From Heliocidaris erythrogramma (Eukaryota > Echinodermata > Echinoidea > Camarodonta > Echinometridae), in the NCBI GenBank assembly GCA_025617745.1, contig CM046858.1, forward strand, positions 28,596,534-28,660,533: a stretch of 64,000 bases of DNA. The letters are read 5' to 3'. Below the pieces are notes generated by a model. That model was given only the letters and a program-made list of their open reading frames with translations, had not been told where the DNA came from and did not search any database. How positions within the stretch are numbered: the first letter of the stretch is position 1; the number at the start of each line of letters is the position of its first letter. This document shows, one piece after another, positions 1-64,000 of the stretch. A program made the translations under genes and the position numbers.

Positions 1-3000
1 AACGAAGACTGTCGAAGAAAACGAAGATTGTGGCGAAGAGTTGACTGGTGAAAACGGTGAATTATGGGTGTCTGGTGTGAGATCTGGGGTGATGACCCTT
101 GTCAGTTTGTGTAGTGACACTGGTGGTAGAAATGACCCTTGTTCGGATGTCACTTGGACCCGATATATATCAGGAAAATGACCCGTGCTTTAGAGGTTTA
201 CCAAAAACCAGGACAGCTAGGAGAAGGTAATTAGCCGGTTTGGCTCTCCAGCTCGGGTAAACGAAGGTTCAAAACCACGTACAAAATAATGCTGCTGTAA
301 CTTTTGGAGCAAAATCTGCGTCCTGCAGCGATCAAGGTTGGATGTGATCTGGTGACTTCTCAAAATACGAAATGAAATCTCCGACACCACCCAAAAATGG
401 TTAATTCTGATTGGTTACTTTACGTTACCAAGAATAACAAAATTTACATAACAGTAATCAATTACAAGAGTGCACATGAATGGATATGCACCTTTAGAAA
501 TAATGTCTTTAAAATGCTGTCTTTAGAATTAAGTACTTTGGATTTTTTTCTTTTTTAAAACACAGGTGGTGGACGTTGCTTTGTATCCAAATCAAATAAA
601 TAATGTTCACACGACATTATATGTCTTAAGTTGTGTTTATATAGTGCATTAAATCGTATTAAATACTTGTTTGGACACTACATTACCAACTATTTGGTGC
701 ACCTGCTATGCAAAATGGCATCTCTATAGATGGAATCCATTTTGCATATATTAGTTGTTGCTATGTCGGGCAAGCCTCTGGCAAGCTTTTGAGTCGTCAA
801 GAGAAACTTTTGTTCAAAAAGTATGCATAAAATTAGTAAACAGGTCTATTATGAGGGGACTGTCTGTAGAGGATGAGTGCCTTCTATTCAAGAGGCTCTA
901 TGGCAGTTATGCGGTTCCAACCATGCGTTTTACGGCGCCGTATTTTGTAATTGGCTCTATGCTGCTTGCAGCTGGGTTTTACGTGAAAATGTGACTACGG
1001 CATAAATAATTTTTTTATAAAGTACATCTTTCAACCTGAAAAACCTGTTAATCAACCGTCAATGAACTTGAACTCTGTGCTATTTGACCACGTTTCATTT
1101 GCCATATTTAAATAATCGAGTGGATTAATCTCTCGGTGGACTTCGTAATCACCCGATCAACTGGAAGTGAATTATTCCATTCTTAAAAAGGTGAAATGAT
1201 GATTGGTATAAGTTGACGCTATTTATCTTTATAAATGCTATTTCATAATGGAAGAAGAGACCCGAGGGTTATTGTGATTAAGTTCACTTTTCCTCCCCGA
1301 GGCACGGGATGACCTGAAATACATAAAAGTACAGAAAATAGTAGTGGTTTTTCTTCATTCATCCTTTGATTAAAACAACGTTTGAATTGCGTATCAACCG
1401 ATGACACTTTCCTCATTTTTATTTGATAAACGTAATTATTCACAATGGCCTCTGGAGCGAGTTCATTACATTTCTGAGAAATTGCGCTTCACTTGACGAT
1501 TTCAGTTCGATAGTGAATAGTTTTACTCTGCCAGAGTGTGAAATCCTTGCTTTCTAAGAATTTAAAAAAGCAAGAAATCAGGCTATTTTGTTATTTCGCA
1601 ATTTTGCCCGTGGAACAACCTTCCTCCATTCCTTTCAGAAATATCTTTTCACTTAACCGTTTAAGTAAAATAAGGTGAGATAGAAATGTATTTTAGTCCA
1701 AGTGTAAAACCCTTGTTTTGTTAGATTTTTTCTAAAACCCAGAATCCAAGCTTAATTTGTACCCATTGAACCCCTTTATATTAGATATATTAAGTGATGA
1801 TTGATCCCCGATAAAATCATGTGCCCCCCCCCCCTCCCAGCCAAAATGTAGTGTCCCAAACCAAATTTGAGAACTTTTTCCTTTTTAGCTGTTGGGCAGT
1901 GAGAGATTTTTCAGACCTAATTGAGGCTATGTAAAGATAATAACCTTTTTACGTGTCAGAGATTTTTGTCAGCTGATTATGGCGCTGAAAATTTCATGAC
2001 CAGGACTCATTTATATTTTATAATTATGTTGAAAGTAAACCAAATTCTTTCCCTTCCCTTCCTTTCTTTTCCACAAATATAACTTTCTTGAAAGGAAACT
2101 ATTGGGAGCTCCATGATCCGCCAAGTTTTAAACAAAGATTTATTATGCGCGTGTCAGAAGTCTCTCTTTCAACGCGCTCTGATCTATAAAACACGTCACC
2201 ACAATCATTTATTTATCAAACCATTACTCTAACAAATCTGCGGGATAGGTTCATATTATTTCCCCTTTTCTACCCTCATTATCCTAGCTAGCGTCGACTC
2301 AGTACAAGTCATGATTTCACCAAAATGTATGAACATCACGAATAATCACTTATAAAGCGCACCTTTACAACTTTCTTCTTTTTTTTTTACAATCATTTAA
2401 AAAATAATACATCTTACTTGTGTTTTCGTATGCAGTGCGTTGAATTTTATTTAGCATAATCTCATTATTGTAAAGTTTACAAATTAAATGTTCATATATT
2501 TTCTTACTCACTTCAACTTCTGACAATTTCTATTCTTAAAAACTGTATAGCAATGTATCAGTGACGTAACATAAAGTGGTGTAGTTACGAGAAGAACACG
2601 TGACCCCCCCCCCCGCTATTCGAATGGACAAATTGAAGGGGAAATATTTTCCAAAAATAGGGAGAAAAGAGAGAAAGAAAGGGAGAGAGGGAATGCAATT
2701 ATACAAGAAAATGATACGACCCCTTCCTCACCCTTGCTTTATTCTATTTACTTGTTCTCTCACATTTTTATAAACCAAGTAATTAAGACAGGAGCCCCAG
2801 GACACCAGTTCCCCTCAATTGCTAGACTCCCACTATAAAAAAGAGTCCAGTAAGGGAGGACGGGAGGGGGGGGGGGGGGTAATGTCTTCTTTTTCTCATA
2901 GATTAATTCCCCTTTCTCTCTATCAGTTTTATTTGCCATGTTTTTCCATTTCTTTGCCGTTGGATGGATTGGAGGGGAGCGGGGGCACGTGCCCTCTCCC

Positions 3001-3166
3001 GAAGGTCTGTATTGGTAAGAAGCTTAATTTATTGTATACCAGGATAAACATAAATTCATGAAAAGTAGCATGACTGAATTTCAGTATTCGAAGTAGAGAG
3101 GGCGCCCTCAATATCGTTTATGTGCATACATTTTATATGAAAGTTAAATAGAAAAGAGGGTGTGCC
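1..3166. other. No gene recognised
   Basis: AT-rich DNA with one dispersed repeat (664-852), C-tracts near 1822 and 2604, and a purine-rich stretch at 2655-2870. Open frames are short and composition-driven. Confidence 0.6.
664..852. repeat. Dispersed repeat, copy 1 of 3
   Basis: Shares TTAGTTGTTGCTATGTCGG, AAGCCTCTGGCAAGCTTTTGAG and the following AAAATT-(A/G)-GTAAACAGGTCTATT with copies at 58238-58385 and 60188-60372. No conserved frame. Confidence 0.6.
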
Positions 3167-3727
3167 CTCTAGAGCTAGTTCATGCTATCTTGGAAAAGCC
3201 TCGGAAAAGCCTCTCACAAATTTTGCGTTTTCTTAGAACGAAAGAATATCGTAAGATTTTATAACATCAGAAAACTGATTTGCAACATGATTATGACTAT
3301 TATATTTCTTTTTTTAAACTTTAAACTGTAAAAAGCAGCCATGCGCTCAACGAAGGACCTAGCTCAGTGTGCGTCATAAGATACAGAAAACTGAAGCGCA
3401 TTATGCTTAAAAAAAACCAAAAACATAAAAAAACCCATATGTGAATGAGCTTTTAATCGACTTTATATTTTTCACCAGCGATTAGGCCCTATATGTGGTG
3501 AATTATGAAAAATCTCTATACAAATATAATCTCAATCCTTTACAATATTTCAAACATTAATATCTTCGTTATTTATGAATATTTTTTTCCGCCCCATTCT
3601 ACTAATATTGATTAAAGGGTACCAACCACCCCAACAAATGATTTGTGTACAGCTAGAATGTACGAAATCTACCTAAAAATATTAAACCTCGCATTATGTG
3701 GGGGTATGGGTGAAGGAGTATGAAGAA
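3167..3727. repeat. Long direct repeat, copy 1
   Basis: About 560 bp matching 6771-7312 in the same orientation at high identity, starting CTCTAGAGCTAGTTC and ending near GGTGAAGGAGTATGAAGAAA. No reading frame is conserved. It is either a dispersed repeat or a segmental duplication, with 3.6 kb between copies. Confidence 0.75.
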
Positions 3728-4107
3728 AAATGAGATTGCCACAATATGTCAGGGTACTGAGTTATACATTCTAACTGACAGAGGAACAAATGAATTCGAG
3801 AACCGGTTGGCCCTACTTCTCAAACTTTGCAAGCGCGTCCCTGTATATCTGTCTATATAATAAATGTCCTAGACACCACCCTGTACACTGAGTTTTACAT
3901 ATTACAGGGTCCATTTTTAAGCTTCTATTGAGAAAACAATTGAATTTTCAACAAGAAATATCTCATCGCAGGAAAAGAATATCATTTGACCCCGAAACGC
4001 AACTCAAATATAATTACCATACTTCGCCATCCTTAGCTGTAATGCAAAATATGTCGCATAGTGTCACTATACTCACAATTATACCCATACGTTGTATGTC
4101 CAGAAAG

Positions 4108-4253
4108 GACCCTCTTCCATAAAAATTTGCGTTTAAACGCAAGTCAAGATATTAAACGCAACTTGACTTTCAACCAATCAGGAAGGTATATTTGGGATTT
4201 GCGTTTAATTTTCTGAGTTGCGATTAAACGCAGCTTTTTATGAAAGAGGGCCC
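4108..4253. mobile_element. 146-bp MITE
   Basis: Ends GGACCCTCTTCCATAAAAA and GGGCCCTCTTTCATAAAAA (reverse strand); the inner arms carry GCGTTTAAACGCAA and TTGCGATTAAACGC. Compact, foldable, no coding capacity. Confidence 0.65.
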
Positions 4254-4739
4254 AAGTCACGTACAAACAGTAAATCGAACACATTGTTAACTCTTTCAGT
4301 GCCAATGTCACGTATATGTGACAGATAGACTTGTCATTTTCATTCACCAATTGCTCGACCATAAATCAAGCATTCTATATATATATATGATTATAATTAT
4401 ATGCTACCATAGAAATTTCCAGAGAAAATTGCATATTTAAAAAAAAGATATTACCTTATTTCAACATTAAACAATAGCGAACAAAAATTAATGAGAAACC
4501 AAAAAAATAATGGACAGAAAAGAAACTCAAATGTAATTTTCAATAATTCTTATGCGTAAAGTTGAGTAAAGTAATAATGTTTGGTATCATAAGAAATGGT
4601 AATAAATTTCTTACAAGTTTTGTACACAATATTTTGTGAATAAATAATTTTGGTAAAATTTCGAAGAAAGCTAAAACCCTTGGCACCGTAAGAGTCAGGC
4701 AAATTGTGACAAATCTTTCACAAGATAGGTTGCATTAAT

Positions 4740-5550
4740 TGCAAAAATGATTTTAGTGTTACCTGATGCATATTTTTTTCTTGAAATCTGACGGCAAAAT
4801 TGAGAAGTTGATTTTTCTTAAATATCCGGACACCCTAATTCCCCCCCCCCCAAAAAAAATAAAAAATAAAAATAAAAATAAATAGAATATCATATAGCAG
4901 TTCAACTGGAGAGCATGTTTTTACTCAGGGCGGGGCACAACAACAAAAAATTGAAAATAAACATTCAAAAGTCAAATATTTAACCTTTTTTTAGCCAGCA
5001 ATTCCCCCGAAAAGCAGGGGTCTAGTGAGTTAAGGAATACGTTCACTTATTACTCTCTAAAGATTATTTTCAACAAGGGAGATTCCGAGATATCACGAAC
5101 AATGTTAATTGTTTTCTTAGAAGTACTGGAAATTATCTTAATACATCTACGATATGATATTCCAAAAGCGAAACTACACAAACAACATTTCAAAAGTACA
5201 CAAAAGGACACCAAAGTTCAGTCTTTTTATATTTAACAAGGAGATCCCGAGATATCACGAACAATGCTAATAGTTTTCTTAGAAGTACTGGAAATTATCT
5301 TAATACATCGGCGATACGATATTCCAAAAGCGAAACTATACAAACAACATTTCAAAAAGACACAAAAGTTCAGCCTTTTTATGATATGCACACTCTCAAG
5401 GAAATTAACAAAATATTTAATGATCGTGTTATTTTTATGATATATTCTACTAAAACTAACCGTCGTAGTTTGATGAAATAGCGATATTTACAATATATTT
5501 TGTTGAACTTACAAGCAAATGCATAGGTCATTGGCCTGCACCAAAGTAAA
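4740..5550 (+). repeat. Repeat family with coding-like segment, copy 1 (internally duplicated, disabled)
   Basis: Matches 52535-53210. The segment with TCTTAGAAGTACTGGAAATT is tandemly duplicated here (about 5075-5236 and 5237-5480, 162-bp step). The frame that is open in the 52.9-kb copy has stops here, including one after NRRSLMK. See 52862-53209. Confidence 0.6.
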
Positions 5551-5854
5551 AATTATTCCTTCAGTCATTTACAAGAATATCAATACTCGAGAATATTCCT
5601 TCTTACAGTACACTGCCAAAGACCCGGGTTCGACTCCCGGCGGAGACGGTCTTTGCAAACCCTGCAGTTATTTCCACAGAAAGGAAGTCAGTAAGGAGGA
5701 ACAATGAATTTGGCTACGCAAATTATTTCTCTCAATCAATTCAATTGATTTCTCACATGTATATATATATATATACATAATTTTATTGGCTAGATAGTTT
5801 AGCTTATGAGTCGTACAGCCTGTTTCACCCGAAAAGTTCATCAGTTCATCAGTT

Positions 5855-6355
5855 CTGAGCATTCTTCTGTATGGATGTGAGTCCTGGACGACATACCGCA
5901 AACAAGAACACCGCCTTAACGCCTTCCACTTCAGATGCCTGCGTTCCGTCCTTGGAATCTCCTGGAAGGATCACATCCCCAATACCGTAGTATTGACACG
6001 TACAGGTGCCACGGACATGTACACAATCCTTCGTGCACGCCGACTTCGCTGGGTTGGACATGTTCATCGGATGGATGACAGTCGCCTACCCAAACAAGTC
6101 CTGTACGGCGAACTAGCAAACGTCCCACGACCTCGCGGACGTCCCAAGCTGCGATACAAAGATGTCCTGAAGCGTGACCTCGCTGCCTTCGACATCCCCT
6201 CTGACTCATGGGAAGACTCTGCAGTAGACAGAAGACACTGGAGATCGTCCATCAAACGTGGGAAAGAAATCGCCGCCACATCCTACATCAATTTCTGTGA
6301 AGAACGACGGGCCAAGAGGAAGCTGACCTCATCGTCGTCCACGACGGGATAGGCC
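5855..6355 (+). mobile_element. LINE 3' coding remnant (RTE-like C-terminal domain)
   Basis: Reads LYGCESWT, then LNAFHFRCLRSVLGISW, then RLRWVGHVHRMDD and RPRGRPKLRYKDVLKRDL, ending in a stop at 6350-6352. This block order is the well-known C-terminal end of RTE/related LINE reverse transcriptases. It is much richer in G+C than its flanks, suggesting an intruder. Only the 3' end is present, as expected from 5' truncation during reverse transcription. Confidence 0.75.
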
Positions 6356-6770
6356 AATGACTGAAGAAAACCACATACATTTCATAAAATACAACGTATA
6401 TACATGAGCTTAAAAAACGGAGGATGACCCAAATTCAGCAGTATTTACAAAATGCCGCTGTTCTTCCTTGGGGTCCCACATAGCATTATATATCCTAATG
6501 CCCTGTAATCCGAATCAGTAGTACTTGTAATACCTGTTTTGTTATCGACCATTTATTGTACTTCTCTTACTTCACTGAACATGTTTTACCCTTTCTATCA
6601 TCTTGTCTTGCTCTCTTGTGAAGATCGTAATACTGGTCAGTCGCTAATGTCAAAATAAAGCATACTGACGATACATTTAATTTTCTATTCAAAGTTCCAA
6701 TACATACTTATTGAAGTTCAAAGATATTTCTTTTCAGAAGCAATGATGACAATTACGTAATATAGCATGT

Positions 6771-7312
6771 CTCTAGAACTAGTTCATACTATCTTGGAAA
6801 AGCCTGGGAAAAGCCTCTCACAAATTTTGCATTTTCAGAAAACTGATTTGCAACATGATTATGACTATTATTTCTTTTTTTTAAACTTGTAAATGAATGG
6901 CAATTAAGGATGTAAAAAGCAGCTGTGCGCTCAACAAAGGACCTAACTCAGTGTGTGCCATAAGATACAGAAACTGAAGCGCATTATGCTTAAAAAAAAC
7001 CAAACACATAAAAACCCATATGTGAATGAGCTTTTAATCGACTTGATATTTTTCACGAGCGATTAGGCCCTTATATGTGGTGAATTATGAAAAATCTCTA
7101 TACAAATATAATCTCAATCCTTTACAATATTTCAAACATTAATATCCTCGTTATTTATGAATATTTTTTTCCGCCCCATTCTACTAATATTGATTAAAGG
7201 GTACCAACCACCCCAACAAATGAGTTGTGTACAGCTAGAATGTACGAAATCTACCTAAAAATATTAAACCTGGCATTATGTGGGGGTAACGGTGAAGGAG
7301 TATGAAGAAAAT
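6771..7312. repeat. Long direct repeat, copy 2
   Basis: Second copy of 3167-3727, carrying small deletions (for example after TTTTGCATTTTC) and scattered substitutions. The LINE remnant at 5855-6355 lies between the copies. Confidence 0.75.
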
Positions 7313-7424
7313 AACGGTTAGACTGGGGTTCCCTACCTGTTCCCGACCGTTCCCTACTGTATGCGCGCGCGTACGGGATCGTCGACTAGTCTACTCACAA
7401 GTCACTTTCACATTTATTGAGAGC

Positions 7425-7910
7425 GTAAAAGGGAAACACTGGTATTAAAGTTGATTTGAATAACAGAAGGAAAATGAGAAAAACAGATTAGTGAAAGTTT
7501 GAGCAAAATTCAATAGGAAATTAGAAAGTTATGAAGTTAGAAATGTCTCGCTCCCATTTGCTCAGTACAGAAAATCTCATAAATTTTTATTTTCTTGGTT
7601 TTTGATGAAGGAATATATTTGTTTCATACAGATTTTGTGTGAAATATATGGGCAATGATTATACCTTAGGTGCATGTATGATTCAATATTTTCTTCAGAG
7701 AAAATGGAAATTAATTTTCGGGGTACACGGCAAATGGGAAAGGAGATCGCATGAGACGTCACGGAGTTGCCAATTTGCGTTTGATTGATTACAACTTCCA
7801 AAATTTCTTATCGTATTTTGCTCAAACGTTCATTGATCTGTTTCATTAATTTTTCTGCTTTTTTAAAAACCAATTTCTAATCAAATTTTGGTGATTTTTA
7901 CCCTTTAATA
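7425..7910. mobile_element. Probable degraded inverted-repeat element
   Basis: The left side around AACAGATTAGTGAAAGTTTGA and the right side around GCTCAAACGTTCATTGATCTG pair over about 100 bp with mismatches. The right half recurs at about 52330-52515, including the GAGTTGCCAATTTG block. Edges are approximate. Confidence 0.45.
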
Positions 7911-10060
7911 TCAACCTTAGTAGATAGTGCGATGTGTTAAGAAAAAAGTATAAAAAATGAAAGTATAGTAAATGTTTATTAAAGATCTTGCTGCGCAACT
8001 AAAGGCTGGATTGTAGAATAGTTTACAGTTACAATACACGGTATACAAATCAAGAAAGAATAGTTTTTGATGAGGTATCATCTGTGTTGTTAGCAGGGGT
8101 GGAAAAAAGATCATGACCTTTTTCAAAGATTTAAAAAATCGGACTTATTTGAGTTTTTAAGTTATAGCCCTAAATGTTACTCCTATAAAAAAAACAGATT
8201 ATTTTCGTATATCTAATATCAAATATTATTTCAAATACAACAATTCTCACTTGGATGGAAAAGAAAACTCAAACAAAGATTTTTCAGTGATTTGTTTCTC
8301 GTGTTCACATAATCAACAACCGAATTTCTTAAGTATTTCTTAGTTTTTAAAATTTAAATCGACATTAAAAATATTAAATCGCGCCAACCCTGTTCTCAGT
8401 CATATACCAGTATTGTGGCAATAATTATTAAAATAATAAAAAGAAATCAACGTCAGCTCGAATGGAGTTAGGGATGTGGGGGGGGGGGGGGGTGCCCTCT
8501 TTATATCAAGTTTGCCATTGTTCCCTGTGAGCAGGAGGATTTAAACTCAACTTATTTTCATGCGCTTACATATGTGACCGGCTCTGGCAAAACCAGGCAC
8601 TTGTCGCCCAAAATCAAAATTGAGATAATTGTGTATTGTGATAGAGAATTTTCTCCTCTTTAATTTGATACCAAACTCATACAGATTGAACAAAATATGA
8701 CAAAGTTATGACTAATCAAGATTAAGGAGGTTCCGTTTTAAACAACTGAGATATTCACATTTGAAATTCAGACTTGTTCGAAACACGCATATATTTTACA
8801 TTCTTTCACAAACTCCTTAGCAACAGCATCAACCCTCCATCACATCTTTCTCAAATTTCACACAGCACTTATATACACCTAAATGAATATTTCCTGAGAA
8901 CATGAATTTCCTTTGTTATTGTTTATTTAAATTATGAAGCAATAAAAAACAATGAAAAACATAAGAAAGTAGTCTACAAAATGGTACATAGAAAAAAAAT
9001 TAATGAATAAAATAACATCTTTATTTACATGAGGAAACAATTCTTTTGCCTTGTTATTGTATTATTTTGCTCGGTATAAAAATTACATATCCAGTTCGAA
9101 GAGGAATGATATTAATTAATAAATTAATTAACAAATAAAACAATGAAATACAAAAGAAATTGAATATGTGTATTGCATTTTCAAACCTATCCCAAATATT
9201 TTTGTTTCTTTCTTTGATCTCTTATTCATTATCAACAATAAATAACTATAGAGACATTCACATGTAGTTCAATAATTACTTATCCTTTAAAGGAAATACA
9301 TTTATAGAAAACAATAGCAAGGGATTACATAATATTAATAATGTGCATGTTACATTACAGGACATAACATACATTCATGAATAATTTGTATTTGTATAAA
9401 AGGCCTTGCAAATGATTCCTTTGTAAATAAATTTCTTTGGTAAGCACTCAGGCCTGTGGATAAAACAGCACATATTTTGTTTCAGTCAATTATTACCAAT
9501 TCATACAGACTGATACAAATCAAATCAAAATATTTTTATAGGGAAACTAAAATACTTTTTTTTTAAATGACAGATGATCTTTTTTTATCCTCCCCCCCCC
9601 CCCCCCTGTATGATTAAATCTGAGAGAAATATATTGCAATGTGAACATCTTCATGACAGGTAAGTCAACAAACATAAGGTGACATGTAAAGTTATTATAT
9701 ATTATCATTTCATTAATTTCATAAATGGAATTTGTATGGAAATATGTATCAATGAATATCAGACCATAATATCGATAATGTTGAACTGCAAGAATTTGGC
9801 TCCATGAAATGGAACTCGTTTGTGACGATGTTCACATTCATTCCATAAGTTCTTGAATTTTGTTGTAACAGTTTCAGTCACATTCAGTGACCAAAAGAAC
9901 AAGGTAAATACCACTAGTACAGTGACCGTCAAGTCGCAACATCAAAGTTAAACTATGGTCGATATAATATTCATAGTTATCGCTTTCCATGACATGCTCC
10001 AATCACAGATTTTCAAACAACATGCAATGATTTTTAAATTAAAAATGATGGCTCCTTTCT
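7911..10060. other. No gene recognised; downstream flank of the acidic gene
   Basis: AT-rich sequence with a G-tract at 8478 and a C-tract at 9590. The block around GGCTCTGGCAAAACCAGG (8580) looks like a dispersed repeat. The 3' untranslated region of the acidic gene may extend into 9.5-10.06 kb, but I see no decisive poly(A) signal. Confidence 0.5.
8469..8492. repeat. Poly-G tract, one of many in the window
   Basis: Long pure G or C runs occur at about 1822, 2604, 2864, 4839, 8478, 9590, 17022, 19177, 19357, 27697, 28150, 35376, 47203, 47988, 55231 and 56850. They are scattered in repeats and intergenic DNA and generate spurious Gly- or Pro-rich frames. Confidence 0.8.
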
Positions 10061-10068
10061 ACTTGAGT

Positions 10069-10890
10069 TCAGTGGTAGTGCCGGCTCCCGTCTGTAACCT
10101 GCAGGATGACAAAAACAAAGAAAAATAAAATTAATGAGAATAGTGCATCATTAGTACAAAGACAAAACTTTACTGGCCGAGTTACTGACAGCAATGTTGA
10201 ATTGAATATTCTCGTATAGATATTTTGGCGACATACATCAAGGCCAGCTGGTTGGATCCTCTCATGAAGGGTTGCAGGTGGCACTGATCTGGAAAAGTCA
10301 AATGATGTTATTGGAGTACTTTCACAAAGACTTTAGATTTATTAATTGATACACAGTTACATTTGATTGCCTTGATGCATTCATTTATTAGAAATTATTG
10401 AAAAAGATTCTGACTTCTGTGGATGAGGGTACAAAAGTACAAATTTTTCAAAGTAATGTCAAGAGTGAATGCAATTTCAGAAACAAATTCAGCTAAAGAT
10501 TTTACACAAAATTAATATATCCCATAATAAAAAGGTTAAAACAAAAGTGAACTAGTATTTAATGTAAACATAAAATCACCTGAGCGATTCCTGATTTTCC
10601 TTGGAGAATTGCTCAATGCATCGTCTACCTTCAAACAGCTGCATGGAACTGCAGTGGCATTGGCGGTCCCTGATAGGAATGCCGTCCACCTCTTCAGGTC
10701 TCGCAGTAGCTGCAGCTGCTTCAACTTCTATATCATCGTGAAAGCCAATCTCCTCCTCATCATCAGCCAGGTCCATCGGTTCAGGCTCAGAATGATCAGC
10801 AGAATCATCGCTTTCTGGTTCTGAAGATGTAGATTGCTCACTTTCTTGTGTTTCCTCCTCTGTCTCTTCTTCACTATCTGACTCTGTCAT
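10069..10890 (-). CDS. Small three-exon gene with acidic N-terminus, unknown function
   Basis: Coding exons are 10580-10890, 10186-10288 and 10069-10098, giving about 147 residues. Donor CTCAG|GTGATT joins acceptor TTTTCCAG with matched phase (split Arg), and TGTCA|GTAACT joins CATCCTGCAG in phase 0 before a nine-codon last exon ending HYH and TGA. The first half is Glu/Ser/Asp-rich (MTESDSEEETEEETQESEQ and onward), predicted to be disordered. It is followed by a Cys/His patch (DRQCHCSS, GRRCIEQF) and a basic-hydrophobic end. I do not recognise the family. Acidic Ser-rich N-termini with short Cys clusters occur in nuclear proteins and in transposon accessory proteins, so a domesticated or mobile origin is possible. 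Three matched splice junctions support a real gene. An alternative donor at CCA|GTAAAG would add four residues. Confidence 0.6.
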
Positions 10891-12007
10891 TATAAATATA
10901 AATAATATAATATAATCAGGACCAGGTCAGTTCTTCATGGCATATAGACTCTCTACTGCATAAATTTACAACATCTAAACTAAATATTTAAGCTCCAGCC
11001 CCAGGATGATTCAAATCATTATTCAACCAAGTAAACTAACATTAATTATTCACATGTGTAAAAGAAAATGAATGAAACTTTATTACATTTTGTAGATCTT
11101 TGTGTAACAAAAATATTTGTGACAGTAGCTAGCGACTGGCCACCGGCATGGTATGGCTCCAGTGCCCATGTCTGCGCACAAGCGTAACTGCGCGATTCCA
11201 ATCAAACAAAACACGCAACAAACACAAACTTTTCATCTTTTTCATAGCGATTGGTATGCAAAAAAAACGAGTCAAATAATGAAAAAAAACCGTATTATTT
11301 CAGATATTTCATTTACAAGCCTCAAAATGTTGTCTTTCACGTCAGAACTCCGGAACTGCGTGTAAAATGAATGATTGCACAGACATGGGCACCATTTTTT
11401 TTCAATGTTGAAATGACACGGCCACCGTTTCTTGTGAAAATGGCATTGTTCTTGCTCTAATTTTGATGAGAATTTTTTTCAAATAACTCTTTTAGAATAT
11501 CAGGAATAATATAAAATAAAGCTTTAGAGGAATATTAAAGAAATGCTTGTTCATTTCCAGATCAAAACCATAGGTGCGCAGACATACATGTAGGGCTCCC
11601 CATCATACTGCGTGGTACGTAATTGTCTACGCCACCTTAGTAGCTCAGTTAAAATTAATGTTAACGTTAATATTGCAATCTAGCTATTACCAAATAGACT
11701 CTAGATCTAAGTCAATCTAACTTGATTTGTGCCTAAATTGTGGTTAAAAGCTTTTCTATTGCCATGGGCATGCAATGGCTACGCCCAACTTTACTTGGCT
11801 AAAAAAAATTCTTCAAATCAAACTTGTCTAAGTAACACAGTTTGACTCTCAGTTAATCTGCCAAATTCATCAAAATCAACACTAGGTGGGTTAACATTCC
11901 TTTCACATCACTCATCAGCCTTACTAGATCACTAATTTTGAGTTTACATCGATCCCCCAATACACTTTCTTTATCGGATTTTATTTAACATAAAATAAGA
12001 TACTCAC

Positions 12008-12150
12008 CGGGAGTGGAAATTCTGTCCAGACTCTTGCTATACTCTTGCTATACTTTACGCAGTGCACAGTGAGTGAAACAAACACAAAAGTCTATGTACG
12101 GTGCAACACAAAAGCACTAGCACAGCAGCTGAGAGAGGCGAGATTACGGT
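12008..12150 (-). other. Probable 5' untranslated exon of the acidic gene
   Basis: A strong minus-strand donor, CTCCCG|GTGAGTATC (GT at 12006-12007), closes a stretch with no ATG and higher GC than its surroundings. It lies 1.1 kb upstream of the acidic coding exon. The transcription start is not visible; 12150 is only an approximate edge. An acceptor near 10950 (TTTATGCAG) could receive it. Confidence 0.4.
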
Positions 12151-12738
12151 CAAGCACCGAGCGGACCAATCAGATTACGAGAATGAGACCAGACCCCTAG
12201 AAACGCATTCTGTTTACAGCGTGGAAACCAGATTTGCATAAAAGGTGTTGTCTGCAAATCGAATTTTCATTGGTTCATTTCGCTATTACACTATAGAGAT
12301 ACCCATATTTGGAATCTACAAAGCCAGCTCTTTCGATTCATACCAAACACATTGGGGATGGTCTCAGAATATGCGTGGTAACTCGATCGACAAAACAGCG
12401 AAATTGGCGAGAATTTATTCCCAAATCGTGATTGATGCTGAGAAAGGGAAGCTTTTTGGACAAAACCTGAAAGTGGCTACCTGTCTTTTTTCATAATTTT
12501 GGAATATTTTTAGTTGGAATTTCAGAATGATTTTTGGTTTGTCAGAATCCTGAGATGTTCCCCATGCTAGCCATAACAAAATCTCAATTTCGACCAGGAG
12601 GTCAAATTTTGACCTATTTGGGTGATTTGCGGGCGATGACTCTCAGCGACATCCGCCTGGTTTTGCTAGAGCGGGTCACATATATGCAGTCCAAATTCCA
12701 GTCATCCTCTACATTGCCATAAAAAGATGATTTGAGAC

Positions 12739-13189
12739 TAATACCCCTTTCTAACCAATTTCCCTGCTTAACTTCCCCGGTGAAAACCTTCAACTTTTAC
12801 GAGCATGAATTGTTTACTTTACCGGGAGAAGAACAGGAGTACCTTTCAGACCGACCTCACTTCCCCGAGGAAGTTGCCATTGGTTTCGATTTCCACGTTC
12901 GCTTGGCCGGAAGTCAGGGCAGATTCAGGGCGCACGATGCAACGACATGGGATCATAATGTGACCGGCCGGAAGTGATAATTGATCGCTGACGTGTTCTC
13001 CGCCGAGCTTTCAAACCAACCACTTACCCACTTAAACTGTCTTTCCCCGCGTAAGTTATGCGACATGTTCTTCGGCTTTACGCGGGTAACCTTTCCCTTG
13101 TCCTTTTCAGACCAAACCTTTCACTGCGTAACTCTGAACTTACGCCGGGAATTTCCCCGGGTAAGTGCTTGGTTCGAAAGGGGTTATTA
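12739..13189. mobile_element. 451-bp GC-rich MITE-like element
   Basis: Ends TAATACCCCTTTCTAACCAA and TAATAACCCCTTTCGAACCA (reverse strand). Interior rich in TTCCCCG and GCGTAAGTT/GCGGGTAAC words on both strands. Its G+C clearly exceeds its neighbours. The two open frames inside are not conserved proteins that I know. It lies between the acidic gene's promoter side and the receptor's 3' end. Confidence 0.55.
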
Positions 13190-13273
13190 AAGGATATTTA
13201 GGCCTTATTGTCAAAAATATATTCGGCACATACGATTTCATATTTAAAAATTTCTATTTGCCAGTAATCCTGC

Positions 13274-13279
13274 TTTATT
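13274..13279 (-). promoter_or_regulatory. Probable poly(A) signal of the receptor gene
   Basis: AATAAA read on the minus strand about 150 bases past the tail exon's TAG. It is the first such hexamer in the 3' untranslated region. A GT-rich stretch lies at 13308-13370, upstream of it in transcript sense. Confidence 0.5.
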
Positions 13280-13429
13280 CAAGAATATGAGTTTTACTTA
13301 TCAAACGCGCGTGTGTGTGTGCGTTTACAGGGGTGTTTGTGGGGGTTTCTGTTGTGAGGGTGTGTGGGGGACGGGTCATCATGCAAGGGCTAGTTTTGCT
13401 TCCGATGAATATCTGAAGATGATGGAAGG

Positions 13430-14663
13430 CTACACCTTGTTGTCATTATCCCCTTCCCAATGCTGAAATTCCAGGTTTTCCAGGGTCTGGTAATCGTCGG
13501 TTGAATTAGGTTTCTCGTAGTCATCGACGTCATCGTCATCGGCTTGTTTGATCGTTGTCTGACTATTTCGGGGAATCCCTGGTAGTGGTTCCCGATTGAG
13601 ATGATCATATGCACTTTCATATGCACAAGCATCATGTGTTGAATGTTGAAAGTCGCCAGGCATCTTTATCTGATCATCTGTAGATCCGAAGTCTTTCCTT
13701 GCCATTTCGGCTAACGTTGGCTCTAAAGAACCATAATCACTTAGAGGTGTCTGTTTGGACGTCCTAAACCCTCTTTGTAGGACATCGTACGGTTGGTCCA
13801 AACTGTCCACTGTTCCATTTCGGGGTTGGGAGGCTTTGTGTTGTCCACGATGTACATGTACATGGCCATAGATTTCACAGGTATCTCCTACGTTCTTGAA
13901 AGATGAATCTGGCTCAAGGACTGCATAGTCAGGGCCATCTGGGTCTGTTTTTACAGATTGAAAGCCACTGCTCTGGTCCATCGTATCAGGTTCCAGTGTA
14001 GCATACTCGGGCCCACAATCCTGAATGGGGTGGTAAGTACTTTCCATCATTGGGTCAGATCCTTTCTTCTCAGGCTTCGCGGTGAGACAAACGGCATGAA
14101 CATGCTGATGAAGGGAAGCTTTGTTCTCACCAATTTTCAGTAAAGCTTGATAGACGTGGTCGCCCTTTTTATGACTCTCAGCTCCCTTTTCCCCAACGCT
14201 CATCAAAATACCGCCGGCCCCACATATCATGTCTCCAGAAAGTTTCCTCTCATCATCTTCCTGGCACCTTTCATCCTTCAAAAGCTCTTGGTAATGGCCC
14301 ATCCCCTTGTTCTGAAACCTGTCATTCTTGAACTTGTCCTGTCTGTTGTCTGGGATCATGGTGTACTCGTGATAGTTCCCTCTTTCTTTACCCCCGAACA
14401 AGACATTGTAATCCTGTTCGCCTATCTCATTGTAAAGAGCCATCTCATGGGCAAATGATGCCTGAGTACAAGTGAGATTGTGATGCCGACAGCCACCAAG
14501 TTCCCCGCCGCCAAGAAAGCCAGAATCAGAAGGTCTCGATGGAGAATCCGTGATATCTGCGTAGTCGCGTTGCTCGTCATCAGTTGTGTCACCATAGGCC
14601 TGATTCGGAATGGTTGTCGAAGTCTTGGGCTGTCCAGTGGGATTGGGCGATGGGGAAATTTGC
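13430..14663 (-). CDS. Receptor 3' exon: 410-residue cytoplasmic tail with 14 YxxL/I/V motifs
   Basis: This exon begins after an acceptor ending TGCAG (14664-14668), completes a split Arg codon, and runs 410 codons to TAG at 13430-13432. It has no hydrophobic segment. In order the Tyr motifs are YADI, YNEI, YNVL, YTMI, YQEL, YQAL, YHPI, YATL, YAVL, YGHV, YDVL, YGSL, YDHL and YQTL, plus YEKP near the end. Three fit the strict ITIM form with Ser at -2 (STYHPI, SDYGSL, SAYDHL). Three share a YxxLEP core (YATLEP, YAVLEP, YGSLEP), suggesting internal duplication. Spacing between pairs is mostly not the 6-8 residues of a classical ITAM. YEKP resembles Crk/Nck SH2 sites. Inference: a multi-site phosphotyrosine docking tail facing the cytosol. 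A probable poly(A) signal follows at 13274-13279. Regular motif spacing and the conserved paralogous copy at 57 kb argue that it is real coding sequence. Confidence 0.82.
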
Positions 14664-15281
14664 CTGCATAACGACAACCATTTCTCATTCAATTACCATG
14701 GTAACAGTGATACCAAAACGATGAATATGAGCATGGCAAGGCCACAGATCGTGCAAAAAGAGTGTACGTTCGTAGATTTACAATGATTTAAGCATATCTC
14801 ACATTCTTCTATCCGAATCATGAGATAAATTTGTCACTAATGTTTGTACTTTAGAATTGGTTGTTGTTAAGTTAGTATTTTGGGGTACAGGAGTTATTTT
14901 TTTGCCATAAAATCTTAAGCATATTGCATTTTGGGATGCCAAAAAGAAAACATATGATCTTAAGATATTACCGAATCAATTTTTTAAACGTGGTACGCGG
15001 AATAGGAGGGTCAGGCACTCCCACACTTTGTCAAACGGACTGACGAACATGGTACGGATTTACACTCATGCTGTTTGGGCACTTCGATCATTTTAACCCT
15101 GGCTTGAATTCAGAGTTAATGTATTAGAGTAACCATGGTAACGACGCCTTTCAAATATATTACGATAATAAAATCAATAGTTTGTAACGTGTTGAATGAA
15201 TTGAAAAACCTGTTCAAATTCGCTATTAAAAGGTAAAAAAACACAACAAAAGTAAAAACGAAAACATACACATACACATAC

Positions 15282-15372
15282 CGCCCTCTGTAGACTGTGG
15301 CTGCCAAGATCAAGAGAAGAAGGAATACGACCACCATTACGACCGCGGCTGCCACTACTACACCAGTCGAAT
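15282..15372 (-). CDS. Receptor transmembrane exon
   Basis: A 91-nt exon with acceptor CTGTAG (AG at 15373-15374) and donor GCG|GTATGTG (GT at 15280-15281). It encodes a short Ser-Thr-Gly lead, about 24 uninterrupted Val/Ala/Leu/Ile residues, and then Tyr-Arg-Gly, which fits a type I stop-transfer boundary. It starts with two bases that complete the G left by the stalk exon (giving Asp) and ends with CG, which joins the first G of the tail exon to give Arg. Phase therefore agrees on both sides, which is the strongest support for this part of the gene model. The open frame runs on past both splice sites, but the flanking residues are low-complexity. Confidence 0.78.
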
Positions 15373-16082
15373 CTACAGATAATAGGTAAAATAAAGATAC
15401 CTCCCGTTTAGGAGGAGGGGGTGGGGTCATAAGAACAAGTTCTAGATCCAATTTTTCCACAGCCAATCAAATGCAATAATTCTTAATTTTTTTTTAAATT
15501 ATGTTTTTTTAAATTTCTTTTTTAAAAGATTATATCGATTACTGTCTCTTGTCATTGATTACAAGTTTCTAGGAAAAGGGGCCCTGAAAGTTGAAGGTCT
15601 ACGAGACAAAAAGTTCATGACACTGGATTTCCACTAGACCAAGTATTTCAGTTTTCTAAGGAACCTTTCCACTAGTCAGCAGGTCCCCGAGATCGACACA
15701 CGATTGGTCTCGTGAGACCCTATGAATACGAATTTCCGCAATGTAGGACTTGTGTTTCAGAGATATAACGGCAAAAGAAAAAAATCGTTTTGACATGAGA
15801 AAGGTGAGGAAAAGAAGGAGCACAAAACATCAATTATTTTCCAAAAATGTCGGTGATTTATAGCTTCTTTGGAGATTTTATTTTATTAGGGTATGAAAAC
15901 TTGAACATATGATACAATTATTGTCTTTAATAAACAGTGTGCATCTCGTTTTTAAACGACGTAATCATTATGTCATAAAAAGTAAAATGCTTTGCTCGCA
16001 TGCTCCCCATTTGTTTTCAATCCAAGAGTTGGCACAACATAATGGGACAAAGTTAAATATTTCATCTTTCGTGTCTGGTTAC

Positions 16083-16445
16083 CTTTTGTTTCTTCAGTAG
16101 TTGCTGAAACATTGTGCGTGGTTAATTTCGAGGTTTTAATTTCAGACGAAATCGGTTCGGTTGTTCCTTCCATAGATGCCTTTGTTACTGTGATGGGTAG
16201 AGTAGTCGATTTGGAGGTTTCAATTTCAGACGAAATTGGTTCGGTTGTTCCTTTCATAGATGCCTTTGTTACTGTGATGGGGAGAGTAGTCGATTTTGAT
16301 GTCGTAGCCTCATTAAGCAGTGGTTCTGTTTCTCCAATAAAAGTTGTAATAAGCTTTTCAGTGGTTCTTGATGTCATTTCTCCCTCTGTCCTCGTTACCT
16401 TTGAACTCGTGTCAAGACAGTGTAAAATGAGAACTATCACAACTC
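16083..16445 (-). CDS. Receptor Thr/Ser-rich stalk exon with two 28-residue repeats
   Basis: The exon encodes a Thr/Ser/Pro-poor-in-Cys stretch typical of an O-glycosylated stalk between an ectodomain and the membrane. Two nearly identical 84-bp units sit at about 16133-16216 and 16217-16300; each carries the core TTLPITVTKASM followed by a TTEPISSEI block. The donor is AAAAG|GTAACC (GT at 16081-16082), leaving a single G that fits the transmembrane exon. The 5' edge is uncertain: acceptors giving high ends of 16445, 16463 or 16433 all preserve phase 1; I chose 16445 because GATGCAG|G fits the consensus best. An in-frame stop just upstream rules out a much longer exon. Repeat number may vary between alleles. 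Confidence 0.68.
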
Positions 16446-17280
16446 CTGCATCATGTTCCTCAACTGTTATCTGTTTTCAAATGCACACAGGTGAAGATAT
16501 ACAATGGGCAGGAGCAATCAGTATATCTCAGAAGTAAACATTGACTGATTTTAGTGTATCACATAGGATGGAGAACTTTTTGTATTTACTTCCTAGACAT
16601 ATTTTCCTGTCCATGGGGCTGCAGCCCCCACTTTTTTGAGTAGACACGTTTATAAAATCTCGGAAAAAAGGTTCGAAAATTGTCATTAATGAGTGAAATC
16701 AGATTAGCCCCCGCTTTCATAAACCGTTTTTAATGAAAAGATAAATGTCGGATGTGCCTCTGATGAAGGAAATTCTCCATTGCTTTATATTTTCCTTCTT
16801 CGCAAATAGGATTAGACATGTTGGAAAAAATCAACAAGGTACTTTTACTACACAAACTAAGGCGGAAAGCATCATAAAGAGACGTTCTTTCCTTCTGGTG
16901 ACCTAGTGTCAATAAGACAATAAGGCATTCAAATACATTTATGAATCATTGCAAAAATTGGCATAAAGAGATTTTGGTATCTCATTCAAAATCTAATACT
17001 TCTTTCACGAGGCAGTGACAGGGGGGGGGGGGGGGGGGGGCATGTCCCTTGAATTTTTTTCAGGAGGAATTTGCCCCCGGATATTTTTATTATTTTCCTC
17101 CTATAAGTTATTGAAGTTTAATCTTAGTGTGATATGGATACTAGGATACATATACATGTACTACGCTCTCGTTACAAAATTGATTAATTTTATGCGTACA
17201 TTTTGACGCAAAAAACAGCCGAAAACAGGGTGAATTTCTCATTATGGAGGTAAGCCTTACATTGCAGCTAGTAACTCAGT

Positions 17281-19170
17281 GGGGGTCCGCTCGCTAGTCA
17301 TAAGGACCGCTAGTCATAACAAAAATTATTCATAAGGACCGCTATTCATAATAAGACATAAAGGTCCCTATTCATAAGGGTCATTCATAAGGACCGCCAT
17401 TCATAATAAGGCATAAGGTTCGCTATTCATAATACGGAAAGAGGGTCGCTATTCATGAAGGTCAATATTCATAAGGGTCGCTAGTTATAATCGGTGCAGA
17501 TGGTCGCCATTCATAATCGAAGAAGAGGGTCGCTATTCATAATCGGAGAAGAGGGTCACTATTCATAACGGAGAAGAAGGTCGCTAGTCATAATCGGTGC
17601 AGATGGTCGCTATTCATAATCGAAGAAGAAGGTCGCTATTCATAATCGGAGAAGAGGGTCGCTATTCGTAATCAAAGAAGAGGGTCGCTATTCATAATCA
17701 AATAAGATGGTCGCTATTTATAATCGGATAAGAGGATCGCTATTCGTTATCGGAGAAGAGGGTCGCTATTCATAATCGGAGAAGAGGGTCGCTATTCATA
17801 ATCGGTGCAGATGGTCGCTATTCATAATCGAAGAAGAGGGTCGCTATTCATAATCGGAGAAGAGGGTCGCTATTCTTAAATGTGTATATTCATAAGGGTT
17901 GCTATTCGTTATCAAAGAAGAGGGTGGCTATTCATAATCGGAGACGAGGGCCGTTATTTATAATCGAAGAAGAGGGTCGCTATTCATAATCGAAGAAGAG
18001 GGTCGCTATTCATAATAGTAGAAGAGGATCGCTATTCTTAAATGTCTATATTCATAAGGGTTGCTATTCGTTATCAAAGAAGAGGGTCGCTATTCATAAT
18101 TGGAGAAGAGGGTCGCTATTCTTAATAGGAGAAGAGGGTCACTATTCATAATCGAAGAAGAGGGTTGCTTATTCTTAAAGGTCAATATTCATAAATATTC
18201 ATAAGGGCCGCTATTCGTTATCAAAGAAAAGGGTCGCTATTCATAATCGGTGCAGATGGTCGCTATTCATAATCGAAGAAGAGGGTCGCTATTCATAATC
18301 GGAGAAGAGGGTTGCTATTCATAATCGGAGAAGAGGGTCGCTATTCTTAAATGTCTATATTCATAAGGGTTGCTATTCGTTATCAAAGAAGAGGGTGGCT
18401 ATTCATAATGGGAGACGAGGGCCGTTATTTATAATCGAAGAAGAGGGTCGCTATTTATAATCGAAGAAGAGGGTCGCTATTCATAATAGTAGAAGAGGAT
18501 CGCTATTCTTAAATGTCTATATTCATAAGGGTTGCTATTCGTTATCAAAGAAGAGGGTCGCTATTCATAATTGGAGAAGGGGGTCGCTATTCATAATCGG
18601 TGCAGATGGTCGCTATTCATAATCGAAGAAGAGGGTCGCTATTCATAATCGGAGAAGAGGGTTGCTATTCATAATCGGAGAAGAGGGTCGCTATTCTTAA
18701 ATGTCTATATTCATAAGGGTTGCTATTCGTTATCAAAGAAGAGGGTGGCTATTCATAATGGGAGACGAGGGCCGTTATTTATAATCGAAGAAGAGGGTCG
18801 CTATTTATAATCGAAGAAGAGGGTCGCTATTCATAATAGTAGAAGAGGATCGCTATTCTTAAATGTCTATATTCATAAGGGTTGCTATTCGTTATCAAAG
18901 AAGAGGGTCGCTATTTATAATTGGAGAAGAGGGTCGCTATTCTTAATAGCAGAAGAGGGTCACTATTCATAATCGAAGAAGAGGGTTGCTAATTCTTAAA
19001 GGTCAATATTCATAGATATTCATAAGGGCCGCTATTCGTTATCAAAGAATAGGGTCGCTATTCATAATCGGAGAAGGTGGTCGCTATTCATAATAGGAGA
19101 AGAGGGTCGCTATTCATAATAGAAGAGGGTCGCTATACATAATCGATGAAGAGGGTCGCTATTGGTGGGT
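17281..19170. repeat. 26-bp satellite array with higher-order units
   Basis: About 1.9 kb of a unit close to GGGTCGCTATTCATAATCGG plus AGAAGA, with variants (TCGAAG, TTATCAAAG, TCGGTGCAG, AATGTCTATATTCATAAG). Blocks recur in fixed order: 18248-18597 and 18598 onward match for over 170 bp, a higher-order period of about 350 bp. The left edge is more diverged, as usual for the older end of a satellite. There is no spacer/repeat alternation, so not CRISPR. It lies in a receptor intron. Confidence 0.9.
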
Positions 19171-19432
19171 AAGTACCCCCCCCCCCCCTGCGCGAAGCGC
19201 GAATGCTCTGACGTATTATCGCAAATTTGACAGAAAGATAACGGTTAGTAGCAAACAATTTTTTTTAGGCGGAATGTTATAGTTCGACGCCCTGACTGCT
19301 TTTCTAATATTTGGACGCAATATTGCGCTGTATGTAACAGGGGTGGTTGCAGGGAGGGGGGGGGGGGGGGGGGGGGGGGTTATTTCCATCTTCCCGCGTG
19401 AAGCACGAAAACCTTGACGATTTTGTAAATTC

Positions 19433-19810
19433 GTCCCTGTTTTCACGAAGTGACGGTAATGAGGAAAATCGCATATTTTTTCGATTTTGATTGCTTTGCT
19501 TTTTTGGACATCATTCACTAACATCTTTCAGGCCATAATGCTGTCTAATTATGTAACTATGGCGATAATGTCAACAAGAAAATACTTAGTAAAAGGATTT
19601 TCTGTTTTCACGAAGTGACGGCTTACAACCGTCCCGTATATTTTACGTGGGCGGCTGAGATCCGTCACTTCGTGAAAACAAAAAAGAGCACGTCCTTGAA
19701 ATGACTTAGTGTTTTCACGAAGTGACGGTTAAACGCGCGGTGATCAGGTGCCATACATGTATGTTTTACACGCGCGCGGCTGACATCCGTCACTTCGTGG
19801 AAACAAATCA
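19433..19810. repeat. Cluster of hairpins built from a TTTTCACGAAGTGACGG motif
   Basis: The motif appears forward at about 19439, 19605 and 19711, and reversed at 19662 and 19786. Two head-to-head pairs form hairpins of roughly 78 bp (19604-19681) and 96 bp (19710-19805). The interior of both has GC-rich CGCG runs and a similar GGCTGA(G/C)ATCC just before the reversed motif, so the pairs are copies of one unit. Confidence 0.7.
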
Positions 19811-21652
19811 TAAGCGCGTCCTTCAATTTGTGAAAATATAATTTGTGAAAAATTATGTTTACAGCTCATTTTCCCCCCAAATATAAAAAAATATGCAAAT
19901 AATTAAACATAGATCTAAACATTGAAATATGATCAACCCAGGATATAAAATTTATTCAGCCTTCATACATTAAAGAGGTTGAGATTATGCTTTAAAACTT
20001 TGAAAGCGATTTATTCAAAACTAACTTTCTTTTAGTTGCGCGCTCATCCATCACTTGTGAAAACAGTCACGAATTTTGACTGAAAGATAACAGCTCGTAG
20101 CGCCTTTTTAGGCCTTTTCTCTCACTTCCCCCTCTTTTTTGCTCTCGCGTTTTCAGGGGCGAAATCCGTCGCAGACCACACGCACGAAGGTGCAAGACCG
20201 GTTTTGACCAACCTTTAAATATATAAGATCTCACCTATCTGCTGAAGATGACGCTATTTTTGCGAGTTACCGACAAAAGAAATCTATTTTGAGAGAGTAC
20301 TCTAGGTACTCTAGGTACTCTAGAGTACCTTAATATAGAGAGTAGCGACATGGACGTCTGACTTTTCGGAAAAACAAAAATTCTTGAGAATACCCAGGTG
20401 CTCATCGGAATTGAATAGAAATGTTGCATAGCAGAGGAAACAAAATGGCGTTCAAATCATGAGTTGTCGCGACTCTCTTTATGTAGGTACTCTACATGAA
20501 ACCATCCAACAGTGCCCTCTTGAGTGCCGGGTCTAAATCCCTTTAAGCTACCTTCTTAGACCCTTCCTGGTCCCTTCTTTAAAAATGCAATCACGTTGTA
20601 TGCCAATATATTTATCCTGTCCACACTAGGCCATTTACCAAATTAATTGGTACACACCTTACATACATATTTACCTCAATTTGCTCTTCATTTAGTGAAG
20701 AAGAATTCCAGCACACTTTTATCGGTTTGATGTTGTCGGGAGACGGAGTGCTAATATTCGTATCTGAATGAGAGGTGAAATTAAAATATAAATACACAGT
20801 GAGGAGACTGATCAACTTGTCTGTGATGTGGCCAGCAAAGTTGGTGTGCGTTTGGAGACGACAGACATCGACCGCAGTCATAGAATTGGTAGACAGCCCA
20901 CTGGTAATAAGTGCAGAGGAATCATCGTGAAATGTAGTACCTACCGTGTTCGACAAAAACTCCTCCTGAATCGCCGTCGCTTGAAAGGGACTGGTATAGT
21001 TATACAGGAGGACCTCACTGCCAAAAACCTCAACTTATTGCACCATGCTCAAACTCATGAGAAGGTAACAGCAGCATGGACGGCAGATGGGAGAGAAATT
21101 GCTCTGGTATCTACTAGTGATGGTCAATCCATGAAGAGACTGATCAAGAACATTGATGATCTCAAACTGTTATAGTTTTGTACTATTGCACATTCATACA
21201 TGTAACTTTGCTAATTAATGTATTTTATATGTTATACATGGACATTCATTGCTCCAATGTATCAGGTACATGTGCAAGCCATGCAAATTGTGAAAGTTTA
21301 TGTTGCAGCCGATACTAGCTTGTATGTGTCATTTTATTTTTTTAATTATCTAAAATGCTTGCAATTCTGAACTTGCCAATTGTTATCAATTTTATGGTTA
21401 TTTGAAATTTTAATGCATTTAGCCTGGTGTATTTATCAAGTTTTAGTATATTTATTGCTCCTTGTGGCAAGAGTGCTCAATGTTTCATTGTAAACTTTTA
21501 CATATACTTGTAATTTTATTGTAATTTAAAGTTTGTGGTTGTGCCCTTCAATTGTACATGTATGTGTGTGTTGATGTGTATGTGTTGTTTTCAAAATGCA
21601 AAATAGAGAAAAATACGAGAATTTGTTGCATTCTTTGAGAAATTGATCTACA

Positions 21653-22606
21653 ATGTCTGAAGCTTTTTTACCACCTAATGTCAATACCGATTTTTATGAA
21701 CATAGCTTTTCATATGTTACACCACAAGAATTCAATGATCATCAGGAAGATCTTTATTCAAATGGATGTTTGCAAAAATCCAATTTTTCTACCATACATT
21801 TTAATTGCAGGAGTTTGCATGCAAATTATGATAACTTATTGTCTGTACTTTCATCTCTGCAAATGCAATTTTGTACAATAGGAATTACTGAAACATGGCT
21901 ACATTCTAATAACTCTTTTTATAATATTGATAATTACACACTTCTTGTTCATGGAAGGGAATACCAACGAGGTGGTGGAGTTGTTTTGTACACTAGAAAT
22001 GATTTGGATTTTAAACCCAGAACTGATTTAGATGTAAATACTTCATTCATGGAATCTTTATTTATAGAAATAAGTAATTATAATAAAAATGTAATTGTTG
22101 GTGTTATTTATCGACCACCTAATCAATCTGTGCAAATGTTTTTAGATAATCTTGAACATATTATCAGTATTGTAAATAAAGGACATAAACATGTATATTT
22201 ATTAGGAGATTTTAATCTTAATTTGTTGGAAATCCCTTCTTGCCATAATGTTAATGCTTTCTTGGATATTTTTATGGTAAATTCCATGTACCCATTAATT
22301 CACACCCCATCACGTGTAACAAGTAATTCTGCAACTTTATTGGATAATATATTTACGAATGATATAGATGACACCTTTTCAGGTGTTATTTTGGCAGATG
22401 TGAGTGACCATTTTCCTGTTTATTCTTTATCTAATCTTCATGTTAAAGTAAAACAAAACCCACAATCGTTTTTCAAACCAGAAATAAATAAAGAAAATAT
22501 AGAACACTTTGTAAATAAAATTAATAGTATTTCTTGGAATTTAAGGAGTCAAAATGTTCATGAGGCATATCATGATTTTTTAAAATACATTTCTCTGTTA
22601 TTATAA
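21653..22606 (+). pseudogene. LINE endonuclease domain, open frame of 317 codons
   Basis: An exonuclease/endonuclease/phosphatase-fold domain that nicks target DNA for target-primed reverse transcription. Catalytic motifs are present in order: the Asn/Arg motif near HFNCRSLHAN, ITETWL with the metal-binding Glu, GDFN with Asp/Asn, and SDHFP with the Asp-His pair. Length is typical for a CR1/Jockey-type endonuclease. It is cut off from its RT by a stop at 22604-22606, whereas intact elements carry both in one protein, hence the pseudogene call. Confidence 0.8.
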
Positions 22607-23659
22607 TGAATATTTCCCTGAGAAAATATGTCATATTAACAAGAAGCATAGAAATAAACCTTGGTTTAATAATTATTTATGTAAGCTGTGTAAGAAGAAA
22701 TATTTGTTGTATAAAAAATATGTAAACAATCGGACAGATTATCGATATGATGTATATAAAGATTGTAGAAATAAGGTAACTGGGGAAATTAAAAAAGCCA
22801 AAAATAAGTATTTTAAAACGTAGTTTAACTTTGCTGTGGGAAACATGAAAATGACATGGAAAATAATTAACAAGGTGCTTGGGACTAGATCCAAATTAAA
22901 ATCCATGCCAGATATTATGATGTGCAATAATGACACTATAACGGGGAAAGATGCAATTTCAGAGAGTTTTAATAAATATTTTATTGATATTGGTGTTAAA
23001 TTAGCAAACTCATGTAATCAAGATGGTGATTATATCCAATATGTAAAAAGAAACAATCAAACTGCATTTTTTAAACCGTGTACTCCTAAAGAAATTATTG
23101 ATATTACATGAAGTTTTAAGAATGGTAAAAGCCTAGGATTTGATGGCATTGATATTGCAATAGTAAAAAAGGTAATTCATATTATTTGTTATCCACTCTG
23201 TACAATAATTAATTTTTCTTTACAGACAGGTATTGTTCCAGAAAAGATACAAATTGCTAAAGTTATTCCTGTATATAAAAATGGTTCAAAAGAGAGTATG
23301 TCTAACTATCGTCCAATATCAGTTTTGCCTGTTTTTTCCAAAATATTTGAAAAAATAGTATATGTTAGACTGTATAGTTTTTTACAAGAGTGCAATATTC
23401 TTACCAACTGTCAATATGGTTTCAGACCTGGCCATTCGACATCTACAGCTTTAATTTAATTTTTATATAATGTTTGAAATACAAAAGAAATAAAGAAATA
23501 ATGATAGGGCTCTTTCTAGACTTGAGCAAAGCATTTGATTCATTAAACCATGATATACTATTAAGAAAATTATATTGTTATGGAATAAGGGGAGTTAATT
23601 TAGAATGGTTTTAAAAGAACTATCTAGTCAATCGACAACAGTTTGTTTGTGTAGATAAT

Positions 23660-24271
23660 GTGAATTCAAAATTATTGATTAGCAAATGTGGAGTACCCCA
23701 AGGGTCCATTCTTGGTCCATTACTCTTTACAATTTACGTTAGCGATATGTGCAATATTTCAAAATTATTAAATTTTATCTTGTTTGCAGATGACACCAGT
23801 GTATTTATGTCACATAAAGATATAGATATTTTACAATATAAATTTAATCAAGAACTTAATAAACTTGTTCAATGGTTGCAAATAAATGAATTAGTTTTGA
23901 ATATAAATAAAACACATTATATGGTATTCACAAATGTCCATCAGAACAATGCTAATTTTGTTGTTAAAATACAGGAAACTGAAATAGAACGTGTTACTAG
24001 ATTACAATTTCTGGGTGTAACTATTGATGAAAAATTCACATGGAATGAACACACTGGTGTCATATGTAACACTATATCTAAAAATATTGGCATTCTTAAT
24101 AATGTAAAGTTTTTCCCCCAAGATATATTGTTAATGTTATACCATACCCTAATATCACCTTATTTAAATTATTGTATATTGATGTGGGCAAATTCTACTG
24201 CCAAAAATACTAATAGAGTATTTAAACTTCAAAAACGAGCTATAAGAATTATTACACATAGCAGTATTTAG
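23660..24271 (+). pseudogene. LINE reverse transcriptase core, truncated frame
   Basis: Contains the RT fingers/palm signatures GVPQGSILGPLLF and LFADDTSVFM, with the FADD catalytic pair, followed by QFLGVTIDEKFTW and a thumb-like region. Upstream RT blocks ([38 protein letters not shown]) are readable from 23300 to 23560 but separated by stops. The frame stops at 24271 and resumes in another frame (24322-24666), so there is at least one frameshift. Not functional. Confidence 0.82.
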
Positions 24272-25930
24272 CTCATACCACACCACTTTTTGCTCGTCTT
24301 CAAATTTTAAATATTCATGATATGTATAAACTTCAAAGTGCAATATTCATGTATATGTGTTTTCATAAAGTTCTTCCAGTTTCTATTATGTCATATTTTA
24401 ATTCAAATACTTCAATACATGATTATTTTACACGGAGTAACAGAAATTACAATATTCCATGTGCAAGAACCACGTTATTTCAAAAATCCATATTTTACAA
24501 TGGTCCGAAAATTTGGAATGAAATACCGAATGATATCAAAAGTAGTTCATCATTGAATGTCTTTAAGCAAATGTATTTACTTCAGACATGTGCAATAACA
24601 TATCTAATAGGCATTTTGTATGTGAGTGTGTGTGTGCGTGTGTATGCGTGTATGTGTATGTGTTAGGGCACAATGTGTTTTACATACTGTATTTTATTCA
24701 TGTACTGTAGTTATGTATAACATGGGGTGCGGCTTCAATATAAGACTTTGTCTTTCTGCTGCATTTCCCTGCAATTTCTTAAGTATTTTATTGTTTCAAT
24801 TGTTTTAATGTATTACATGTATTGTATTTGTAATGTTTTTTATGAATTTGCTAAATAAATTGAATTGAAATTGAATTGAATGAGAAAAACAACAGTAGGT
24901 ATAACGACTATGGTTGTTTGTTATGCAATTAATATTAAAGTCAGTATTAATAACTGAAATAAAAACAACTGTAAAGAAAATATGAAGAACTCTTGTGATT
25001 GCGAAGATGTGAAAATATGAGTAGGCCATACATTTTCTTTTAAAGTGCTTCCTTATTCCTAGGATAAAATCAAGTTATACAGTATCACTTTGCCTGTATA
25101 GAAAACACTGGAAGGAAAAATCAAGCAAAATAACTGACTGCTTTTCATGTCATGGAGACATGCTTAGGATATTCACATCAACCAAACACAAACACAAAGT
25201 ACAAATGAAAATAAAAACGGAAGAATGTTTACAATGGTGTCACAAAACTAATTGCAAAATGATGAAATGGCACATAATCTATATGAAAGATTGCACAAAG
25301 ATATGAACGATAACGAATTTTCATGACGAAATTAAACGAAAAAAAAAAAAACCAAATCAAAAAATAATACAATGGACGGGGAAACCTATCAATGAAAATT
25401 ACTCATGAATTGGGAAATGATATTCGATGTGCAAAGAAAATTAGAAAATACAAATTTTCGTATGTTTTGGACACAAAATCATAAATTATCCTTTTCTCGC
25501 ATACATGAGGTCACGTTACAACCGGACGCCTGGGTTTCGTGAACGTGGTGTCAAAAAATGCGTAATATAGTAGAAAATTACAATCGTAAAAAAATAGAAA
25601 AAATAAATCGCAAAATTGTAAACTAAATCAAAATATGGTTTGATATTGTGAAACAATAACCAATTATCCAAACGACTAATGTGGAAGAACAAAACAACAT
25701 CCCTATTTCATTTTGACTTCAATGTCTCCACTGACTTTTAAGGGTTTAATTATGAACCTTCGTAAAATGTACCCCAAAGATATTAGCGTGTGTACCTTTT
25801 CTTCTAAAGAGGGCGAAATCGGGTAACATAGAAGCAGAAGTTCTATTCATTAAAGAAAAATAAACAAGCGAACATGAATATGGTATATACACAAAATACG
25901 ATAAAATAGATTGATAATTAATATTTTTAC

Positions 25931-26176
25931 CTCTACTTTCCACAACTTGTAATGTCATGTTGAACCTTCCCTGGTTAGCAAGCATGATTTGCAAGCATTC
26001 GTGCTCGCTTCCTTTATTGGTATATATTGGTGTCTCGATTGTACCGTTTCTTTTGAACAACGTGCTGTTGATACTCCTAGTCAGTTGATTCCAGTCGTCT
26101 CGTGTTGACGTGTAAGTAAAATTCACTGAGCACGGTATAGTGTTTCCATCACAAGTCATTTCTAGAGGGCTCCAAG
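25931..26176 (-). CDS. Receptor extracellular exon, Cys-containing and N-glycosylated
   Basis: A 246-nt phase 1-1 exon with a strong acceptor (TTCTTATCCCAG, AG at 26177-26178) and donor AGAG|GTAAAA (GT at 25929-25930). It encodes 81 full codons with three Cys (TCDG, PCSV, ECLQ) and four Asn-X-Thr sequons (NFT, NST, NGT, NMT). It ends with a strand-like segment, LANQGRFNMTLQVVES. Alternating hydrophobic residues and the Cys pattern suggest an Ig-like or other beta-sandwich module, but I cannot name the family. Its symmetrical phase lets it be inserted between the EGF-like exon and the stalk exon without changing frame. Assignment to this gene rests on strand, order, phase and secretory character; it lies about 9.5 kb from the next exon, with a LINE in between. 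Confidence 0.6.
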
Positions 26177-26403
26177 CTGGGATAAGAACACCTGATTAGA
26201 AAGTGAACATACCTTTACAAAAAGTTACAGATTCCAATATGCAGCTCTTTACAAAGATGTACATTCTAAAACAAGTTGGGCAAAGTTTACGCAATATAGA
26301 GTAAATTTTACTATTATACATTTACTCAGTGTTGGTTAGAATTTTGGAGTAAAAAGTAAATATCTCTAATAACACAAATCGATTTCTAGCGCTAGTCAAA
26401 CTA

Positions 26404-27625
26404 ATGGACCTAGGATTTATCTTTACGCCCAAAATCATTAGGAATGGATACAATCTGATACCTTCTCCAGAAATATTGAAGCAAATCAATCACTACTTTA
26501 TTTATTTGCTTCAAATGATTCATAGTAATGCCGATAAGCCAAAAATGATAAGTACAATTGTTACAACAGATTTCAGTAAGGATAAACCACAACATAGCCA
26601 TTCTCAAATTGCTCCAGGTGAACGTCCGGCCAAGTGCTGTCGCCTGGATAGCGGACTTTCTCACTAAACGGCAACAGAGTGTGAAGTATCGAACGGTTCA
26701 CTCTGATTGGCTAGAAGTTTATGCAGGGGCCCCACAAGGGACCAGACTCGGCCCCATTGTTTTCCTGGTAATCATCAACGACGCGTACCGTGATCCCCCC
26801 GCCCCCCCCCTCTTTGTACTGGAAGTATTTGGATGACCTCACAGTGTTGGAGTGTAGAAAATCATCATCTGCATCCAAATGCAGTCAAGCGTGAGTGAAC
26901 TACAAGAAGGACTGTCTATCAAAACATGAAACTGAACCCCTAATCGTTCTGTGCTGACGATAACATTCATTCGTGACCCACCACCACCGCCCGTTATCTC
27001 AGTTGATATACATATCATTAGTCAAACAGATTGTGTGAAGTTACTTGGGGTTCACATCCAGAAGGACCTGAAATGGACTTTCCATATAAATGAGATTATA
27101 AAGAAGGCAAACATGAGGCTGCATATGCTGAGAGTTCTCAATAATTTCCGATTGCCTTTAGATGACCTAATGCTCATTTACTGTTCATAAATCAGGCCGG
27201 TGCTTGAATTTTGCGCACCCGTATGCACCCGTATAAAGGTATGCAAAATATCGGTTTGCTTAATTTTCAACGAATGTTGTTTGCTTGTATATAATTGTCC
27301 AGTAGTATAATATTTTTTAAAATTACGTTTCATGAATCGTATACCTGTATGTTCCATGTATTTGTGTTTGTACACCCTTCCACTGGCACATTTGTATTGT
27401 TTTGAATTGCACTATGCCATGGACCTGGGTCTATAATTATGTTCACTCCTTTATTCATTTTAAATAAAGATAATACATATACGGTATAAGATTCATAGAA
27501 GGGGGTGGCAAATGACCTCTTAACCCCTTGTTGATTCTTTATTATTTACCCCGCTTTCTACTTTATGTAGCTTGTGCTGTGTCAACATTGTTAAATGGTC
27601 CTTGTTTGAAGATAATAGAATAAAG
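26404..27625 (+). mobile_element. Degraded LINE fragment with RT and 3' untranslated end
   Basis: RT pieces are visible: SVKYRTVHSDW, GAPQGTRLGPIVF, a YLDDLTVLEC palm motif just past a C-tract, then CVKLLGVHIQKDLKW. Multiple frameshifts separate them. From about 27230 to 27625 the sequence matches a second copy at 41560-41895 closely, ending at the same AATAAAG, which defines the element's 3' end. The foldback at 27626 starts directly after that end. Confidence 0.75.
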
Positions 27626-28373
27626 GGCTTGTCTCGAATGGGTGGGTTGCGGGAGCGGGATGGGAGCGGGAACGGGCACACCCTTTCGAGACAAGCCCCC
27701 CCCCCCCACCCCGGTTATCTCGAATGGACGCGTTCCCAGCAAGAAGTTCAATGAACGCGCCACTTCGAGACAACCGGGGGGGGGGGGGGCTTTCCTCGAA
27801 TGGGTGTGTTGAGTAGACTTTTGTAACAGACGTTTTAGAAATTTTTGAAAAATGTACTCTTGCTGTTTTTTTTTTCGTTTTTCTTTTGTCTAAGATGTAG
27901 AAAATATAATAAAACAGTATCTAAAAAAAAGCTTTTGACAAGGAAATCATTATTTGTGCAAAATAAATAGGAGAATTGAATAATTATGCATTAAAACACA
28001 CGGGGACGAAAGGGCAAGTGGCGTAGCTAGGATTTTTGTATTTATTTATTTATTATTATTTTTGTTTGGCGTGACCTGGGCCCCGTAACATAAAGAGTGT
28101 TTATAAACTCCGATCAAGCGCTAATGGCAATCAATCGCTAAAATCCGTAACACAAAGCCCCCCCCCCCCCCCCCTTCAATCAAAGGCTATTAGAGCTTGA
28201 TTCATAGCGATCGATCGTTATTAATTTTTGCAATGAATTTAAATAACACGTAACGACTTGTCTTGAGACTATGACAATTCCACATTTCCCCGCTGATATC
28301 GCTGAAAGCATGACTGGAAAAATGAGGTAAGTACCTCCGTTTTATTCATATTATATGACGATGTCAATATATT

Positions 28374-28646
28374 TTAATAAATCATGACAATAATTATGTA
28401 AAATTCTAATGTAAGTAGCATTCTATGACAATGAATTGTGCATATATAAAGATGAAAGCTGATATTTTTACCGGAATTAAGACGCCTTTTTATCCTATCG
28501 CGCAACCCTGTTTCAGTGGCAAGAAGCACACGCTGACGGAACAACCAAGGGTCCTTCGCCCGTGATCTCCGGCAGACCTCGCGTTGCTTGCCCGGTGGGT
28601 TGTGTACGGCAGAATTTTTTTCTGACTTGGACGATGCAAATTTCAT
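28374..28646 (-). CDS. Small basic open frame in left arm of the foldback
   Basis: Starts MKFASSKSEKNSAVHNPPG and continues with a strongly basic stretch (VCRRSRAKDPWLF, LRDRIKRRLNSG). At TTCCG|GTAAAA a possible donor lies inside it, and 290 bases on is a good acceptor (TCATTTTTCCAG, about 28332) opening another frame of about 40 codons in matching phase. That would make a captured two-exon gene piece or a transposon accessory protein. I do not recognise the protein. The right-arm copy (29986-30183) has one extra A and is shifted out of frame at its N-terminus. Expression is unproven. Confidence 0.35.
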   Translation of the reverse strand: MKFASSKSEKNSAVHNPPGKQREVCRRSRAKDPWLFRQRVLLATETGLRDRIKRRLNSGKNISFHLYICTIHCHRMLLTLEFYIIIVMIY

Positions 28647-28715
28647 TGTGCTTGTAAAACTAATTGTGTATTTGTTATGATGGTATTATTATGACCCATG
28701 TCTCCTATTTCTTAA

Positions 28716-29041
28716 CACACTTGGGCAAACCTACAAAATAGGGGCCGGATTTTTTTCCAAGCTATTATAAGGCCAACCAATAACAACATGCAACAGGCAG
28801 GCCCAAATGTTTGGCCTGCCTGTTGCATGTTGTTATTAATATTATTACTGTTGTTAATTTGAACAATTTGAGCGATTCAAAATGTTCTTGTAGCTTTTTA
28901 TGAAGAGATAAGAAGAGCGAGTGCAAAAATCCAATAATTCAAGAGAGCGAGAGAGATAAATTAACAACAGCAATAATATTAATAACAACATGCAACAGGC
29001 AGGCCAAACATTTGGGCCTGACTTGGGTTTGCCCAAGTGTG
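28716..29041. mobile_element. 326-bp MITE with TTAA target duplication
   Basis: Ends are CACACTTGGGCAAACC and GGTTTGCCCAAGTGTG, with TTAA on both sides (28712-28715 and 29042-29045). The other arm of the surrounding foldback has a single TTAA at the equivalent place, an empty-site control. Inside is a perfect 25-bp hairpin (28779-28803 with 28813-28837, 9-nt loop), and a third copy of that arm at about 28979-29003. TTAA targets are typical of piggyBac-type transposases. Confidence 0.82.
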
Positions 29042-29985
29042 TTAAAGATCACATTGCAAGAAAATTACAAATATGGCAATTAATGTATCACTAGAAACTG
29101 GGAAGCTTACAGATGGCAATCGTATAAGTTTTATGTCAACTGCGTATCTGATGATTATAAAAACAACATAAATAGAAGCTCTTCTAAGCATCTGGAATAT
29201 CCGAGGATTCGCCAGAAATATAGCGATGTTTTGATGTCGTCACACTAGGGATCGATCCTGCTTAAGCAGACGACGTCCTATAATGAATGAACGTAATTGC
29301 AATGCAATTATTTATCAAATTATAAAGAGTTTGGTATATTTAACATGACCTTATTTCACACCATTCTAAAAGGGAAAGTGAAACTGATTCTGATAACTAA
29401 AACCGTTTGATTGTAAATACACAGGAGAAGGGTCAATGATCAATGAAATAAACCCCATTTTCAAACTGAAAAGCCCTCCGAATAATATCACAGATTGTAT
29501 TCGTTCCCTCTTGAAACGCCGAACATGCCCCGGTGCAAGCAGCTGAAAATACAATGGCGTCTTATTTTGTTTACAAGTGACTGATTCGTTTATTTTTCAA
29601 GTAAGAGATATAAGTGAAGAGGAGATGACAAAACAGGCACTGAAAAATGTGTAAGATGTTATGGGACATCGTCTGCTTAGACAGGACTGGTCCTTCGTGT
29701 GTCGTCACACATCTCAGCAGCGTTCAAGGAGCTCTTCAGCTGCTATATCGGGGGCTGTATTTTACCGTTTTATAATTGATAATAATCATTAATTCAAATG
29801 TTTCCAAGAGTTGAATTTGGATAACCTTGTATAATTTATGCCATCTATGCAATAATAAGTATTAAGCCAATATTTATTTTGATGGAATTTTCTTGCAATG
29901 TGATCTTTAAGAAATAGTAGGAGACATGGGTCATAATAATACCATCATAACAAATACGCAATTAGTTTTACAAGCACAATGAAAT

Positions 29986-30183
29986 TTGCATCGTCCAAGT
30001 CAGAAAAAAAATTCTGCCGTACACAACCCACCGGGCAAGCAACGAGAGGTCTGCCGGAGATCACGGGCGAAGGACCCTTGGTTGTTCCGTCAGCGTGTGC
30101 TTCTTGCCACTGAAACAGGGTTGCGCGATAGGATAAAAAGGCGTCTTAATTCCGGTAAAATATCAGCTTTCATCTTTATATAA
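29986..30183 (+). pseudogene. Mirror copy of the basic open frame in right arm, frameshifted
   Basis: Near-identical to the frame at 28374-28646 but with eight rather than seven A residues after its ninth codon, so the natural ATG at about 29980 no longer reads into the body. The rest (NSAVHNPPGKQREVCRRSR onward) is unchanged. The second exon-like segment is truncated in this arm. Confidence 0.5.
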
Positions 30184-31816
30184 TTATGCACAATTCATTG
30201 TCATAGAATGCTACTTACATTAGAATTTTACATAATTAAATTGTTATGATTTATTAAAAAATATTGACATCGTCATATAATATGAATAAAACGGAGGTAC
30301 TTACCTCATTTTTCCAGTCATGCTTTCAGCGATATCAGCTAAACACTCTTTATGTTCCGGGGCCCAGGTCACGCCAAACAAAAATAATAATAAATACAAA
30401 AATCCTAGCTACGCCACTTGCCCTTTCGTCCCCGTGTGTTTTAATGCATAATTATTCAATTCTCCTATTTTTTTTGCACAAATAATGATTTCCTTGTCAA
30501 AAGCTTTTTTTAGATACTGTTTTATTATATTTTCTACATCTTAGACAAAAGAAAAACGAAAAAAAAAAAAAACCCAGCAAGAGTACATTTTTCAAAAATT
30601 TCTAAAACGTCTGTTACAAAAGTCTACTCAACACACCCATTCGAGGAAAGCCCCCCCGGTTGTCTCGAAGTGGCGCGTTCATTGAACTTCTTGCTGGGAA
30701 CGCGTCCATTCGAGATAACCGGGGGGGGGGGGGCTTGTCTCGAAAGGGTGTGCCCGTTCCCGCTCCCATCCCGCTCCCGCAACCCACCCATTCGAGACAA
30801 GCCTTATAATACTGAACACCACTGAACATCTTTGGCATTAAAATAAAACTGCGATGTTTGAAAAAAGAAACCAGGTCAATTTAGGCAGTAGTGGTATTCA
30901 TTTCACCCGCTTGATGTATTTTAAATCATATCCACAGATTGTGATGAACATGCCGCCCCAGTCGCCCCTTCTCTTTTCATTCTCCCTCTCTCTCTTTCTT
31001 TCTTCCTTAGATCTTTTTTGCTCTCTCTGTCTTTCTCCATCTCTCTCTATATATTCTTTTTCTGTCTCAGTTTTCGTTTTTTGTTAGGTTTCCCTCCACT
31101 TTTTGGTTTCCGAACTTCATTGAGGAAACTTGGGAATCTCTTCTTGACCGACGAGTGTTCTACCACTGAAGACTGGACTAAATATTAAAATGCAATACAT
31201 ATGTTTGTATATAAGTTGTTTTCTCACATGTCCCATCATCTAAAAAGGGCCAGAAGACTATTAAAGCTTCTTTCGGTACTCATGTCAAAAACCATATTTA
31301 ACTGTTATTCTTTGCTGTGTGTGCATTGCCTGCACATTTTTATGACACATGGCGCGCTTTTATCGCGTGGAAGATTTAGGCGAAAAAAGGGGCTAACATG
31401 CGGGTGGAAAATGGGTTGTTACTCAAAAAGTTGCAGAAAGTAGCAGGCAAATTTGGTATCAGTGTAGAGCATGGACTATAAGAAAGGCGATCATGATATT
31501 TTCAGCGCGATAATCGACGGAAATGTTGACCATCTTTGGGCCTCCAATAGTTTGTGTTTCATCCAAAATTACTTTCGAGAGGAATAAGACTTCGCCCGCC
31601 ATCTTTATCATTATTTAGAATAACTATTCTGGAATAAGCAATTTGAAGTGCATTAAACAACCCGTTTGGCAAAAAGCTTTAGTAAAACGCAGTATTGCAT
31701 TTTACACAATGCATAACAAATAATCAAAGTTTCGGGTCTATTTGAATAAAAATGACCCACTTAAAATTAATTTCAAGAAGAAATACTGCTCAGAGGTGTT
31801 CTACACGGTGTAATCT

Positions 31817-32730
31817 TTGCTTATAGAACGTGAAAAAATTAATTCTGTTTCATTGACCACACCTGGCCCACTGTGCGGCGTAGCTCATGGAAGTGTGTTG
31901 GGGCCAACATTGTTCTTGCTGTATGTCAATGACATTCCAGACATTGTACGTTACAGTGTATCAGAAGTCAAGCTATTTGCAGACGATACAAAAATATTTT
32001 CACCAATTCGCTCCACATCAGATGGTAAAAATATACAAGCCGATCTGACAAGACTCTTGGAATGGTCCCTTCTGTGGCAACTACCATTTAATCAAGAGAA
32101 GTGTAAGGTCATCCACTATGGTAGAAAAAATCCTTGCTTCAATACTACATATCAAACGAGAATACACCTATGACCGCTGTTGAAATAGAAACAGACTTAG
32201 GTGTAACTTTTGACCAGCAAATCTTCGCGTCATGTGAATGGTATGTGCTGCCGCAAATCGTAAGCTTGCAATCATTAAGGGCACCTTTTTCTATCTTGGA
32301 CAGAACATGCTTTATGCATTTGTACAAATACATTATAAGACCCAGTCTTGAGTTCTACTGCGTGGCATCCTGTTTTGAAAAAAAGACCAAAGTAGAACCA
32401 AAGTAGAAAAGGCATAACGTAGAGCAACTCGCCAAGTACACCCAATACGACATTTGAGTTATGAGGAGAGATTAAAACATTTGAACCTGCCATCTCTTGC
32501 CTATAGACGTCATAGAGCAGACATGATTCAGATCTACAAAATCATGCATGGCCTAGACGAACTTGATCAGTCACCCTTCTTTGATCATCCATATAAGAAC
32601 AGAACTCGTGGCCATCGGTATAAGATTGAAAGAAGCAAGTTTACTCAAAGCTCAGACATGGCCTTTTTTCACAGAGATGCATTAATGAATGGAACAACCT
32701 TACCTCTGATGTGGTAGAGAGCACGTCACT
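31817..32730 (+). mobile_element. LINE reverse transcriptase fragment (CR1/L2-like)
   Basis: Reads GVAHGSVLGPTLFLLYVNDIPDIV and KLFADDTKIF, then ETDLGVTFDQQ, RPSLEFYCVASC and finally YEERLKHLNLPSLAYRRHRADM, the usual C-terminal order for this LINE group. Three frames are used, so at least two frameshifts have accumulated. Flanks show no target duplication that I can define. Confidence 0.75.
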
Positions 32731-33072
32731 TAAAGAACTCATATTGAGAAAAGAAGTGGTATCCGTTTTTATTTGGTAATATTAAAATCTGTGTATCAAA
32801 GAAAACAATCCTTTTCAATTTTTTCAAATAGCTCAACCAGAAGGCGCAATTAAAAAAAAAAAAAAAAATCACATTTTTGAGGGTTTGAAATTGTCTCGCA
32901 GTCCAATTCGGCAAAATGCTAGCTTGTTTACTTTTCTATGCAAATTAGCACTGACGTCATTGGGTAGAGTCGTATGACCTCCGCGGTGTACTGCTGTACA
33001 ACATAGCATAGACTGGGAACCGAGAGTGAAGAGAAACTTTGCTCGACATGATTTTGATACTTCAAAATTATG

Positions 33073-33262
33073 TTTCCAAATAATAATAATACACTCCAAA
33101 TTTTATTAACCGAAATGGAAATTCTTGTTGCCCAATTGATCGTGGGCCCGGCAGCCAATGTGCAGCGCCAGATCTTTTAACGTCTTTTGGTATGACGCGG
33201 CCGAGGTTCGAACCCACGACCTCCAGATTGTGAGGCGGACGCTCTACTGACTGAACCAACAC
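33073..33262 (-). mobile_element. tRNA-derived SINE
   Basis: The minus strand shows a tRNA-like head with an A-box-like CAGTCAGTAGAGCG and a B box GGTTCGAACCTC about 40 bases on, then a body with CCAAAAGACGTTAAAAGAT and an ATTATTATT tail near 33073. Stem pairing is poor and the body follows directly, so this is a SINE, not a tRNA gene. Confidence 0.65.
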
Positions 33263-34826
33263 ATCGGTATAAAATCCATCAGTTTTATTAAATATTATTC
33301 GAAAACTAGTTTACATTTTAGCCTTGTATTTCGGGCCAGCTACATCTCCAAAGTGCAGTGACGTTCGAAGGCTGATTTTTGCGAAATGGTCCCTACAATA
33401 GTACAAATTCGTGCATGCTTGCTGTGTGTTGCTGCTGTGAAATCTTTTCGCCGAATTTTCACAAACTTCACCCACAAATTCCGTTGCTTATTGAGCATTG
33501 GAAATGCGAAGAAACTGATGTTGGTGTTCTTTAAAGTATTGTAACAACCCCCCCCCCCCCCACACACACACAACGCAAGTTCGTGGCATTTTCCCACAAA
33601 ACGTAAGGATTCCCCCAAAAGAAAGCGACTCTTGTTGATGTTGGTTTTTTTACACACGATTTCAATAGCGCGCGTTATGCACCGGATGAATTGACCTGGA
33701 TGAATTGATCAAACTCTACCCAGTGACGTCATAGGTCAACCCCGCTTCGATGTTTATCGGTCTGTTTGAGAAATCTGGCTCAATAAGGGCAATAATCAAG
33801 GGTACATTTTAGGCAAAATATCTACTTTATTTGCTAAAATTGATGAAACCTTTATTTCAATATGTTTATTTATTTACAAACCATATTTTGTAAAAAAAAA
33901 AAAAAATCAACATATGAGCTCTTTAATAGTTTCAAATCCAACTTGTTAAAGTTATGGTCGCCAAGTAAAGATAAATTTAATCCAGAAGAATCTTTTGCCT
34001 CTCCATGTTCTTCTACTGCTGTGCAGCGCCAATAAAAGTGTACCAGTCTAGATTCTTTACCAGACGTCAACAAGAGGCAAATACGTTTTTAACTTTAAAT
34101 GCTTACATCCAAGGTATTATCCAAGGTATTATATTACTCAGAATGTAATGAAATCCCATGATTGGAAAGCACTAAGACTCATAATTTATGTCATACCAGT
34201 TATCGCTCTCACACAAATACTCTTTTCTATCAACACAAAATCCTTAAAATTACGGAATCACACCACCTACAGTTAGGCTTGTTTATGCACAAGTTAAACT
34301 CGTACGAACCTCCACATGTTTCTTTACTACAGGGTGTCTCTAAAAAAAGTAAACCCAACTTCAACGGCAAATTTTCAGAAAACTATAAAATATTTACACA
34401 TTATTTTTTCATGGTTAGATAGTCCAATAGGTCCTCTGTCCAATGATACCACGTAGGTTATGTAACTCTCATGCATGACTGAGCATGATTCAACTTAGTG
34501 AATGGGTGTCAAATCATCACTGTGGCAAGTTAGAATTGCACTTTGATTGGAAGTTCTGACATAGGAAATGTCTGATTTCCTACGAGCATAGCTTAGGGAT
34601 TTGTACCCTCGACATGACCGCCATTCCTTTCGATGCAAAGCTCGCAACGCCTCCTCATGTCCCTGACAGCACGCCTGATCATTCCCTGATCTTGTCGTAA
34701 TCGGTTCACTTCACCTGTTATCCGTTGCCTCAGCTCCTGAATTGTGGCCGGTGGGGTTTGGAACACTTTTCCTTTAAGATACCCCCAAAGAAAGAAATCG
34801 CATGGTGTCAGATCTGGTGAACGTGC

Positions 34827-37334
34827 GGTTACAGCCCTATAGCTAGAAGGTCCGATAGTTAGCGGGTCCTATAGACCGACACCCAATAGATAGAAGGTTC
34901 CATAGACCGAACGTACGAGAGGGTCCAATAGACAGACGGTTCTATAGACCGAATCGGCGGAGGGTCCGATAGTCCGAAGATTCTATAGATCGAATGTCCA
35001 ACGGGGTCCGATAGTCAGAAGGTCCGATAGACCGAAGGTTCTATAGACCGAATCGGCAAAAGGGTCCGATAGTCCGAAAGGTTCAGTAGCCCTGGGTCCG
35101 ATAGTTATAAGGTCCGATAGACCGACAATAACGTAAAAAAGGTAAAATAAGTGAATACAATAAGATTTTAATAGATTTATCTCATAAAAGGAAAAGGGTA
35201 ATGCCTTATCTTTTTCTATGTGTATTGCAATAAACCGATGCACTAGGTCTGTAGGCCCCCCCCCCCAAAAGAACTTATTTTAAAGTTTTGTTTTATACAT
35301 TTTCAACATGTTAAAAGTATATTTATCAGAGCATCATCATCATCACCGTGGGGCGGGGGTGGTCCACCCATGCAGCTCAGCCCCCCCCCCCCCCCGGTTA
35401 ATTTGCCACTAAACCGATGTATTAGCAATGGGGAACGCGCTGACCATTGTTTGAAACATGGAAATCTAATTATACACACTTAGAAATAAAGGTACAATTT
35501 TGCACCCTTCAAATGCAACACTGGCAGCACCTTTTTGGGTGCAACTTTGCACCCTAAGAAGCTTTTTGCACCTTTAAGGGTTCAGTTAGCTACATTTTGC
35601 ACCCTTAAAGGGTGCAGAGTTGTACCCTTTAGAAAAGGTACAAATTCGCACCCTTTGGATGCAAAAATTTCTGCACCCTTAAAGGTGCAAGGTTGCACCT
35701 TTTAGGATGCAAACGGGCATTAAAGGGTGCAAACAAGAACAAAAAGGTGCATTTTTGCACCCTTTTCATGTAGGGTGCAAGATTGCACCCAAAAAGGTGC
35801 TGCCAGTGTTGCATTTAGGGTGCAAACCTGAACCTTTTTTTATAAGTGTGTATGGTGCACACTAAAGCCCCGAGGCCCATCATGCCCGAAGCATTTTTTT
35901 TCTAGTGGAGCAAGCTGATATAATAACACAAGTGATATTTTTTAAACAAAAAAATCTTATGGGGTGCACACTTCATAGTTGAATTTTCATTAAATGTAAC
36001 AAAAGATAAAATTCTGACAACAAAAGATTCTGCCCGATAAAAATGAAATTATTTCAATTAGGCCCTACCACCTTCTTGGGAGGGGGGCGTTTCCATTTTT
36101 AGGGTTGTCAGGTGATATTTTCCTACCAGCTATGATGTCAGCTTTTATACTTTTTTGAATGTTCACCGACTACACCCATACTACTACCTTGTGGCAAATT
36201 TTAGTCTGTGGACTCTGTCGGGTAAATTATACCATTTTTTTTTGGGGGGGGGGGGGATTCGAGAATAGTCGGATACCTCACTGCCCGAATATTATGATAT
36301 TCGGGCTTCTTGTTGCTGCAGGACGTAAGAGGTGCTTGCTGCAAGAAACAATCTAGGCCTAGTTTCTGGATTGTATGAGCGAGCAAAGCGAGCGAACGAG
36401 AGAGAGAGAGAAAAAAGAATTTTGTATCCTGAGAATAGGTTCTAGCGTATTGTTATTCCGTTCTCATAATCTGTGTAACATGTTATCGGCATCTTCCGTT
36501 CTCATATTGGGAAGAGACTATTGGTCACAGGCCATTATTTCTGAAAATTCATCTCTTTAGCCCCTTTAAGTCAACTTGCCGCTCGATTCTTTTCAGTTAT
36601 GTTGCTAACATTCTTTGAGTAGAAAAATAGCATAACATTAGCTAGAGATTCAAGATGCAAACCAAATAACTTCCATAAGAATATGACTTATTAATTGACA
36701 TTGGTTTATATACATAAATATGGCGATTATATTAATAACTAATTAATATCAAATGAAAATATAATGGGCATTGGTGTAAATAACCCTAATAATGCTAGTG
36801 AGCAAAGTTTTTGAATTTTTGTTTTCTTCTCTTTCCTTTCGGATTTCTTCTTTTCATTTCTTGTCTTTTCTTCTTTCCTTTTCATCCTCTTCCTTTTTTG
36901 CTTTTTCTTTGGGTGGAACGCCCCCACTTATTTTAGCCACTTATTTTTTACCCACTTATCATTTTATCCACTATTTTACCCTTTTTACGTATTTATTGTC
37001 GGTCTATCGGACCTTCTAACTATCGGACCCCTACTGAACCCTCGGACTATCGGACCCTTTTGCTGATTCGGTCTATAGAACCTTCTGTCTATTGGACCCT
37101 CTCGTACATTCGGTCTATCGAACCTTCTATCTATCGGACCTTCTGACTATCGGACCCGTTGGTCATTCGATCTATAGAACCTTCGGACTATCGGACCCTC
37201 CTGCCGATTCGGTGTATAGAACCTTCTGTCTACTTGACCCTCTGGTACATTCGGTCTATCGAACCTTCTATCTATTGGGTGTCGGTCTATCGGACCCGCT
37301 AACTATCGGACCTTCTAGCTATAGGGATGACCCC
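34827..37334. mobile_element. Non-coding DNA transposon with about 300-bp tandem-repeat terminal arms and 8-bp target duplication
   Basis: The element interrupts the mariner transposase exactly: GAACGTGC occurs on both sides (34819-34826 and 37335-37342) and only once in the rejoined gene. Its arms (about 34827-35150 and 36975-37334) are inverted copies built of short units such as GGTCCGATAG and TCTATAGACCGAA. No transposase frame is visible inside; the interior holds homopolymers, an inner MITE at 35475-35850, and a Lys-rich low-complexity frame. An 8-bp duplication fits hAT-, P- or Merlin-like transposases, and the ends start GG. The family is unassigned. It is non-autonomous. Confidence 0.82.
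35475..35850. mobile_element. 376-bp MITE with TA duplication and palindromic GCACCC repeats
   Basis: Ends read CACACTTA and TAAGTGTG with TA at both flanks (35473-35474, 35851-35852). The arms match over about 75 bp, including AACACTGGCAGCACC and its complement. The middle is made of repeated, partly palindromic units with the core TGCACCCTT and AAGGGTGCA, so the whole element can fold. TA targets suggest mobilisation by a Tc1/mariner-type transposase. It is nested in the 34827-37334 element. Confidence 0.75.
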
Positions 37335-38092
37335 GAACGTGCAGGCCACTCAACTGGGAAATGAAGAGCAATGATGCGATTGGCAAAGAGTTCAGTCAAA
37401 CGATTCCTCACGGCAAGAAGTCTGTGGGCTGGGGCCCCATCCTGAGCCCACCAGGCCCTGCGGAATACTCCACGTCGTTGTCGGGGAACATCTGTTCCAT
37501 CTCCGGCACAAATAAATTGTTCAGCATGTCAAGGTACGCCTGGCCATTGATGTTGCCTTCAAAAAAGTAAGGTCCCACCAATGAACCATTGCCACAAAGT
37601 CCAATCCAGACACTCACTTTCTCCCTGCTCATGTTCTTATTAAAAGCATATCCCGGTGGATGATGGAATTCAGCATACTCGTGCTCATTGTGGTTGTTTA
37701 CCATTCCATCCATGGAAAACGTTGCTTCATCCGCGATGGTAAAAAACTGGAGGAACTGTCGATCTCGGTTGCACTGGTTCACAAACCATTGTGAAACTAA
37801 CTTGCCACAGTGATGATTTGACACCCATTCACTAAGTTGAATCATGCTCAGTCATGCATGACAGTTAGACAACCTAAGTGATGTAATTGGACAGAGGACT
37901 TATTGGACTATCTAACCATGAAAAAATAATGTGTAAATATTTTATAGTTTTCTGAAAATTTGCCGTTGAAGTTGAGTTTACTTTTTTTAGAGACACGCTG
38001 TATATTATGTTTACATACAATAATAATCATCATTTTTACCCTACCAGACAGGCTTGCCACTATCACCTGCCGCGAACAAGAACCCTCTTTGC

Positions 38093-38290
38093 AAAACTGG
38101 GCGTTGTGGCGTATGCCTGTAATCCAGCTACCAATGGAAGTTATAAACTGATTCAGCGGACCCAGGTTCGAGACTGAGTCTTTCGGATGGTGACGTTAAA
38201 GGTCGGTCCCAGACGTAAATAATCATAACTGATTGATACACGTCTGTAAAAACCCAATTACACACACACGCACACACACACACACTCTTT
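38093..38290 (+). mobile_element. Possible SINE fragment
   Basis: Contains GTGGCGTATGCCTGTAATCC (A-box-like), a B-box-like GGTTCGAGACTG at about 38166, the motif TTCGGATGGTGACGTTAAAG found in the bodies of many invertebrate SINEs, and a (CA)n tail. It lies right after the LINE fragment. The head is not foldable enough to name the tRNA. Confidence 0.45.
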
Positions 38291-39643
38291 GCAAATAATT
38301 TTGAAATTCCTTCCCCGAAATATTATTGAAACTCCTAATAATTATATGTTTAAAGAAGATTAAAACAACATCTCTTTGTAACATACAAGGAAAAGCCAGC
38401 CCTCAAAAATATCCCGGGTACAAGCTACACGCGGAACTTTGATTCTGATCTCCTTCTTTCTTTCTTTTTTTTAAAATAATTTATTTCCCCTCCCTCATTC
38501 CCTTCCCCGATTTCATCTCTCCCCCCCCCCCTCTCTCTGATTCTTTATTTAGGTGTGCCTTTGTTAATTTATTAACTTATTTATTAACTTACTTATAGTT
38601 AACTTAGTCTATATGAACACCCCCCCCCCCGCCACCAAAAAACCCAAACAAAGAAACAAAAAACAAAAACAAAAACAAAAACAAGACAACAACAAGAAAA
38701 AAACAACAACCAACAAACATATTTTTGAATAATGGATATATTCATAATGATTTTAATTGGGAACATGCTACAGCTCCGCTTTTTGCTGGTTCCCTTTCGT
38801 TACCTTTTCAATAATTATCAAGAATCCATTGAAGCGTGTGTATACACCTCTCTCTGTTATTTATTTTAGACAAAAATATGTAAAACAAAGTTGATAACTT
38901 ATGTTTGAATGATGAGTATCTTGTACTATGTCAATACGTTATATGGCTTTTGAATTGGTTTCGAAAAATAAATGAATCTTGAATTTATTCAATTATTCCC
39001 GAAGGCTATATACGTATGGGTCCTACACCCCAAGCAGTATTATGCACTTTGTTGGTTGATACTGCAAAATTAGTTGTGGAAAAGTATCGTGTAGGCTATA
39101 TTGAAGTGTTCTTGTTTTTTTTTTAAGTCTATATGATCGACATAAGACAAAAATCAGTTGTTATACAGCACGCAGGGCTGCCCCGTCAAATTTAGCCCCC
39201 TCCTTCTTTATAATTTTTTTTAATACACCAATGGACAACATAATTATCAGGATATGATTTATATTAGACACTTAAGGAGAAGGTTGAGTACTTGTAAAGG
39301 TGAAAATATGTGATTTTTCTCATTCTTTCCATGTCAGTTTGGAAGAACATCATAGTAGACATGTCCCCTGAAAAGGATTGCTCTTCAAATGCCCTCATAT
39401 TAGAAATATGAGAAGTAAATGCCACATGTGTGTGTGCAGTCCCATATACCATGAAGCCACAAGCTTCATGCATATTATACCCAATTATGTGTACAATGCA
39501 TGTTTTCATTCAGCGAGATTAATCATCTTATCATTTTGATGGTTACAAAACCTTACAGTATACACTTATCCTTGTGTAGACATTATCAAACACTTGTTTT
39601 GAGACAGTTTCTTTTACAATGTCATTGCATGACCATAACTTAC

Positions 39644-39672
39644 GTGAACGTTTCCTTTGACATAAACCAATC
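39644..39672 (-). CDS. Candidate 29-nt microexon after the EGF-like exon
   Basis: A 29-nt segment is bounded by a very good acceptor (ATCTTCTTTTTAG) and a near-perfect donor (CAC|GTAAGT). It opens in phase 1, matching the EGF-like exon, and would add the residues LVYVKGNVH after a split Gly. It ends in phase 0, which does not match the phase 1 start of the exon at 25931-26176, so either another phase 0-to-1 exon is hidden, it is used in an alternative transcript, or it is a chance pair of splice sites. Confidence 0.35.
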
Positions 39673-39872
39673 CTAAAAAGAAGATAATGACAGAGTCTTT
39701 ATTCATACGCGTAAAACAGAAATCTCTAACATGTCTAACTCGTCGCCATCCTCTTCTAGGTCGTTACCGATCACGCCTCTCAACTTTCCACATCCCCTCT
39801 CTCGCTTCCTTTCCCTTCTCTTCTCCCATTGTTCATGAATCTAAGAATTAAAATGATATGAAGAATGTATAC

Positions 39873-39962
39873 CTTCTAAGCAGGATTTAGACAGAGTTCC
39901 ACCTTCAGGACAAAAGCAATACTCTTTGTCGTTTGAAGGTATGCAGTCTTCACCATTTATAC
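39873..39962 (-). CDS. Receptor EGF-like exon (second half of a six-Cys module)
   Basis: A 90-nt phase 1-1 exon with acceptor CCCATGTTTAG (AG at 39963-39964) and donor TAGAAG|GTATAC (GT at 39871-39872). It encodes a Cys-x8-Cys-x-Cys-x9-Cys pattern: EDC, EYC, FCPEGG and SCLEG. The CFCPEGG core with Gly after the fifth Cys is typical of EGF-like domains. Joined to the preceding exon, whose last residues contain two more Cys, it gives the six Cys of an EGF-like fold. The domain is extracellular and disulphide-bonded. A 90-nt open frame is short, so support comes from splice sites, phase and Cys spacing together. Confidence 0.66.
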
Positions 39963-40574
39963 CTAAACATGGGAGAAAAAAGTGAGGGAAAAACAAATAT
40001 TGTTGAACAACTATATCAGGAAGGATTAAAACATTAGGAATTAGTTTTATGAAACATTTTAAAGATAAGCCTAAGTGCCTTTGTCAGTTTCGATGTCTAT
40101 GCGGTTTACACACCTTCCTCAGACGTGTACTGGCAAAATTAAATAGCTGCCAGTCTTTTATCGACAGAAGATGTCCATTTAGATCGCCGCAAGGTAACTG
40201 TCAGACAACTGAAATGCAGCCCATCTCTGTTAAAATCGTCTAAACGACTCCTTCAGGTGATCTAAAAAACTGGCAGCTATTTCAATCTGCAAGAACGCGT
40301 GTGAGGACCGTGGATATTGTCACAGGTAAATATACCTGCCTAATGGATGTGCAATAGCACGCAATAATTCCTTCTAGATTAAAACAGACATGGATCTTGA
40401 TCGTAAATGAGTATCCCCCAAAACATGAATATCAACTTTGTCTCAATAACATTAATATTTTTTCTTCAGTTATTTGTTATCATAATATACCATGCACCTG
40501 ATTAATGAGGAGAAAAAAAACTACCATACTCTAGAACCACAAACATCTACATAAAATTATGGGTATGATCACTT

Positions 40575-41017
40575 CACCTAATACCGGCCATGTCATAATA
40601 CCGACCATTAAGCGTATCATGGCATCTAGCGCGCGTCTTGCAAATACCCATGGGACTACGCGTAGAATGCCTAGCAACGTTGAGAACAGCCAAAAAAAAA
40701 ACAAGATGAGGAATAAAAACGTAAGTATTATCAATTTATTGTTAATTTTTAATATTTTCATTAAAATAATTTCTTTTCATAAATTGCCATTGACTTATGT
40801 GCAGGGGTCGGAAATAAGACGCACTTCTCGACTATGCGTAAAATGAGATGACTCTATTGCGACGTCATTTCTACAAGAACGCGCAAGTATTATCGCTCGT
40901 CAGTACCTGGATCTTGTTCCCCAGTATTTGGGTAATAGTCTGATGAATTTTCATTACGTTTCATGAAGAATCTTTGCCGTAGTCGTTGGAAACATCGTTA
41001 AAGGTCGGTATTAGGTA
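40575..41017. mobile_element. About 440-bp MITE-like element with CCTAATACCGRCC ends
   Basis: The left side has CACCTAATACCGGCC and a second ATAATACCGACC; the right end is GGTCGGTATTAGGTAAA. A short frame inside (MGMITSPNTGHVIIPTIKR onward) ends at a donor-like AAAAAC|GTAAGTATT, but it begins at the element's own edge and is unlikely to be a gene. Confidence 0.5.
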
Positions 41018-41559
41018 AAGGCATCATACAGGTTTCTGTGATAATCGTCCGACTAAGACGTTTAATAGTTTAAACTGCAATACCGTGATTTTTTTAATCG
41101 AGTAACGTTTTACAGACTGCACGAATGCAATTACCTCTTATGGAGTTGTCCAAAATGTATTTTGGAGAAATTTTATAATGGGGTTGTCCTTCATTACCGC
41201 ACCATTCCAATAGAAATGGTGTCATTAAAAACCATTACAAACACGCTCAGTATAGGACTGCTGAATATATGGGTGTGGTGGGGGAGGGCGACCAGTAAAG
41301 TTGATTCCCCCTTTTCTACTTTACTTATATATTTTTTAAAATCAGGTTGTCGTTCAAAAGAACCTAAGCTTTGTAACTGTAAAATAACACATCTTCAAAC
41401 ATCCTCCTGGAATTCCTTTTAAGTTTTTAAAATAACATGAAATTTCCAATTTTACATAATGAACAGCATAATTTTAATTATTCATAATTATATTCCTTTT
41501 GATTTTTTATAATAACAATTATCATTATTATTATTGTTTTAAGTAATAAAAATAAAAGT

Positions 41560-41895
41560 ATGCAAAATATCGGTTTGTTTTTAAATTACGTTTCATGTAT
41601 CGTATACCTCGTATGTTCATGTATTTGTGTTTGTACACCCTTCCACTGGCACATTTGTATTGTTTTGAATTGCACTATGCCATGGACCTGGGTCTATAAT
41701 TATGTTCACCCCTTTATTCATTTTAAATAAAGATGATACATATAAGATTCATAGACTTTTGTAAGGGGGTGGCAAATGGACCTCCTAATCCCTTGTATAA
41801 ATGATTCTTTATTATTTACCCCGCTTTCTACTTTATGTAGCTTGTGCTGTGTCAACATTGTTAAATGGTCCTTGTTTGAAGATAATAGAATAAAG
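41560..41895 (+). mobile_element. Solo 3' end of the same LINE family as 26404-27625
   Basis: About 335 bp aligning with 27240-27625, including the block around TGCCATGGACCTGGGTCTAT and the final AATAAAG at 41889-41895, after which the two copies diverge. This is a strongly 5'-truncated insertion containing only the 3' untranslated region. Confidence 0.7.
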
Positions 41896-42112
41896 CCAAC
41901 TCCTTCAATGCCTGTTAGCATTTAGTCTGTCTTATGTGTATTCTCTATACCCCTACCCTAGGTCCTTGCCACCCATAACAAATAAAATGAATAATTGAAG
42001 CGTAGACATCAGGTTGAAGAATTCACTAATACTTAATATCTAAATGAATTATGTTTTGGTTAACGCGATCACATGTTCTGATTAAGGAGCACTCTTTTCT
42101 CAATATAGAGCA

Positions 42113-42345
42113 CAGGGGTGGTATTCTGATATTTATTTTATCTTGATTTTAGTGAAAAGATTTTAATTGTCATAACAAATTTCAAATTGCAAGATTTCAT
42201 GGGTGTTTGCGCAGATGAATTCCGCGTACGCAGCCAGTTTTGCGCAGGCATTAACCAATGATGCGCCATAAGCGTACATTTTGTTATGACAATTAAAATT
42301 ATTTCACTAAAATGAAGATAAAATAAATCTCAGAATACCACCCTG
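42113..42345. mobile_element. 233-bp MITE with about 65-bp terminal inverted repeats
   Basis: The ends read CAGGGGTGGTATTCTGA and CAGGGTGGTATTCTGAG (reverse strand), and pairing continues through the segment with TTTTAATTGTCATAACAAA. The centre is GC-richer with two TTTGCGCAG motifs. No coding frame. The target duplication is unclear. It lies just before a LINE fragment. Confidence 0.7.
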
Positions 42346-42356
42346 AAATTAGAGCT

Positions 42357-42810
42357 ATGTACACGGGCTTATTAAGAAATGTTTCTGTATGGGAAGGTAT
42401 GCATCCCATTAAACTAGAGAGAAGTCTTCGTCTTCAGAAAAGAGCTGTACGAATTAGTAGCAATGCAGGTTTTTTATACTCCATCTCGAAAATATTTTAT
42501 AAATTTCATACACTGACTGTTCGTGATATAAACAAATTCCGAATTGCCGCAATTATGCATCGCTACTTTTCTGGTAGTCTTCCTCCTTGTTTAATGGTAA
42601 TGTTTTCTTTAAACTATTAAGTTCATGATTATATTACTCATAATGTAATAAAATCGCATGAATGGAAAGTAATTTCTAGTCATCTCCAAAAATCAATTCG
42701 CTATTTTAAAAGAGATTTTTTGGATTCCTTGCCCTTCTCAAAGACAAATCAAATTTCTGAATTCATTGAAGAGAAAGCTCAAATTATACTTTTAGTATCT
42801 TTTTATAAGT
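42357..42810 (+). mobile_element. LINE C-terminal fragment
   Basis: Reads RSLRLQKRAVRISSNAGF, then TLTVRDINKFRIAAIMHRY, then after a stop KSIRYFKRDFLDSLPF, ending in a stop near 42810. This is the C-terminal end of a CR1/L2-like polyprotein, with at least one stop. A similar stretch (VIKSHEWK) recurs at about 34140. Confidence 0.65.
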
Positions 42811-43029
42811 AGTTTTAAAGAATGAGTGAATATCCCCAGCAGTATGATTTTTCCTTACTTTGTCTCCGCCGCCGTAATATTTAATATTTTTCTTTTTCGT
42901 TATTCTACGCCATAATTTCTAGTTTTCGTGAGCATCAACCTGTCAAGCGTCAGTAGGCTTTCAATGATGCTCCTTTTTGTTCTTCTTATTTTATATACAA
43001 GACAAGCTGAAAAAAAAATGCATTGTGTG

Positions 43030-43190
43030 TACCAAAGTTTAGGACGGACACATACAAACACAGTCCTTTGGTTTCGGGATTAGAGTATGGAACCAACTTG
43101 AAAGTTCTGTCAAGAAATCACCTACATTGAACAGTTTTAAACATAACTTGAAGTTCTGCTATCTGCAGAAAACGTTCAAGTGAATATCGT
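43030..43190 (+). mobile_element. Short LINE 3' coding remnant
   Basis: One frame reads GIRVWNQLESSVKKSPTLN and SFKHNLKFCYLQKTFK then stop, the familiar last block of several LINE polyproteins. The AT-rich sequence to about 43450 is probably its 3' untranslated region. Only about 220 bases separate it from the preceding fragment. Confidence 0.55.
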
Positions 43191-43974
43191 TTTCGTTGCA
43201 TATTGATTAACGGGTGTTTGCTGACAAAATTTTTCAGTTACATTTCTCTATAAAATTTACTTGTTTATTCACAAACTTTTTGATGACATCAATGTTTTGA
43301 AACTGAATGTATGACACCACTTATTATAGTTATTGGTGCTTTCATTGGTATTTATGATGTACATAATCAATCATTATGCTGTATAATGAACGTTATATAT
43401 ATTCTATGTAAATATGTATATATCATTTTTGGTATTCCAATTGGGGATTTATATTGAACCAAGATCATCTCTTTACTTTGTTTATGAGCTTTCATAGATA
43501 TTACTATATTTTGAGGGGATGTCAAAAAGCATTCGATAACCTTTCATCTCATTTAAAAACCAATTACCTAATCAATGATTTTAGAAATAATTATGTTCAA
43601 TATGCTTTTGGAAATCTCCATTTATTACAAGGATACCAGATAATATTAACTATCTTCGTTATTTTGTTTGTTGCTGTGATGAGTTTATATTGTTACTTAA
43701 TATCATTTTTAACAAACAGGGTCTCATGGAAGACCACCACTATTGGTGAAAACGAGCTACCTTGTATGTATCAGAAATAAATATATAAATAAAGAAATAA
43801 ATATAATAATTCATATACAGCCTGATGTATACCATGTATATGGCTTTTAAAATGTCTTGTATATATTTCGAGGTTCAAATAAAAAACGATTGAACTGTAA
43901 GAAATTGTCTTCATGTAATGGCCTTTTGAAGTTCAAAGACGGAAATTTGTACGTATATAAGAAATATAACTTAC

Positions 43975-44203
43975 CGCTATCACATAAAGGCATATAAGAC
44001 CAAGGAGGTACCAGGCAAGCTTGCGTGTTACCTCCCTGATCAGACCCATTGCTCATGCCGACTGCAGGTCCATATAATAAAGTAATACTGACAAAGAGTA
44101 GGATGTAACACTCAAATCGATTAAACAGCCAGTCTATTCTGTGTGACATTTTCTCAAATCTCAATTCAAAATCAAAGTTGAAACTCTCCTCGTCTTTGTC
44201 CAA
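43975..44203 (-). CDS. Receptor first coding exon: signal peptide and start of EGF-like module
   Basis: The exon starts at ATG 44203 and ends at donor AGCG|GTAAGTT (GT at 43973-43974) in phase 1. A second in-frame ATG at 44149 may be the true start, because it gives a classical signal peptide: a basic/polar n-region (MSHRIDWLFNRFE), a hydrophobic core (CYILLFVSITLLYGPAVG) and a small-residue cleavage region. With the upstream ATG the signal would be an internal one. After the signal come a polar Gly/Asn stretch and two Cys (QAC, PLC), which pair with the four Cys of the next exon to form one EGF-like module. This split is the reason I join the two exons directly. Upstream sequence to about 44.6 kb shows no obvious TATA box. 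Confidence 0.66.
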
Positions 44204-45388
44204 ATTGAATACTAATCACTGCGAATATGGACTACATAAATGACTGTTCCATCCTCACATCATTTGAGTCATGTGACCCGTAGTGAACGACGATTAGAAT
44301 AGAATTGGAAAAATGTCATAACCGAAAATGACATTTTGTTACACCCCAGCCATTCAGTACAACTTAAATAAAGTGATATAGTTACGCATTTGATTTTCAA
44401 CAGATGTAAGATTCATTTTCAGTTTACACAGAATGAGGAAATACTTCCTTTGAATAGAAGTGAAAGTAGCGACATGGCGTGCCTACACTTGGGCGGAGGA
44501 ACACGGTGATAGGAGGGGATCGAAGGGTGAGATTCATTAGATTTTTTTTTTCTTTTCAGTTTTCTATACAAACAAATGAAGTGGTTCTATACCACTGTTG
44601 ATTAATGTGAGTCAATTTAAGGTAAGACAAACGGTCCGTTTATTACTCATTTTTTACCACTCATCATCCCTCCCCTTGTCTCCCTATTGTGTATTTCAAT
44701 GATTACAAGAATTATTCCATGTCTTCTAAATCTACGAACAGATTTCATATTGTTTTACACTAACTTACACAAGTGATATATGCCTGAAAGTATCAGTTTA
44801 CAAATTCCCCATGTTTAACAGGGTGGGGTCATGTAAAATGCACATCATAAAAGGAGATTTCGCATAAATGAGACCTATTCTAATTATTTTTTAATTTACA
44901 GATCTTACATATCCCATTACAAATTTTCAAATTTACCGACAAAATGTGCAGAAAATTCTACTATTCGTTAAACATAATTATGGCAGGGTAAGTCTATGAG
45001 ACTTGACTTTCTATTTGTCTAATAAGTAAACCTTGCACGATTATTTATCCAGCGTTGTGGAATTTTCATATATTAAATATAAGTATTACCCTCTGAGGAT
45101 TATGCCATTATTGAAGCTCATGCCATTACTTCAAATTAGGACGCACTTTTCAGTGGCAACAGTGTCCTTAAATAGTTACATCAGTCACGTAACATTTCAA
45201 AACCAAAGCTCCAAACAATTGTGGATTGATCTAAAGTGTCAAGGAGAGCCGTCTCCATGCTGGACATAATTATAGGGGCAGAATGAGTTTATAACTATTT
45301 TCTAACAGGCACAAACAAGGGGAAGTAAAATCCAATATTCTTTTAGCAATACGAAACCTGTATTTACATTCAAGTACCTCCTTGATTA
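44204..45388. other. Upstream flank of the receptor gene; no second gene seen
   Basis: No TATA box or CpG-rich stretch is evident. A segment at 45130-45265 (HVTFQNQSSKQLWIDL in one frame) matches 53540-53670 at the DNA level, where the frame is broken, so it is treated as repeat. Confidence 0.5.
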
Positions 45389-45390
45389 TA

Positions 45391-47093
45391 CACTGTTGGT
45401 CATAATGCATAATTTTTTTTCTACCTTTCGTACACTATTGACAACAATACGAGTCATTTTTTTGCAAAATAAAGCTTTTATCTTCACCGATTTTATTGAT
45501 AAATCTGTTCTCAACATATGAAATAAAAAAATATAAGACTAAAATTAAATAAATAAAATTAATTCATACAAACTTTATACACTGGTTTAAACCACATTTG
45601 ACAAACACAATCATCCAGAACTTGGATTCCTGGAAAAATGTATCGTTTTTTGTAAATGTTTAACCATGATAATTTTATCGTGAAAAATAAAATCTTGGGA
45701 TCTTTTGATGACTGAAGGGAAGTGTTCCTCTTTTTAATCTTGTTGGGTCACTTAGTACCTGGTATGGCCACTTCTGGCACGCACCAGTGCCTCCACACGC
45801 CGTGGCATACTGTCCACAAGGTTGTTGATGGTGTTCAAGGGCAGTGCATCCCACTCTTCGGTCAGTGCCTGGGCTAACTCCTGCACATTTTGAGGATGAT
45901 TGTTTCTCTCATTGATGGCACGGCCCAATGCATCCCAGGCGTGCTCAATGGGGGTTCATGTAGGGGGAACAGGCAGGCCAAGGCATCTGCTGCACGTCCT
46001 CTGCGTCAAGGATTTCCCTCACCAGACGTGCCCTATGTGATCGAGCGTTGTCGTCTTGGAGCTGAAAGTTATTGCCATATACCCTTCTCGCGTATGGAAG
46101 ACAATGGCGTTCCAGGATATCGCGGTACACGACGGCGTTGACGTTTCCTTCAGGTGCAGCCAATGGCGTTTTTCCGCCATAACATATTCCGACCCATACC
46201 ATCACTGAGCTCCACCCGCTTGATTGGTTTCCTGGACACAGTCATTACGGATGTTCTCGCCCCACAATCGTCGAACCCTCTGCCTCCCATCGGTGAGGTC
46301 AAGGATGTACCGGCTTTCATCAGTGAAGATTACATGGCGCCAGTGACCAAGTTGCCATCTCATGTGCCTCCTAGCCCACTGGAGTCGAGCAACCCGGTGG
46401 CGAACAGTGAGACGTGGAACCTTGGTCATTCGCCGAGCTCTGTAGCCATGTTAGACAAGTCTCCTGTTTACGGTTTCCCGTGAAACGTTCACTCCGAAGT
46501 GCCTCCTCCACAAGTGGCGAAGACGACTCGCTGGCATTCTCCGGTTCCTACGGCACATGTTCAGCAGTTGACGGTCATCCCGTGCGGATGTTCTTCGTGG
46601 TCGACCTGTAGATCTCTCTGGACTCAAAGTACCCGCCTCTCGATGTCTTCTGAGGATGCGGCACACACAACTCTGCGATAGTCCAAGAAAATCTGCAATC
46701 TGGGCCTGTGTCCGTCCATTCCGTCGGAGTGCAAGGACCCTCTGACGAATTGCAAGTGCCGTTGGGCGAGGCATAGTGTAAGGAATGAATGTACCAAATT
46801 TGGTAGGAATTGATCAAGCTAACTCTGAAAACGGGCTGTTAACACACGTAGGCTTTCTGCACGAAATGGACAGCAAAACAACAGCAGAAAGGAGGCTCCG
46901 CCTTTCATAGCACCAAACAATAAGATAGGCCACGTTATGGAATGTTTCACTTGACCGACTTTTACCTCGACAATACAAAATCATTATGTAATCAATGAAC
47001 CTGGTCAATATTATCTATTTAGGCTTTTAAATATGATTAAATCAACGGATGACTATGAAAATACGAATTATGCTAACATTATGACCAACAGTG
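45391..47093 (-). mobile_element. Full-length Tc1-type transposon, 1.7 kb
   Basis: Ends are inverted repeats starting CACTGTTGGTCATAATG, flanked by TA at 45389-45390 and 47094-47095. The length fits Tc1 elements. The only gene inside is a disabled transposase on the minus strand. It lies about 1.2 kb upstream of the receptor's first coding exon, outside the coding part. Confidence 0.88.
45752..46774 (-). pseudogene. Tc1-type transposase, frameshifted
   Basis: N-terminal paired-like helix-turn-helix region starts MPRPTALAIRQRVLALRR with GRTQAQIADFLGLSQS and a GRPRR linker. The catalytic domain shows IFTDESRY (first Asp), LQDDNARSHRA (second Asp) and SPYMNP followed by IEHAWDALGR (Glu), as in DD34E enzymes. 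At least two or three frameshifts break it: around 46450, around 46203, and at the C-tract by 45948. The stop is TAA at 45752-45754. Length is about 340 codons if read across the shifts, normal for the family. It binds the terminal repeats and cuts and pastes into TA; this copy cannot make the full protein. Confidence 0.85.
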
Positions 47094-47225
47094 TATTAAG
47101 TGTGTTAAAAGGAAACTCGTTGCTAGAATTAAAATAGTTAATGCAAATTGAATGAGAATAAAGGGAGAGTAAAAAAAAAAAGAAAAAAAGAAAAAGAAAG
47201 AGGGGGGGGGGGGAGTTGTAGAGCC

Positions 47226-47440
47226 CACAAATGTAAAAATCAACCACAAATGTAAAAATAACCACAAATGTACAATCATTGCACCCGCAAATATAAAAAT
47301 AACCACAAATGTCATAACATGTCAACCACAAATGTAAAAATAACCACAAATGTAAAATCATTGCAACCGCAAATGTAAAAATAACCACAAATGTCATAAC
47401 ATGTCAACCACAAATGTAAAAATAACCACAAATATGGAAA
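47226..47440. repeat. Minisatellite of ACCACAAATGTAAAAATA units
   Basis: Units of about 18 bp repeat around ten times with variants (CCGCAAATGT, CATTGCA, CATAACATGTCA). The pattern CATGTCAACCACAAATG recurs about 81 bp apart, showing a higher-order step. Open frames here on the minus strand are artefacts of the repeat. Confidence 0.8.
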
Positions 47441-47936
47441 AATGAAAGGATAAAAGGAAGGAATAACATAACGAAAGATCGTGAAATGATAGAAGGATAA
47501 AGCTATATATAAATATAGCGAAAGATACCGAAAGAAATGAAGGGATAAAAACAATATAACAAAAGCAAAGTGCATTTAAAACATTTGAAAATTCACTAAA
47601 CAGAAAAAAGATAAAAAGAAAGAATAATGCAAAAAAGGCAAAATGATAGAAAGATAAATCAAGGAATAAAGAGAGAAAAGCATAGAGAGAGAAAGAGAAA
47701 CGTGATAAAAGAAATAAAAGAAATGTAAAAATTAACATATGGAAAGATGGAAGAGGTGACAGAAGGAATTAAAGAATAACACAACTAAAGGAAATATGGA
47801 AAAATTAAAGGATAAAAGCAAGGATAGAGATAAAGGATAAAGATAGAGAATTGATACTCCAAAATTTTCTGACAAGCAACAAAAAGTTCTCAGTATCTTT
47901 TTATTTATTTATTTATTTTTTTTTTTTTAATTTATT

Positions 47937-47972
<36 letters not shown>

Positions 47973-48499
47973 TTTTTTTTTTTTTGGGGGGGGGGGGGGG
48001 TCTCTGGCAAGCAAAAACGCAAAAACAGAAAAAAAAATCAGTATTTTTTTTTATTGGGGGGGGGAGTCTTTTTATTCAAAAATTATCTTGACAAGCAAAA
48101 AAAACACCAGAAAAAGTTATCAGGAGTGGGGTGTTTTAACTTCAAATAACACCAAACGGGGGGTTTGAACACATAAAACACCCAAAACACCCCCCTTGAT
48201 ACGCGCATGTGTCAGACTAGATTCTATACTTGAATTATTTTAAAGCCCCCACTGCAGTAAATATATGTAATAGAGCCCTTCATAACTTTTCGGAATTGTG
48301 AACCCATTTTCATTTTCTTTTAACTATATTTCATTTCAGAATTACGAACCCTATTTCATTTTGGGAATTATGAACCTTCGGAAAACGAACTTTCGGGTAT
48401 TTTCAACGCAGAAATCTGAGGGCTGTGCATTTTTGTTGCTTATTAATTTGAATGTAATTTTCAGGCGTTGTATATTGTGACCATGCCTCATTCTTTATC

Positions 48500-48900
48500 A
48501 TTACCGATATCATCATCATCACTGTTATCATCATCATCATCACCATCATCATTTCATCATCATTATGCTTTTAACGTAGGATTTCAATTGCTTATTTAAA
48601 CATGTTTTAGCTATTTCATAATATTTATCTGGAGCTGCCATATTCTCAAGCAAATTGCTTATAATGGCAGTCCTTCTACGGCAAATGATTGTATATTTGA
48701 TGAATTACAATAATTTGACAATTTATCATTTCGTGTTTGTTTTTGAAAAATGATTGTTATATATTCTTGCTTATTTATGATTCATTGTCAAAAAGAACTT
48801 TTGTATTTTATTTTATATATGTTACCGAAAAAATGTTGTACTTAAATAGGAATACAGAAGAAAATAATCAAATCAAAAATCAAAATCAAAATTCTATGTA
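48500..48900 (+). mobile_element. LINE-type 3' untranslated tail, copy 1
   Basis: Begins with a CAT/ATC microsatellite and ends in a series of AAATC repeats. Between them it matches 59275-59650 over about 380 bp, including TGGAGCTGCCATATTCTCAA. A shared tail made of short repeats suggests the 3' end of a LINE family rather than a gene. The short open frame inside is not conserved in sense. Confidence 0.55.
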
Positions 48901-48989
48901 TTCATTATACATATACACTGTTTGAAATTTAAAAAAATGCGTAAAGGTTCATTCACGGTTTTTTTTAAAGCATAATGCCCTTGATTATA

Positions 48990-50560
48990 TAGGTTTCCCA
49001 TTCAATTTCACAATTTGTTCAATCTATTTCACATTTCGAGCATTCGAATTCACAAACGATATGATCGCCATGGTACATGTAAATGCAATTTCGTTTTTGA
49101 TCCTTCAAATTCGTGATCTGTGCAACGAATTTTTCAAATGGGTCATCAAGATTCCTATTAAGAGCAAACGATTTAAGGAAAGAGCAATCAATTTCACTTT
49201 GATTCGTCCAAATTCACTATTCGTGCAACAAATTCTTCAAATGGTTCATTCTCATCTGCAAAAAGAGCCAACGATTTAACCAGTGAGCATCCAAATTCAT
49301 TTATACACATGCAAATTAACTTTTTGTACAACAGATTCTTAAAATTCTTCATTCAAATTTGACTTACAAGCAAAAGTTTGGAATCGAAGCATCCAATTTC
49401 ACCTGCAACCGGCTTCTGTTGCTCTTCGGTCGTTCAATTTCATCAAAAGGCTGGCAAATTTTAAATAAGTGCATTCGATTTAATGTGTATTGTAAGTTTT
49501 TGGAAAACTATAGACCAATTCGGTTTGGGTGCTGTTTTTTATGGTAATTTCAAACTGGGGGGCTTCAAGTATGTCTAACAAAAGATAATTTATGCACTGG
49601 CATAGCAACCCATCTGGCTCATTGCATAACCCATTGGAAGTGCTTTTGTTCTTCTTTGGAAGCCCCCCAGTTATGGCCGCCATAAGTAACAGTATTCTGA
49701 AGTCGGATTCATCTATATTCTCAACACTAGTTTCACCATGTATAAAATTTTGGAATATTAGCCTGGGGAAACAGTGCGACATGCCTGTTAGACAGAGTTT
49801 TTTTATTATAGAAAAAGGCTATGCGAATTATAAGTAATGTTAATTATCGCCACCACACTGATGGTCTTTTTCACTCTAATAATGTACTAAAAATTATGAT
49901 ATTTACCGCCTCAATCTTGCTGTACTTATGTTTCTGTATCATAATCATGAATTGCCCACTGTCTTCAATAATATATTTACAGCAAATAATGAGATCCATC
50001 ATTACCCCACCAGACAGATCAATCTATATCACTTGCCAAGAACACGTACGGCATTAACCCAGAATACTTTTTCATATACAGCTCCTAAATTTTGGAATTC
50101 CCTCCCTTTAAATATACGAGACCGTATAAGTTTGAGTACATTAAAAACCACGAAATCCGTGAAAGTTGATCAACGAATCTATGACTTTAAAATGAATTCC
50201 TTAAAATGAAAGTGAATGCCCAAACAGGCCCCTCCGGTGTACTTTCTTAATTTGAATGCATGAACATTGAAATCTAATGCCCGAAATTTGAAACCGGATA
50301 GTACGAAAACGAATTCGTAAGAACGATCGCTAATTTGAATGCCCTGAAAATAAATCGAATGCGGATAAAGAAAAATGGAATGATATTAATTGAAATAATT
50401 TTGTCCATAAATGAATTTCAGTGTTCATAAATTAATCCGCTTGTCTCGAAAAGAATTTCAATGACTCCATTCAAAATTTGAAAGACCGATATCGATCATT
50501 AGACGATAGTGTCTGAATTAATTTGACTGACAAAAATATGAAATGGAGCGGGAAAATCTA
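48990..50560. repeat. Blocks of AATTTGAATG-like words flanking a LINE fragment
   Basis: 48990-49480 is rich in ATTCAAATT/AATTCAC words; 50240-50560 is rich in AATTTGAATG words, the opposite strand sense. A similar pair lies at 61300-61570 and 62590-62940. Possibly sub-terminal repeats of a large foldback or an old satellite. The small GGGGGGCTTC/GAAGCCCCCC hairpin at 49555-49672 lies between. Confidence 0.35.
49805..50209 (+). mobile_element. LINE C-terminal fragment
   Basis: After KAMRIISN and YRHHTDGLF, a second frame gives FNNIFTANNEIHHYPTRQ, then LPRTRTALTQNTFSY and APKFWNSLPLNIRD, ending MNSLK and a stop. This is the same RT C-terminal order seen in the other fragments, with one frameshift near 49900. 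Confidence 0.7.
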
Positions 50561-50599
50561 GTTATCGCATAGGTCCGTTGTTGCGCTCAGCTACTTGCA

Positions 50600-51400
50600 A
50601 TTTATCAAGTATACTCTCTAGTTTGAAAGGGACATAAAAGGGGAGCTGCATGTTCTGGGCCCTCGTGCATAAAAAGTTGAACTTTATCCTTTTTACATTG
50701 GCCACTCTCTTTCTATGTTTCTTTTTTGCGTTTCTGTTAAAAAAGGTTCAGTTTATTATTTAAAAAAAAATAAACGGTCAATTCCCTCCCCTTCCTCTCC
50801 CTCTATATATTTCTCTCTTTCTTACTCTCTTTCTCTTTTCCCCTTCTTCTTCTATTTCCCGTCGAGATATGTTTGTCTATGTTTGTCTTGCCCTTCTCTT
50901 TCTTGTTATCTTTATCCCCTCCCTTCACTCTCTCCCCTATCTGTCATCTCTTTTAGGTTTCTATCCCTTTCCCCCTCTCTGTACTCTCTAAAGCACTGAC
51001 GTGACTCCCCATGGAGTAAAAATAGAGTGAAAGTAGAGTGATTATTCACTCTTTTCTTTTCAAAAGCTGTCGATATTTATTCCTATAAAATTGATCATTG
51101 ACATGACACCCGGGAGAGTGAAATTAGAGTGAAAATTCACCCATTTATTTTTAAGAGAGAGTATTGTTCTTCAGCAAGGCCCCTATAGACGTTGCTCACC
51201 TCGTAGCTCTAGTTCTGTTTATTTTCGCTTTCATTTGTTATTTGACACATGGAAAATAGACACGATTTTGTTTCTATCCTCACTCAAGGTTTATTTTTCT
51301 CACTTCTCACTTTTCACGTATTGTCGGATTCTCTATCATGTCTATATCGTATATTGTTATTCTGAAATAAAAAAATAGGGACAATGCAAATTATAAGAGA
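50600..51400. other. Pyrimidine-rich intergenic DNA
   Basis: 50790-50990 is almost pure CT-rich sequence (CTCTCTTTC words). The paired words AGAGTGAAA and ATTCAC(C/T)C at 51020-51150 suggest a small eroded repeat. No gene. Confidence 0.5.
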
Positions 51401-51554
51401 GTGGGTATGAATTTCAAAACAATCAATTTAACCTTCGATGTTAATTTTAACCGCTACAGTATTTTACTCGTTCATCCTTCCCCTCCAAATACTCCCCATC
51501 CGTTCTCAAAATATCAAATACTAGACGTGTCACTTTAAACATGTTAAAGGCATA

Positions 51555-51864
51555 GGCCCGTATTCTGAACTCCGGTTTAACTTAAACCATGGTCTAAATG
51601 TGTGGTTTAACTAAGGGCAGCCAAATGTGACACAAACCTCTAACAGTAGATATTCAATTTATCAGCATTTTTGGTACTCAAACCTTTAAAAACTGTGGGA
51701 ATGATAAGTACAATAGTTTTCTTGACCATTAAAAGCATGAGACCAGAATCCAGTAAACATAAGGAACATACAGTGTAAACAAAGTTTTGACATTTTGGCT
51801 ACCCATAGTTAAACCACAGATTTAGACCATGGTTTGAGTTAAACCGGAGTTCAGAATACGGGCC
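51555..51864. mobile_element. 310-bp MITE with GGCCCGTATTCTGAACTCC ends
   Basis: Inverted repeats of about 45 bp, GGCCCGTATTCTGAACTCC and its complement, followed by the near-palindromic GGTTTAACTTAAACC. ATA flanks both ends and may be a 3-bp target duplication. The duplicated segment at 53.7-54.2 kb lacks the element. A relative starts at about 63829. Confidence 0.75.
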
Positions 51865-52004
51865 ATAAAGTGTGGAAATTCCAAAGATTGTGAGAATTAA
51901 ACAAAATAACTTTCTTCACATCATTGTCTATCATTAGATAGAAATGCCGTTCACGTGATAGGTCGTCCATGTAAATTTCATCTTACATCAATTTCGTAAT
52001 TTAG

Positions 52005-52220
52005 GAAGAACGATCCGTTCAAGCTTGAATAGAACAATGAGTATTACATTACTTTTCCCCTTCACCACCACTAAAAACATACCCAGAGAAATTAAAATGT
52101 TCTTCATAGACTGTATTGTTGACGTATCTATAATGTGCTTCGTACAAAATAGAAACCATGATAACTTGAAACCGAGTAGTTTCGCGCACAATATCTTGAG
52201 CAGACCGATATCAGTTTATT
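52005..52220 (+). CDS. Candidate phase 1-1 exon, unknown function
   Basis: Bounded by a T-rich acceptor (TTTCGTAATTTAG) and a consensus donor (TTTATT|GTAAGTT). With two leading bases the 216 nt give 71 open codons and leave one base, so phase 1 on both sides; the other two frames stop at once. The product (RTIRSSLNRTMSITLLFPF onward) has two Cys and one NRT sequon, and could be part of a secreted or extracellular module. A duplicated copy at about 53939-54150 keeps the acceptor but is frameshifted. No other plus-strand exons could be linked to it. Confidence 0.35.
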
Positions 52221-52642
52221 GTAAGTTATAGAAATTTAATTCTTATTCTTATTCAGTTATATGTATCCCCTGTAACATATTAAAATTTCATGTACAAAAA
52301 CAAATTGGAAAGTAGTGAATCCATGACATCACAGGATATCACAGTCACATGACGTGGAGTTGCCAATTTGAGATTTTCATAGAATTTTAAAAATTCATAA
52401 CTCTTTTATTCTTTTTCAGATTTTTCTCAAACTTTCACTGATCTATTTCTCTAATTTTTGTGCTTTTTTAAAAGTAACCCTTTTTTCTAATAAATGTGTC
52501 CCTTTTAATAAACTCAAACCTGATTGGTTGAAAATCACTGATTTTAGTGTTACCTGATGCATATTTGTGGTGAAATCTGACGGAAAATTGACAAGCTGAT
52601 TTTTGTTAAATATCCGGACATCCCTCCCACCCCCCCCCCAAA

Positions 52643-52673
<31 letters not shown>

Positions 52674-52861
52674 TATAGAACAATTCCACTGGATAGCATT
52701 TTATACTCAAGGCGGGGTACAACTGCAAAAACGTGAAAATAAACAATCATTCAAAAGTCAAACATTTAAACACAGCTTTTTTACCTAGCTAATTTCTCAA
52801 AAAGCGGAAGTCTAGTGAGTTATGGAATACGTCAATTTATTACTCTCTAAACATTATTTCC

Positions 52862-53209
52862 TTGATTTTCAAGGAAGAACCCGATATATCACGAACAATG
52901 CTAATTGTGTTCTTAGAAGTACTGGAAATTATCTTAATACATGGACGATATGATATTCCAAAAGCGAAACGACAAACAACATTTCAAACGGACACAAAAG
53001 TTCAGTCTCTCCATGATATGCACAATCTCAAGGAAATTGATAAGATATTTTATGAAGGTATTATTCTTATTACATATTCTACTAAAACTAACCGTCATAG
53101 TTTGATGAAATATTTACAATTTGCCTGTAGCAAAGTCAAAATTATTTCTCGCGGTCATATATTTAAAGAACAGCAATACTCGAGAATATTTCTTCATACA
53201 GAAGACTAA
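52862..53209 (+). CDS. Candidate terminal exon within a repeat family, unknown
   Basis: After a plausible acceptor (TTGATTTTCAAG) a frame of 113 codons reads EEPDISRTMLIVFLEVLEI onward, with HDMHNLKEIDKIF and STKTNRHSLMKYLQ, to TAA at 53207-53209. It is not a known domain to me and has no signal or membrane segment that I trust. Copies at 5 kb have stops and an internal duplication. It may be an exon of a multi-copy gene or the remains of a mobile element's protein. The frame being open in one of two copies is weak evidence of coding. Confidence 0.3.
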   Translation: MIFKEEPDISRTMLIVFLEVLEIILIHGRYDIPKAKRQTTFQTDTKVQSLHDMHNLKEIDKIFYEGIILITYSTKTNRHSLMKYLQFACSKVKIISRGHIFKEQQYSRIFLHTED

Positions 53210-54443
53210 GATGGAAATATTAATATTTTATTTGAACCGTCATCGGTTTTATTCCTTGTCCTATGTAGAAAGTGAATTATTTCATGTACTGTGAAATAAC
53301 GTCGCCCTATCTTTCTTGAAGAACTGATAAACTGAAACAACGAACTCAATCTTGCTGAAATTGAAATAAACAAACACTTAAGGCACGTTCACATATATTT
53401 TTAAAGCATAACGTGCTTGCTTATAACACGCAGATAAATCAATACGCGTATGACCTTTGTTGCGCGCAGCGAACTTGCCATTTATTTAGTACCATCCATA
53501 GGGTACCATCCATAAGACCAACACCTTTCAGTGGTATCAGTTTCCTTAAAAAGATTGAACTCTCGATTCAACATCAGTAACATATTTCAAAACCAAAACT
53601 CCAAACAATTCTGGATCGATCTAAAAGTTCAAGGACAGCCGTCTCCAGGACATATGAGTGTATGAATATAAAAATATAAATTTCTCCTTTCGATGTTAAT
53701 GTCAACCGTTAGAGTATCTTACTCGTTAATCCTTCCCCTCCCAGTACGTCCCATCCGTTCTTAAAAAGTCAAATACTGGTCGAATCACTTCAAGGAAGGA
53801 AATCCCAAAGACAATGAGAAGTAAACAAAATAATTTTCTTCATATTATTGTCTATCAGTAGATAGAAATGCCGTTAACATTATAAGTTGGGCATGTATAT
53901 ATTTTTATCTTACATCAATTTCGTAATTTAGGAAGAACAATCCGTTCAAATTTGAATAGAACCAATGGGTATCACATTACTCTTCCCCATCATCACCACT
54001 AAAAAAATACCCAGAGAAATATAATCTCTTTAATTGACTATATCACTGACGTGCCTGTAATGTGTTAAGTATTACCATGATAACTTTTTGCAATACCGAC
54101 TATTTTCGCACACGATATGTTGAACAGACCAAAAATTGTTTTACTGTAAGTAAATTTAATTCTTATTCTTAACCAATTACATGTTTCCCTTGTATCGTCC
54201 AATTACATAACCATCAGTATCAAATGCAAACTTTGTCAAATTATTTTTATTACTTAATATTTGGCATGATATCAATCTTATTGATGACTTTAGATGTTGA
54301 GTTAATATGAGACATAATATATATTTTGTCGGAAATACGAAACTCGTGAAAAATTCGGCTCAGGGGTGCAATCATATAAATGTGTTTTAGGGTTAGCTTA
54401 TATTGATAAGCAATAACTACAAGTAGGGCTACTGCACAAAAAG

Positions 54444-55095
54444 CCTGGCGTCCACTTGAGCGCCTACAAGATTAGGAAGGGTTGTGGAAGCAAATGATGT
54501 CACTTCGGCATTTTTTCCTCGCCAGACGATGATAAAGTGTATGAATCATCGTTTCTTGGGACATTACTACGAATCTCTACGTATTGACTGCGGTCATGCC
54601 TGGGAATGTCCTAGGAATCAATCGGGAAGATCGCGAAATGCCGCGGTAAATGCTAATCATAGCAGGACAGCGCGGACACATCTACGATCACATCACGGAC
54701 TAGGACAATCAGGACGATTTTCCAACAACCATTTAGATACATGCGGACAATATCAGGAAATAATGCAATATAAACTTCAGGAGCGTTTGCAGAGGAGGCG
54801 GAAGTGTTAAGAAAGGCGGAATGTCCTGACGATGTCCGCACGACAATGCAGACAAGTTGCCGAAGATGTCAGAAAGTTCATTTCCATTTCTGCGTCCAAA
54901 TTTTGGTCTCGACCAAAATTTGGACGCAGAAATTTTGCCTTCTCCCAAAAGTGCAGAAACGCCGGGAAGTGTTTAGGAATGATAATGACAGTGAACGGAA
55001 TCTTTCAAGAATATGCGGATATGTTGCTGAATGAATGCAGATTTACTAATTTTTTTTGCATTCCGCGTCTTGTCCGCGCCCTAGTGGACGCCAGG
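54444..55095. mobile_element. 652-bp non-autonomous transposon with CCTGGCGTCCACT ends and a central palindrome
   Basis: Terminal repeats of about 27 bp (23 matches) start CCTGGCGTCCACT. Inside is a 48-bp near-perfect palindrome (54886-54933, 23-bp arms, 2-nt centre), and many scattered GCGGA/TCCGC and GGAATG words. No transposase frame. Target duplication not clear. Confidence 0.65.
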
Positions 55096-55176
55096 TTTAA
55101 AGGGGATGTAGTGAAAATATCACATTTGAACCATTTCTTTCTCGATGCAAATTTAAAGATAACTTGTTCTGGTATT

Positions 55177-55215
<39 letters not shown>

Positions 55216-56076
55216 TTTTTTTTTTTTTTTGAGGGGGGGGGGGGTGGCATTTCAGACAAACTGGCTACAGAGTCATTCCAAATGGCTTGCTCATGTAATG
55301 AATGGGTATAATGGAGCAGGAACATGTAATAAAATAATGTTACAAAAACCTGCTAGATATCCCGTACACTGAAATGCATCAACAGATATTATATACTTAG
55401 GTATTGTTACACTCGTTCGGGAAACATAATTATCGTTTGACTTACGTGGGAAATTTGTTTAGAGCCTGTGAGAAAATTTGTACTATCTCACCTCTCTTCA
55501 GTCGAATATCTTATGTATGGATTCAGGCTTGACTAAATTATTAGCTTCATTTACTTACCAATTTACTTCTTCTGCAACAAGTGACCCACGTACTGCGTCT
55601 ACAGTGTGTTAATAGAGAGCTGGCTCGCCTGCAGTCCTAGGGTGCATACCCATGCAGTCATGGGGCGCGGAACCAGGGGAAGGGGGCTGCAGCCCCCCCT
55701 CCATCCACGTACACACACACACACACACACACTTTTTATAAAAATTAATTTCGTATTATCGTCTAAAGATCGTTTAAAGATAGTATAGTGTAAATTTTTC
55801 CTCATTTTGGTAGGCAATCTCAACGAGAGTCGTATAAAAGGCAAAACCCAACAGCCAGAGTCGTTAAAACAGTTACAGTAGTAGTAGTAGTAGAAGTAGT
55901 AACAGTAGTAGTAGTAGTTTTTATTTTCCATTTGATTAAAAAAAAACATACACGTAAAAGATAAGTAGGCCAATAACGGCTGGAAAACCCATATTCAACT
56001 GTGCCGGACACGACACTACAGTCTGGTCTTCCAAGGGGTATAGGAAGCGTAAAAAAAAATCAAATGTATAAAGATC

Positions 56077-56370
56077 AAACGTTATTTATAATTAATAAAG
56101 TAAAGAATATAAAAAGGTACAACCCAAAATTACAACTACTTATTCCACAAAATCATGCAAAATGGTAGTTATACACAGAGGCCGCGGAACCGGGGGCTGC
56201 GGGGGTGCTGCAGCCCCTCCCCCAAACGTTATTTATAATTAATAAAGTAAAGAATATAAAAAGGTACAACCCACAATTACAACTACTTATTCCACAAATC
56301 ATGCAAAATGGTAGTTATACACAGAGGCCGCGGAACCGGGGGCTGGGGGGGGGGGGGTGCTGTAGCCCCT
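56077..56370. repeat. 146-bp tandem duplication
   Basis: 56077-56222 and 56223-56370 are near-identical, each beginning CAAACGTTATTTATAATTAA and ending in a GGGGGCTG block. The following CACTTTTTTGAGTAGACACG segment recurs at about 16630, where it also follows a GGGCTGCAGCCCCC palindrome. Confidence 0.75.
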
Positions 56371-57035
56371 CCCCCACACTTTTTTGAGTAGACACGTTTC
56401 ATAAAATCTCGGGAAAAGGGTCCGAAAATTGTCATTTATGAATGAAATCAAATCAGCCCTCCTCCCCACACTTTCCAAAAACGCTCCGCGGCCCCTGCTA
56501 CATATGTATTACGAACGCCGTTATTCATGTAGGCATGGAACTTACTTTTATGCCCTAATCAGCTAATGTATATAATTATGCAACATGCAGTCATCTTCCA
56601 AAGTAATAAATTTGCAGTGGATGTGTGTATTACTACCAAGTTCCCTAGACACACGACATTTCATACCTAAGTGTACATGGGTATAAAGACAGACATTCCC
56701 GCTCTGCTCAAGAAGTTTATTTCTGGGGTATCGAATGTGTGTGAGAGACGGCTATAACCCACTCGACCCAATGTCGATTTTTCGGGTCTTCTGATACCTT
56801 TTCGGACTCACTCACGGTATTATGAATGCGCGGTGATTTCTTGTCACGGCCGGGGGGGGGGGGGGGGGGGGGGGGACACGACTAGCCTTTATTCGACTAG
56901 CATTTCAGGGTGGATCGTCCGCCAATGCTATTGTGTAATGTTGGTATTGTAGGCTGTCGTTCTACACGGATGTCCCGATGGAAGACATCAGTAAGATTAG
57001 GGAGTGATTATGTTTGGTCTTGTTCATGGGAGTCT

Positions 57036-57842
57036 CTGAAGATGATGGAAGGCTACTCCATGTTGTCATTATTCGCCTCAATCTGCTAAGGTTTCAGACT
57101 GTTCAGGGTCCGGTAATCGTCGGTCGAATCCTCAGTGATCCCATCAGGTTTCTCGTATCCATCTACGTCATAATTATCTGTTTGTTTGATCATGGTTTGA
57201 TGTTTTCGAGGAGTCCCCTGCAGTGTTTCCCTCGTGAGGTGATCGTATGCACCATCAGAACCAGAAGCATCCTGCTCTGAATCCTTAGAGCCGTATGCCA
57301 TTTTTGGCTTACCAGTTGCAGAGTCGAAGTCCTGGCCTGTCAATTCGGCGAATGTAGGCTCCACAGAACCGTAATCACTTGGAGGTAGTTGTTTGGGTTT
57401 CCCAAACCCTCTTTTTAGGACATCGTACGGTTCGTCTGAACTGTCCAACGTTCGGCTTTGGGATTGGCTGTCCTCGTGTTGTCCATGATTTGCGCGGTCT
57501 GGGATTTCACAGGCAATTCCAGAGGTCTTGAAAGAGGCGTCTGTAAATGTGTCAGACTCAAGGACAGCATAGTCAGGTCCACTAGTGTCTGTATAAAAGC
57601 CATTTTCTGGTAGTTTCGTAGGATTCAGAGACTGATCAGATGTATCATCTTCAAGTGTAGCATTCTAGGGGCCACAATTCTCAAGGGGCTGGTAAGTACT
57701 TTCCCTTGTTGGGTTAGATCTTTTGTTCTCAGGTTTCCCTGGGAGACTGATGCCCTGATCACCAACTTTCAATAAAGCTTGATAGACGCGGTCTCCAGAT
57801 ACCTTCGAACCTCCAGCCTTCTTTTGACTTTCCACTCCCTAT
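57036..57842 (-). pseudogene. Broken paralogous copy of the receptor tail exon
   Basis: In reading order this matches the receptor tail from its middle to its end, including the YQAL, YAVL, YDVL, YDHL, YEKP and YxTL motifs and the stop-proximal and 3'-flanking DNA. Differences: a TAG at 57665-57667 replaces a Glu codon just before the motif corresponding to YATL; that Tyr is itself changed to Asn; YGSL is YGSV; and the C-terminus stops early at 57086-57088. The 5' half of the exon is missing because a LINE fragment begins at about 57843. No transmembrane or stalk exon is visible between here and the window edge. About 193 codons between the two stops remain open, so the copy is fairly young or was constrained until recently. 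A truncated functional paralogue is possible but less likely. Confidence 0.75.
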
Positions 57843-58150
57843 TTCTAGGAATGTTGGTATACTTTATAAAGTAAAGAGATTAGTACCTTGTAAAACGCTC
57901 ATTATGATTTATAATTCATTGATATTACCGTATATCATATTGCAATTTACTATGGGCCACCAGCAACAACAAAAAAATCAACTTATTGCGAAAGAAAGCC
58001 CTTCGCATATTTACCGGTTCACCATATTTATCTGACACCAGACCAATATTTTACCAACTGAAAACTCTAACAGTATTCGACATCAATTCACTACAAAATT
58101 TACTGTTCCTATAATAAGTATCTAAATGACTCCTACCCTACTCGCAATAG
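57843..58150 (+). mobile_element. LINE fragment abutting the tail pseudogene
   Basis: Reads LIMIYNSLILPYI, then after a frameshift KKINLLRKKALRIFTGSP and LTVFDINSLQNLL, an RT C-terminal segment. Its left edge cuts into the tail pseudogene at about 57842, so the LINE arrived after the duplication. Confidence 0.65.
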
Positions 58151-58237
58151 ACCGCTTCTGTAATGTATACAAATTTATGCACATATTCTCTGAGCACCTA
58201 TAGTGACGAGCCATTCCATGAACATGCTTTTTATAAA

Positions 58238-58385
58238 TGAGCCTCAATGCTTGGAGTCCATTTTGCATGCATTATTTGTTGCTATGTCCGGCAAGCCTCC
58301 GGCAAGCTTTCAGGTTGTCAAGAACAACCTTTGTTTGAAAGGAATGCATAAAATTTGCATACATTACCGAATCGGTCTATTCCTC
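58238..58385. repeat. Dispersed repeat, copy 2 of 3
   Basis: Diverged copy of 664-852, with GTTGCTATGTCCGGCAAGCC and a downstream CGGTCTATT. Confidence 0.5.
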
Positions 58386-58431
58386 CAATTTTCTAGTCAA
58401 CCCAAAGTTACTGATTGCCCATAGATCAGTA

Positions 58432-59155
58432 ATGCCTAGTTCACATTTGGCTTGCGATGTGTCTACGGAGCCCGTAAACTGCCCGTATCCCCCTTCCGTG
58501 CGGTGGCTGTAAGATTTTCGTGCGGATTCAGGGGCTCCGCAGCCTCTACGATTTGTTATCGAGAGGAATTTGACAAACTTTTAAAAATCGTAAGACCGTA
58601 GCCCGTAGACATGTCGTAGGTGACATCGCATATTCCTCGCACGGGCACCGTGCAATGGCCAAGCGTGATCGTGCAGAAAACGCACGATTTTTTGGTGGAC
58701 ATGAGGGCAAAAAAAATGGTAAGGAGATTGTACATTCGCACGGCCCTCGCGCAGCTATCGCAAGGTTGCCGCTCGCTGACCGTGCAGTACCCGTAAAATA
58801 TGAAATATGTACACATAATCCCTATTGCTGGGGATTGGGATCCTCAAACGGCACGGCGACTGCACAGTCACCGCACCATCTCCGTGAAGCCTCGCCACGG
58901 GAGCCGTGCGGGCTCCGTATGATTTTCTCATGGAGGTTGTGGAGACTGTACGGCAACTGCATTGACATCGCACAATGCCCGTACGGAATGTAGACGGGTT
59001 GCCCCCTAGGCCCCGAAGAACAAATTGCACGATGCCCCTAGACAATGTGAACACAAATGTCGTAGCCCTTAGCGACGTATGATGCCCGCAAAATCGCACG
59101 GAAAATCGTAGAAATTTTTATCGCACGGCGTCCGCGGCAAATGTGAACTAGGCAT
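58432..59155. mobile_element. 724-bp GC-rich non-autonomous element with TA duplication
   Basis: Ends are ATGCCTAGTTCACATTTG and its complement, with TA at 58430-58431 and 59156-59157. The interior is far richer in G+C than its surroundings and carries many variants of CCGTGCGG, TACGGGC and ACGGCACGG, including inverted ones. Open frames inside are products of composition. Confidence 0.7.
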
Positions 59156-59274
59156 TAGACACCTTGGCATTACACACCATTAAATCCTGTTGTTCCCTTT
59201 ACTCATTTAAATCCAAAGTTAAAACGATTTTACTATCTTAATATACAAGATAAAATTTCTGTGTCAACTCTTCA

Positions 59275-59650
59275 TCATCATCATCATCATCATCATCACA
59301 GTTATCATCATCAATATGCTTTTAACTTAGGATTCCAATTATTTATCCATTCTGCTTACTTAAACATGTTTTACCTATTTCATAATATTTGTCTGGGGCT
59401 GCCATATTCTCAAGCAAACTGCTTATAATGACAGTCCTTCTTCCGCTAATGATTTTATATTCGACGAATTACAATCATTTGACAATTTATCATTTCGTGT
59501 TTGTTTTTGAAAAATGACTGTTACATATACTTGTTTATTTATGATTCATTGTCAAAAAGTACTTTTGTATTTTATTTTGCATATGTTACCGAAAAAATGT
59601 TGTACTTATATGAATGCAGAAGTAAAATGAAAATCAAAATCAACATCAAA
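59275..59650 (+). mobile_element. LINE-type 3' untranslated tail, copy 2
   Basis: Second copy of the 48500-48900 repeat, starting with a (CAT)n run at 59275-59296 and ending in AAATCAAAATC units. Differences are scattered point changes and small gaps. Confidence 0.55.
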
Positions 59651-60187
59651 CTCCTTGTAACGAGCTATTACATCCACCCGTTACAAGTCATTGTATTTCA
59701 ACAATAGAATGCAGCTTCATACATTAAGTGTTGCTAGGTTGGGCAACCCACAAATTTTGTCCAACCAAGGAGGCTTCTTGGTCCAGCCTAACAACGCCTA
59801 ATACTTGCAATAAGCCACTTCGGAGATGCAATCTGAGCATGAGCAGATAAAGGTCATTTGTACCAAATTCTAAAACCCACTGACACTAATATTCGATATG
59901 TGCTCATGAATGTCATGTAATCATTATTCAATTATGCACTAATGGTGCATTCCATGATATCCAGGTGGAAGTATTCTTTTTAAAGGGGGAAACAAAAGCT
60001 ATTCATGAGGCACCTCTATCACTCCCAGAGTTATTTTTCTGAAGTGCACATAAAGGGACCCTCCATGTCTAAATATCTGTGGATATTTGGGGTCATTTGT
60101 ACCATGCGCTAACCCCGAACTGGCTTATTCACATTCTGACTATAGGCCTGTTTACTATAAAGTGTATTTAAATTTATGCATGTTTCT

Positions 60188-60372
60188 CTGCAGAATCCTT
60201 AGCTACCAACTATTTAGTGCATCTGCTATGCATTATAGCATCTCTATGGATGGAATCCACTTTGCATAAATTAGTTGTTGCTATGTCGGACAAGCCTCTG
60301 GCAAGCTTTTGAGTTGTTAAGAGCAACTTTTGTTCAAGAAGTATGTATAAAATTGGTAAACAGGTCTATTAA
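60188..60372. repeat. Dispersed repeat, copy 3 of 3
   Basis: Closest to 664-852, including ACCAACTATTTAGTGCATCT and TAAACAGGTCTATTA. A local direct repeat of about 88 bp follows (60476-60563 and 60606-60693, starting TTGGGCTGCTCCCTGATTGG). Confidence 0.6.
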
Positions 60373-60809
60373 AAAAGAATAGGTTTTTACAGGTGAATGT
60401 AATAGTTTGTCACGAGGCAGACGTGTATAAATTTGAATACATTACGTAAATGGTTATTGTTTATGCGAACTCAACTGCTTTGGGCTGCTCCCTGATTGGT
60501 TTTAAGCCTTACAGGTAATTTGTATTGGATAGACCGCTTTTGTAATATTACAAATTTATGCACATAAATTATATTCTCTGAGCACCTAGTGACGAGCTAT
60601 TCCATGCTTTGGGCTGCTCCCTGATTGGCTTTAAGCCTTACAGGTAATTTGTATTGGATAGACCGCTTTTGTAATGTTACAAATTTATGCACAACATTAC
60701 CGAAGCAGTCTATTGTATGGGAGTTTAAAAGGAGATTTAATTTCATTTTTGAAACTTTAGGGTTCACTATTTCCGTCGTCGTCGACGTCAACAATCATGC
60801 TGTAATCAC

Positions 60810-61230
60810 AAAAATTTTTCCATGGATTTGAGGTAGAAACACCAAATTCATACCACATAACAGGTGCATCAATAAAGGCGCAAGTAAACTTCGAAAACAA
60901 GTAAAATCTGACCAAGGTCAAGGTCAAAAGGTCCATGAACTTTCTACAAAAAGCACTGTAATCACAGTGGATTTGAGGTAGAATCACCAAATTCATACCA
61001 GAGGTACATCTCTTAAAGGGGCAGGTCAAGTTCGAAATTGAATCGAATCTGATCGAGGTCAAAGGTAAAAAAAGGTCAATGAACTATTTACAAAAAGCAC
61101 TGTAATCAAAATAACTTTCTACTGATTTGAGGTAGAATCACCAAATTCATACCAAAGGTACATCTCTTAAAGGAACAGGTCAAGTTTGAAAATGACTTGA
61201 AATGACAAAGGTCAAGAGGTCAGTGAACTT
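60810..61230. repeat. Three degenerate repeats of about 150 bp carrying AGGTCA direct repeats
   Basis: Units start near 60824, 60969 and 61122 with GATTTGAGGTAGAA and CACCAAATTCATACC. Each ends with nuclear-receptor-like half-sites: AGGTCAAGGTCA (60915-60926), AGGTCA-A-AGGTAA (61056-61068) and AGGTCA-AG-AGGTCA (61209-61222). Many invertebrate repeats carry such words without being enhancers. Confidence 0.6.
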
Positions 61231-61859
61231 TCAGTGAAAATCATCTCACAGTTTAAGAAATAAAGTAGAGGTTATCTGGGTCAAATTCATCACAGCAGCA
61301 GTCAAATTGATGCACAGTCGCTCGATTTCAAATTGAATGCTCATTAAGATCAACGTTCAATTGCTTTAAATGAGCATTCAAATTTGATTTCTAGAAAGCG
61401 ATCGCATGCTTTCATCATGCATTTTGATAGTACGCGCATTCAAATTACCCAATGAGTATTAAAATTCACGAGATGTCGAACATTCATTTAGGAATTTGAT
61501 TACATCAAAAGACAAGCATGTTCGCGATTTAAGCGATGAGTTTAACAATGCACTCCTTCAAATTTTCAGATTTGTTTACAAGATAAGATTTGATTTATAA
61601 GCAGTATGTAAAGTCGTGTTCTTGCAGTGCCATAGATCAGGAATAAATATATATATTATATACAAAAAAAACTCATTGAACATAACAAAAACATAACAAA
61701 GTTGACAACAAACGCAAGCGCCGCAGAACGATTTTTGACTATGAAGTGGGGTTGCTCGAGCCCCGTTAGCACCTTTCCTATTCTGGGGGCCCTGTGATTA
61801 TCAGAAACAAAAATAAGAAATAACAAAGCGAATGGTCAACTGATAGAAATAAGATATTA

Positions 61860-62460
61860 AGCCGTTGTCAATAAAAAATTGGTCAAAAAAAGTGGATTAG
61901 AATGCAGTTTTGTGATGATTTTTGGAAACATATTTTTGTAAAGGTGATGATATGAATAAAACCATGAACATTGTTTCCAAATTTTGAAATGGGTCTAAAG
62001 TTACTTTTTAGGTGTTTTCAAAATGCGGATTTGGTGCTTTTGAATATTAAAAAAACCAACATTATTTGTAAACATTGATATTTACTGTATCAAAAATTGA
62101 AAATGATATTGTAAAATACATTAACAAAAATTACTGACACAAAAGAAAACAATTATAACAATTGAAATCTAATAAGAAGACAAGTCTTTAAAATCATCTG
62201 CAATAGTGTTTCTATACATAGAGTAGATATTTCCATCCTTAATGCAGTAATAATTAATTGTTATAAATAATAATAAAAAGATAATAAAAACACCAAATCC
62301 GCCTATAAAAATCTCCTGAAAAGTAACTTTAGACCCATTTTAATATTTATAAACAACGTGCATGCTTTTATTCATAACATCACCTTTCCCAAAATGTATG
62401 TTTCGAAAAATCATCACAAGATTACATTCTAAGTACCAATTGCCAACGGACTATAAGACA
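61860..62460. mobile_element. Foldback of about 600 bp
   Basis: The left arm (about 61895-62045; GTGATGATTTTTGGAAACAT, GGGTCTAAAGTTACTTTT) reappears reversed at about 62285-62440. Arms are around 150-190 bp and moderately diverged; the centre is AT-rich without genes. Confidence 0.6.
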
Positions 62461-63828
62461 AAATAAAAAAACAAACAAACAATATAATGTGAAAGGCTAC
62501 TGCTAATGCTAATGCTGTACACATTTGAAATGAAACAGAAAAATTATGAAAAATTAAGAGTAGTCTTATAATTCGTTTTTTACAGCCAAACCATTAGATG
62601 ACTTCATCATTTTGCAACAGCAAAGTTCGAATGCTTAAATGACGAACAATTTCGAGAAGTTAGATTCATAATTTGACTGCCTGCTAAATTGACTGCCTGC
62701 TGAAGAAAAGGAAAGTAAAACTCGAGTAAGAATCCTCACCCAAGTCGTCGTAAATGAATTTGAATGACGCTTTGGCATCATTTCATTGAACGACGATAAA
62801 TTAATGTGGATGTTGGAAGCATATTTTTCGACGATGGAACATGAATTTAAACGACTGAAAATTAATATGAAGCAAATGAGTAAACGGGATGAGCAAATCG
62901 CTTGAATACAAGTGTTTGAAAAATATTTTTAAAGCTTATTTTGCGAATTTGACCGAACCCTATATTAACAGAATGCACAATCAGCATTGTCTCATTTTCC
63001 AGGGATAAATGTATTACATACTATGTAACATCATCATTATTGCTTAGTATAATAGATTTGCCAGACCAAAGTTCACATACTCATTCGCATGGCGAGATGC
63101 AGGCGAGGCAACGATTGACATTTGCCTTGTTTGATTGCCACTTTTTGTTTTCCGTTTGATTTGGTCGCTTATTGTGTTGCTCTTCGCCCAGCATCCAAAT
63201 AAGTAATATTTGTAAACTTTTTTCACTAAAATCGAAAACCAAGCCAGTTGGGACAATTTTAGTTGGATCATTCTACAAATCCATGTTTTCATCTTAAAAT
63301 AAAATCTGGACTTCAACTTAATTTGTTGGTCTCCGAGCGTGTTCTGTTTTCGTCTCTTCATCACTCCTTATAATGTAATAAACTTTTGCCACCGTACCAT
63401 TACAATAGAAAACTTGGGAAGAAAAAAGGGGGTATATTGGGAGAAAGAGAGGGGAGGGATATTAACAAAATAGAGGCAGAATGATTAAATGAGATGGGGG
63501 GGGGGGGAGAGGGGAGGGGGAGATAAGAATATAGGAAGTCAAAGAGTGAGAAGTTCTTGAAGAAGAGAGGGAGAGCACAAGAAGGAGAGAATTAGGTAAG
63601 TCAATGGAGAGAGGGAGAGAAATTTGGAGAAGGAACTGGCAGATTACCAACCAATATGTTTGCCTTTTTTCATTTGAGAAAACACAAAAACCAAAGAACT
63701 CATGCAGTTGGTATAATATTTTTTACTCTCAATGGGTACAATTTCATAACCGCTACAGAAGCACATTACGTTATTTCTACTTACAATATATTTCCTTTCG
63801 TGCTACAGCTCTAGGAATAACTTATTGA
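62460..63828. other. No gene recognised
   Basis: AT-rich DNA with a purine-rich GGGAGA stretch at 63415-63640. The 106-codon minus-strand frame at 63044-63364 has no domain, splice context or relative here that I could see. Confidence 0.5.
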
Positions 63829-64000
63829 CCCTTATTTTGAACTCTGGTTTAATTTAAACCGCAGTCTAAACCTGCCCTTAAAATATGAGTTTAAGAAGAT
63901 CACAATTTTGAATTTCGTTTAACTTCAAACTCTGGACAGTCCAGGTATGGCTTAACCTAGTACATAAATTTAGACTGGATTTGCGGTCTAACTCAGATTT
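63829..64000. mobile_element. Partial MITE related to 51555-51864, cut by the window edge
   Basis: Begins CCCTTATTTTGAACTCTGG and TTTAATTTAAACCGCAGTCT, the same plan as the 51.6-kb element, and near the edge shows the reversed partner (TTAGACTGGATTTGCGGTCT). The right end lies outside the window. Confidence 0.55.

Follow-up and report, generated by a model that had tools for sequence, protein, structure and literature searches.

Gene 1 and its exon model

The window, a stretch of 64,000 nucleotides of Heliocidaris erythrogramma DNA, carries on its minus strand, from 44149 to 13430, an apparently complete gene of seven exons, predicted to encode a cell-surface receptor (gene 1), with the tail exon last. 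All seven exons are open and their splice sites intact, the six introns are all GT-AG, and the intron phases chain as 1, 1, 1, 0, 1, 2. The product predicted from this exon model is a type I receptor of 756 aa. The features of the locus, including a partial second copy of the tail, are as follows.

44032..44149, minus strand: exon E1, which holds the start ATG and the signal peptide (MSHRIDWLFNRFECYILLFVSITLLYGPAVG...); donor GT, phase 1
39873..39962, minus strand: exon E2, a small module rich in Cys (C..YCFC..C), phase 1-1
25931..26191, minus strand: exon A, main ectodomain exon, phase 1-1
20675..20763, minus strand: exon B, ectodomain, phase 1-0, with a counterpart in gene 3
16083..16470, minus strand: exon C, end of the ectodomain and Thr/Ser-rich stalk, phase 0-1, with a counterpart in gene 3
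16125..16296, minus strand: in-frame tandem repeat in the stalk, two copies of 84 bp (28 aa), found by TRF with 94% matches
15282..15372, minus strand: transmembrane exon of 91 nt, single helix, phase 1-2
13430..14663, minus strand: tail exon, 410 aa, 18 Tyr, 14 YxxL/I/V, stop TAG
13274..13279, minus strand: AATAAA hexamer about 150 nt past the stop, a candidate poly-A signal seen by eye that may be chance
57062..57820 (C6:28653595-28654353), minus strand: gene 2, which repeats the C-terminal part of the tail and contains two in-frame TAG

The first-pass annotation had placed a three-exon receptor at 13430..16445 and had joined its exons by exact codon phase. The junctions were confirmed: exon C ends at 16083 with one base over, the 91-nt transmembrane exon is entered in phase 1 and left in phase 2, and a tail exon starting at 14663 gives the missing third base and is then open to the TAG at 13430. 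The same phase-2 junction between transmembrane and tail exons was also read in two loci on another chromosome (L021 and L032 on C10). Thus, the stalk, transmembrane and tail exons stand, as does the tail end of the interval; the upper bound was wrong, since the stalk exon begins at 16470, and the three-exon model was incomplete, since exons B, A, E2 and E1, reaching upstream to 44149, also belong to the gene. A tandem paralogue, gene 3, keeps the six exons upstream of the tail, and both E1 (60% over 415 nt, E 5e-19) and E2 (65% over 162 nt, E 1.5e-12) are colinear with it.

The hydrophobic windows of E1 start at residues 12-15. The ectodomain is some 170 residues long and has several N-glycosylation sequons, and the stalk-bearing exon C (129 aa) is 36% S/T. 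From the signal peptide and the single transmembrane helix we infer a type I topology in which the tail would be cytoplasmic. The single-pass build with a multi-site tyrosine tail that had been proposed is supported.

Tyrosine motifs and the tail family

A recount of the 410-aa tail returned the 18 Tyr and 14 YxxL/I/V sites annotated earlier, together with three sites of ITIM form (STYHPI, SDYGSL and SAYDHL) and three copies of the repeated YxxLEP core (YATLEP, YAVLEP and YGSLEP). In 20,000 composition shuffles of this tail, the mean number of YxxL/I/V motifs was 2.23 and the maximum 8; the Tyr+3 position holds 14 of the tail's 51 L/I/V residues. The three positions before Tyr (-1 to -3) were richer in acidic residues than background in all ten tails (10/10), with a fraction of 0.30 in gene 1 vs a background of 0.18. 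Several conserved Tyr motifs in one tail, a feature of multi-site SH2 docking receptors, were found.

The genome holds about 22 tail loci (neighbouring match pieces were grouped by hand), 18 of them on C10, and at least eight loci are uninterrupted; three of the four C6 tail copies carry stops. Gene 1 belongs to an expanded, clustered family of tail loci; the first reading had supposed a possible lineage-specific immune or phagocytic family. An open-licence PMC search returned no title or abstract opening that describes this receptor family.

Tyrosine is the most conserved residue of the tail. The mean identity of gene 1 tyrosines to six full C10 tails was 0.72, followed by Leu at 0.465, with non-Tyr residues at about 0.27, and Y77, Y85, Y97, Y100, Y210 and Y352 are common to all seven full tails. 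This column count covered seven tails and omitted L022, which reads as L021, and the shorter L029, L032 and L035; the latter three were included in the motif counts. Some tyrosines kept by C10 tails are gone from gene 1: four aligned columns have F, the YTSL column has K and the HEYSEL column H, and the C-terminal YSHL and YGKL sites are missing. Tail orthologues devoid of Tyr motifs had been named as evidence against the receptor; the paralogues, all from the same genome, keep most motifs.

Substitution rates were compared between the Y/+3 codons and the remaining codons of tail pairs, the C6 pairs providing 4-19 motif codons each. The dN/dS ratio was 0-0.25 at Y/+3 codons vs 0.27-0.65 at other codons and was lower at Y/+3 in all 11 pairs with a defined ratio; in a twelfth pair, dN at Y/+3 codons was 0. 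In the gene 1/gene 4a pair, dN at these codons was 0.449 vs 0.421 elsewhere and hence not lower, and the Y/+3 ratio is low solely because dS there is 2.06. Judged by these rates, Y and Y+3 are under constraint across the tail family.

Ectodomain types joined to the tail

Sequence and profile searches with exon A found no Pfam or PDB relative, and the spliced gene 1 ectodomain contained no Pfam domain, hence no EMI or EGF-like domain. No sequence match to an Ig domain was found in Pfam or PDB either, and the fold may be a diverged one. An AlphaFold2 model of exon A alone, from a single sequence, had a pLDDT of 40 and was not used. Besides itself, exon A has one direct relative in the genome, gene 3. 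A profile search connected it to L056 on C10 (E 1.3e-4), and with L056 as a bridge six C10 copies were reached. L056 also has, by eye, a look-alike of exon E2 and phase-matched exons resembling B and C; the E2, B and C profile scores of this locus were set aside as circular, because the profiles contain L056, and so were those of L039, L043, L045, L048 and L051 for D2, a domain of the lectin-type genes, and those for the C-type lectin domain (CTLD) at five loci.

Upstream of the tail, some relatives carry a C-type lectin domain and others an ectodomain of the gene 1 type. Lectin_C was found in the C10 relative L039 (E 1.7e-11), and of the 101 CTLD matches the nine on C10 precede a same-strand tail by 1.9-12.1 kb. 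For gene 1, Lectin_C was sought on the minus strand of the window at 26.2-56.2 kb in three frames and in the spliced ectodomain, and was found in neither; a CTLD profile run over the frames of the window and the C6 flank gave a best E of 2.5. Within these searches, gene 1 lacks the lectin domain that marks C-type lectin receptors. Homology between the gene 1 ectodomain and D2 was rejected, as hhalign gave nothing of use (best E 0.027, 1.8% probability).

Only two of the eight inner branches of the tail tree are starred, so the tree leaves the relation between ectodomain type and tail descent unsettled. We tentatively entertain a clustered echinoid system in which a shared multi-tyrosine tail exon may be exchanged or homogenised while ectodomains diverge or swap. 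The ectodomain types in such a system would be a C-type lectin plus D2, and the unclassified E2-A-B-C arrangement of gene 1.

Proposed docking and alternative readings of the tail

Altogether, gene 1 probably encodes a type I receptor acting as a putative multi-site phosphotyrosine/SH2 docking receptor, one member of a clustered echinoderm family. Ligand binding by the ectodomain would cluster the receptors, a Src-family kinase would phosphorylate the many acidic-flanked YxxL/I/V sites and some YxxP sites, and the phosphorylated sites would recruit several SH2-domain proteins together, the receptor serving as its own scaffold. Inside the transmembrane helix there is no charged residue with which a separate signalling chain could pair, in keeping with a docking receptor that signals without a partner. 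The genome contains 55 SH2 exon matches, several less than 10 kb apart, and no gene among them was assigned to Syk, SHP or SHIP. A putative function in immunity or in phagocytes ranks above the other candidates.

Two narrower signalling roles were weighed against multi-site docking. An activating ITAM-type receptor, in which two YxxL/I sites spaced by 10 residues (in gene 1, Y210/Y220) would dock the tandem SH2 domains of a Syk-like kinase, is conceivable, though we doubt it. The pattern [DE]xxYxx[LI]x6-8Yxx[LI] is present in gene 1 and in seven of the nine other tails scanned (8/10), and it exceeded motif-unit shuffles in L019, L020, L024 and L032 (4/8 tails; P 0.00-0.03), L020 being near-identical to L019; however, it showed no excess in gene 1, L018, L027 and L029 (P 0.14-0.20), and the core pair was not above the motif-density expectation in any tail having it (P 0.13-0.75). 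Two C10 tails have a DDGYTSL/EDGYTSL site, which we take to be hemITAM-like, but its Tyr is lost in gene 1. It is unlikely that the receptor is an inhibitory one of ITIM type, whose tail would mainly recruit SHP/SHIP phosphatases and damp phagocyte activation. Against the three ITIM-form sites of gene 1, none of the 18 aligned positions is of ITIM form in the six full C10 tails (V stands at -2 in one of them, but the Tyr there is lost), and S/I/V/L stands at -2 in 9 of the 101 YxxL/I/V sites of seven tails. ITIM identity is accordingly not supported, and the label was rejected. Amphioxus BbLcLRR, whose sites are similar, is reported to act as an inhibitor in Jurkat cells (PMC8211107); this receptor is without the canonical -2 residue, so the absence of ITIM form tells mainly against the name and less against an inhibitory function.

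The remaining alternatives concern roles other than phosphotyrosine signalling or immunity. YxxPhi is an AP-2 endocytic signal, which the YxxL/I/V sites fit as well and whose repetition could quicken uptake, so that the tail might serve for sorting in an endocytic or scavenger receptor without phosphotyrosine signalling. We consider this quite unlikely: one or two YxxPhi signals are enough in known receptors, the acidic flanks of Tyr fit kinase substrates, and YxxP sites, for which we know of no reading by AP-2, are conserved in C10 tails (YESP, YEDP and YETP; gene 1 keeps one, YEKP). It is also improbable that a receptor of the same build has a non-immune role, e.g. in egg-sperm or cell-cell adhesion: the family is clustered and partly stop-bearing, several of its tails are preceded by lectin domains, and the tails are possibly homogenised, all of which resembles families of recognition receptors. 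Finally, the stops in three of four C6 tail copies might suggest that the gene 1 frame is left over from a dead gene, which is highly improbable given its seven open exons with intact splice sites and the constrained Y/+3 codons of the family.

The docking receptor proposed here shares parts of its build with several known systems. Dectin-1, CLEC-2 and DCIR are short-tailed type II C-type lectin receptors with one ITIM/hemITAM site; several C10 relatives likewise carry such a lectin exon ahead of a YxxL tail, and two tails have DGYTSL, whereas the present family is predicted to be long-tailed and of type I, and in gene 1 no lectin domain was found. The engulfment receptors CED-1, Draper and MEGF10 are type I, as predicted for gene 1, and like it have several YxxL sites; next to the membrane, an NPxF that is loosely NPxY-like occurs in six of the nine C10 tails aligned; in contrast, no EGF or EMI domain was found here, and the gene 1 tail is without NPxY. 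LAT, GAB and p130Cas carry many SH2-docking tyrosines on a long chain without a ligand-binding ectodomain; gene 1 shares the many tyrosines, here putative docking sites, and adds a predicted ectodomain. The Alr allorecognition receptors of Hydractinia are clustered invertebrate receptors, as is the present family, and have ITAM/ITIM-like tails and variable ectodomains, but these ectodomains are Ig-like and the tail motifs far fewer. BbLcLRR, a precedent for the docking proposed here, is also an invertebrate deuterostome membrane receptor with acidic/His-x-Tyr-x-x-V/P sites; DDYATV, HDYSEV and HDYDDP are reported to be its main Lck sites in Jurkat cells, and in human T cells it is reported to bind to SHIP1 and, to a lesser degree, SHP1/2 complexes (PMC8211107). 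The tails analysed here have sites of this flavour (RDYADI, HEYSEL and SDYEDP). BbLcLRR is an LRR receptor with three main sites vs fourteen in gene 1.

If the clustered system outlined above is real, it would be a germline recognition family that is 'variable outside, constant inside' with a built-in docking scaffold, and its members may be among the still unnamed sea urchin phagocyte surface receptors. That they might bind SpTransformer is a guess. The full gene model and the strongly constrained tyrosine tail make these receptors testable candidates, and the family offers a route to how tyrosine-based receptor signalling arose outside vertebrates.

Structure of gene 1

Gene 1, on the minus strand of the window (C6:28596534-28660533; genome of 1.06 Gb in 26 contigs), was modelled by comparing the copies downstream on contig C6 and from the colinear conserved exons that it shares with gene 3, a tandem paralogue.

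Exons of gene 1, 5' to 3' (window coordinates)
44149-44032, minus strand: E1, ATG and signal peptide
39962-39873, minus strand: E2, colinear with gene 3
26191-25931, minus strand: exon A, colinear with gene 3
20763-20675, minus strand: exon B, colinear with gene 3
16470-16083, minus strand: exon C (stalk), colinear with gene 3
15372-15282, minus strand: transmembrane (TM) exon, colinear with gene 3
14663-13430, minus strand: tail exon, 410 residues

The first-pass annotation had placed three exons of a receptor here, joined in exact codon phase; those exons and the phase match at junctions 16083/15372 and 15282/14663 were borne out by the sequence, but the exons conserved colinearly with gene 3 carry gene 1 past the proposed interval. 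All six introns are GT-AG, with phases 1, 1, 1, 0, 1 and 2 in order. The predicted product of 756 amino acids has only two hydrophobic stretches in 19-residue windows: a signal peptide, picked up by windows beginning at residues 12, 14 and 15, and a TM helix, picked up by those beginning at residues 314-330. Seven N-glycosylation sequons lie ahead of the stalk and one within it, and the stalk exon is 36% Ser/Thr and carries an in-frame repeat of 28 residues. For the ectodomain and the tail alike, Pfam returned nothing above cut-off and PDB no sequence match. Gene 1 is very likely a real receptor gene, and probably a functional one.

Several repeats were seen in the window. Intron B/C holds a 26-bp tandem array of ~60 copies with a 162-bp higher-order period (17416-19163). 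The intron upstream of exon B holds a LINE-like element on the opposite strand (20792-24663, plus), with ORF1-like, endonuclease-like and reverse-transcriptase-like frames judged by eye. Tc1/mariner-like transposase pieces at about 45950-46750 (minus) matched HTH_Tnp_Tc3_2 (E 1.9e-14) and, under its cut-off, DDE_3; a frame at 37411-37851 (minus) resembles the second of these (32% over 57 aa). Elsewhere in the assembly, COX1 of the mitochondrial contig, C24, fits NCBI table 9 better than table 5 (AAA is Asn in PRMNNMSFW; TGA is Trp in both), and is followed by tRNA-Arg, an ND4L-like frame named by eye, and COX2. We take this gene order and genetic code to be echinoderm, and the COX1 protein to be echinoid.

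A tail family with two ectodomain types

Three tail queries (E up to 0.01) matched only contigs C6 and C10 among the matches listed; grouping these by hand gave 22 tail loci, of which 4 are on C6 and the other 18 on C10. The seven long C10 tails that were examined are 371-467 residues in length, with 18-28 Tyr, and those of L021 and L022 read identically. L028 (open frame of 386 aa) brings the number of uninterrupted C10 tails to at least eight. These tails share recurrent blocks, e.g. IYNEVGEQDYNVLFGGKE.GDYHEYNLP, and phase 2 at the TM/tail junction recurs in L021 and L032. On C6, gene 3 retains the six upstream exons with phases as in gene 1, but its tail match is interrupted by one TAG and one TAA; genes 2 and 4 were found as stop-bearing tail pieces only. 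Near-alike C10 tail copies lie at 13.557/13.837, 13.577/13.858 and 23.33/23.49 Mb (spacing ~280 kb and 158 kb), which suggests recent segmental duplication or an uncollapsed assembly haplotype.

The lectin type has a C-type lectin domain (CTLD) exon, which in L039 matched Pfam Lectin_C (E 1.7e-11), followed by a second ectodomain exon, D2, that also lies upstream of the TM exon and tail in L032 (E 9e-12). Nine of the 101 CTLD matches genome-wide are on C10, and all nine lie 1.9-12.1 kb upstream of a same-strand tail, serving six tail loci; two contain stops. L024 has D2, with no CTLD detected within the 10 kb read upstream of its tail. Three CTLDs at C4:10330291-10349240 closely resemble the CTLDs of the C10 receptors (E 6.7e-36 to 1.4e-20; one stop-bearing); no tail match was listed for contig C4 in the tail searches, and these CTLDs are perhaps secreted relatives.

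The window type also occurs on C10. In L056, upstream of the L021 tail, a gene 1/gene 3 profile found a relative of exon A (E 1.3e-4), and exons that look like E2, B and C and agree with them in phase were picked out by eye; the relation is shown by score for exon A only, because the gene 1/gene 3 profile of B plus C did not recover these exons at E 1 or better and later L056 profile scores are circular. Genome searches with exon A of gene 1 returned itself and gene 3, and with that of L056 six C10 copies, L056 included. Six of these eight copies lie 6.5-25 kb upstream of a same-strand tail; the other two, at C10:13614669 (plus) and C10:13904775 (plus), have no recognisable same-strand tail nearby downstream.

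In L058, which covers 10 kb upstream of the tail of L027, the profiles of both ectodomain types failed to match convincingly: CTLD reached E 0.95, D2 had no hit up to E 1, and the top score for the window type (E 0.26) fell on the other strand. Open frames at L058:2722-3189 and 5993-6331 (minus), with extracellular-looking Cys patterns by eye, are possibly a third ectodomain type.

Between L019 and L020 the tails differ by dS 0.067, within 3 kb of 93% identity, and the exons upstream by dS 0.75 (CTLD) and 0.36 (D2). This suggests a tail exon recently exchanged or converted between genes with older ectodomains, which we treat as a lead, since it concerns one pair and ectodomains were assigned to tails by proximity.

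Constraint on the tyrosine motifs

Fourteen YxxL/I/V motifs, the number first claimed, were counted among the 18 Tyr of the 410-residue gene 1 tail; when its composition was shuffled 20,000 times, the mean was 2.23 and the maximum 8. Against six full C10 tails, mean identity was 0.72 for gene 1 Tyr, 0.465 for Leu, the next best, and ~0.27 for all non-Tyr residues (weighted from per-residue values); Y77, Y85, Y97, Y100, Y210 and Y352 are common to all seven tails. Constraint falls on Y and +3: with these codons taken from YxxL/I/V/M/P motifs in each pair's first sequence, their dN/dS was 0-0.25 versus 0.27-0.65 for the rest in the 11 defined of 12 pairs; several of the dS estimates lie above 1 and are rough. 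In the twelfth pair dN was 0 at these codons, and between gene 1 and gene 4a they were lower in dN/dS ratio only, not in dN. Between genes 1 and 3, dN/dS was 1.36 for E1, 1.23 for E2, 0.65 for exon A, 0.85 for exon B, 0.48 for exon C and 0.46 for the TM exon; the 198 codons that their tails have in common gave 0.36. Errors are wide for small exons, and gene 3 is possibly in decay.

Motif class and proposed signalling

The three sites of ITIM form ([S/I/V/L]xYxx[L/I/V]) proposed in the first-pass annotation are present in gene 1, but none of the 18 aligned positions in six C10 tails has this form, because the -2 residue is N, D or E, and the one site with V has Cys for Tyr. Across 101 YxxL/I/V sites in the seven tails, N (22), D (20), E (15) and H (11) are commonest at -2, with S/I/V/L at nine. 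ITAM-form pairs occur in eight of ten tails; under motif-unit shuffling the core pair is in excess in none, and the fuller pattern with acidic -3 is in excess in L019, L020 (non-independent of L019), L024 and L032 (P 0.00-0.03); gene 1, L018, L027 and L029 show no such excess. Two C10 tails (L018:1396-2829 and L024:1387-2733) have DDGYTSL/EDGYTSL, which we take to be much like the Dectin-1 hemITAM; gene 1 has lost the Tyr of this site.

The motifs might instead be AP-2 sorting signals, a weaker reading because the C10 tails also conserve YxxP sites. Under docking, with the predicted membrane topology, a Src-family kinase would phosphorylate the tail and several SH2 proteins would bind it, in a putative immune role. 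SH2 domains gave 55 exon matches in the genome, none identified as Syk, SHP or SHIP. Amphioxus BbLcLRR, with its DDYATV, HDYSEV and HDYDDP sites, shows that sites of this kind can be Lck substrates; its association is with SHIP1 and, to a smaller extent, with SHP1/2 (PMC8211107). The literature searched held no description of this echinoderm receptor family; the receptor probably adds a variant to the docking receptors that work through tyrosine motifs, rather than being a system of a new kind.
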